Counted from the stretch's first letter, positions 1-39,683 are shown. The stretch: DNA of 39,683 nucleotides from Candidatus Desulfofervidus auxilii (GCA_030262725.1 JAJSZS010000017.1:1-39683), one strand, 5' to 3'. Program-made: numbers and translations. The notes: generated by a model not told the origin, from the letters alone.

Positions 1-14
1 AGGCTATTTGGTGA

Positions 15-113
15 AAACAAATTGATTTAAAGGAAAGATATAAAGTGATAGCAACAAACCTTGATTTTGAGCCAGAGGAAATCGGATTTTCGATGGAGAG
101 GATTTTGGGTTAA
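15..113 (+). pseudogene. Possible transposase remnant (IS1380/IS4-like), fragment
   Basis: A 32-codon open stretch follows an in-frame TGA at 12-14 and ends at TAA 111-113. Its translation contains YKVIATNLDFEPEEI, which resembles the conserved 'TNL..-PEEI' segment before the last catalytic part of IS1380/IS4-type transposases. No start codon, catalytic residue or terminal repeat is visible, and the piece is cut by stops and by the window edge. The bases before it in another frame (GYLVKTN) may belong to the same decayed gene. The assignment rests on a short motif seen by eye, so it is weak. It lies convergent to, and just touches, the stop of the YkgJ-like gene. Confidence 0.3.
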
Positions 114-823
114 ATAATAAAAATTGGTTCACCAAGAATAGCAAAACGTACCCATTCAAAGGCAAATTTAAGCAATTCCTCATCATCTTCTTTTATTTTT
201 TGTACTCTTTCTGAGGGTACCTTTAACCGTTTTAAGGTTTGACCAGTAAAAAGAAAAGTACGAAATTTATCAGTATTATAACAAGCCATATAAAACATCT
301 GCCATGCTTCCCCTTTAAGCATAGATATTCTTTCCCATCCTTTACTTTCAGTAACTGCTCGATATGCTTTTTCCATAGCAAGATAGGGATTTAACCCTTG
401 ATCCTCTTTCCATTCTTCTATTGTCCATTCCTTTGGTTCATCAAATCCTTGGCAAAATTCAAATTTAATTAATCTATACTTTCCCTCATTAGGAGTTTGT
501 TCGATGGGATAAGCACGGCATGGCCAAGGTCTGTCTGAATAGATTATACATCCCTCAGGGGTAACAAAAGGGCAACTTTTTTCCTCATTATCTCGCATTT
601 TAAGAAGTACTAATGGAAGACCCTTTTGTCCTTTCCTAGGTAAAGTATATTTTAATAAAAATTCTTCAGAAGATATACCAAGAGCCTTTTTCATACGCAT
701 AACATCATAAGGCATCAACCATATATTTACATTTTTGCAACACTTAGTATAGCAAGAAAGCCCTTTATGACAAGCAAAACGAAATTTACTATTTGTAGTC
801 AGAAGTGTTTCCATTTTTTCCAT
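110..823 (-). CDS. YkgJ-family cysteine-cluster protein
   Basis: A 237-residue soluble protein with the cysteine pattern of the YkgJ (zinc- or iron-chelating, UPF0153) family: C18, C24, C28 and C29 near the N-terminus, then C84 (SCPF), C92 (EGC), C102 (PCRAYP) and C125 (FCQG). The family is thought to bind an Fe-S cluster or zinc, but its reaction is unknown. The part after about residue 130 has no recognisable domain. The ATG at 821-823 lies 2 nt after the stop of the upstream kinase gene, so translation is probably coupled; a second ATG is three codons in. It is the last gene of the minus-strand run. Confidence 0.8.
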   Translation of the reverse strand: MEKMETLLTTNSKFRFACHKGLSCYTKCCKNVNIWLMPYDVMRMKKALGISSEEFLLKYTLPRKGQKGLPLVLLKMRDNEEKSCPFVTPEGCIIYSDRPWPCRAYPIEQTPNEGKYRLIKFEFCQGFDEPKEWTIEEWKEDQGLNPYLAMEKAYRAVTESKGWERISMLKGEAWQMFYMACYNTDKFRTFLFTGQTLKRLKVPSERVQKIKEDDEELLKFAFEWVRFAILGEPIFII

Positions 824-825
824 TT

Positions 826-2295
826 TTATGCAAGTAATTTTTGAATCTTCTGTGCTATTACACCGACAGAAAATGGTTTTTCTACTAGTTCTTCTGCTCC
901 AATTTCTTCAAGGGATAAACCGCCATGATTATATCCAGTCATTAAAATAATCTTAACATCAGGTTTTTTTACTTTAATTTTTTTCGCCAATTTAATACCA
1001 GAAGCTTTAGGCATTACAATATCTAAAACCACTAAATTAATTTCTTTTTCATGTTCTACAAAAACTAACCAACCTTCTTCTCCATCTTGAGCTTGAAATA
1101 CTTTATAACCCAATTCTTCAAGAAATTCTTTAAAAACTTTTACTAACTCTTCCTCATCTTCTACAATCAAAATACCTTTTTCTTGCGCCTTTTCAAATGT
1201 TTCTAATGTTTCGGCACTTTTAGTTTTGATTAATGGAAAGTATATTTTAAATTCAGCTCCTTTACCTACATCACTTTCCACTACAATATAACCATTAACT
1301 TGTTTAACAATACCATAAACAGTAGCTAAACCCATCCCTGTTCCTTTATCTGGACCTTTGGTAGTAAAAAAAGGATCAAAAATACGGTGTTGTATCTCTT
1401 TAGGAATACCCTCACCTGTATCTTTAACACTAAGACATATATATTCACCTGACTTCATAAAAGGATATCGTTTTATTTCTTCTTCCCCAACCATTTCTTC
1501 TGTAAGTCTAATGTATATATCTCCTCCTTCAGGCATAGCATCACAGGCATTAGTAGCTAGATTTAAAATTACCTGTTGAATTTGAGTTGGATCAGCTTCA
1601 ATTTTAGAATTTGAATGAATATCTAAATGAATATTAATATTTTCAGGAATAGTTCTTTTTAATAATTTTACTGTTTCTTTTACTAGAGGAGCTAATACAA
1701 ATTTTTGTTTTTCAACTATAGATTGTCGAGCAAATGTTAAGAGTTGTTCAATAAGTTGATGAGTCTGATTACAAGCATCAATCAAACCAGAAAAGTATTT
1801 ATAATGAGGGCTTTTTTCATCAATTTGCATAGCAATAAGCTGAGCATAACCCATAATAATCATAAGTAAATTATTAAATTCATGAGCAATACCTGAAACC
1901 ATAGTACCAATAGTTTCATAGCGTTGTGAAAGAAATTGGCTTGTTTCTTTTAATTTTTTTTCTAAAGCGAGTTTTTGCAATAATTCAGGGAGCCAATCAA
2001 TATTACTTATGTCTAAGAAATTTATTTGAGAAAGTTTTTTATCTAAAATTTCATGAGAAATTTTTTTATTTTGTTCAAAATTGATAATAATATCCAGACT
2101 TTCATCCTCTAAAAAAGGTCTATAATCCTCTTTTATAGAAATACCTAATTCTTGAGCAAGAGGTATAGCTGGAGCATTTAAATCTTTTTCTACCAAAGCT
2201 GTGATTTTTAAAAAAGAATTGCGAAATTCTTTAATAAATTTTAATAACGATAAACATTTTTCATTACCACCGATAATTACGCTTTTTAAAATCAC
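826..2295 (-). CDS. Cytoplasmic hybrid histidine kinase with C-terminal receiver
   Basis: 489 residues with no membrane segment. Residues 1-75 look like a Rossmann-type fold (beta strand then [14 protein letters not shown], later LDIIINF). A dimerisation/phosphoacceptor region follows with [10 protein letters not shown], so H138 is the likely phosphorylation site. The ATPase domain has the N box ([15 protein letters not shown]249), G1 (DTGEGIP, 292-298), F box (FDPFFTT) and G2 (GTGMGLA). Residues 374-489 form a receiver domain with acceptor D425 (LVVLDIVMP), an acidic pocket (VEDEEE) and K473 (EKPF). The start is GTG, one base after the pth stop, behind GGAAGG. The kinase and its receiver are one protein and no separate response regulator gene is nearby. 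The signal sensed is unknown; the N-terminal fold suggests a cytoplasmic nucleotide or metabolite. Confidence 0.85.
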
Positions 2296-2296
2296 C

Positions 2297-2890
2297 TTAA
2301 TTTCCTTCCTTTAAAAGATTTTTAGAATTAAAAAAGGACATTGCTTTCTCTAATCCTTCTGTTATTATTTTTGTTAATGCAATACAAACTTGCTTAAAAA
2401 TAATTTTTAACTCTTCTTTTTCTTTCGAAGAAAATTCACCCAATACATAATTAATTGCATTTTTTGTTGGTGGACGTCCAATACCAATTTTTAATCTAGG
2501 TATATTTTTTGTTTTAAGATAATCTTGAATAGAACTTACACCTTTGTGTCCACCACTTCCTCCTCCCTTTACTATTTTTATCTTACCCCACGAAATATCC
2601 ATATCATCGTGAATAATTAAAATTTGTGAAGGAGAGATTTTAAAATAAGACATAAGCCATAAAGCTGCTTCACCACTGAGATTCATAAAAGTAAGAGGTT
2701 TTGCCACTATTATTTCATGTGTTTTTATTTCTGTTTTTCCCCACCATGTTAAGGAATTTTCATTTTCTTCTTTTAAACCATACAATGAAATTAAACTATC
2801 AATTGCCATAAATCCCATGTTATGTCTTGTTTTAAAATAAGCATTTCCTGGATTTCCTAAGCCTAAAAGGAGCTTAATAGTTTCAATCAC
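2297..2890 (-). CDS. pth: Peptidyl-tRNA hydrolase
   Basis: Releases peptides from peptidyl-tRNA dropped by ribosomes so the tRNA can be reused. The protein shows the family signature LLLGLGNPGNAYFKTRHNMG, which includes the catalytic histidine (RHN), then FMNLSG, IIHDDMD with the catalytic aspartate, and GGSGGHKG. The start chosen is GTG at 2888-2890 (VIETIKLLLGLGNPG), one base after the rplY stop, giving about 197 residues, normal for the family. The frame also stays open upstream to an ATG at 2923. That would add a lysine run which is only the out-of-frame reading of the glutamate-rich rplY tail, so I rejected it. The rplY-pth pairing is widely conserved. Confidence 0.93.
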   Translation of the reverse strand: MIETIKLLLGLGNPGNAYFKTRHNMGFMAIDSLISLYGLKEENENSLTWWGKTEIKTHEIIVAKPLTFMNLSGEAALWLMSYFKISPSQILIIHDDMDISWGKIKIVKGGGSGGHKGVSSIQDYLKTKNIPRLKIGIGRPPTKNAINYVLGEFSSKEKEELKIIFKQVCIALTKIITEGLEKAMSFFNSKNLLKEGN

Positions 2891-2891
2891 T

Positions 2892-3491
2892 CTAAACAGC
2901 AGCTTCTTCTTTTTCTTCTTCAACAGCTTCTTCTGCTTCAGGAGCTACTATTGTTACTATTGGCACCTGTGGGTCTTCTTCTATTTTTACACCTTCAGGT
3001 AAGGTAATATCTGCTACATAAATAGAATCTCCAATATCTAAATGGCTTACATCTATTTCAATATGTTCAGGTAATAAATGAGGTAATGCAGAAACACTTA
3101 ATTCCCTTAAATGCTGCTCAAGTACACCACCTTTTTCTAACCCTTTAGGTTTACCTACAATAGAAATAGGTATATCCATCGTCAGTTCTTTATCCATAGC
3201 TACTTCGTAAAAATCCACATGAATTATTTGATCTGTTATTGGATGTAAATCCACATCTTTTATTAAGACTTTTTTCCTTTGAGAAGATTCTCCGTTTACG
3301 ACTTCTAAATCAATAAATGAAGTTCCTTTTTGGGTTAAAATTTTTAAAAGCTGAGAAAGTTCAACAGCAATAGGAATAGGTGAAGTACTTGGACCATAAA
3401 TAATGGCTGGAATAAAACCTTGACGACGAAGTTTCTTTGCTACTTCCTTACCTGTTTTTTTTCTTATTTGAGCTTTCAGTAAATTTTCCAC
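2892..3491 (-). CDS. rplY: 50S ribosomal protein L25 / Ctc family
   Basis: 199 residues: an N-terminal L25 domain (KAQIRKKTGKEVAKKLRRQG, then PAIIYGP) that binds 5S rRNA, followed by the longer C-terminal TL5/Ctc beta domain (EHIEIDVSHLDIGDSIYVAD) and an acidic tail rich in glutamate. This is the long Ctc form rather than the short E. coli L25. The start is GTG at 3489-3491, preceded by a strong AAAGGAGG; an ATG overlaps it one base upstream but is out of frame. It sits between prs and pth, the usual order in many bacteria. Confidence 0.93.
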   Translation of the reverse strand: MENLLKAQIRKKTGKEVAKKLRRQGFIPAIIYGPSTSPIPIAVELSQLLKILTQKGTSFIDLEVVNGESSQRKKVLIKDVDLHPITDQIIHVDFYEVAMDKELTMDIPISIVGKPKGLEKGGVLEQHLRELSVSALPHLLPEHIEIDVSHLDIGDSIYVADITLPEGVKIEEDPQVPIVTIVAPEAEEAVEEEKEEAAV

Positions 3492-3502
3492 ATCTACCTC
3501 CT

Positions 3503-4441
3503 TTATACAAACAATGTGCTAATAGATGTTTCCTCATGAATACGTTTTATTGCCTCCCCTAAAAGTGAAGCTACAGATAATACTTCAATTTTTTCACAGT
3601 TTTTAGCTTTTTCTCTTAATGGAATAGTATTTGTTACTACAAGTCTTTTAATAGGGGATTTCATAAGACGCTCTAAAGCTGGCCCTGAAAGCACAGGATG
3701 AGTACAACAAGCATAAACTTCTTTTGCTCCCCTTTCTAAAAGCACATGAGCAGCTTCAGTAAGAGTACCAGCTGTATCTACCATGTCATCTAAAATAATA
3801 ACTGTTTTTTCTTTAATATCGCCGATAACATTTACAGCTTCTGCTATATTAGGAGCATCACGTCGTTTATCAATGATAGCAAGATTTGCTCCCAATCTTT
3901 TAGCAAAAGCCCTAGCCCTTTCTACTCCACCAGCATCTGGTGAAACAATAGTTAAATTGTCTTTAAAATGCTGTTTAATATAATCTAACATTACTGGTGC
4001 TGCAAAAAGATGGTCAACAGGGATATTAAAAAAGCCTTGAATTTGGCCAACGTGTAAATCCATGGAAAGTACTCTATCAGCTCCAGCTGTAGTGATTAAA
4101 TCTGCCACTAATTTAGCTGTAATGGGTACTCTAGGTTTTACTTTTCGGTCCTGACGTCCATATCCATAATAAGGAATTACAGCTGTAATACGTCTAGCTG
4201 AAGCCCTTTTTAAAGCATCAATTATAATAAGAAGTTCCATTAAATTGTGATTAACAGGTGGACAAGTAGATTGAATAACAAATACATCCTTTCCTCTTAC
4301 ATTTTCACCTATCTCTACTCTTGTCTCTCCATCACTAAAAGTACCAACTAATGCTTTCCCTATTGGAATACCTAAATAATCAGCAATTTCTTTAGATAAC
4401 ACTGGATTAGCATTTCCACTAAAAAGTACTAAATTATCCAT
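3503..4441 (-). CDS. prs: Ribose-phosphate pyrophosphokinase (PRPP synthetase)
   Basis: Makes 5-phosphoribosyl 1-pyrophosphate from ribose 5-phosphate and ATP, the precursor of purines, pyrimidines, histidine and NAD. At 312 residues it has normal length. Visible signatures are [16 protein letters not shown] at the N-terminus, SFSDGET-like [10 protein letters not shown], the ATP-side motif [10 protein letters not shown], the metal-binding region [11 protein letters not shown] and the PRPP loop [13 protein letters not shown]. It follows tRNA-Gln and ispE in the same direction and precedes rplY. Its product feeds hisF/hisH and nadE-linked pathways elsewhere in the window, but that is a pathway link, not an operon link. 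Confidence 0.96.
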
Positions 4442-4466
4442 TTTAAAACCCTATAAAACAAAAAAA

Positions 4467-4541
4467 TGGCTGGGGTGGGAGGATTCGAACCTCCGAATGC
4501 GGGATCCAAAGTCCCGTGCCTTACCGCTTGGCGACACCCCA
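4467..4541 (-). tRNA. tRNA-Gln (TTG anticodon)
   Basis: Read on the minus strand it folds as a standard cloverleaf: acceptor TGGGGTG paired with CACCCCA, D-arm with AAGCGGTAAGGC, anticodon stem CGGGA/TCCCG around loop CTTTGGA with anticodon TTG, and T-arm GGAGGTTCGAATCCTCC. The 3' CCA is encoded. It lies between ispE (stop 3 nt upstream) and prs in the same direction, so it is probably cut from the ispE-prs transcript. Confidence 0.95.
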
Positions 4542-4543
4542 GT

Positions 4544-5377
4544 TTATAAACCTTTTACTAAAAAACTCTGCCAATTTTTTGGCAATTTCAAAGCACTTTT
4601 TACTGCCAAAGCCTCTTTTTTATTTTTAAATACAGCTATTACACTTCCCCCACTTCCACTCATTATTACATGTTTAGCTCCAGCCACTTTTAGCCGCTCT
4701 TTAGCCACTTGAACCTCTGGAAACTCTTTTTTTACTCCAGTTTCTAAATCATTTTGTAGATGTTTTATAATATCTTGTGCACATATTATTTTAGTTTGAA
4801 ATTTCTCCCTTGTCAATCTTACCTGCTGATAAGCCCAGGCTGTAGAAATTTTTATAGGAGGTAAAACAATAATATACCAAAATAATAATGAAAAAGGTAA
4901 AAATTTCAATTTTTCGCCCCTTCCAGTAGCAATTGCTGTCTTTTTAAAGATAAAAAATGGCACATCACTCCCTAATTCAGCAGCCATTTTAGATAATTCA
5001 TTTAAAGAAAAAGGTTCTGCTAAAAGAGTATTTAATCCTAAAAGGGTATTAGCAGCATCACTACTTCCTCCTCCTAAACCAGCAGCAATTGGAATGTTTT
5101 TTATAAGATGAATATTAGCTCCTAAAGGTTTTTTAAAAAAAGAAAAAAATAATTTTGCTGCTTTGTAAATTAAATTATTTTTTTCCAAAAACAAATCATT
5201 ATTATTTATAATCGTAAGGGTAATTTTTTTGTCTGATGTTAGCTTTATAAAAATAATATCAAACAAACTTACTGGTTGCATAAGAGTAAAAATCTCATGA
5301 AATCCATTTAAACGTCTATTTAAAACTTTTAAGATTAAATTAACTTTTGCTGGAGCAAAGAAATAATCAGATTTCAC
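4544..5377 (-). CDS. ispE: 4-diphosphocytidyl-2-C-methyl-D-erythritol kinase
   Basis: GHMP-family kinase that phosphorylates CDP-methylerythritol in the MEP route to isoprenoids. 277 residues. Signatures: N-terminal APAKVNLILKVLNRRLNGFHEI, the ATP-binding glycine loop PIAAGLGGGSSDAANTLLGL, acidic SDVPFF, and the C-terminal GSGGSVIAVF. The start is GTG at 5375-5377, whose first base is the last base of the htrA TAG stop (a TAGTG overlap), so translation is likely coupled. The gene runs straight into tRNA-Gln and prs. Confidence 0.94.
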   Translation of the reverse strand: MKSDYFFAPAKVNLILKVLNRRLNGFHEIFTLMQPVSLFDIIFIKLTSDKKITLTIINNNDLFLEKNNLIYKAAKLFFSFFKKPLGANIHLIKNIPIAAGLGGGSSDAANTLLGLNTLLAEPFSLNELSKMAAELGSDVPFFIFKKTAIATGRGEKLKFLPFSLLFWYIIVLPPIKISTAWAYQQVRLTREKFQTKIICAQDIIKHLQNDLETGVKKEFPEVQVAKERLKVAGAKHVIMSGSGGSVIAVFKNKKEALAVKSALKLPKNWQSFLVKGL

Positions 5378-6789
5378 TATCTTGAAGGCACCTGCACAGG
5401 AATAAAAATTGTCATATCTTGACGTCTTACAAGAAAAAGTAATATTTTGCCAGGTTTTGCTTGTTGGATAATCTTGTAATAATCTTCAAGATTCTTTATT
5501 GATTTACGATTAATTTCAAGGACAATATCACCTCTTCTCAAACCTGCCTCATCTGCAATGCTTCCTCTTTTTACCCATGTAATAATTACTCCCTCTTTTG
5601 TTTCTGCTACTTCTATACCTAAATAGCGGGATGTCATCTGTGGCTTTTTTGAAATACTTACTTCTTCTTTAAGCTCGCCAATAATCACTTTTAATGTTTT
5701 TATTTTACCATTTCGCCAAACTTTTATCTCTACTTTTTTACCTACAGGGGTCATAGCTACAAGACGGGGGAGTTGGTTCATTTCTTTAATAGAATGTCCA
5801 TCATATTCAATTATAACATCACCTCTTTTTATACCTGCTTTATCAGCTGGACTACCAGGAGTAACATCTCCTACTAAAGCTCCTTTTGGTTCTTTTAAAC
5901 CTAAAGCTTGAGCTAATTTAGGTGTTACCTCTTGCACTACTACACCAAGCCAACCCCGAATTACTCGATGATGTTTTTTTAATTGAGCAACAATAACTTT
6001 TGCCATATTAATAGGAATAGCAAAACCAATACCTTGTGCCTGAGCTACAATTGCTGTATTAATGCCTACTACTTCCCCTTTTAAATTAAGCAATGGACCA
6101 CCACTATTACCTGGATTAATAGCTGCATCAGTCTGAAGAAAATTGTCATAAGGTCCAGCTCCTATAATCCTTTCTTTAGCACTTATAATGCCCACAGTGA
6201 CAGTATGACCTAAACCAAAAGGATTACCAATAGCAATTACCCAATCACCTACTTGTAAAGTATCTGAATCACCAAGAGGTAAAGTAGGCAGATTTTTTGC
6301 ATTGATTTTTAATAAAGCAATATCTGTTTTAGGATCTCTTCCAACTATTTCTGCTCTATATTCTTTTTGATTTAAAAGTTTAACCAAAATTTCAGTAGCT
6401 TTTTCCACCACATGATTATTTGTTAAAATATAACCTGATTCATCAAGAATAAAACCAGAACCTAAACTCCTTTGTTTAAGTTCCGGTTGAGGAATTTCAC
6501 CAAAAAATTTTTCAAAAAATTCTCTAAATGGGTCTTCTTCACCAAATGGCCCAAAAAAATATTTAAAAACAGGACCTGGTCTTACTACTTTAACTGTACT
6601 AATATTAACTACGCTTTTACTTGCCTTTTTGACAATAGGAGAAAAGGTAGGAAGAAAATTTATTTTTTCTTTAACAGGATTTGCTGGAGAGTGATTTACA
6701 AATTGCATACCAGTGAGCCAAACAACACCAATAATAAAAGAACAAATACTTACCAATATTAATGACCACCAAGGAAATTTATATTTCAT
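5377..6789 (-). CDS. HtrA/Deg-type periplasmic serine protease with two PDZ domains
   Basis: 470 residues. A signal anchor (about 8-27, WWSLILVSICSFIIGVVWLT) precedes a trypsin-like domain with triad H126 (LTNNHVV), D156 (KTDIALL) and S229 (NPGNSGGP). Two PDZ domains follow at about 280-370 and 385-465 (second: LGIEVAETKEGV, GLRRGDIVLEINR). The enzyme degrades or chaperones misfolded envelope proteins. The order protease-PDZ-PDZ and the glycine/proline loop FFGPFG fit DegP/DegQ-type Do proteases. The start ATG has a strong AGGAGG. It is unusual to find it directly upstream of, and overlapping, ispE. Confidence 0.93.
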   Translation of the reverse strand: MKYKFPWWSLILVSICSFIIGVVWLTGMQFVNHSPANPVKEKINFLPTFSPIVKKASKSVVNISTVKVVRPGPVFKYFFGPFGEEDPFREFFEKFFGEIPQPELKQRSLGSGFILDESGYILTNNHVVEKATEILVKLLNQKEYRAEIVGRDPKTDIALLKINAKNLPTLPLGDSDTLQVGDWVIAIGNPFGLGHTVTVGIISAKERIIGAGPYDNFLQTDAAINPGNSGGPLLNLKGEVVGINTAIVAQAQGIGFAIPINMAKVIVAQLKKHHRVIRGWLGVVVQEVTPKLAQALGLKEPKGALVGDVTPGSPADKAGIKRGDVIIEYDGHSIKEMNQLPRLVAMTPVGKKVEIKVWRNGKIKTLKVIIGELKEEVSISKKPQMTSRYLGIEVAETKEGVIITWVKRGSIADEAGLRRGDIVLEINRKSIKNLEDYYKIIQQAKPGKILLFLVRRQDMTIFIPVQVPSR

Positions 6790-6798
6790 TTTTTCCTC

Positions 6799-7137
6799 CT
6801 ATTTTTTGACCTGTTTTACATATTTGATCCGTAAGTCAAAAAGAATGTTGTTTAATAATCCTTCTTCTTCAGCATCTAGGTTGCCTTTTGTTTTTTCCTT
6901 AAGCATTTCTAAAATATCTATTGTTTGTTTAGCTAAAATTAGATTTTTTTTATATTCACCTGTAGAAGGATCAGGTATTTCTCCTAAATGCATAAGTGCC
7001 GATGAACTGAGAGAAACAATAAAAGTAGAAAAATTTACTGGGGGTAAAGATTCTTCTTTTTTTTCTACTGTTTCTTTTTTCTCTTCTTTAAAAATGCGTC
7101 TTTTATCTATTACTTTAAAGCCTTTCTCCTCTTCCAT
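6799..7137 (-). CDS. DUF1844 family protein
   Basis: 112 residues. The C-terminal 77 match the DUF1844 pattern: FSTFIVSLSSSALMHLGEIP, then DPSTGEYKKNLILAKQTIDIL, MLKEKTKGNL and a final LL-N-LR-Y segment. The N-terminal 35 residues are charged (EEKKETVEKKEE) and probably disordered. No membrane segment is seen and the function of the family is unknown. Start ATG with GGAGGG upstream. It sits between serA and htrA with short gaps, so it is probably co-transcribed. Confidence 0.8.
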   Translation of the reverse strand: MEEEKGFKVIDKRRIFKEEKKETVEKKEESLPPVNFSTFIVSLSSSALMHLGEIPDPSTGEYKKNLILAKQTIDILEMLKEKTKGNLDAEEEGLLNNILFDLRIKYVKQVKK

Positions 7138-7153
7138 TTTTTCCCTCCACTTT

Positions 7154-8743
7154 CTATAATTCCAGGGCTACAGCTGACATTACATGAGGTAATGTTTTTA
7201 TTTCTTCTAATACTGGCTTAGGTACAGGTATATTAGTAGAAAGCAAAATCAAAGTTTGTCCAGTAACTTCATCCTGTCCTACATGCATTCTGCCAATATT
7301 AATCTGATGTCGTCCCAAAACAGTACCAATATTACCAATAACGCCAGGTCTATCTACATTTTGAATCAAAAGCATATGACCTTCTGGTACAGCTTCTAGA
7401 GCAAAGCCATCTAAACGTACAATACGTGGCTTATTTTTACCAAAAATAGTACCTGTAATAGATTTTTTCTCGCCAGTTTCTGTATGTACTGTCAAAACAA
7501 TAACATTAGTAAAATCTGTAGGAATTTCTCGTTTTGATTCTTTAACTTGAATTCCTCTTTCTGTTGCTAACAAAAGTGCATTAACAAAGTTTACTTGTTC
7601 TCCTAAGATAGGAGTAAGCAAACCTTTTAATGCAGCAATTTTAATAGGTTGAGTATCCGCTTTTGTAACTTCTCCTATATATTCTATTTCTACTTCCTTT
7701 ATTGGGTCTTTTACTACTTGAGTATGAAACATTCCCATCTTTTCAGCTAATGTGAGATACGGACCTAAGGTAGCTAACAATTCTTGACTAATAGAAGGAA
7801 CATTAACAGCATTACGCACAATTCCATGAATAAGATAATCAATTACTTGTTCAGCAATAGCAATAGCTACATTTGTCTGAGCCTCTTCAGTAGAGGCACC
7901 TAAATGAGGTGTACAGATTACATTATCTAATTGTAAAAGTGGATTATCTTTAGGAGGCTCTTCTTCAAAAACATCTAATGCTGCTCCAGCTACCTTTCCA
8001 CGAATTAAAGCATCATATAAATCTGATTCTTTAACAATACCACCCCTTGCACAATTTATAATCATAACACCGTCTTTCATTTGAGCAAATGCCTTTTTAT
8101 CTACTAAATACTTTGTTTCAGGAGTAAGAGGAGTATGAATAGTGATAAAATCTGCTCTTTGATAAAGTTCTTCTAATGGGACTAGTTCCACGCCTAATTT
8201 TTCTGCCATCTCTGGACGAACAAAAGGATCATAAGCAATAACTTCCATCTTTAATCCTTTTGCTCTATCTGCTACAATACTACCAATACGACCTAAACCA
8301 ATAATGCCTAAAGTCTTTCGATAAAGTTCGCGTCCTTGAAATCTTTTCTTTTCCCATTTTCCTGCTTTAAGAGAGGCTGTTGCTTGAGGAATATTTCTTG
8401 CAAGAGCCATAAGGAGAGCAATAGTATGCTCTGCAGTAGTGACAACATTACCCTCAGGTGCATTCATTACAACAATACCTTTCTTAGTAGCTGTTTTTAT
8501 ATCCACATTGTCTAAACCAATACCTGCACGTCCAATAACCTTTAAATTTTTAGCGGCATCAATAAGCTCAGCTGTAACTTTTGTAGCACTGCGAATAATT
8601 AGAGCATGAGCTTCCTTAACTCTTTCTTTCAATTCTTCAGGAGAAAGAGAAGTGGCTAATTCTACTTCAAACTCAGGCACTCTTTCAAACAATTCAATAC
8701 CTTTAGGAGAAATATTATCACTAATAAGGATCCTATACTTCAT
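7154..8743 (-). CDS. serA: D-3-phosphoglycerate dehydrogenase
   Basis: First committed step of serine synthesis: 3-phosphoglycerate to 3-phosphohydroxypyruvate with NAD+. 529 residues, the long (type I) form. NAD-binding GLGRIGSIVADRAKG lies at about 149-163. Catalytic residues are R233 (NCARGGIV), E262 (VFEEEPP) and H280 (CTPHLGAST). An intervening (ASB) domain at about 320-450 is followed by a C-terminal ACT domain (about 455-529, LIQNVDRPGVIGNIGTVLG), which in this family gives serine feedback control. AAGGAG precedes the ATG. The upstream neighbour is a class V aminotransferase, which could supply the next step. Confidence 0.96.
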   Translation of the reverse strand: MKYRILISDNISPKGIELFERVPEFEVELATSLSPEELKERVKEAHALIIRSATKVTAELIDAAKNLKVIGRAGIGLDNVDIKTATKKGIVVMNAPEGNVVTTAEHTIALLMALARNIPQATASLKAGKWEKKRFQGRELYRKTLGIIGLGRIGSIVADRAKGLKMEVIAYDPFVRPEMAEKLGVELVPLEELYQRADFITIHTPLTPETKYLVDKKAFAQMKDGVMIINCARGGIVKESDLYDALIRGKVAGAALDVFEEEPPKDNPLLQLDNVICTPHLGASTEEAQTNVAIAIAEQVIDYLIHGIVRNAVNVPSISQELLATLGPYLTLAEKMGMFHTQVVKDPIKEVEIEYIGEVTKADTQPIKIAALKGLLTPILGEQVNFVNALLLATERGIQVKESKREIPTDFTNVIVLTVHTETGEKKSITGTIFGKNKPRIVRLDGFALEAVPEGHMLLIQNVDRPGVIGNIGTVLGRHQINIGRMHVGQDEVTGQTLILLSTNIPVPKPVLEEIKTLPHVMSAVALEL

Positions 8744-8754
8744 CTTTTATCTCC

Positions 8755-9894
8755 TTATGAAGTAAGGAAAATTTTTTGCATAGTTTTTACGCCTATACCT
8801 GGCGTTAAAGAATATCCTAACTCAATTAATACTCGTTCTAAAGCAGCAATTACCATTATTAAATCTTGTTCATCTACATAGCCCATATGAGAAATACGAA
8901 AGATTTTTCCTTTAAGTTTAGCCTGACCACCAGCAATAATAATACCATATGCCCGTAAACGTTTCACTATCTCTTGAGCATCAATACCTTTTGGCGCTAA
9001 AACAGCAGTTAAAATTTCTGAAGGATTTTCTTTTGTAAAAAGCTCTAATCCCATAGCCTCTATTGCCTTTTTTACAGCTAAAGAAAAACGTTGATGTTTA
9101 GCAATAATATTTTCAAGACCTTCTTCTTTAATGCGCTTTAAATTCTCTCTTAAACCCAAAATTAATGAAACAGCAGCAGTATAAGCAGTTTGATTTTTAG
9201 CTAAACTTTTTCTTTCTTTAAGGAAGTCAAAATAATATCTAGGCAATTGTGCCTTTTTTACAAATTGCCAAGCTTTATCACTTAAACATACAAAGGCTAA
9301 TCCTGGTGGTAGCATTAAAGCCTTTTGAGAACCAGCAACAACAACATCTAAATACCATTCATCTGTTCTAATTTCCATCGCTCCTAAAGCAGAAATAGCA
9401 TCAACTACAAGAATAGTATCCTCTTTCTGATGAATAATTTCTCCAATTTCTTTTAATGGAAATTTTACACCAGTGGAGGTTTCATGAGCTTGAATAAATA
9501 CTGCCTTTATCTCAGGGTGTTTCTCTAATGCTTCAGCAATCTGAGCAATCTTTACACATCTTCCCCATTCAATATCTATATTAATGGTTTTTACTCCATA
9601 TGCTTCACAAATCTCTGCCCAACGTTCACCAAACTTCCCTGCTCTTACAACTAAGGCTGTATCTCCTGAAGAAAGAGTATTAGTTACTGCTCCTTCCATA
9701 GCACCAGTACCAGTAGAGGCAAATATTAAAACATCATTTTTTGTTTGAAACACATACTTTAAGTCTTCTTTTACTTCAGCAAGAATAGAGGCAAATTGTG
9801 GCGAACGATGGTGGAGAATGGGTACTGCCATTGCCAATAAAGTTTCTGGTGGTACTGGAGTTGGACCCGGAGTAAAAAGATAATATTTTTTCAT
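8755..9894 (-). CDS. Class V PLP-dependent aminotransferase (serine/alanine-glyoxylate type)
   Basis: 379 residues with the alanine-glyoxylate/serine-pyruvate aminotransferase pattern: FTPGPTPVPPE at the N-terminus, HHRSPQF, the cofactor-contacting STGTGAMEG, the aspartate in LVVDAISALGA (D165) and the PLP lysine K191 (AGSQKALMLPPG). It is the first gene of the operon and lies 11 nt before serA. In many bacteria this pairing suggests a role as the phosphohydroxypyruvate (serine pathway) aminotransferase in place of SerC. No SerC or SerB is in the window, so this is inference; glyoxylate-glycine transamination is the other option. Start ATG preceded by GGAG. Confidence 0.88.
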   Translation of the reverse strand: MKKYYLFTPGPTPVPPETLLAMAVPILHHRSPQFASILAEVKEDLKYVFQTKNDVLIFASTGTGAMEGAVTNTLSSGDTALVVRAGKFGERWAEICEAYGVKTINIDIEWGRCVKIAQIAEALEKHPEIKAVFIQAHETSTGVKFPLKEIGEIIHQKEDTILVVDAISALGAMEIRTDEWYLDVVVAGSQKALMLPPGLAFVCLSDKAWQFVKKAQLPRYYFDFLKERKSLAKNQTAYTAAVSLILGLRENLKRIKEEGLENIIAKHQRFSLAVKKAIEAMGLELFTKENPSEILTAVLAPKGIDAQEIVKRLRAYGIIIAGGQAKLKGKIFRISHMGYVDEQDLIMVIAALERVLIELGYSLTPGIGVKTMQKIFLTS

Positions 9895-9923
9895 CTTTCT
9901 TCTCCAAAAAAAGTAGAGTAAAC

Positions 9924-9951
9924 ATTTAACACCCCATAATTAGAATGTCAA
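9924..9951 (-). promoter_or_regulatory. Promoter of the aminotransferase-serA operon
   Basis: On the minus strand a perfect TTGACA (9951-9946) is followed after 16 nt by TTAAAT (9929-9924), about 30 nt upstream of the aminotransferase ATG and its GGAG site. This is the only good promoter I see ahead of the 9.8-kb minus-strand run. Confidence 0.6.
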
Positions 9952-9960
9952 CGATTTATG

Positions 9961-9989
9961 TTGCCTTTTTGTTATTAAAATGATAAATT
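9961..9989 (+). promoter_or_regulatory. Possible promoter of the cytochrome-kinase-leuA genes
   Basis: TTGCCT, 17-nt spacer, TAAATT. The -10 ends 6 nt before the cytochrome ATG, and no ribosome binding site fits between them, so transcription would start at or next to the start codon (leaderless mRNA). Match to consensus is only moderate. Confidence 0.35.
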
Positions 9990-9995
9990 AAAATA

Positions 9996-10400
9996 ATGAC
10001 TGTTATTAGTTTAATTCTTATTCTTTTTTTAATTATTAATCAGGTTTTAGCAGAAGAAGCTGTTTATGTAGGAATGGAAAAATGCAAGCCATGTCATTCT
10101 GCATATGTAGAAGCATATTCTGGATTTAAACGTTCTAGAAATTTTCGTATTTTAGAAATGAGAGGAAAAGAACATGACCCTCAATGTTTGCCATGTCATA
10201 CTACTGGATATGGAGAACCAGGAGGATTTATTAGTGTAGAAAAAACTCCTCATCTTAAAAATGTTCAGTGTGAAGTTTGCCATGGGCCTGCCAGCCTTCA
10301 TATAAAAGCCAAAACTATGGAAGAAAAAAGAAAAACAATAAAGATTCCTAAAAATCTTTGTACTAAATGCCATACACAACACGGACACAGAGAATATTAG
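9996..10400 (+). CDS. Small periplasmic tetrahaem c-type cytochrome
   Basis: 134 residues: an N-terminal signal peptide (about 1-20, ending QVLAEEA) and four CxxCH haem-binding motifs at 30-34 (CKPCH), 64-68 (CLPCH), 92-96 (CEVCH) and 122-126 (CTKCH). The spacing and the phrases VQCEVCHGPAS and CLPCHTTGYG resemble the cytochrome c554-like multihaem family. It should be a periplasmic electron carrier or a donor to a reductase; the partner is not encoded here. The next gene is a membrane kinase that also carries a CxxCH, so the two may form a redox-sensing pair. Confidence 0.88.
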   Translation: MTVISLILILFLIINQVLAEEAVYVGMEKCKPCHSAYVEAYSGFKRSRNFRILEMRGKEHDPQCLPCHTTGYGEPGGFISVEKTPHLKNVQCEVCHGPASLHIKAKTMEEKRKTIKIPKNLCTKCHTQHGHREY

Positions 10401-10407
10401 TTTTAAA

Positions 10408-12255
10408 GTGAAAAAATTATTTCAAAGTTTAAGTACTAAACTAACTTGTAGTATCGGTTTGGCTTTAGTCATTAGTTTAGTTATTTTTACTTATAGAGAC
10501 TTAAAAAAATTTGAAAATGTTTTTCTAGAAGAAGCAAGAAAAAAAGCTCTAGATATTACTGATACTGTTATGAAAAGTATAGAATATCCTATGCTTGATG
10601 GTGAAATGGAAGATGTACAAGCTATTTTAGAAAGAGTTAATGCTTTAAAAGATTTACGTATAATTCATCTTTGTGATCCAGATGGCGTAATTAAATATAG
10701 TGGAACATTTAAAAGAATAGGAAAAAAAACTAAATCTGAGATTACATTAAAAGTTTTGCGTGACTATACACCAGCAAAAGGAGTAGAAACATGGTTAGGG
10801 GAAGCAAAGGTTTTTCGATATGCTGTACCTATAATGAATGAAAAAGCTTGTTATAAATGTCACGGTAGTAAAAAGAAAGTTTTAGGAGTATTGACTATTG
10901 GATTTGATTGGAATCCCGTTGAAGAGAAGCTCAGAATACATCGAAACAATCTTATTATTAATCTTTTTATTTCAACAATGCTGTTAATTGGGCTAATTAC
11001 TGGATTACTTCATTATATGGTAATAATTCCTGTACAAAGGCTTACTAAAGCAGCTAAGGCTATTGCTAAAGGGAATTTAGGACAAGAAATACCAGTTACT
11101 AAGTCAAAGGATGAAGTTGGAGAATTGACTTTTGCCTTTCGTGAGATGCAAGCTAGTCTTATTAAGTTAACTACAGATTTAAAGGCTTCTAGTGAAGAAT
11201 TGAAAAAGATGTATGATTTTCAAAAAAAACTTATTGAAAATTCAATTGATGGCATTGTAGCTACTGATGAAAAAAGAAATATTGTAATCTTTAATGAAAG
11301 AGCAGAAGCTATTTTTGGTTATTCTCAAGAAGAAGTTGTTGGTAAAATGAAAATAGATGAACTTTACCCTCCAGGAGTAAGCAAAAAGATTGAAAGAGTT
11401 TTATATGATGATAATTTTGGTGGAAGAGGAAGATTAGCTAATTATGAAACAGTGATTATAAATAAAAAGGGAGAACAAGTACCTGTATGGCTTTCAGCCG
11501 CTTTGATACATGGAGAAAATGGTAAAGAAATAGGTACTGTAGTGGTATTTAGAGACCTAACTGAAAGAAAAGAATTAGAAGAAAAAATCCTTCAATCAGA
11601 AAGATTGGCTACAATTGGTCGAGGTGTATCATACATAGGCCATGAAATTAAAAATCCTTTAATTATTATTGGAGGCTTTACTCAACAGGTACTTTATTCT
11701 ACTAAGGATGAAAAAAATCGACAAAAACTACAAATTGTGTTAGAAGAAATTGAAAGATTAAATCAATTTCTTACAAGTATTAGTGATTTTACAAAATTTA
11801 CAAAACCTCAATTAAGTATTTCTAATATTAATGATATTGTAAATGAAGTTCATAATTTAATAGAACTTGAGCTTAAAGATAAACAAATTAAATTTGTTAA
11901 ATCTTTAGATCCTCATATTCCAGAAAGTTTGTTAGATATAAAACAGATTAAACAGGTATTACTTAATATCATAAAAAATAGTATTGAAGCTATGCCAGGA
12001 GGAGGAAATTTAACTGTTATTACAACTTTAAAGAACGATCATATTTTAATCAAAATCAAAGATACAGGAAAAGGTATTTCTGCCGAAAATTTGAAAAAAA
12101 TATTTGATCCATTTTTTACTACTAAACCTAAAGGCAGTGGACTTGGTTTAGCTATTTCTAAAAAGATTATAGAGGCTCATAAAGGTAAAATTTTCTTTGA
12201 AAGTGAATTGGGAAAAGGAACAACTTGCGTAATAAGTATACCAATTGAACGTTAG
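10408..12255 (+). CDS. Membrane sensor histidine kinase with periplasmic haem-c motif
   Basis: 615 residues, GTG start 7 nt after the cytochrome stop. TM1 (about 11-28) and TM2 (about 181-206) enclose a periplasmic domain with CYKCH at 148-152; its layout (EIKCxxCH-like site near the end of a DUF3365/Tll0287-like domain) suggests covalent haem. HAMP (about 207-260), PAS (about 273-385, VATDEKRNIVIFNERAE), HisKA with H412 (GHEIKNPL) and a HATPase domain ([35 protein letters not shown]) follow. It probably senses periplasmic redox state or a gas ligand. No response regulator is adjacent, so it must act on one encoded elsewhere. Confidence 0.87.
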   Translation: MKKLFQSLSTKLTCSIGLALVISLVIFTYRDLKKFENVFLEEARKKALDITDTVMKSIEYPMLDGEMEDVQAILERVNALKDLRIIHLCDPDGVIKYSGTFKRIGKKTKSEITLKVLRDYTPAKGVETWLGEAKVFRYAVPIMNEKACYKCHGSKKKVLGVLTIGFDWNPVEEKLRIHRNNLIINLFISTMLLIGLITGLLHYMVIIPVQRLTKAAKAIAKGNLGQEIPVTKSKDEVGELTFAFREMQASLIKLTTDLKASSEELKKMYDFQKKLIENSIDGIVATDEKRNIVIFNERAEAIFGYSQEEVVGKMKIDELYPPGVSKKIERVLYDDNFGGRGRLANYETVIINKKGEQVPVWLSAALIHGENGKEIGTVVVFRDLTERKELEEKILQSERLATIGRGVSYIGHEIKNPLIIIGGFTQQVLYSTKDEKNRQKLQIVLEEIERLNQFLTSISDFTKFTKPQLSISNINDIVNEVHNLIELELKDKQIKFVKSLDPHIPESLLDIKQIKQVLLNIIKNSIEAMPGGGNLTVITTLKNDHILIKIKDTGKGISAENLKKIFDPFFTTKPKGSGLGLAISKKIIEAHKGKIFFESELGKGTTCVISIPIER

Positions 12256-12264
12256 GAGGAAAGT

Positions 12265-13785
12265 ATGGCCAGAAGAATTTTAATTTTTGATACTACTTTA
12301 CGCGATGGAGAACAAGTGCCAGGTGCAAAACTTAATATTGATCAAAAATTGATTGTAGCTAAGCAATTAGAAAAATTAGGTGTAGATATTATTGAAGCTG
12401 GTTTCCCTGCCTCTTCTCCAGGTGATGCTAGAGCTGTTAATTTAGTAGCTCAAAAAGTAAGAAAACCTATTATTGCTGGACTTGCTCGAGCATTAAAAAG
12501 AGATATAGATATTCTTTGGGAAGCAATAAAAGACGCAGAAAGACCAAGAATTCACGTATTTTTAGCTGCTTCAGACATTCATATTGAAAAAAAACTACGT
12601 TTGGATAGACAAAGAGCTCTAGAAATGGCAGTAGAAGCAGTTAAGTATGCTAAAAAATATTGTTCAGATGTAGAGTTTTCACCAGAAGATGCTACCAGAG
12701 CAGATTTTGATTATCTTTGTCAGGTAGTAGAAGAAACTATTAAAGCAGGAGCTACAGTTATAAATATTCCGGATACTGTAGGTTATGCTATTCCTGAAGA
12801 ATTTGGTGAACTTATCCGACGTTTAAGGGAAAAAGTGCCAGTTACAGATAAAATTATTCTCAGTGTACATTGTCATAATGATCTTGGATTAGCCACTGCT
12901 AATAGCATTATAGCTATTCGTAATGGAGCTACACAAGTAGAATGCACTATTAATGGTATTGGTGAAAGGGCAGGAAATGCTGCTTTGGAAGAAATAGTTA
13001 TGATTTTAAAAACAAGACCTTATTATTTTGAGGTAGAAACAAATATTGTTACTCAAGAAATTATTCCTACAAGTCGTTTAGTTAGTCGTATGATGAACTT
13101 ACCTGTCCAGCCTAATAAAGCTATTGTTGGAAGTAATGCATTTGCTCATTCTTCAGGTATTCATCAAGATGGTATTCTTAAGGATCGCCGCACTTATGAA
13201 ATCATAAGACCAGAAGATGTGGGAGCTCAAGCCCATCTGCTTGTACTTACAGCACGCTCTGGCAGAAGGGCATTAAAACAAAAATTAACAGAACTGGGCT
13301 ATGAACTTTCTGATGAAATATTTGAACGGACTTATAATCGTTTTTTGGCAGTGGCTGATAGAAAAAAAGAGATAACAGCCGAAGATTTAAAATCCATTGT
13401 GGAAGTAGAGCTTTCTAAAGTACCTGAAACTTATAGTTTAGTTAAAATGGTAGTTACAACCCAAGCAATGAGTGGCAATGACTTGCCATTAGCTATTCTT
13501 ACTTTATCTAAAGGAGAAGAAAATCTTACTCAAGCAGCTGTAGGTAATGGCCCTGTAGATGCAGTTTTTAAATGTATTAATCAGATTACAGGTCTTCCTA
13601 TAAATCTTCTTGATTATACTGTAGAAGCTGTAACTTCTGGAGCTGAAGCTTTAGGAGAAGCTACAGTCAAAATAGAAATAAATGGCCAAATTATAAGTGG
13701 AAGGGGTACTAGTCCAGATGTAATAGAAGCCAGTGCTAGAGCATATTTAAATGCAGTTAATCGCTATTTCGCCCTTTATAAATAA
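12265..13785 (+). CDS. leuA: 2-isopropylmalate synthase
   Basis: First step of leucine synthesis: condenses 2-oxoisovalerate with acetyl-CoA. 506 residues: a TIM-barrel HMGL-like domain starting FDTTLRDGEQVPGAKL, with the metal-binding VHCHNDLGLA (H202, H204) and NGIGERAGNAALEE, then a C-terminal LeuA allosteric domain (about 385-506, ALGEATVKIEINGQ). SSGIHQDGILK is the expected linker motif. A clear GGAGGA precedes the ATG, 9 nt after the kinase stop, so it may be read from the same transcript as the cytochrome and kinase. The other leu genes are not in the window. Citramalate synthase is a less likely alternative, given the standard LeuA length and motifs. Confidence 0.93.
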   Translation: MARRILIFDTTLRDGEQVPGAKLNIDQKLIVAKQLEKLGVDIIEAGFPASSPGDARAVNLVAQKVRKPIIAGLARALKRDIDILWEAIKDAERPRIHVFLAASDIHIEKKLRLDRQRALEMAVEAVKYAKKYCSDVEFSPEDATRADFDYLCQVVEETIKAGATVINIPDTVGYAIPEEFGELIRRLREKVPVTDKIILSVHCHNDLGLATANSIIAIRNGATQVECTINGIGERAGNAALEEIVMILKTRPYYFEVETNIVTQEIIPTSRLVSRMMNLPVQPNKAIVGSNAFAHSSGIHQDGILKDRRTYEIIRPEDVGAQAHLLVLTARSGRRALKQKLTELGYELSDEIFERTYNRFLAVADRKKEITAEDLKSIVEVELSKVPETYSLVKMVVTTQAMSGNDLPLAILTLSKGEENLTQAAVGNGPVDAVFKCINQITGLPINLLDYTVEAVTSGAEALGEATVKIEINGQIISGRGTSPDVIEASARAYLNAVNRYFALYK

Positions 13786-14756
13786 TTAATGCCTGTAACT
13801 TTTTGTATTAGTTGCCAAACCTTTTGCTGGGGTAAAAATTTTATTATTTCATATAAATAAGCGCAATCTTTATAAGAAAGTTTTTGCAAAATAACCTTTA
13901 TAAAAAATTCTTGCTTTAAATGAGGAAAAGGTATAGTAGGAGTAGGCTCAAGTTCTTCAGAACTTATTAATTTATTATAGATAAGTACTCGAGCAGCTAA
14001 AAGATTTTCTTTTTGAGGATCAATTTTTTTCTTTCTCATGTACCAAAATGTAAGAATATCACCTGGAACAAGAGGATATGGTAAAGGTTTACCTAATATT
14101 TTTTTAGCTAAAGAGCAAGCAATAGGAGCTAAAAGAAAAGATGCTTTTATTTCCCAATCTTTTAAATTTACATTTTGCAAAAAACGGGAAAGAAAGATAT
14201 GAATATAGCCTGCTTCAATAAATATTTTTCCTTTTTTATCTTTAAGATAATGAGCAATGGCTTCTGCCCGTAACCTATCTCTTAAAGCGATTCTTTTAGC
14301 ATCAGCATAGGCAAATTCTTTAACAGCCTTAACTGCTTTTTCAAAATCCTCCATGACAGCTTGATAATAATCAAGGAGACGCCCTGTTGCTTCATGTTCA
14401 GCTTCATATATATCTAAAAATTCAGGTAATTGTTTAATTTCCTCTGGACTTTTTCCATTTTCTATAAGCTGATACATCTTTACAAGTTTTTCCATGTACG
14501 GATCTATTTGGATTATAACTTTTCCATTTTTATAAGCTTCTTGTAAAAGTTTACATTGAGCTTTAAGAAACTTAGGAAACGTAGTCTCAATATTTTCTAT
14601 ATATTCTTTAAGTGATATCTTCCCAGAAAGCATTAAATTAAAAAGTGGATTTGGAAAATCTTCTAAAATGATAAAATCTGCTTGTTCAAATGCTTTTTTA
14701 TAAAAAGGAATCGCCTCTAAACGATGAGCCGAAAAACCAATATAAATTTTTTTCAC
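13776..14756 (-). CDS. Conserved protein of unknown function, possibly TraB/Tiki-like
   Basis: 326 residues, soluble. I do not recognise it firmly. The N-terminal IYIGFSAHRLEAIPFYKKAF with FIILEDFPNP, and a later RLRAEAIAHYLKDKKGKIFIEAGYIH (split here: R-A-E-A-I-A-H, then G-K-I-F-I-E-A-G-Y-I-H), resemble the paired motifs of the TraB/PrgY/Tiki fold (an E in the first strand, then a GA-H motif). This is a guess from pattern. The GTG start at 14754-14756 overlaps the TGA of the upstream 91-residue gene (GTGA). Its 3' end overlaps the leuA 3' end by 10 nt in convergent orientation. It is the last gene of the 17-kb minus-strand run. Confidence 0.6.
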   Translation of the reverse strand: MKKIYIGFSAHRLEAIPFYKKAFEQADFIILEDFPNPLFNLMLSGKISLKEYIENIETTFPKFLKAQCKLLQEAYKNGKVIIQIDPYMEKLVKMYQLIENGKSPEEIKQLPEFLDIYEAEHEATGRLLDYYQAVMEDFEKAVKAVKEFAYADAKRIALRDRLRAEAIAHYLKDKKGKIFIEAGYIHIFLSRFLQNVNLKDWEIKASFLLAPIACSLAKKILGKPLPYPLVPGDILTFWYMRKKKIDPQKENLLAARVLIYNKLISSEELEPTPTIPFPHLKQEFFIKVILQKLSYKDCAYLYEIIKFLPQQKVWQLIQKVTGINYL

Positions 14757-15028
14757 AGTTTAAACTCACCTTTTGCTTTAAATATCCATAATTTGTGACT
14801 GCGAGGAAATTCTCGTCTTATCAATTTTTTAAGAATTTTCCTCAGTTCTTCTTTTTTTACTTGAAAATTTTCTTTCCAAAATCCATTTTCTACAATTTGG
14901 AAGTACAATCCTTTTTTAAAAATTTTAATCGTACGATTTCTTTTATAGCTTTTAATCTCTAATAAAAAATTTTTATCAAGTGCTTTTATAACCCAATTTA
15001 AAGCGTTATCTTTATCAATCAAACTCAT
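14753..15028 (-). CDS. Small basic protein of unknown function
   Basis: 91 residues, rich in lysine and arginine with a predicted mixed alpha/beta pattern (LNWVIKALD; FLLEIKSY; IKIFKKGLYFQIVENGFW; LRKILKKLIRREFP). It has no signal peptide, membrane segment or metal motif and I recognise no family. It lies 6 nt after nadE and overlaps the next gene by 4 nt, which supports it being a real gene within the run. Confidence 0.6.
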   Translation of the reverse strand: MSLIDKDNALNWVIKALDKNFLLEIKSYKRNRTIKIFKKGLYFQIVENGFWKENFQVKKEELRKILKKLIRREFPRSHKLWIFKAKGEFKL

Positions 15029-15034
15029 TCAAAA

Positions 15035-16687
15035 TTAAATTGTTTTTAGTAAATATTCTGTATATCTCTGAACAATAGGATAGCGTCGGCCATAACCAAA
15101 AGCCTTTGTAGTAATTTTTATCCCTGGAGGTGCTTGATGGCGTTTATACTCATTTCTGTCTACTCGACGCACAATCTCTTTTACAGTCTCTGGAGGAAAA
15201 CCCATACTAACAATTTCATCTAAACTTCGATGATTTTCAACATATTCTTTTAAAATCGGGTCTAAAAGTGCATAAGGAGGTAAATCATCTTCATCTCTTT
15301 GACCAGCTCTAAGTTCAGCTGAAGGTGCCTTAGTAAGCACTCTTTGAGGAATAATTTCTTTTTCTCTATTGACATAATGCGCTAAACGATAAACCAAAGT
15401 TTTTGGCACATCAGAAATTACTGCCAAGCCACCAGTTAAATCACCATAAAGAGTACAATAACCTACAGCCATTTCTGATTTATTACCTGAAGAAAGCACT
15501 AAATAGCCAAATTTATTGCTTAGAGCCATAAGAATATTGCCTCTGATACGTGCCTGAATATTTTCTTCAGCTACATTCCAAGGCAAATTACCAAAAAATG
15601 GTTTTAATGTTTCCAAATAAGCTTCAAATATTTGAGTAATAGGAATAACTTTGAAAGAAATATTTAAATTTTTAGCTAAAGCTTCCGCATCTTCTAAACT
15701 TTCTTTTGAAGTATAAGGAGAAGGCATAGCCACACCTAAAACATTTTCTTTTCCAAATGCTTTAGTAGCAATATAGGCTACAAGTGAGGAATCTACACCC
15801 CCACTAAGCCCTACCACTGCCTTTTTAAAACCAGTCTTATATGCATAATCCCTTGTGCCTAAAATAAGTGCCTTTAAAACTTCTGCTTCCTCTTCTTCAA
15901 ATAAAACGCTCTTTTCTCCACCTGCCTTCTTTAACTCTGTAACAACCAAGTCTTCATCAAAATCCTTTGCGCGAACAAGTACTGTTTTATCTGGCAATAC
16001 AATCTGACTATTGCCATCAAAGACTAAATCATCATTCCCACCTACTTGATTAACATAAATTATAGGAAAATTGTATTTTTGAGCTAAATGTTTAAACATA
16101 TTTAAACGAAATGCAGGTTTACCTATAAAATAAGCAGATGCTGAGATATTTATTAAAACTTCTATATTTTCATTAGCTAATTGAGCTACTGGGTCAATAG
16201 CATATTCTCTGCGAGAAAAGAAATCTTTATCATTCCAAATATCTTCACAAATTGTTATTCCAAAACGTACACCTTGCCATTCTATCCAATTTGCCTTTTT
16301 TCCAGGTGCAAAATATCTAGTTTCATCAAAAACATCATAACTAGGCAAAAGGATTTTACGGGTCTTAAACATAATTTTTTTATCTTTAAAAAGTAATGCC
16401 ACATTACATAAAGGTTTGGCTTGTTCTGTATGACGTTCTACAGCACCACAGATGACAGCAATTCCTTGTGTACGTTGAATTAAGTTTTCTAAAACAGTTA
16501 AACTATTATTAATAAAATCTTCTCTTTCCAGCAAATCTTTGGGTGGATAACCAATTAAAGTAAGCTCAGGAAAGATAATTAAATCGCACGCCTGTTTTTT
16601 TGCTTCATCTATAAAGCGAGATACCTTTTCCAGATTATAATCAAATGCACCAATAATGGGATTTGTTTGTGCTAGGGCAATTTTCAT
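15035..16687 (-). CDS. nadE: Glutamine-dependent NAD+ synthetase
   Basis: 550 residues, two domains. The N-terminal nitrilase-type glutaminase carries the triad E41 (IFPELTLIGYPP), K111 (KILLPSYDVFDE) and C147 (GITICEDIW). The C-terminal synthetase has the PP-loop GLSGGVDSSLVA (about 294-305) and SSGNKSEMAVGYCTLYGDL. It converts nicotinate adenine dinucleotide to NAD+ using ammonia from glutamine. The ATG follows the hisF TAA directly. nadK lies in the same run, so two late steps of NAD(P) synthesis may be co-expressed. Confidence 0.95.
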   Translation of the reverse strand: MKIALAQTNPIIGAFDYNLEKVSRFIDEAKKQACDLIIFPELTLIGYPPKDLLEREDFINNSLTVLENLIQRTQGIAVICGAVERHTEQAKPLCNVALLFKDKKIMFKTRKILLPSYDVFDETRYFAPGKKANWIEWQGVRFGITICEDIWNDKDFFSRREYAIDPVAQLANENIEVLINISASAYFIGKPAFRLNMFKHLAQKYNFPIIYVNQVGGNDDLVFDGNSQIVLPDKTVLVRAKDFDEDLVVTELKKAGGEKSVLFEEEEAEVLKALILGTRDYAYKTGFKKAVVGLSGGVDSSLVAYIATKAFGKENVLGVAMPSPYTSKESLEDAEALAKNLNISFKVIPITQIFEAYLETLKPFFGNLPWNVAEENIQARIRGNILMALSNKFGYLVLSSGNKSEMAVGYCTLYGDLTGGLAVISDVPKTLVYRLAHYVNREKEIIPQRVLTKAPSAELRAGQRDEDDLPPYALLDPILKEYVENHRSLDEIVSMGFPPETVKEIVRRVDRNEYKRHQAPPGIKITTKAFGYGRRYPIVQRYTEYLLKTI

Positions 16688-17467
16688 TTACCAAATCATC
16701 CTCACCTTTACGCCTTTCTCATGCAAATACTCTTTAATCTCTTTTATTGTATAAAGACCATAATGTACCATAGAGGCAATTAAAGCAGCATCTGCTTTTG
16801 CCTTGGTAAGCACTTCGTAAAGATGTTCAGGTATACCTGCGCCACCAGAGGCAATTACTGGAATAGATACATTTTCAGCAATAAGTTTTGTTAAATTAAT
16901 CTCATATCCTTCCTGTGTACCATCGGCATCAATAGAGTTTAAACAAATTTCACCTGCTCCTAAGGACTCTGCCTCTTTAGCCCACCAAAGGGCATCTATA
17001 CCTGTAGGGGTACGACCACCATGAATAACAATTTCATATCCAGATGGAATTTTCTCGCTAGGCATTACTCTCTTTGCATCCATACTTAAAACAATACATT
17101 GACTACCAAATGCCTTTGCACCTTCCTCAATAATCTTTGGATTAAGCACAGCTGCTGTATTTATGCTTACTTTTTCTGCCCCTGCTAAAAGCACACGCCG
17201 CATATCATCTAAAGTACGAATACCTCCACCAACTGAAAATGGAATAAATATCTCTTTTGCTACTCTTTCCACTACTTCAATCATAATATCTCTATATTCA
17301 GCTGAAGCAGTAATGTCATAAAATACAATTTCATCAGCACCTTCTTCATAATATATTTTAGCCATTTCTACAGGATCACCAACATCAACATTATTTCTAA
17401 ATCTAATACCTTTAGTAGTTCTGCCGTCTTTTACATCTAAACAGACAACAATACGTTTGCTTAACAT
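16688..17467 (-). CDS. hisF: Imidazole glycerol phosphate synthase, cyclase subunit
   Basis: 259-residue TIM barrel that closes the imidazole ring of histidine using ammonia from HisH, releasing AICAR. Catalytic D11 (VVCLDVKDG) and D130 (LSMDAKR) are present, as are the phosphate-binding GGGIRT and SGGAGIPEH. The strand-6 motif reads [13 protein letters not shown] rather than the TSIDRDGT form of Thermotoga, a variant in an otherwise normal protein. The ATG overlaps the hisH TAA by one base (TAATG), matching the tight hisH-hisF partnership. Confidence 0.95.
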
Positions 17468-18099
17468 TATCTAGGCCTCCATTGACAGAAATTGTCTAAA
17501 AGTTTTAACCCTGGACGCCCACTTTTTTCTGGATGAAATTGTACAGCTACTAACCCTCTATAGGCTATAGCTGAATAAAATCTAATTCCATAATCAGTTA
17601 CTCCTAAAATCAATTCTGTGTATTTAGGCATAGGATAGTAACTATGCACAAAATAAAACTCCGCTTCTGGATGGATATCAGAAAATACTGGATGAGGTTT
17701 AATAAGCTTTACTCGATTCCAACCCATGTGTGGGACTTTTAAAACCTCTCCTGTTTCTGGATTCTTAAGTTTAGAAGGAAATGCTTTTGCTTTGCCTGGA
17801 AGTATACCTAGACAACGAGTATTACCTTCTTCGCTTTCTTCAAAAATAATTTGAGCTCCTAAACAAATGCCTAAAAGCGGAGTCTTTCGAAGATAAATTT
17901 TTCTTAAAACTTCTGCCATCCCTGTTTTTTTTAAATCTTCCATAGCTGTTGCAGCTGCCCCTACACCTGGAAATATAACCCTTTCAGCTTGAAGCACTTC
18001 TTGTGGATTAGAAGTAATCTTTGCCTCATAACCCAAATAATGAAGAGCCCTTAAAACACTAGTTAAATTCCCTGCTTTATAATCAATAATCGCAATCAT
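17467..18099 (-). CDS. hisH: Imidazole glycerol phosphate synthase, glutamine amidotransferase subunit
   Basis: Class I glutaminase that delivers ammonia to HisF. Starting at ATG 18097-18099 it has 210 residues beginning [15 protein letters not shown], the normal family N-terminus. The nucleophile is C79 (LLGICLGAQ) and the partner residues H189 and E191 lie in VQFHPEKSG. An 18-residue upstream extension stays in frame, but it lies inside the preceding membrane-protein gene and is unlike the family. The chosen start instead overlaps that gene's TAA by one base (TAATG). No other his genes are in the window. Confidence 0.95.
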
Positions 18100-18461
18100 T
18101 ATCTTCCCCAGATGAGAAGGAATATTCCCAGAGTATAACTTAATAAACCACAAAGTTTATAGCCATTCTCACCCATATTTACCCATTTATTAACAAGATT
18201 TTGAGCCAATCGAGGTTTTAATAAATAAAAAATCCCTTTAAAACAAGTTAGGATTCCTAAAATAAAAACATACCAAAAAACTTTCGCTTTAAATGAGGCA
18301 GCAATAAGAAATATACCAATAATAAATATTATGATCCCTAAAAATTGGAAATTTTTAGTTAAAAATTTTTGAAAAAGAGCTTTAACAGTTTGTGGCTTTA
18401 AAATACTAATTAGACCAAAAATCACACAAAGCAATCCAATAACCCATATTATTACTTTCAT
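18099..18461 (-). CDS. Small membrane protein with internal duplication
   Basis: 120 residues with four hydrophobic segments (about 3-21, 42-58, 62-82, 103-118). The two halves are alike: each is a helix ending in 'LKP' (ISILKP at about 18-23, YLLKP at about 78-82), a basic-amphipathic stretch (TVKALFQKFLTK; LAQNLVNKWVN), then a second helix (LGIIIFIIGIFLI; LCGLLSYTLGIFLLI). This looks like an ancient duplication of a two-helix unit. Function unknown. It overlaps rarA upstream by 4 nt and hisH downstream by 1 nt. Confidence 0.7.
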   Translation of the reverse strand: MKVIIWVIGLLCVIFGLISILKPQTVKALFQKFLTKNFQFLGIIIFIIGIFLIAASFKAKVFWYVFILGILTCFKGIFYLLKPRLAQNLVNKWVNMGENGYKLCGLLSYTLGIFLLIWGR

Positions 18462-19759
18462 TTATCTTCTCCCCACCATTTTTTTAAGCGAGCTTTTATC
18501 AAACGTTCATATCCCCTGTTAGTAGGATAATAATAACGTTTTTTTTGAAGTAAAGGTGGCAAATATTTTTGTTTTACATGACCTTCTGGATAATCATGAG
18601 GATATTTGTATGTAATACCATAACCTAGTTTTTGCATAAGAGGAGTTGGGGCATTACGTAAATGGAGTGGAACAGATAGACTACCATAATCTTTAACATC
18701 TTTTTGAGCAAGTTCATGAGCAGTTAAGACAGCATTACTTTTAGGAGCAGTAGCAAGATAAATAACCGCCTGCACAATATTTAAAACACCTTCAGGCATA
18801 CCTACTGCTTGAAATGCATTTAGAGCAGAAACAGCTACTTGAATAGCTTGAGGATCAGCATTACCTATATCCTCTGAAGCAAAAATGAGCATACGTCTTA
18901 AAATATATAAAGGGTCTTCTCCAGCCTCAAGCATCCTTTCCAACCAATATACAGCCGCATCAGGATCACTACCTCGCATACTTTTGATAAATGCAGAAAT
19001 GAGGTGATAATGCTCATCTCCACTGCGATCATAACGTAGAGTTATATTCCCTAATACAGTTTTTAATGTTTCTAAAGAAATTACTTTTATCCCTTTTTCA
19101 ATTTGAGCAAAATCTATAGACAATTCCAATGCTCTTAAAGCCACTCTAGCATCTCCTTGTGAAGCATTAATAAGCAAATTTAAAACATCTTTTTCTAAAT
19201 GTATTGGAAAACAAAATCCTGTTTTTAATGCTCTTTCTAAAATTATTGTTAGTTCTTTAGGAGATAGTGAATAAAATGGCAATACTTTACATCGAGAAAG
19301 GAGTGGGGCTGTTAAATAAAAAGAAGGATTTTCTGTAGTAGTAGCAAGCAAAATAATAATACCTTTTTCAAGATAAGGTAAAAAAGCATCTTGTTGAGCA
19401 CGATTAAACCGATGAATTTCATCAACAAAAAGTATTGTAGGTTGTTTACCTTCTTTCCACTTTCTTTCTGCCAATTGCATAATTTGTTTAATCTCTTTTA
19501 TACTTGCAGTTACAGCAGAAAATGATGCTGAAGGATAACCAAAATGCAATTGAAGCAATCTAGCAAGAGTGGTTTTACCAGTACCTGGTGGTCCCCAAAA
19601 AATAAGAGAACAAAGTTTTTTTTCTTTTAACAAACCATTGATAAAATCCATAAGATGTCTCTGACCTACAAATTCTTTCAAATTTTTAGGACGTATTCTT
19701 TCAGCAAGTGGTAAATAATCTTCTTTCTGTATTTGTTTAAATTCTAACTTCCCCAGCAT
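18458..19759 (-). CDS. rarA: Replication-associated recombination protein A (RarA/MgsA)
   Basis: 433-residue AAA+ ATPase of the RarA/Mgs1/WRNIP1 family, acting at stalled replication forks and in clamp-loader-like DNA transactions. PLAERIRPKNLKEFVGQ leads into Walker A GPPGTGKT (56-63) and Walker B ILFVDEIHR (109-117), then sensor TTENPSF and the C-terminal tetramerisation part (SDVPLHL-like LSVPLHLRNAPTPLM; YKYPHDYPEGHV). Length and motifs are normal. Its start overlaps the nadK end by 16 nt, so the ribosome binding site lies inside nadK. Confidence 0.93.
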   Translation of the reverse strand: MLGKLEFKQIQKEDYLPLAERIRPKNLKEFVGQRHLMDFINGLLKEKKLCSLIFWGPPGTGKTTLARLLQLHFGYPSASFSAVTASIKEIKQIMQLAERKWKEGKQPTILFVDEIHRFNRAQQDAFLPYLEKGIIILLATTTENPSFYLTAPLLSRCKVLPFYSLSPKELTIILERALKTGFCFPIHLEKDVLNLLINASQGDARVALRALELSIDFAQIEKGIKVISLETLKTVLGNITLRYDRSGDEHYHLISAFIKSMRGSDPDAAVYWLERMLEAGEDPLYILRRMLIFASEDIGNADPQAIQVAVSALNAFQAVGMPEGVLNIVQAVIYLATAPKSNAVLTAHELAQKDVKDYGSLSVPLHLRNAPTPLMQKLGYGITYKYPHDYPEGHVKQKYLPPLLQKKRYYYPTNRGYERLIKARLKKWWGEDK

Positions 19760-20541
19760 AATTTTTGATTTAATGTTTGAAAATATTTAGGATTTTCTAT
19801 TAAATATACAGGACTTGAAGACTTTTTAATCTCTACTTTGTCCCCCACTTTAAGAGGTTTAAAAACTTGACCATCAAATACTACTCTAATACCTTCACCA
19901 CCTTTTTCCAATTTTACACTTATTGTATCTTCAGGAGAAAGTACTAAAGAACGTTGTACAAGATGAAAAGGACAAACAGAAGTTAATACTAATACATCTA
20001 AAGTAGGGTAGATAATAGGACCACCAGCAGAAAGTGAATAGGCTGTAGAACCAGTAGGAGTAGCAACAATAAGACCATCTGCTCGAAAGGAAATTACTCT
20101 TTGCCCTTTTACTTCTACTGAAAGAGTAATTAAACGAGTAAATGCCCCTCTTTCTATTGCCACTTCATTTAAAGCCATAAAAGGGCCTTCTACTTTACCT
20201 TCTTTCGAAATAACAATACCTTCTAATGTCATCCTTTTTTCCACAAGCCGTTTTCCTGCAAGAACTTCTTTTACAATTGCTTGCCCTTCTTCCTTACTAC
20301 CTGCAGTAAGAAAACCTAATTCTCCCCAATTTATTCCTAAAATAGGTATCTTCCTTGGCCATATCAATCTAGCAGCATGAAGTAAAGAACCATCTCCACC
20401 CAAAACAATAACTAGATCAAGATTGTCAGGAAATGGTGGGTAAAAAACCTTATATCCTTCTTTTTCTAGCCAGATTTTCCATTCTGCTGCTTTTTTTTCA
20501 GTTTCACTATCTTTTTGATAATAGATGCCTAATTTTTTCAT
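19744..20541 (-). CDS. nadK: NAD kinase
   Basis: Phosphorylates NAD+ to NADP+. 265 residues: the catalytic GGDGS at 48-52 (VIVLGGDGSLLHAAR), NE motif (ALNEVAIERG), and the C-terminal ADGLIVATPTGSTAYSLSAG that binds NAD. Typical length. It overlaps rarA at its 3' end and follows the ABC permease genes after a 45-nt gap. The gap shows no clear hairpin terminator, so it may be read with the upstream export genes or from a weak promoter there. Confidence 0.95.
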   Translation of the reverse strand: MKKLGIYYQKDSETEKKAAEWKIWLEKEGYKVFYPPFPDNLDLVIVLGGDGSLLHAARLIWPRKIPILGINWGELGFLTAGSKEEGQAIVKEVLAGKRLVEKRMTLEGIVISKEGKVEGPFMALNEVAIERGAFTRLITLSVEVKGQRVISFRADGLIVATPTGSTAYSLSAGGPIIYPTLDVLVLTSVCPFHLVQRSLVLSPEDTISVKLEKGGEGIRVVFDGQVFKPLKVGDKVEIKKSSSPVYLIENPKYFQTLNQKLCWGS

Positions 20542-20586
20542 TTCAAAATTTTATGATATACGCAGTTTTTTAAAAAAGTCAACAAA

Positions 20587-21804
20587 TTATCCTTGAAATG
20601 CTTTTAAAGGTGGTAAAGAAGCAGCTAAATAGGCAGGATAAACTCCAGCTATTATACCAAGTCCTAAACTAATAATTATAGATAAAATAATTTGAATAAA
20701 ACTTAAAACTAATGGAATATTAGCAATAAAACTTACAGTCCAGGCAATCATCAAACCTAAAATTATTCCTCCTATCCCTCCACTAAAAGAAATAAATATA
20801 GCTTCTCCTAAAAATTGTAATAGAATATCTATTTTTTTTGCTCCTACTGCCCGACGAATACCTATTTCATAATATCTTTCTGCAACAGAAAGAAGCATTA
20901 AGGCAAAAATACCTATACCACCAATAATAAAGGAAATAATTGCAGCCATTTTGCTTAAAAGGGAAACAAGAGCAAGTCCTTTTTCTTTTGTTTCAGTTAA
21001 ATCTTTTAATGCATAAATAGTAAAATCATCTGCTTCTAAAGGGCCTATTTTATGTCTTTGACGTAAAAGATTTTTTATATCTTCTTTTATTCTTAGCATA
21101 TCTTTTTCATTAACAGTTTCTATTAAAATAGCAGAAAGATAATCTACATTTAAGAATCGAGTCATAACAGTCTTAAGAGGAAGATAAATTACATTATCTA
21201 AATCTTCGCCTGCTAAATCAGCACCCTTTGGTGCCAATACTCCAATAATCTCACAGGGTACACGTCTGATTAAAAGAGTCTTTCCAAAAACCCCCTTTTC
21301 ATTAAAAAGTGTTTTCCAAACTTTATAGCCTAAGACTACTTTTCTTAAACCTAATTTTTCTTCCTCTTTATTAAAAAAACGCCCTTCTTCAAGCATCAAA
21401 TTTCTTAAATCTTTAATCTCATTTGTAGCACCAATAAGCTTTGTCCACATTATTGTCCCTTTATATCTTAAAGGAAACATTGCTTCAACCAAAGGCACAA
21501 CTCTTTTAACACCATTTATTGTCATTTTAATTGCTTTTGCATCATTAAGTTTTAAAGTTTGAGCAGTGCTAAATTGGCGTATACCTCGTCCTGTGATTCT
21601 TACTTCACCAGCTCGAACAACAACAAGATTTGGTCCAAATTTTTCCAATGTATTTTTTATTTGTTTTTTCATAGCTATTGAAATATGACTTACTGTTACT
21701 AATGCCAAAATACCAAAAAGAACACCAAGCATAGAAAGCAATGTCCGTCGTTTGTGAAGAATTAATACTTGAAAAATATTTTTTAAAAAAATTTTATTTT
21801 TCAT
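20587..21804 (-). CDS. MacB/FtsX-like ABC transporter permease (second copy)
   Basis: 405 residues: an N-terminal membrane helix (about 20-42), a large periplasmic MacB-PCD-type domain (about 45-270) and three C-terminal helices (about 285-310, 335-360, 370-395) containing GIRRAVGAKKIDILLQFL, the FtsX cytoplasmic-loop motif. No ATPase domain is attached. Its ATG overlaps the preceding permease by 4 nt. With its neighbour it probably forms a heterodimeric membrane part of a MacAB-TolC-like exporter. Confidence 0.88.
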   Translation of the reverse strand: MKNKIFLKNIFQVLILHKRRTLLSMLGVLFGILALVTVSHISIAMKKQIKNTLEKFGPNLVVVRAGEVRITGRGIRQFSTAQTLKLNDAKAIKMTINGVKRVVPLVEAMFPLRYKGTIMWTKLIGATNEIKDLRNLMLEEGRFFNKEEEKLGLRKVVLGYKVWKTLFNEKGVFGKTLLIRRVPCEIIGVLAPKGADLAGEDLDNVIYLPLKTVMTRFLNVDYLSAILIETVNEKDMLRIKEDIKNLLRQRHKIGPLEADDFTIYALKDLTETKEKGLALVSLLSKMAAIISFIIGGIGIFALMLLSVAERYYEIGIRRAVGAKKIDILLQFLGEAIFISFSGGIGGIILGLMIAWTVSFIANIPLVLSFIQIILSIIISLGLGIIAGVYPAYLAASLPPLKAFQG

Positions 21805-23021
21805 CCTCTAATAGCCTCAATTGGCTTTAAGTGAGCAGCTTTTAAGGCTGGCTTTAAACCTGAAAACAGACCTATTATTAAACTTAATCCTAATGCAAGC
21901 AACCAAACTTTTAAAGAAAAAAACATAGGTATTTTACCAAATTTTTCTAAAATTATTCCTCCAATTAATGCAAATATCATTCCCAATCCACCACCTAGAA
22001 GTGTTGTAAAAATAATTTCTGTTAAAAAAGAAAAAGCAATATGAATCTTTTTTGCACCATATGCTCTTTTGATACCAATCTCTTTAGCCCTTTGTCTTAT
22101 AGCTAAATAGGAAAGATTTGCTAAAATGAATCCTCCTACTATAAGAGCAATAAAACCAGCTGTACCTAAAAACAATATAAGACTTCCAGAAAATATTTTT
22201 AAAAATTGCCATACTTCTTCTGCTGTAAACATTCGAAAATCATCTTCTTCAATAGGGCCTAATTGATGAAGATATCTCAAAAGTTTACGAATATTTTCTG
22301 CTGTTTGTTTTAAATCACTATGTGTGCGAACCCGAATAAGATTTATATACTTATCTTCATTTAAAAAACGATCCATAACTGTAGTTAATGGCATGACTAC
22401 TCTATCATCCAAATGTTTTCTTCCAGTTGCCCCTCCCCTTTCTGCAAGCACACCTATTACTTTTACTGGACGTCCATTAATAATAATAGTTTGACCTATA
22501 GGAGAATCATTTCCAAAAATTTCATTTTTTACCTTAATTCCTAATACTGCTACCATTCTTTTAAAAGCAACATCCTCTTTTGTAAAAGCACTTCCTTCTA
22601 TTATTGACCATTTCCAAGAGGGAAAATAATCAGGTATTGTACCTAAGAGTACTCTGGTTTCCCATTTTTTATTTTTGTACTTAACAAGAACTGATCTTAC
22701 AAACACCATAGGTATTACTTCATAAACACCAGAAATATGATGTTTAATAGCATTTACATCATCTAAAGTAAGTGTATAAGTATGCTGACGTATCTCTTTC
22801 TTTTCACCTCCTCCAATTATTAAAATAGCATCTGGCCCAAAAATACCAAATATTTTATAAGCTTTTTTATTGGCGCCTTCAGTAGCTGCGATAATTAATG
22901 CCATAGTACCAACACCAAGAGAAATACTTAAAATAGAGAAAAAAAACCTTAATCGATAAAAAGAAATTGAGGCAAAAATTTCTCGTAAAAAAAGATATAA
23001 TTTAATAAAAAATTTTCCCAT
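21801..23021 (-). CDS. MacB/FtsX-like ABC transporter permease (first copy)
   Basis: 406 residues with the same plan as the next gene: one N-terminal helix (about 28-46), a periplasmic domain carrying VIPMVFVRSVLVKY and GRPVKVIGVLAERGG, and a three-helix C-terminus with GIKRAYGAKKIHIAFSFL and a final LKPALKAAHLKPIEAIRG. It overlaps the ATPase gene by 20 nt. The two permeases are clear paralogues (PxEEDDF near residues 240-260 in this copy, PLEADDF in the other), so the pump uses two different permease subunits in place of a fused MacB homodimer. Confidence 0.88.
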   Translation of the reverse strand: MGKFFIKLYLFLREIFASISFYRLRFFFSILSISLGVGTMALIIAATEGANKKAYKIFGIFGPDAILIIGGGEKKEIRQHTYTLTLDDVNAIKHHISGVYEVIPMVFVRSVLVKYKNKKWETRVLLGTIPDYFPSWKWSIIEGSAFTKEDVAFKRMVAVLGIKVKNEIFGNDSPIGQTIIINGRPVKVIGVLAERGGATGRKHLDDRVVMPLTTVMDRFLNEDKYINLIRVRTHSDLKQTAENIRKLLRYLHQLGPIEEDDFRMFTAEEVWQFLKIFSGSLILFLGTAGFIALIVGGFILANLSYLAIRQRAKEIGIKRAYGAKKIHIAFSFLTEIIFTTLLGGGLGMIFALIGGIILEKFGKIPMFFSLKVWLLALGLSLIIGLFSGLKPALKAAHLKPIEAIRG

Positions 23022-23670
23022 CTTTTATTTTTACAATTCTTTTTGCCCTTGCTGCCATTTCTGGATCATGAGTAACAAGGATAATGGTCTTTCCTTCTTT
23101 ATTTAATTGTTCAAATATGTCCATTATGCTATTAGCAGTTTGATAATCAAGCTGACCTGTAGGTTCATCAGCTAATATAATTTCAGGATCATTAATAAGG
23201 GCACGTGCAATAGCTACTCGCTGTTGTTCTCCACCTGAAAGTTGAGAAGGTTTACTTGAATAGCGTCCAGAGAGTCCAACTTTATCTAATAAAATTTTTG
23301 CTCTTTGTTTGGGTTTGGGAAAACTTTTATTACTATAAAGCAAGGGCAAAAGCACATTTTCTAAAGCATTTAAATATTCTATTAAATAAAATTGTTGAAA
23401 TACAAAACCAATATAAGCATTTCTTAATTGAGAAAGTTTTTCATCCTCTAATTGATTTACTAATTCCCCCATAAGATAATATTCTCCGCTAGTAGGTATA
23501 TCCATAAGACCAATGATATTTAAAAGTGTACTTTTGCCAGATCCTGAAACACCCATAATAGCAAGAAACTCTCCTTTTTCTACATCTAAATTAATACCTT
23601 TAAGTACCTCTATTTTTCTTTCTCCTAATGTGTATATTTTTTTTATATTTTTCAAAGAAATAATAGGCAT
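23002..23670 (-). CDS. ABC transporter ATPase (MacB/LolD type)
   Basis: About 222 residues. Walker A GVSGSGKST (about 40-48), Q loop VFQQFYLIEYLNALENV, signature LSGGEQQRVAIARAL (about 144-158), Walker B IILADEPTGQLD and switch VTHDPEMAARA. The FQ-FYLI/L-ENV region is typical of the MacB/LolD/FtsE group that drives FtsX-type permeases. The start chosen is ATG at 23668-23670, overlapping the TGA of the fusion-protein gene by one base; a GTG one codon upstream is equally open. Confidence 0.93.
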   Translation of the reverse strand: MPIISLKNIKKIYTLGERKIEVLKGINLDVEKGEFLAIMGVSGSGKSTLLNIIGLMDIPTSGEYYLMGELVNQLEDEKLSQLRNAYIGFVFQQFYLIEYLNALENVLLPLLYSNKSFPKPKQRAKILLDKVGLSGRYSSKPSQLSGGEQQRVAIARALINDPEIILADEPTGQLDYQTANSIMDIFEQLNKEGKTIILVTHDPEMAARAKRIVKIKDGKIFY

Positions 23671-24884
23671 CACCTTTTAGGTAGGGAAAAATCAATTGCA
23701 ATTTCATCACCTTCTTTTAAACCAGAAAGGACTTCTATTTCTTTTTCTCCACGTGCACCAATTTTTACTGATATAGGTATAAGTTTATTTTTCTCTACCC
23801 GATAAACTACAGGCTTTCCTTCTTCAAATTTTAGAGCTTCTTTAGGAATAAGAAGTACATTCTTTTTTACCTCTGTTATAATTTTAGCATGAACAGTCAT
23901 CTCTGGACGAATAAATTTTGCATCTTCTGGAGAAACTTTAACAATGGCTAAATAATAAACAATATTTTCCTTTACTTCTGGTTCTGGATATATAGTAGAG
24001 ATTTTTCCAAAAAACCATTTATCAGGATAGGCATCTACATAATAATGAACTTCTTTTCCTGGAGTAACTAAGCCAATATCTGTTTCATCTACATAAAGCC
24101 ATATTTCTAATTTAGTAGGATCTATAAGGGTAATCAAATTAGGAGCTGTAAGACCTGCTACTACAGTTTCACCTTGTTGTGTTGAAACTTGAGATACATA
24201 TCCAGAAATAGGAGCATAAATTCTAGTATAAGAAAGTTGGACTTCAAGGCTTTTTATCCTTTCTTTTTTTTCAGCAATTTCAGCAAGTAATGCCTGACGT
24301 TTCCTTTTATATTCTTCTTTAAGACGTTCAAGTGTTTTTAAAGCTACTTGATATTCTGCCCAAGCAATGTCTCTTTCCTTACGTGCCCTATCAACACTAT
24401 CTTGAGTAGTAAAATCTTGCTTTAATAACATTTCTTCTCTAGATAAATTTAATTTGGCATATTCATAACGAGCTTTAGCTGCCTGAATACGAGCTTTTTG
24501 CTCTTCAATTCTTAAAGGATAAGTAGTATCAATCAAGCGAAGTTGTGCTTCTGTATTTTTAAGGCTTGCTTTTGCGCTATTTAAATTTGCTAAAATCTCT
24601 CTGTCATCAATTTTAGCTAATAACTCCCCTTTTTTTACATAATCTCCTACTTGATAAGGCAAATAGGTAAGAAGACCAGTAGCTCGAGTACCTACTTTTA
24701 CAATTGCCCCTACTTGAGGTTTAACAATACCTGTCTCTTCTACAAAAATAGTTAAATTACCGCGAAAAACTTTGGCTGTTTTTATAATCTTTGGCTTTGT
24801 TGGCTTTTGCAAAAAGAAAATAATTATTGTTATGATGATAATTATTATGAAGCTAGAAAGAAAAAATTTTTTCATTAAATTCAC
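23670..24884 (-). CDS. Periplasmic membrane fusion protein (MacA/HlyD type)
   Basis: 404 residues. An N-terminal anchor helix (about 7-25, isoleucine-rich) is followed by a biotinyl-lipoyl half-motif (VGDYVKKGELLAKIDDREI), a long coiled-coil hairpin (about 80-205, with many K/E heptads such as KERIKSLEVQLSY), the second lipoyl half (IYAPISGYVSQVSTQQGETV) and beta-barrel domains. It bridges the inner-membrane permeases and the outer-membrane TolC protein. GTG start at 24882-24884 in a GTGA overlap with tolC; an ATG three codons inside is the alternative. Confidence 0.9.
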   Translation of the reverse strand: MNLMKKFFLSSFIIIIIITIIIFFLQKPTKPKIIKTAKVFRGNLTIFVEETGIVKPQVGAIVKVGTRATGLLTYLPYQVGDYVKKGELLAKIDDREILANLNSAKASLKNTEAQLRLIDTTYPLRIEEQKARIQAAKARYEYAKLNLSREEMLLKQDFTTQDSVDRARKERDIAWAEYQVALKTLERLKEEYKRKRQALLAEIAEKKERIKSLEVQLSYTRIYAPISGYVSQVSTQQGETVVAGLTAPNLITLIDPTKLEIWLYVDETDIGLVTPGKEVHYYVDAYPDKWFFGKISTIYPEPEVKENIVYYLAIVKVSPEDAKFIRPEMTVHAKIITEVKKNVLLIPKEALKFEEGKPVVYRVEKNKLIPISVKIGARGEKEIEVLSGLKEGDEIAIDFSLPKR

Positions 24885-26149
24885 TTTGGAATTTCGGCAA
24901 ATACTGCTTTTTCTAAAGCACTAATAGCAATATTATAATTTAATATTTGTTCTACCCATTTAACCTTACTTTCTGCTAGATTCATTTCTGCTTGAATAAG
25001 AGAAATAATATCACCTTTCCCTACCTTGTATTCACCATAAGCCTGATTGTAATTTACTTCTGCTTCCTTTACTAATTCAGCAGCTATATTCATATTAGCA
25101 AATGCTAATTCTAAATCTTTATAAGCTTGATAAATTTCTAAAGAAATTTCTCGTTTAATCTCATCAAGCTTTGCCTGTTCTGCTTTTAGTGTCCGTCTTT
25201 GCGCACTCACTTTGTAATATCTACCTAAACCATCAAACAAATCATAAGAAAGACTTACGAGAAATACAGCTTCTTTTTCTCCTAATGCTGGTTCATTATC
25301 AAATCGATAAAAACTTAATTTTGTGTCAAGTTTTGGGAAATAAGCACTACGATATCCTTTTATAGCTACCTCTGCTTTTTTAACTTCAAGAAGCTGTTTT
25401 TTTATTTCTGGACGATACTTAAAAGCCATTTCTTTTAAAACAGAAAAATTAACATTTATCCATTTATGATTTAGCTTCCCTTCTAAAGTTATAGATTTAT
25501 TTAAAGGCCAGCCTATTAAACTATTTAAATCACCTTCTACTTTCTCAAGATCTTTTTTAGCAGTTAATGTCTCCATACGGGCATTTGTATAACGTACTTG
25601 TGCTTGTGTGACATCAGATAACATTGCTACTCCTACTTTTCTTCTTGCCATTGCCAACTCATAATTTTTTTTAGCAATACTTTCTGCCTCCTTTCGCACT
25701 TCCCAAATTTTTTTCATAGCAAGACATTTATAAAAGGCTTTTTTAACTAAAAATTTTAAATCATTCTTTATTATTTCTATCTCTGCAATAGCCTGATCAA
25801 AAACAAAAGCACTTTGTTGCCTTTGACTCCAGCGATAACCACCATCAAATAATCTATAAGAAATTGTCAAACCAAACGTATATTGATTATCCCACAACCT
25901 TCCTATTGTATGCATAGAGCTCTCAAATGTACGTTCATATGAAAATTCTGAGGAAAGTGTAGGAAAATAAGGATCAAAGCTTGCTTTATAAAGAAATTGT
26001 GTCTTTTCTTTTAAATGAATTTTCTCTTTTAATGGAGGATATGTTTTCATTGCTAAAGAAATAGCTTGTTGTAAAGTAAGTGCCCATAAAGAAAAAGGAT
26101 AAAAAATAAAAATAAGAATAAATATTTTTGTTTTAAGGTCCTCAATCAT
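24881..26149 (-). CDS. TolC-family outer-membrane efflux protein
   Basis: 422 residues: a signal peptide (about 8-23, FILIFIFYPFSLWALT), then two homologous OEP repeats with long amphipathic helices and beta hairpins. Typical phrases are LTLQQAISLAMKTYPPLKEK at the start, SYRLFDGGYR in the first repeat and SYDLFDGLGRY in the second, both marking the outer-membrane strands. It forms the exit duct of the exporter encoded by the next four genes. Overlaps the upstream CNNM gene by ATGA. Confidence 0.9.
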   Translation of the reverse strand: MIEDLKTKIFILIFIFYPFSLWALTLQQAISLAMKTYPPLKEKIHLKEKTQFLYKASFDPYFPTLSSEFSYERTFESSMHTIGRLWDNQYTFGLTISYRLFDGGYRWSQRQQSAFVFDQAIAEIEIIKNDLKFLVKKAFYKCLAMKKIWEVRKEAESIAKKNYELAMARRKVGVAMLSDVTQAQVRYTNARMETLTAKKDLEKVEGDLNSLIGWPLNKSITLEGKLNHKWINVNFSVLKEMAFKYRPEIKKQLLEVKKAEVAIKGYRSAYFPKLDTKLSFYRFDNEPALGEKEAVFLVSLSYDLFDGLGRYYKVSAQRRTLKAEQAKLDEIKREISLEIYQAYKDLELAFANMNIAAELVKEAEVNYNQAYGEYKVGKGDIISLIQAEMNLAESKVKWVEQILNYNIAISALEKAVFAEIPK

Positions 26150-27357
26150 CTTCCAATAATCACTTCTACTTCTTCAACACATCTAGGATTAGCTCGACGG
26201 ATAATAAAAGTAAGATTATTATAATAAAATTTTTCTCCTACAGTTGGAATTTTCCCAAGATAATCTATGATAAAACCATTTAAAGTTTCATAATCTCCTT
26301 TAGGAAGGGTAAAAGGTAAATTTTCATTAATCTCATTTATTTCCATACGACCTTTAATTAAATATCTATTTTCACTTACTTTTTCAAAAAAGGACAATTC
26401 TCTCTCATCCTCATCCATTATCTCTCCAGTAATTACCTCTAAAAGGTCTTTAATAGTTACAATACCTACTGCCCCACCGTATTCATCTACTACCACTGCC
26501 AATGGCTGTTTTTCTCTTTGCATTTCCTTTAAAAGGACATGTACAGGTTTTGTTTCTGGTACAAAAAAGGCATTTCTCATATACGGTTTAATATTAGCTT
26601 TTAAGTCAGAAAAATTTATAAAATCATAATAGTGAATGATGCCAACAATATTATCTACTCTTTCTTTATAAACTGGCAATCGTGTGTAGCGATATTTAGA
26701 AAAAAGATCCAATGCCTCTTTTATAGTAGCTGTATCAGATATAGAGGTAACCTCAACAAGTGGTATCATTACCCTTTTAACAGCTATTTCTGTAAATGTA
26801 AATAGACGTCTTAATAGTTGGCGCTCTTTTAAAGTAAGAGCAATTTCTAATTCATCTTGTTGAAGTAAAAACTTTAATTCTTCTCTAGTAAAAAAAGAAG
26901 TTTTATGAAGTCCTTTACTGCCTGTTAACTTTAATAATTTTTCAGTAAAAAAAGAAAATACAATAACAAGAGGAGCTAAAAGAAAGCTGGCAGCTTTTAA
27001 ACCAATTGCTACTTTTGGAGCAATTATATTTGGATAACGACGACAGATAGTTTTAGGTATAACTTCACCAAATATCAAAAGAATAGGTGGCAATCCAAAA
27101 ATAGATAATATTTCCCCAGTTACTCCTAAATGTTTAATTAAAAAAGCAGTAGTAAAAGCAGTATTTGTAATAACACTTAAATTAGTACCAACAAGAGTAA
27201 CAGCCAAAAAATGGGCTGGTTGTTGTAGATATTTTAAAGCTTCCTTTGCCCCTTTAGCTTTTAGGTATTTTGGATCAGCTGAAACAATAGCAATTTCTGA
27301 ACCAGAAAAAAAACCTTCGCAAAAAAGCAGTATGAAAAAGAGAATAACTCCTATCAT
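26146..27357 (-). CDS. CNNM/CorC-type membrane protein with CBS pair (second copy)
   Basis: 403 residues: an N-terminal DUF21/CNNM membrane domain with about four helices (1-160; FCEGFFSGSEIAIVSA near the start), a CBS pair at about 195-315 (PLVEVTSISDTATIKEALDLF; RLPVYKERVDNIVGIIHYYDF; VDEYGGAVGIVTIKDLLEVI) and a C-terminal CorC/HlyC domain (about 325-400). Such proteins are linked to Mg2+/Co2+ efflux and were first named as hemolysin-like; the transported ion here is not known. Four-base overlap with both neighbours. Confidence 0.88.
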   Translation of the reverse strand: MIGVILFFILLFCEGFFSGSEIAIVSADPKYLKAKGAKEALKYLQQPAHFLAVTLVGTNLSVITNTAFTTAFLIKHLGVTGEILSIFGLPPILLIFGEVIPKTICRRYPNIIAPKVAIGLKAASFLLAPLVIVFSFFTEKLLKLTGSKGLHKTSFFTREELKFLLQQDELEIALTLKERQLLRRLFTFTEIAVKRVMIPLVEVTSISDTATIKEALDLFSKYRYTRLPVYKERVDNIVGIIHYYDFINFSDLKANIKPYMRNAFFVPETKPVHVLLKEMQREKQPLAVVVDEYGGAVGIVTIKDLLEVITGEIMDEDERELSFFEKVSENRYLIKGRMEINEINENLPFTLPKGDYETLNGFIIDYLGKIPTVGEKFYYNNLTFIIRRANPRCVEEVEVIIGR

Positions 27358-28592
27358 TTTAATCTTTCTACTATAAGCTCTGTAATCCTCCTCCCTTTAA
27401 GACCAATTACTGTAAACTTAAGATTCTCAATTTGTATTGTTTCTCCTTTTTGTGGCAAACGACCTAAATGAGCTAAAATGAGTCCTCCTACTGTATCTTC
27501 TTCTGCTTTAAGATTTGTTTTAAAAATATAGTTAAAATCCTTTAAAGACATTTTTGCCATCACTTTATATTTATAAGGAGCTATCTCTTTATACCATTTT
27601 TCAGCCATATCATATTCGTCATATATCTCTCCAAACAATTCCTCTAATAAGTCTTCCATTGTAATGAGACCTACTACACTACCATATTCATTAACAACCA
27701 TAACCATAGCTATTTTTTTTCTTTGCATTTCCCAAAAAAGCTCCTCTCCTTTTTTAGTTGACGGAACAAAATAAGGTTGAATAAATTTTTCTTTTAAATC
27801 CTTTACAGTTCCTTCAATTTTATTTAATCCCAATAAAGTTTTTGTATGAAGGATACCAATAATATTATCTGGATCCCTATCATATACAGGAATCCTTGAA
27901 AAACATTGATAGTTAAGAAGCTTTTTTAACTCTTTAATTGGTGTATCTAATGAAATGATAAACATATCTGGACGAGGCACCATAATTTCAGATACAGATT
28001 TATGTCTGAAGCGCAAAAGATTGGCTATAAACTCTCTCTCAATAATCTTAAACCCATCTTCATGAGAAGCGCTTTCTAAAAGTTGTAAAAATTCATTATC
28101 TAAAAAACAAGGTTCTTCCTTAGAAACAGCAGGCAAAGGATAAAGTGCAATATTCACCACATATCTAATAAAATTCCGGATAGGAGTAACTAATTTTACA
28201 AAGAAATTAATAAATGGAGCTATTTTTAAAGAAAAACTAGGAGCTTTTGTAAGAGCAAATGCCTTAGGAACAATCTCTCCCCAAAGCAATAAAATCGGTG
28301 TCATTACAGCAAGCGTAATCCATTTTCCTTTTTCGTCATAAAGAGCAATAGCAACAGAGGTAGCTAAAGCTGAAGCTGTAACATTAACACTTTCATTGCC
28401 AATAAGAATAGAAATAAGTAAATGAGCAGGTTTTTCTAAAAGAGAAGCTATTATTTTTCCATTTTTAGTCTCTTTAAGCTTTAGTATTTGGTAACGAGTG
28501 AGTGAAAAAAGAGCTGTTTCTGAACTAGAAAATAAAGCAGAAAAACATAAAAGGATGAAAATAAGGATTAACTTAAAATAAATAATTTCCAT
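27354..28592 (-). CDS. CNNM/CorC-type membrane protein with CBS pair (first copy)
   Basis: 412 residues with the same order as the adjacent gene: DUF21 helices ([21 protein letters not shown]), CBS pair ([58 protein letters not shown]) and a CorC/HlyC domain ([19 protein letters not shown]). The two genes are tandem paralogues but clearly diverged, so they may work as a heterodimer or on different ions. The start lies 20 nt inside the 3' end of lon. Confidence 0.88.
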
Positions 28593-30942
28593 TTTTTAAT
28601 CTTATATTTAAAGCTGGCTCAATCACCTCATCCATATTTTTAACAAAAATAAATTTAAGTTGTCTCTTTACTGAAGATGGTACTTCAATTAAGTCTTTTT
28701 TATTTCTTTCAGGCAAAATTATATATTTAACTTTTGCCCTTGCTGCTGCTAATGCCTTTTCTTTAATACCCCCTACAGGCAAGACCCTACCACGCAAGGT
28801 AATTTCACCAGTCATAGCTATTTCTTTATTAACAGGTTTATTAATCAGTGCCGAAATCAATGCTACTGCCATTGTAATACCAGCTGATGGCCCATCCTTT
28901 GGTACTGCCCCTTCAGGTACATGGATGTGAACATCTATCTTTTCATAAAAATCTTCTGCTAATCCCAATGCCTTTGCACGTGAACGAACATAACTCAAAG
29001 CAGCTTTAGCAGACTCTTGCATAACTTCTCCCATCTGGCCTGTAAGCATAAGATTCCCTTTACCTTTTAAAACTGTTACTTCTACTCTTAAAATTTCTCC
29101 ACCATAAGGTGTCCAAGCTAATCCAGTAGCTACTCCTACTTCACTTTCTTCTACTTCAATCTCAGGTAGATACTTAGGCGGCCCAAGATATTGATGAAGA
29201 TTAGATGGAGTAACCTTGAAAGGCCCTTTTTGACCTTCTGCTAATTTCCTTGCTATTTTTCTACAAATAGCCCCAATTTCTCTTTCTAAATTTCTTACCC
29301 CTGCCTCTCTTGTATAATTACTAATAATCTTTTTAATTGTTTCTGAGGAAATTTTTAAATCTTTTTGATTAAGACCGTGTTCTTTAAGCTGCTTTGGTAA
29401 AAGATATTTTAAAGCAATCTGAAGTTTTTCTTCTTCTGAATAGCCTGGAATTTCAATAATCTCCATCCGATCTTTTAAGGCCGAAGGAATAGGGTCTATA
29501 AGATTAGCAGTAGTAATAAACATTACTTTTGACAAATCAAAAGGAACACTTAAATAATGATCGCTAAAATTGGTATTTTGTTCAGGATCAAGTACTTCCA
29601 AAAGGGCAGAAGCAGGATCACCTCTAAAATCTGTGCCAATTTTATCAATCTCATCCAACATAAACACAGGATTATTTGAACCAACTTGTTTTAAGCCTTG
29701 AATAATACGTCCTGGCATAGCTCCAATATATGTGCGACGATGACCACGAATTTCTGCTTCATCTCGAATTCCACCTAAAGAAATGCGCACAAACTTTCTT
29801 CCTAATGCTCTAGCAATAGACTTACCTAAAGAAGTTTTGCCTACTCCAGGAGGGCCAACAAAGCAAAGAATTGCTCCTTTAGCATGAGGATTTAATTTTC
29901 TTACACTTAAATACTCAAGAATCCTTTCTTTAACTTTCTTTAAATTATAATGATCCTCATCTAAAATCTTTTTGGCTTCTTTTATATCCAATTTGTCTTT
30001 TGTACTCTTTCTCCACGGAAGCTCTACTAACCAGTCTAAGTAAGTCCGTATAACATTAGCATCAGCTGAATCTGGATGCATCATACTTAAACGTTCAAGC
30101 TGTTTAAATGCCTCTTCTTTTACTATTTTAGGCATTTTAGCCTTTTCAATCTTTTCACGAAATTCTTCTATTTCTTCATCAAACTCATCATATTCACCCA
30201 ATTCCTTTTTAATGGCTTTTAATTGTTCACGAAGAAAATACTCCCTTTGAACTCTATCCATTTCTTCTCGTGCTTCTGACTGAATTTCTGCTTGTACTTT
30301 AGAAACTTGCAATTCCTTACCCAATAATTCATTTACTTTGCGCAAACGCTCTACAGGCTCAAGGATTTCTAAAATTTTTTGTGCTTCACTTACTTTAAAT
30401 CTTAAATTTGAAGCAATAATGTCAGCTAATTGTCCTGGATCATCTATTTGACTAATAATGGCAAAAATATCTTCATAATCCAGTCCTTTTAAAGAAAGAA
30501 TCTTTTCACTTTGCTCTTTTACATTTCGCATCAATGCTTCTATTTCAACTGTGATTTCAGAAACTTTTTTATCCTCTAGAACTTTAATCTTTGCTAAAAG
30601 AAATGGGGAAATCTGTATATATTCTTTTACCCTAGCTTTGGTTAATCCTTGTATTAACAACTTAAGCCGACCATCTGGCAATCTTAATTGACGCATGATT
30701 AAAGCAATGGTACCTACTTCATAAAGATCTTGAGGGGTAGGATTTTCTATTGTAGGTTCTTTTTGAGTAATAAGAAGAATTAATTTATCCTTAACTAAAC
30801 TTTCTTCTACTGCTTTTAAAGATATAGGACGTCCAATAAAAATAGGCAGAATCATAGAAGGAAATACTACTAAATCTTTCATAGGAATAACTGGCAACAA
30901 TTCACCGACTACAATCTCTTTTTCTTCTAAAAAATCCTGCAT
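28573..30942 (-). CDS. lon: ATP-dependent protease Lon
   Basis: 789 residues, full LonA: N-terminal substrate-recognition LAN domain (about 10-205, [20 protein letters not shown]), AAA+ domain with Walker A GPPGVGKT (363-370) and Walker [10 protein letters not shown], and a C-terminal Ser-Lys protease domain with S686 ([11 protein letters not shown]) and K729 ([10 protein letters not shown]). Degrades damaged and short-lived regulatory proteins in the cytoplasm. It is the first gene of the 17-kb minus-strand run and is divergent from the folate gene. I see no convincing heat-shock promoter in the short upstream gap. Confidence 0.97.
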
Positions 30943-30999
30943 TTTATCTTCGCAATCTCCTTGCCAATAATATCAAGAACATATATTGTTATTTCTATC

Positions 31000-31566
31000 A
31001 TGTCGGTTACCAAAAAAGAAGAGTTCCGAAAAATTTATAGCAGTTATCGTGAAAAACTTTCTCATTTAGAAAGAAAACAAAAAAGTATTCAAATTTGTAA
31101 TAAAGTTTTAACATTGCATGAATGGAAAAATGCAAAAATAGTTATGCTTTATGTCACACATAAAAGTGAAGTTGATACCTTACCTCTCATCCAAGCTGCC
31201 TTAAAATATAATAAGAATGTTCTCTTGCCTCGGGTAGAGGGTAAAGAAATTGTTCCATATCAGATTTTTTCTTTTCCAGAAGATGTAGCACCTGGCTTCG
31301 CAAATATCCTTGAACCTGTACCAAAAAAATGCAAACTTTGGGAAAAATCATTTGATCTTGTAATAGTACCTGGTATTGTATTTGACCTTCAAGGTGGACG
31401 GTTAGGTTATGGAAAAGGATATTATGATCGTTTCTTAAAAAATCTCTCTTTTTCACCTCTTAAAATTGGCCTTACTTTTGAAATTTGCTTAACTGATTCC
31501 TTACCTTTAGAAACCCATGATATGAAAGTTGACATTGTTGTTACTGAAAATCGAATAATAAAATAA
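31000..31566 (+). CDS. 5-formyltetrahydrofolate cyclo-ligase
   Basis: Converts 5-formyl-THF to 5,10-methenyl-THF with ATP. With the ATG at 31000-31002 it has 188 residues. N-terminal basic helix (KKEEFRKIYSSYREKLS), middle MLYVTHKSEVDTLPLI, and the family hallmark VPGIVFDLQGGRLGYGKGYYDRFL with the metal/ATP-binding GYGKGYYDRF. A TTG at 30961 is in frame, but adds 13 residues unlike the family and has no binding site. No strong Shine-Dalgarno precedes the ATG either. It diverges from lon and ends 4 nt before the tRNA-Cys 3' end. Confidence 0.9.
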   Translation: MSVTKKEEFRKIYSSYREKLSHLERKQKSIQICNKVLTLHEWKNAKIVMLYVTHKSEVDTLPLIQAALKYNKNVLLPRVEGKEIVPYQIFSFPEDVAPGFANILEPVPKKCKLWEKSFDLVIVPGIVFDLQGGRLGYGKGYYDRFLKNLSFSPLKIGLTFEICLTDSLPLETHDMKVDIVVTENRIIK

Positions 31567-31570
31567 AAAA

Positions 31571-31645
31571 TGGAGGCGGCAACCGGATTCGAACCGGTGA
31601 ATCGCGGTTTTGCAGACCGCTGCCTTACCACTTGGCTATGCCGCC
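31571..31645 (-). tRNA. tRNA-Cys (GCA anticodon)
   Basis: Minus-strand cloverleaf: acceptor GGCGGCA/TGCCGCC, D-arm GCCAAGTGGTAAGGC, anticodon stem GCGGT/ACCGC around CTGCAAA with anticodon GCA, T-arm ACCGGTTCGAATCCGGT, discriminator T and encoded CCA. It is 4 nt downstream of tRNA-Gly and probably processed from the same transcript. Confidence 0.95.
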
Positions 31646-31649
31646 TCTT

Positions 31650-31724
31650 TGGAGCGGGAAACGGGGTTTGAACCCGCGACCCCCACCTTGGCAAGGTGGT
31701 GCTCTACCACTGAGCTATTCCCGC
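31650..31724 (-). tRNA. tRNA-Gly (GCC anticodon)
   Basis: Minus-strand cloverleaf: acceptor GCGGGAA/TTCCCGC, D-arm GCTCAGTGGTAGAGC, anticodon stem CCACC/GGTGG around TTGCCAA with anticodon GCC, T-arm GCGGGTTCAAACCCCGT, discriminator T and encoded CCA. It is first in a two-tRNA unit with its own strong promoter just upstream. Confidence 0.95.
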
Positions 31725-31732
31725 TCTTTTTT

Positions 31733-31761
31733 AAAATATCTCTTTAAGCTAATCTTGTCAA
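31733..31761 (-). promoter_or_regulatory. Promoter of the tRNA-Gly/tRNA-Cys unit
   Basis: Perfect TTGACA (31761-31756), 17-nt spacer, TATTTT (31738-31733). The -10 ends 8 nt before the first base of tRNA-Gly, so the primary transcript would have almost no leader. Confidence 0.65.
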
Positions 31762-31770
31762 GAGAATGAA

Positions 31771-32157
31771 TTATGAAAAATAAGTTGAATTGGTTTTAAC
31801 TAATTCACTTAATGTTTTTAAAATAACATTTTTAGGAAAAAGCTGATTTGAAACATAAGGGAAAATATGTTTTTTTAATCTTTCTACAAGTATTTTAAAC
31901 ACACGTTCTTTTTCAGAAAAAATCACTAAACTTTTCTTTTTTTGCTGTTCATAAATAACATAATTTCCTTTTATCTTTATTAACTGTTTATACCATTCAG
32001 AGCCAGAACTAAATTCTTCAAAATACTCTTTTTTTATCTCTATTTTGCATCTAGCTATAACTTTTACTGTCCATAACCCTCGAATTTCTTCTTTTGAAGC
32101 ATCCCATAGTTCTAAAGTAAGCCCATTTTTAAGTGGAATCTTATCAAACAATATCAT
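31771..32157 (-). CDS. Protein of unknown function
   Basis: 128 residues, mixed charged, no signal peptide or membrane helix. A beta-rich first half (LKNGLTLELWDAS; WTVKVIARCKIEIKKEYF; GNYVIYEQQKKKSLVIFSE) is followed by a helical second half (VFKILVERLKKHIFPYV). I do not recognise the family; the layout recalls small delta-proteobacterial proteins with a PilZ-like or immunoglobulin-like barrel, but no PilZ RxxxR motif is present. The ATG directly abuts a TATAAT, so the true start could be a few codons further in. Confidence 0.6.
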   Translation of the reverse strand: MILFDKIPLKNGLTLELWDASKEEIRGLWTVKVIARCKIEIKKEYFEEFSSGSEWYKQLIKIKGNYVIYEQQKKKSLVIFSEKERVFKILVERLKKHIFPYVSNQLFPKNVILKTLSELVKTNSTYFS

Positions 32158-32174
32158 ATTATAACATTTTCATT

Positions 32175-32192
32175 TTGACAGACTTTTGTCAA
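32175..32192. promoter_or_regulatory. Palindrome in divergent intergenic region
   Basis: TTGACA, 6-nt spacer, TGTCAA: a perfect 6+6 inverted repeat between the divergent 128-residue and ATP-grasp genes. Each arm is also a consensus -35 on its strand. It could be back-to-back promoter elements or an operator; the correct -10 spacing is not met on the plus strand. Confidence 0.35.
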
Positions 32193-32198
32193 TAAATG

Positions 32199-32227
32199 TT
32201 TACTTAATAATTGTAATTGACTATAAT
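32199..32227 (+). promoter_or_regulatory. Promoter of the ATP-grasp gene, leaderless spacing
   Basis: TTTACT, 17-nt spacer, perfect TATAAT ending 6 nt before the ATG at 32234. No ribosome binding site can fit between start point and ATG, so a leaderless mRNA is expected. Confidence 0.55.
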
Positions 32228-32233
32228 TATTAA

Positions 32234-33025
32234 ATGTCATACAAAGGAAAAAAACCAAAAGTAGCTATTGGCAATTCTTTAGCCCATTGTAAACAAGTCA
32301 TTACTTTAGGAGTAAGAACTAATTTTTCTGACTATAAACCATGGGAGCAAAAATTAATAAGAGAAGCAGAAAAAATTTATTATCCCACCAGTTTTTATGC
32401 TGACCTTTTTAAATCTATGGGAAAACCCACATTTCCTAGTTTTGAATGTTATGCTTATGCAATGGACAAAATAAAACAAACTACACTTTTTAATTTATTA
32501 AATATTCCTCATCCTTATACACGCATATTTTATGGTGAACGTCAAAAGAAAAAAATTCTAAATTATTTTTCTTATCCATTTATTGCCAAAATTCCAAGAG
32601 CTTCAGCTCTTGGTGAAGGTGTTTTTTTGATTAAGAATGATAAAGATCTTTTGGAATACAACCGCAAGACAAAAATAGCTTATATTCAAGAATATTTAGA
32701 AATTGAAAAAGATATTAGAGTGGTGCTTATAAATTATAAAGTAGTACTTGCATATTGGCGTATAAAAAAGCAAGATGAATATCGCTGTAATATAGCTCAA
32801 GGCGCTGAGATAAGCTTTGACCCTGTACCTGAAGAAGCTATAGAATTAGCTATAAAGACAAGTAAACTTTGCAACTTTAATAATGTTGGTATTGATATAT
32901 GTATTCATAATGGAAAACTCTATGTGCTTGAAGCCAATATGGTATATGGAAAAAAGGGATTTCAAAAAGCAGGCATTGATTACAAAAAACTCTTAGCTGA
33001 GATGCTAGAAAGAGGTGAAATATAG
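32234..33025 (+). CDS. RimK-like ATP-grasp protein
   Basis: 263 residues with an ATP-grasp fold: N-terminal pre-ATP domain (about 1-90), ATP-binding lysine region PFIAKIPRASALGEGVFLI with a glycine loop (about 115-133), hinge AYIQEYLEIEKDIRVVLIN, and the C-terminal metal-binding strand pair VGIDICIHNGKLYVLEANMVYG (split: GIDIC, then LEANMVYGKKG), which gives the expected D..E.N ligands. The family joins carboxylates to amines or thiols using ATP, often on peptides or ribosomal proteins. The substrate is not predictable. Its 3' end touches that of a convergent radical SAM gene with no gap. Confidence 0.82.
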   Translation: MSYKGKKPKVAIGNSLAHCKQVITLGVRTNFSDYKPWEQKLIREAEKIYYPTSFYADLFKSMGKPTFPSFECYAYAMDKIKQTTLFNLLNIPHPYTRIFYGERQKKKILNYFSYPFIAKIPRASALGEGVFLIKNDKDLLEYNRKTKIAYIQEYLEIEKDIRVVLINYKVVLAYWRIKKQDEYRCNIAQGAEISFDPVPEEAIELAIKTSKLCNFNNVGIDICIHNGKLYVLEANMVYGKKGFQKAGIDYKKLLAEMLERGEI

Positions 33026-34117
33026 CTAAATTGCATCTTTTGCTTTTTCTAACAAAATCTTAAGCTCTTTGTCATTTTTAATAAAAACACCTAAATTTCC
33101 AAGTCTCACATTTTCAAGTCCTGCATCTTTTACTTCATAATATGCATTTAACATCTGTTTTAAATTTGGTGGAGGAACATCCCTCATTTTATATTCTGGG
33201 AAAAAGGCAAGAATTGTAAAAGGTATTTTTTTATCAACCTTTGAAATAATTTTTGCTATTTTTCTTATTTGATCTTCCTCAACCCAACCTGGAATATATA
33301 AACTTAAGACCTCAAGAACAAAGTCTCTTTTAAGAATTTCCTCAGGTAGCTTCAAAATCCATTCATTTGAAACACCTGTTAATTTTTTATGAATATCTGG
33401 ATCATATGCCTTTATATCAAGCCAGAAAGAATCAACTCCAGCCTCTTTTAAAATGTCAAGATTTTTAGGAGTAAGCCCATATCCATTTGTCTCAAAGAGT
33501 ATCCATAAAGGCAGACCTTCTTCCTTTATTTTTTCAGCACATTTCACATAAAAATCTGGCTTACAGCCTAAATCTCCACCTGTAAAAGCAATAATATTTC
33601 TCGCTGGTCCAAGCCCTTGAGGTGATAAAACTATTTGATTTGGTTCTAATTTATTAGGACACAGCTCCCCTCTTCTCCCCGTAGGCTTTAAATAAAATTT
33701 TTCTTTAACTTTTCCTTGTTCAAAAACATGAATAAAATCTGGCTCAACGCACACACCACATCCTCTACAAAGGTCAAGTGCATGAAATGAAGTAGCTCTT
33801 TCTCTTGGTTCATAATATGTTATTTTTTCAGCATATTTTTTAGCTAGAGTTAAAATGTCATTAGGAGAAAGCCACTTGCCATCTGCATATTGAGTAAAAC
33901 TCCAAGAATGACACTTTAAACATTCTAAATTACAACCAGATTGATATATTGAAAAATAATGCTCAGGCCTTGAAAGATGAGCAGATTTAATCAGCCTATA
34001 AGGAATACCATCTTTATATTTTAAAGTTAATTCACATGCCCTACCCTTTTTCCTATTATGCACTAAACATTTTCCAGGTCTAAATCCTTGTTTTAATAAT
34101 TCACAATCATTTTGCAT
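33026..34117 (-). CDS. Radical SAM protein with an extra cysteine cluster
   Basis: 363 residues. The SAM-binding 4Fe-4S motif is C62-x3-C66-x2-C69 (SGCNLECLKCHSWSF), followed by the GGD(L) SAM loop (IIAFTGGDLGC). An inserted segment between them has C117, C120 and C123 (LCRGCGVC) and C153 (GELCPN), which could hold a second Fe-S cluster. It resembles PflA-type activating enzymes and COG1180/COG1313 proteins. ETNGYGLT and WLDIKAYDPDIH are typical of that group. The substrate is unknown. The ATG sits 6 nt after a good promoter, again without a leader. Confidence 0.85.
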   Translation of the reverse strand: MQNDCELLKQGFRPGKCLVHNRKKGRACELTLKYKDGIPYRLIKSAHLSRPEHYFSIYQSGCNLECLKCHSWSFTQYADGKWLSPNDILTLAKKYAEKITYYEPRERATSFHALDLCRGCGVCVEPDFIHVFEQGKVKEKFYLKPTGRRGELCPNKLEPNQIVLSPQGLGPARNIIAFTGGDLGCKPDFYVKCAEKIKEEGLPLWILFETNGYGLTPKNLDILKEAGVDSFWLDIKAYDPDIHKKLTGVSNEWILKLPEEILKRDFVLEVLSLYIPGWVEEDQIRKIAKIISKVDKKIPFTILAFFPEYKMRDVPPPNLKQMLNAYYEVKDAGLENVRLGNLGVFIKNDKELKILLEKAKDAI

Positions 34118-34123
34118 GGGTAA

Positions 34124-34152
34124 AAAATAAAGTTAATAAGAAAAAGTGTCAA
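34124..34152 (-). promoter_or_regulatory. Promoter of the radical SAM gene, leaderless spacing
   Basis: Perfect TTGACA (34152-34147), 17-nt spacer, TATTTT (34129-34124), then 6 nt to the ATG at 34117. The start point would fall at the start codon. Confidence 0.6.
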
Positions 34153-34206
34153 CTTTAAAAAATTGGCATTGAATTCTTTTGTAAATGTATTATAAGGTTT
34201 AAACTA

Positions 34207-34791
34207 ATGGCAAAAATGAAAAAAGCAAGATTGAGTTTTAAATTATTATGTTTATTGTTTCTTGTTGTTACTATTCTCTCATGCATAGTTATTTCACAAA
34301 AACCTTTGGGGGAAAAACAGTCTTCTATAATTGATCCAAACTTATTAGGCATCTGGTATAATGTAAAAGAAGAAGGTTATTTAGCTATTCTAAAAAGGGA
34401 TGATGGTTACCTAAAATTTATTTTATTTGATAATTCTGATGAGCCTCCTTTAGAATTACAAGGATATATATCTCAAATAGATAAAGAACGCTTTTTAAAT
34501 TTACAACTTATTGAAACAGTCAATGATAAACGTGAGCCTAAAAAATATTATATTTTTGCTCATTATTATATTAATCAAAATAATGAACTTGCAATATCCC
34601 TTTTTAATTATGATTTTTTCAAAAAAGCAATTAAAGCTGGCTTAATCAAAGGAGAGATCAAAAAGAAAAGCATTATGGATTTAAAATTAACAGATTCAAC
34701 TAAAAATCTTATTAATTTCATTAAAAATCACAAAAAAGAAGAATACTTAGACAAAGCCATAATTTTAAAAAAGATGAGACTTGAGCAATAA
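34207..34791 (+). CDS. Predicted lipoprotein of unknown function
   Basis: 194 residues. A basic N-terminus and hydrophobic stretch (LLCLLFLVVTI) end in a lipobox TILSC with C26 as the likely lipidated residue. Mature part begins with a GIWYNVKEEGYLAILKRDDGYL strand-rich segment (GIWYN, then YLAILKR) that resembles small lipocalin-like or META-type lipoproteins ('LxGxW' start), but no family is certain. The C-terminal half is lysine-rich and helical. A TATTAT at 34188-34193 may be its -10. It stands alone, before the accessory region begins. Confidence 0.65.
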   Translation: MAKMKKARLSFKLLCLLFLVVTILSCIVISQKPLGEKQSSIIDPNLLGIWYNVKEEGYLAILKRDDGYLKFILFDNSDEPPLELQGYISQIDKERFLNLQLIETVNDKREPKKYYIFAHYYINQNNELAISLFNYDFFKKAIKAGLIKGEIKKKSIMDLKLTDSTKNLINFIKNHKKEEYLDKAIILKKMRLEQ

Positions 34792-34864
34792 AATGGCAAA
34801 GAATTTGTTCTGCAATAGTTAATTTCCTCTATAAAATTTTTAGTACTTTGTTTTTTCTCATTTT

Positions 34865-35083
34865 CTACTTCTGTGATTCTTTTGTTTTGATAGTTAGGCT
34901 TTTCCCATCTCTCATTTCCTGTAACCACTTATCAATATCTTCTTTTATAAATCTCCACTGATTAGCAATTTTCACAGCAGGGATTTTTCCTTTCCTTGCC
35001 ATCTTATAAAGAGTAGATTTTCCTATTTTCAAATATCTTGCGGTCTCTTCAAGTGTCATTATTTCAGAGAAACCTTCCTTCAT
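34865..35083 (-). CDS. Excisionase-like helix-turn-helix DNA-binding protein
   Basis: 72 residues from the ATG at 35081-35083, which has AAGGAG 8 nt upstream. Contains a winged MerR-like (HTH_17) motif: MTLEETARYLKIGKSTLYKMARKG (split: LEETARYLKIGKSTLY, then KMARKGKIPAVKI), then NQWRFIKEDIDKWL. This is the pattern of phage and transposon excisionases and small regulators. A longer form from ATG 35123-35125 (86 residues) is also open and would be leaderless from the promoter just upstream. It marks the left edge of the accessory region; its targets are not known. Confidence 0.8.
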   Translation of the reverse strand: MKEGFSEIMTLEETARYLKIGKSTLYKMARKGKIPAVKIANQWRFIKEDIDKWLQEMRDGKSLTIKTKESQK

Positions 35084-35130
35084 AGCTTTAACTCCTTTTT
35101 GCCAGAGCTTATTATTGTTTAACATTGCAT

Positions 35131-35159
35131 AATAAAATATAGCAAAAGCAAAAAGTCAA
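35131..35159 (-). promoter_or_regulatory. Promoter of the HTH gene
   Basis: TTGACT (35159-35154) with a 17-nt spacer to TTTATT (35136-35131), or 19 nt to TATTAT (35134-35129). It lies just outside the left inverted repeat and reads away from the R-M cassette. Confidence 0.4.
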
Positions 35160-35197
35160 GTCTATTTTTAAAAAATTTTCCTTTTCAAGGTGGACTT

Positions 35198-35380
35198 CCT
35201 CAAGTACTTATTTTTTACTTGACTTTATCTTGGTTTTGCAGGATAGTTTTTAAGAAAGAAAATATTGGAGATTTAAATTTGCCAAGTCTTTTAAAAAGAT
35301 TATAAGAAGAATTCTCTTTTTGTTTGACTTTGTAAAGGGTGGTGTATAATATATCAAAGAATAAGTTTGTGTATTTATAA
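35198..35380 (+). repeat. Left ~180-bp inverted repeat flanking the R-M cassette
   Basis: Pairs with 38719-38898 in reverse orientation, about 90% identical by eye with roughly a dozen mismatches and three 1-nt gaps. The core from 35246 is exactly matched for more than 50 nt (it includes TTGGAGATTTAAATTTGCCA), and a second block around 35310-35352 is also exact (AGAATTCTCTTTTTGTTTGA). The outer edge begins CCTCAA and the inner edge ends GTATTTATAA. No target-site duplication is obvious outside the pair. Confidence 0.9.
35324..35350 (+). promoter_or_regulatory. Inward promoter in left repeat, for the methyltransferase
   Basis: TTGACT (35324-35329), 15-nt spacer, perfect TATAAT (35345-35350). 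The spacer is 2 nt shorter than ideal. The start point would be near 35357, giving a leader of about 155 nt before the methyltransferase ATG. The whole element is identical in the right repeat. Confidence 0.5.
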
Positions 35381-35414
35381 ATGACAAATAAGGATGATCT
35401 AATTGAAATTTAAG

Positions 35415-35449
35415 CATGCAAGTCGATTAATTTTAATAATTAATGCATG
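35415..35449. promoter_or_regulatory. Imperfect palindrome in methyltransferase leader
   Basis: CATGCA (35415-35420) is mirrored by TGCATG (35444-35449), with further partly matching ATTAAT/ATTAAT inside. It could be a hairpin in the leader RNA or an operator for autoregulation of the R-M genes. No controller (C) protein gene is present in the cassette. Confidence 0.35.
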
Positions 35450-35513
35450 GTAAAGTAAAATTTTTTAAAGAAAAAATACAATATAAAAATATTAAAAAAG
35501 CTTAACAACTAAC

Positions 35514-37931
35514 ATGAATAAAGAAAAACTTCAACTTTATTATCAAATTAATCGAGATGCTGCTATTGAAATGAGTTATAAACCAAGGCAATCTTATATT
35601 GCCAGATGTAAAGAATTGAATTTAGATTCACCCAAAATTTTCTATGATCCAAAAATAAGAAGTTTGCATCCTTGGCTTGCTAGAAGACCTAGGAGCATTG
35701 CAAGATTTTCAATAATTTTAGCTTCAAATTCTCACGTTTCAATATTTAATCTCGATGAAATATACAAAAAAGTTAAAAATGGTTACCCTCCCTTAATATC
35801 CTATACAAAATCTAACCAAATAATAAATAAGAAATTAATATTATGCGACCCAATGGCTGGAGGAGGTACAATACCTTTGGAAAGTATAATATCAGGGTTA
35901 GAAACAATAGCTTTTGATTATAATCCAATAGCTTACTTAATCTTAAAGGCAACTATAGAATATCCATTAAAGTTCAAAGAAATGTTAAGTGATGCTGTGA
36001 GAGAGGAGGCAAGAAAGCTTATAGAATTTGCACATATTAATTTAGGAGATTTCTATAATAAAAAAGATGATGCTTATATTTATACTAAGAGCATTGATTG
36101 TCCATCTTGTAGAAAAAGCTTGTTAATAGCAACAGAGGCGGGAATAAAAGATTTTCTAGATTTGCATCTATCTCAACAGTATTTACCGATAATAAATTCT
36201 AAAAGAAAAGAAGGTATAATTTTAAAAAGAACCGCAAAAACTTTAAAAATTAAATGCACCTTCTGTGGAAATCAATTTGAAATAAGAAAGGAAGAGTTTT
36301 TTAAGGAATGGATAAGTAAACAGAAAAGACTTATGGATTCGATTTTTTCTGGTAAGCTTGATTATGAATTGTTATTAAGTGTACATTCTATTTTTATTAA
36401 AAAGGACACAGATAGAAATTATATAAAAGCTAGCGAAAGTGATAACAAACTACTAATAAATGCTTACGAGTTCCTTGTTAAGAACATAGATGAGCTAAAA
36501 GAATATATACCAATAGATAGAATTCCAAAACAAAATAAAGTTTTTGCTCCATTACTTAATATGGGATTAGAGTATTGGTATGAAATTTTTAATCCAAGAC
36601 AATTGTTAGCTTTAGCAGTCTTAACAAGATACATTAGGAAGAGAGCTCAAGAGCTTACTTTAAAAGATAAAGAATTTGGGGCTGCTATTTCTTTGTATTT
36701 ATGCTTTGGATTAAGTAAAATGATAGATTTTAATACCATACTAACTACTTGGAATGCTACAAATAAAAGTATAAGAGATACTGTAGGACAATACGCAAGA
36801 TCTAGAAAAGTTGAATTAAATATAGAATATTGCGAAGCAGTAGTTCCTTACAAAAATCTGCCATGGGTTTTTGAACCATACTCAACAAATAGAACTGGAG
36901 GGGGTATATGTCCAGTTGTTGATGAGCTTTGTAGGCAAATGGAGGGTATTAATACTAACATAAAGGTATTCCAATTCGATGCTAAAAAAATTCATCTATT
37001 AAACAAAAAAATAGATTTAATTAATGTTGATCCTCCATATTTTGATCAACATATATACAGTGATTTAAGTGAATTCTTTTGGATGCTTGCAAGAATTTCT
37101 TTAAAAGATTTAATCGGAAGTTATTTCTTCAATGAAGAAATAAATGGAAAGAAAAGTTACGAGTATATTAACTGGAATCCCAGTTCTTCTTTTGTACCAA
37201 GAAAAGATGAGTTAATAGTAAGAAAAGATAATTATGTAGAAGAAGTTAAGAAATATAAGAAGAATATGACAGAATTTTTTAAAAGTGCGTATAAGATTTT
37301 AAATGATGATGGGAAACTTGTTCTTTGGTTTACTCATAAATCATGGGAAGCTTGGGAAAGTATCCTTTATTCTCTTTACATTTCTGGTTTTAAAGTCGAA
37401 AGTTTTTATCCTTTTGTATCAGAACATCCAACAAGAAGTGTCAGTATGCAAGGGGAACCTAAACTTAACCGAACTATTATAATAATAGCTTCTAAGCAGA
37501 CAAAGCAGATAAAAAATATTGAAAATGATGTTTTTCATTTTTGTTTAAGAGTTTATGAGTATTTGAGGTATGCAAAAATTATGTCAACAGAGGAAATTGA
37601 GCTATGGGAAAAAGCTATAACCTTAATGGCTGCAGCTACAGCTAGATTAACAGTGCAAGATTTTAAAGATAAGGAATCTGCTTTTAAGAATGAAATACTT
37701 CCTAAAGGCATAATATTTGGATTAATGTGTTTATTAAAAATATTAGGGAAGGAGAAAGAGATAGAAAATTTAGACGCTCAAGAGAAGGTAAATTTGTTTT
37801 TACATATGCTAGAAAAGTTATTTGGAAGAGTTAGAATGGACTTAGCAAAATATATATGTAAATTTTACAATACGTCTTTTAATTTCATCAAAAATGGGCA
37901 AGTAAAGTTAAAAAGTTGGACAGAAATTTAA
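35514..37931 (+). CDS. DUF1156-type zinc-ribbon DNA methyltransferase
   Basis: 805 residues. N-terminal DUF1156-like block (LHPWLARRPRSIARFSIILA, 51-70), SAM-binding motif I CDPMAGGGTIPLES (111-124), a zinc ribbon C196-x2-C199 and C248-x2-C251, and catalytic motif IV VDPPYF (505-510). A further motif (LVLWFTHKSWEAWE) lies near 607-620. Motif I precedes DPPY by about 390 residues, so a large insertion, possibly the target-recognition part, separates them. DPPY indicates exocyclic amino methylation (N6-adenine or N4-cytosine); the base is not decided. It starts without a clear ribosome binding site. With the endonuclease behind it, it most likely protects host DNA in a type II R-M system. Confidence 0.85.
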   Translation: MNKEKLQLYYQINRDAAIEMSYKPRQSYIARCKELNLDSPKIFYDPKIRSLHPWLARRPRSIARFSIILASNSHVSIFNLDEIYKKVKNGYPPLISYTKSNQIINKKLILCDPMAGGGTIPLESIISGLETIAFDYNPIAYLILKATIEYPLKFKEMLSDAVREEARKLIEFAHINLGDFYNKKDDAYIYTKSIDCPSCRKSLLIATEAGIKDFLDLHLSQQYLPIINSKRKEGIILKRTAKTLKIKCTFCGNQFEIRKEEFFKEWISKQKRLMDSIFSGKLDYELLLSVHSIFIKKDTDRNYIKASESDNKLLINAYEFLVKNIDELKEYIPIDRIPKQNKVFAPLLNMGLEYWYEIFNPRQLLALAVLTRYIRKRAQELTLKDKEFGAAISLYLCFGLSKMIDFNTILTTWNATNKSIRDTVGQYARSRKVELNIEYCEAVVPYKNLPWVFEPYSTNRTGGGICPVVDELCRQMEGINTNIKVFQFDAKKIHLLNKKIDLINVDPPYFDQHIYSDLSEFFWMLARISLKDLIGSYFFNEEINGKKSYEYINWNPSSSFVPRKDELIVRKDNYVEEVKKYKKNMTEFFKSAYKILNDDGKLVLWFTHKSWEAWESILYSLYISGFKVESFYPFVSEHPTRSVSMQGEPKLNRTIIIIASKQTKQIKNIENDVFHFCLRVYEYLRYAKIMSTEEIELWEKAITLMAAATARLTVQDFKDKESAFKNEILPKGIIFGLMCLLKILGKEKEIENLDAQEKVNLFLHMLEKLFGRVRMDLAKYICKFYNTSFNFIKNGQVKLKSWTEI

Positions 37932-37962
37932 CAAACCATTTTAGAAATCCCAAAGGTAAAAA

Positions 37963-38712
37963 ATGAAAAAAGAAACAAAAGAAAAAATTAAAAAATTGGT
38001 GCTAGATTTTGCAAATAAATTAAGTGTTAAAAAGAGAGATTTTACAATTGAAGAGTTGAAGAAAGCATTTCCATTTCATGCTCTTTTCTTTGCTGATGAT
38101 GCTATAATAGCGTTCAAATTGCAAAGGTCAATTGTGACAACATTAGGAATGAAAATATATCCAGAAATAGCAAGAATTATAGCTAAGGATAACTATGAGA
38201 AAGTCTATATTGACCATCCAATAGAAGGAAAAATTTCAGAAGAAAAAGCAAATGTAATAGAAAGAATAATAACAAATCTAAGACAAGGTAGAATCAAGCC
38301 AGATTTTGAAAAAGAAAAGGCCAAAATAAAAAATGCTACAGGAGGTAATTTAGTTAAAAGGAAGATAATAGCGGACATATTCATACAAGACCATGAAGAT
38401 GGCCCATTATTTATGGAAATAAAGTCACCAAGGCCAAATTTAGATGTTTGTGCTGAAAGCAAGAAGAAAATGCTTTATTTTAGAGCCTTTTTTGAAAATA
38501 AAAATCCTCAAGCTTTCATAGGTTTCCCTTATAATCCATTTGTACATAAAAATAAATATGCTCATAATTTTGTTTTCCAAATATTTGATTTTGATAAAGA
38601 AGTACTATTAGGAGAAGAGATGTGGGATAAATTAGGAGGAAACGGCACATTTGCCGAACTTCTTAATTTGTTGGAAGAGTTAAAGGAAGAAATAAAAAGA
38701 ATACTTCGATAA
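37963..38712 (+). CDS. TdeIII-like type II restriction endonuclease
   Basis: 249 residues, 31 nt after the methyltransferase. The catalytic PD-(D/E)xK pattern is D138 (IIADIFIQD) followed 14 residues on by E152-x-K154 (LFMEIKSPRPNLD). Overall layout, length and the SPRPNLD and ENKNPQAFIGFPYNPF phrases fit my memory of the TdeIII endonuclease family, whose founding member cuts GGNCC; the site here cannot be inferred. The stop lies only 6 nt before the right inverted repeat. The gene order M then R and tight spacing let methylation be made first. Confidence 0.78.
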   Translation: MKKETKEKIKKLVLDFANKLSVKKRDFTIEELKKAFPFHALFFADDAIIAFKLQRSIVTTLGMKIYPEIARIIAKDNYEKVYIDHPIEGKISEEKANVIERIITNLRQGRIKPDFEKEKAKIKNATGGNLVKRKIIADIFIQDHEDGPLFMEIKSPRPNLDVCAESKKKMLYFRAFFENKNPQAFIGFPYNPFVHKNKYAHNFVFQIFDFDKEVLLGEEMWDKLGGNGTFAELLNLLEELKEEIKRILR

Positions 38713-38718
38713 AAATTT

Positions 38719-38898
38719 TTATAAATACCTAAACTTACTCTTTGTATATTATACACCACCCTTTACAAAGTCAAACAAAAAGAGAATTCTCCTTAAAATC
38801 TTTTTAAAAGACTTGGCAAATTTAAATCTCCAATATTTTCTTTCTTAAAAACTGTCTGCAAAAACAGGATAAGCTCAAGTAAAAATAAGTAGTTGAGG
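38719..38898 (-). repeat. Right ~180-bp inverted repeat flanking the R-M cassette
   Basis: Reverse-complement partner of 35198-35380. It starts 6 nt after the endonuclease stop and ends at GTTGAGG (38892-38898). Together the two repeats enclose 3,338 bp containing only the two R-M genes. Sequence right of it is visibly richer in G+C and holds a recombinase remnant. Confidence 0.9.
38748..38774 (-). promoter_or_regulatory. Inward promoter in right repeat, antisense to the endonuclease
   Basis: The same TTGACT (38774-38769), 15-nt spacer and TATAAT (38753-38748) as in the left repeat, facing left. Transcription from here would begin about 30 nt beyond the endonuclease stop and run antisense through that gene. 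Confidence 0.45.
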
Positions 38899-38988
38899 CC
38901 TATCAAGAAAGGCAAGCTTGAAGCACAGGCAACGGAAGACAGCCGAAAATGGCTTGTGTCCGAGCACTGGGGGTGGGCTTCATTATCA

Positions 38989-39447
38989 TCAATCCAGAAT
39001 AGGAGAAAGAGATAGTTTTATTTTTCCTGCTTTCTCCCTTGTGCGGGTAAGTCGGAAAAATACTTTGAATGAGTTTGAAACAGCCATTAAAATGGCTTCC
39101 TGATTGACGACTCTTTCAAAATCCGGACAGGCTCTTGATGGGCAAGTTTCTGGAAACTCAAGCAGTTCAACATCTACCTTATCATTGAAGATTTTTGCTT
39201 CTTTTATAAACAGCCTTGCCAGTGCCTGCCTCTCTTTTAGTTCAAGAGAGGGATAAACCTTATAAAATCCTTCAAATCCTTTCTTTATTATCTCAAAATC
39301 AATGACCGTGCTTTCCTTTCTCCTTATTTTAAGCTTATTTCTTCAAGTTTTTTTCTCCAATTCTTCCTTTTCCTTTGACCGCTTATTGACTTCTTCCCTC
39401 ACCTCTATCGGTGGGTTTGTAATTACAGTATAGGATCTTTTTGTAAA
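38989..39447 (-). pseudogene. Serine (large) recombinase C-terminal remnant
   Basis: On the minus strand a frame reads NPPIEVREEVNKRSKEKEEL, meets a TGA, and continues in the same frame as ESTVIDFEIIKKGFEGFYKV (39320 downward), then PSLELKERQALARLFIKEAK and IFNDKVDVELLEF, ending at 38989. The coiled-coil (REE-NKRSKEKEELEKK) followed by 'ERQAL-LFIKE---F-DKV-VEL' is the usual C-terminal layout of large serine recombinases. Dropping one A in the run of seven near 39350 restores KKLEEISLK, so at least one and probably two frameshifts broke it. The catalytic serine domain is absent from the window. G+C is higher than in the neighbouring genes, in line with transfer. Confidence 0.5.
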
Positions 39448-39483
39448 TCATAAAACTAAGCCTAAATTTGGTGAAAATATTAT

Positions 39484-39512
39484 TTGATAAATGCATCTTT
39501 TTAGAGTATATT
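39484..39512 (+). promoter_or_regulatory. Promoter of the antitoxin-like gene
   Basis: TTGATA (39484-39489), 17-nt spacer, TATATT (39507-39512), about 40 nt upstream of the ATG at 39554. AGGACAG (39543-39549) is the likely ribosome binding site. Confidence 0.5.
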
Positions 39513-39553
39513 TATAATGTTATGAAAGGAGAAAATTCTAAAAGGACAGAAAC

Positions 39554-39683
39554 ATGAACACTAAAAAGAACATTTTGAGATTCACGGTTTCAATGGATAA
39601 AGACCTGCTTGATGAGTTATTGAGAATTACAGGACAGAAAAAGAAAAGTAGAGCTGTTAATATTGCTTGTAAAGAATTTGTGA
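39554..39683 (+). CDS. VapB-like ribbon-helix-helix antitoxin, partial (runs off window)
   Basis: 43 codons are visible before the window ends. The sequence RFTVSMDKDLLDELLRITG followed by KKKSRAVNIACKEFV has the VapB/DUF2191 antitoxin pattern: a short beta strand, a DEL-type helix, then 'K(S/T)-AVN-A---F'. Such proteins bind their own promoter and neutralise a PIN-domain RNase (VapC) normally encoded just downstream, which would lie beyond the end of the window. Identification is from the N-terminal half only. Confidence 0.65.
   Translation, partial: MNTKKNILRFTVSMDKDLLDELLRITGQKKKSRAVNIACKEFV

Follow-up and report, generated by a model that had tools for sequence, protein, structure and literature searches.

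A restriction-modification gene pair between long inverted arms, acquired as a block by a hydrothermal vent bacterium of the Desulfofervidaceae

Described mobile R-M units and the locus compared with them

A common view holds that restriction-modification (R-M) systems spread as selfish units. To our knowledge, few clear pairs of sequences document such a move before and after it took place, base by base, and most of these pairs are from bacteria in culture. For one vent bacterium, the insertion, the empty site and homologues across domains are all in hand; its family is the one to which the bacterial partners of archaeal methane oxidisers belong.

Earlier work described R-M units whose ends carry imperfect inverted repeats and which are accompanied by short duplications of the target (Furuta, Abe and Kobayashi 2010, NAR 38:2428, as summarised in PMC3874152). 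Units of this type are already known, and the present case adds unique arms and a right edge displaced from its arm. Like the earlier units, the locus comprises a complete R-M pair with imperfect inverted repeats at its ends and no transposase. It is present or absent between related genomes, the orthologous site being free of the unit in two copies in the relative G004 and the junction in HotSeep-1 being comparable, and a short duplication is likely. Unlike in the earlier units, however, the duplication abuts the left arm only, and 73 nt lie between the right arm and the right copy. Judging from the summary in PMC3874152, this type of unit has not been described before from such a host, with such an arm sequence or with a DUF1156-type methyltransferase paired with a TdeIII-type endonuclease.

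Two further types of unit are similar in some respects. In mobile insertion cassettes (MIC/MICE), passenger genes lie between IS-derived inverted repeats, e.g., in the qnrS2 cassette (PMC5444012). As in these cassettes, the passenger genes of the present locus are bracketed by inverted repeats without a transposase and are inserted in other DNA; however, MIC/MICE repeats are short and IS-derived (22 bp in the qnrS2 example) and occur in several places, whereas the arms described here are 180 nt long, match no IS and occur once. R-M composite units flanked by IS copies are known from the movement of PaeR7I and from cases with direct or inverted IS (PMC3031569). The present pair likewise lies between repeats that could move together with it, but the 180-nt arms harbour no transposase gene, as the flanking IS copies of a composite transposon would, and are too short for IS copies.

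The locus is situated in a window of 39,683 nucleotides, the whole stretch of DNA that was analysed, which is contig C17 of a metagenome assembly of 2,268,002 bases. The assembly (JAJSZS000000000) represents Candidatus Desulfofervidaceae sp. 2 from a hydrothermal vent in the Pescadero Basin (PMC10553843). HotSeep-1 (G001), available as a single contig of 2,540,211 bases, is described as living in syntrophy with thermophilic organisms that oxidise methane (PMC10553843).

Gene pair and inverted arms

Only two real open reading frames lie between the arms (Table 1), in agreement with a preliminary description of the locus, which had named a methyltransferase and an endonuclease as the sole cargo. 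The methyltransferase matches MTase_II of PADLOC and DUF1156 of NCBIfam, the latter below the cut-off of that model, and its sequence carries the motifs DPMAGGGT and DPPYFD. The endonuclease matches TdeIII (PF09520) with an E-value of 9e-55, and the aspartate and EIK that make up a PD-(D/E)XK-like site are found in its conserved block. Both reading frames are open over their full length, and as adjacent, intact methyltransferase and endonuclease genes the two are predicted to constitute a type II restriction-modification system. Relatives of TdeIII would be expected to cleave sites of the GGNCC type, in which case an amino-methyltransferase as partner would be unusual. A search of solved structures returned no template fit for use.

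Table 1. Coordinates of the R-M cassette, its arms and the adjoining parts of the host island, given as positions in the window.
Feature	Position	Strand	Remarks
HTH_17 (excisionase-like) gene of host island, left of insertion	34865..35125	-	homologous in G004
Putative 10-bp target duplication, left copy	35189..35198	+	GGTGGACTTC; 9/10 match to 38972-38981; based on the G004 empty site and a junction test
Left inverted arm	35198..35381	+	184 nt; small hairpin at outer tip; TTGACT-TATAAT promoter-like stretch aimed at methyltransferase
Leader, left arm to methyltransferase start	35382..35513	+	132 nt, 80% AT; not conserved in archaeal homologues
DUF1156-type amino DNA methyltransferase	35514..37931	+	805 aa; motif I-like DPMAGGGTIPLES, motif IV DPPYFD; intact
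TdeIII-family (PF09520) type II restriction endonuclease	37963..38712	+	249 aa; D...EIK of PD-(D/E)XK-like site; intact
Right inverted arm	38718..38898	-	181 nt; left arm in reverse complement at 92% identity; promoter-like stretch antisense into endonuclease gene
73-nt piece, right arm tip to restart of empty-site homology	38899..38971		53% G+C; matches nothing
Putative target duplication, right copy	38972..38981	+	GGTGGGCTTC; point where empty-site homology restarts
Host-island segment right of insertion	38982..39447	-	about 115 bp, then large serine recombinase C-terminus remnant (about 39092-39447)

The left arm and the reversed right arm are 92.4% identical (MAFFT and repeat search), differing in 14 of 184 columns with indels included (7.6% divergence), and BLASTN of one arm against the other yielded an E-value of 5e-70, a match far beyond chance. 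The highly similar inverted repeats of about 180 bp reported earlier are real, and the right one does follow closely behind the endonuclease gene, whose stop ends six nucleotides before it. The pair had also been called exactly enclosed, which applies to the right side but not to the left, where the leader separates the arm from the methyltransferase gene. The inner limits of both arms fall on the same base (TTTATAAA).

The differences between the arms are concentrated in the outer 47 and the inner 28 columns (scan p about 0.01), and the best-conserved 105 columns contain just two of the 14 (scan p 0.01). This clustering at the ends fits conversion between the arms or selection on their centre, and it is hard to reconcile with tips maintained by a transposase. 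Tips bound by a transposase are usually better conserved than the centre, the reverse of what is seen in these arms, and the more diverged tips and best-conserved centre argue against a transposon-like unit. Each arm contains an inward TTGACT...TATAAT-like stretch; matches to the promoter consensus are only mildly enriched in this AT-rich DNA (32 found vs 20.5 expected), and the G+C content of arms and genes is 25-29%. Recombination between the arms would agree with the end-clustered differences and with the presence of promoter-like sequence in both arms, but is not proved by them. No RNA families were found in the arms or in the 73-nt piece.

Empty sites and edges of the acquired block

In G004, the two flanks of the cassette are joined without it on contig C31, the left flank (to 35193) adjoining the right flank (from 38968) at 32891-33184 / 33186-33890. 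This cassette-free junction is present a second time, in inverted orientation, at 28310-28540 / 28176-28308. Because both flanks are joined twice in this way, the cassette is an insertion. The flanks are also joined without the cassette in HotSeep-1, with slightly shorter matches (35154/35186 to 38983). With three short junctions set against one long, insertion in this lineage is the simpler reading. Thus, the R-M pair was acquired within a block that has the tip of the left arm as one edge, which bears out the earlier proposal that a complete pair was gained as a unit without a transposase of its own.

The edges of the block were located by comparison with G004, where homology stops at 35193/35198 on the left and restarts at 38968/38972 on the right. 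The preliminary description had proposed that empty sites in relatives be compared for a clean insertion boundary, and such a boundary was obtained at the left edge, which coincides with the arm tip, but not at the right edge, which lies 73 nt outside the right arm. Because of this displaced right edge, the locus does not represent a textbook terminal-repeat insertion. The block 35199-38971 is bracketed by a direct repeat matching in nine of ten positions (GGTGGACTTC / GGTGGGCTTC). The chance of such a match is 0.0006 with real 10-mers of the window and 0.001 with random ones, and rises to 0.015 when the G-rich site is allowed to account for the first five bases. The repeat adjoins the left arm but stands 73 nt past the right one. 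No target duplication had been evident in the preliminary description; this holds for the arm tips, as the junction test found no direct repeat abutting both of them, but the 9/10 repeat had escaped notice because its right copy does not abut the right arm. The right edge 73 nt past the arm and the lack of a direct repeat at both tips count against a transposon-like unit. The G+C content of the 73-nt piece (53%) contrasts with that of the arms and genes, and searches for its origin returned no match.

The surrounding DNA is colinear with an island of G004 on both sides of the insertion. The 115-bp segment to the right of the insertion adjoins a tRNA-Asn gene in G004, HotSeep-1 and the relative G003, and the G004 island keeps the recombinase in pieces along with a VapB-like antitoxin and a PIN-domain gene. 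The recombinase remnant, the HTH_17 gene, the segment adjoining tRNA-Asn and the content of the G004 island indicate that the host region is a decayed integrative island.

Homologues of the pair and origin of the arms

A scan of GTDB identified the same methyltransferase and endonuclease genes, in the same order, in two archaea: Methanophagales archaeon WYZ-LMO13 (PIXU01000213.1), of the ANME-1 group, and Thermoplasmata archaeon AUK221 (JAGHAD010000130.1). Amino-acid identity is 76% for the methyltransferase and 84% for the endonuclease in WYZ-LMO13, and 74% and 79%, respectively, in AUK221. DNA homology to the Methanophagales contig spans from just inside the methyltransferase start to the endonuclease end and no further; the Thermoplasmata contig starts inside the methyltransferase gene. 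Neither the arms nor other long inverted repeats were present around the genes in the two archaeal contigs, and the flanking genes are unrelated (a truA-like and a diphthine-ammonia-ligase-like gene in WYZ-LMO13, a gene for an ArsR-like regulator in AUK221). In both, the cassette is AT-richer than its flanks (G+C of 35% vs 44-49% in the Methanophagales contig and 37% vs 41% in the Thermoplasmata contig).

As these close homologues of the pair have no arms, arms and R-M pair are separable. Genes without repeats at the same place in relatives had been named beforehand as speaking against a mobile unit; pairs without arms do exist in the archaea, but not at the same locus. The dN/dS ratios across the pair are 0.05-0.08, which indicates strong purifying selection on both genes, and synonymous sites are near saturation. 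Together, these values indicate a selected unit that crossed domains, and not very recently. The three sequences are roughly equidistant from one another and would fit transfer in either direction. Isolate and contig names (the AUK221 and PB labels) suggest that the Thermoplasmata archaeon comes from the vent field of the present host. The R-M pair and the arms are separable modules, and the locus allows the exchange of R-M systems between domains in hot sediments to be put to the test.

Searches for further copies of the arms found no second locus in the genome itself, where only weak, AT-rich partial matches occurred, and none in 59 relatives, 395 sampled genomes of the phylum, the genomes of both archaea, plasmids, phages, IMG/VR (four patterns) or GTDB (25 fixed bases); IMG/VR and GTDB were scanned with exact patterns only, which copies diverged by more than about 10% would escape. 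The best match within the genome (C48:5278-5319, 80% of 44 nt) was considered as a solitary arm and rejected, being a promoter-like stretch in an unrelated contig. Long inverted repeats were also sought around the gene at 18 further TdeIII-family loci, which represent bacteria and archaea as well as one plasmid and one phage, and none of these loci has arms like those described here. Since no second copy of the arms appeared in any collection searched, there is neither an arm family nor a candidate transposase, and the mobile or MITE-like family suggested earlier found no support. With respect to MITEs and mobile insertion cassettes, these collections yielded no related sequence that would identify a parent IS, although highly diverged ends could be missed, and neither additional copies nor solitary repeats were found elsewhere.

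We consider the chances about even that the acquired block 35199-38971 is a transposon-like R-M unit with inverted arms, non-autonomous and residing in a serine-recombinase/tRNA-Asn-associated island. A functional type II methyltransferase-endonuclease pair would have passed horizontally among the bacteria and archaea that inhabit hot sediments and would have come to lie between the inverted ends of an element; the bracketed block would then have inserted into the island of this Desulfofervidaceae lineage. In this process the arms may have acted as recombination ends, with a transposase presumably supplied in trans, and the 10-bp near-duplication would represent the target duplication. The 73 nt at the right may have been brought along by an imprecise, one-ended-like right end or by a later event. 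After insertion, recombination between the arms may invert the cassette, which should be neutral for expression because each arm has an inward promoter-like sequence.

Alternatively, the locus could be what is left of a larger element, either autonomous or composite. The arms would then be the terminal portions of a transposon with long terminal inverted repeats, or of a pair of inverted IS copies, and the transposase genes would have disappeared or given way to the R-M pair. That both arms carry the same promoter-like sequence, pointing inward, would be expected of the transposase-promoter end of an IS, and R-M complexes are known to occur between IS copies in inverted or direct orientation (PMC3031569). 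However, independent deletions of two IS copies would not be expected to leave the shared internal end base (TTTATAAA), and no related IS or arm was found in the genome, relatives, plasmids, phages or the exact GTDB scan, rendering this origin unlikely.

The arms might also have arisen, in place or in a donor, when the promoter region upstream of the genes in the cassette itself was duplicated in inverted form. They would now help to regulate expression, the right arm driving antisense transcription of the endonuclease gene. Consistent with such a role, the arms carry promoter-like sequence, the right one antisense to the endonuclease gene, and share a well-conserved stretch of 105 columns; reverse promoters and antisense RNA are known in R-M control, reverse promoters acting in the regulation of EcoRI and Eco29kI (PMC3874152). 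A local duplication would, however, not be expected to place the left insertion edge at the arm tip, leader and arms are not conserved in the archaeal homologues, and the promoter matches are only mildly enriched in this AT-rich DNA. We therefore regard this origin as rather improbable. Quite unlikely, in our view, is an undescribed non-autonomous element of the Desulfofervidaceae whose long terminal repeats capture R-M pairs, with inward promoters driving either orientation and antisense transcription from the far arm restraining the endonuclease.

An invertible cassette, kept by recombination of the arms (homologous or by a recombinase) and with the flip as its function, is very improbable. 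Arms of 180 nt at 92% identity would be able to recombine, and conversion of the centre would leave the differences clustered at the ends, but with promoter-like sequence placed symmetrically in the arms a flip would alter nothing, and no dedicated recombinase is encoded inside. Inverted repeats are a known type of chimera and the window is a metagenome contig, but an assembly or amplification artefact (fold-back chimera) is hardly credible, as a chimera would give identical copies instead of arms differing at 14 of 184 positions with indels, and the insertion lies within an island colinear with that of G004 on both sides, with coherent genes and flanks.

The counterpart island in G004 contains a Tsp45I-type R-M pair that is flanked by two 366-bp repeats in inverted orientation, each a copy of the end of the island itself (L055:4176-4541 and 8955-9320). 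These repeats are copies of the tRNA-proximal/HTH segment of the island and are unrelated in sequence to the 180-nt arms; the R-M genes are likewise unrelated to the pair described here, and a DUF4209 gene is enclosed as well. The G004 case is a second, independent association of an R-M system with inverted repeats in the same type of island.

Archaeal homologues of the methyltransferase-endonuclease pair

The methyltransferase-endonuclease pair also occurs in two archaeal classes, Methanophagales (L086, archaeon WYZ-LMO13) and Thermoplasmata (L087, archaeon AUK221), at 74-84% amino-acid identity, pointing to transfer of this restriction-modification (R-M) pair across domains in hot sediment communities. 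In addition, a TdeIII-like endonuclease fragment (about 56% identity), apparently decayed, occurs in another Methanophagales-class genome (G401).

Island DNA beside the right arm

The piece immediately outside the right arm (53% G+C) lies between the AT-rich arm and island DNA and had no match anywhere in the collections searched. Of a large serine recombinase, the window retains only a detached remnant of the C-terminus, adjoined at the contig end by a VapB-like antitoxin start. In G004, a relative in which the flanks are joined without the cassette, the C-terminal part of this large serine recombinase gene occurs twice, in inverted orientation.

Other island cargo

G004 also has a pair of 366-bp inverted repeats, each derived by copying of the tRNA-Asn-proximal/HTH segment of the island itself, which enclose a DUF4209 gene together with a Tsp45I-type R-M pair. 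In HotSeep-1, several genes that on inspection by eye resemble those for ATPases and phospholipase D are lined up next to tRNA-Asn and the same island segment, and look like a different defence-type cargo.

Positions of features in the window and in related genomes
Feature	Location	Remark
Piece outside right arm	window 38899-38971	73 nt
Serine recombinase remnant	window, about 39092-39447	
Inverted repeats, 366 bp	L055 (G004 contig C31):4176-4541 and 8955-9320	96% alike
Tsp45I-type R-M pair	L055:4837-6766	inside the repeats
Serine recombinase C-terminal copies	L055:9311-9621 and 12490-12800	inverted
Gene row	L056 (HotSeep-1):3444-9122	
TdeIII-like fragment	L105 (G401 contig C165):196-487
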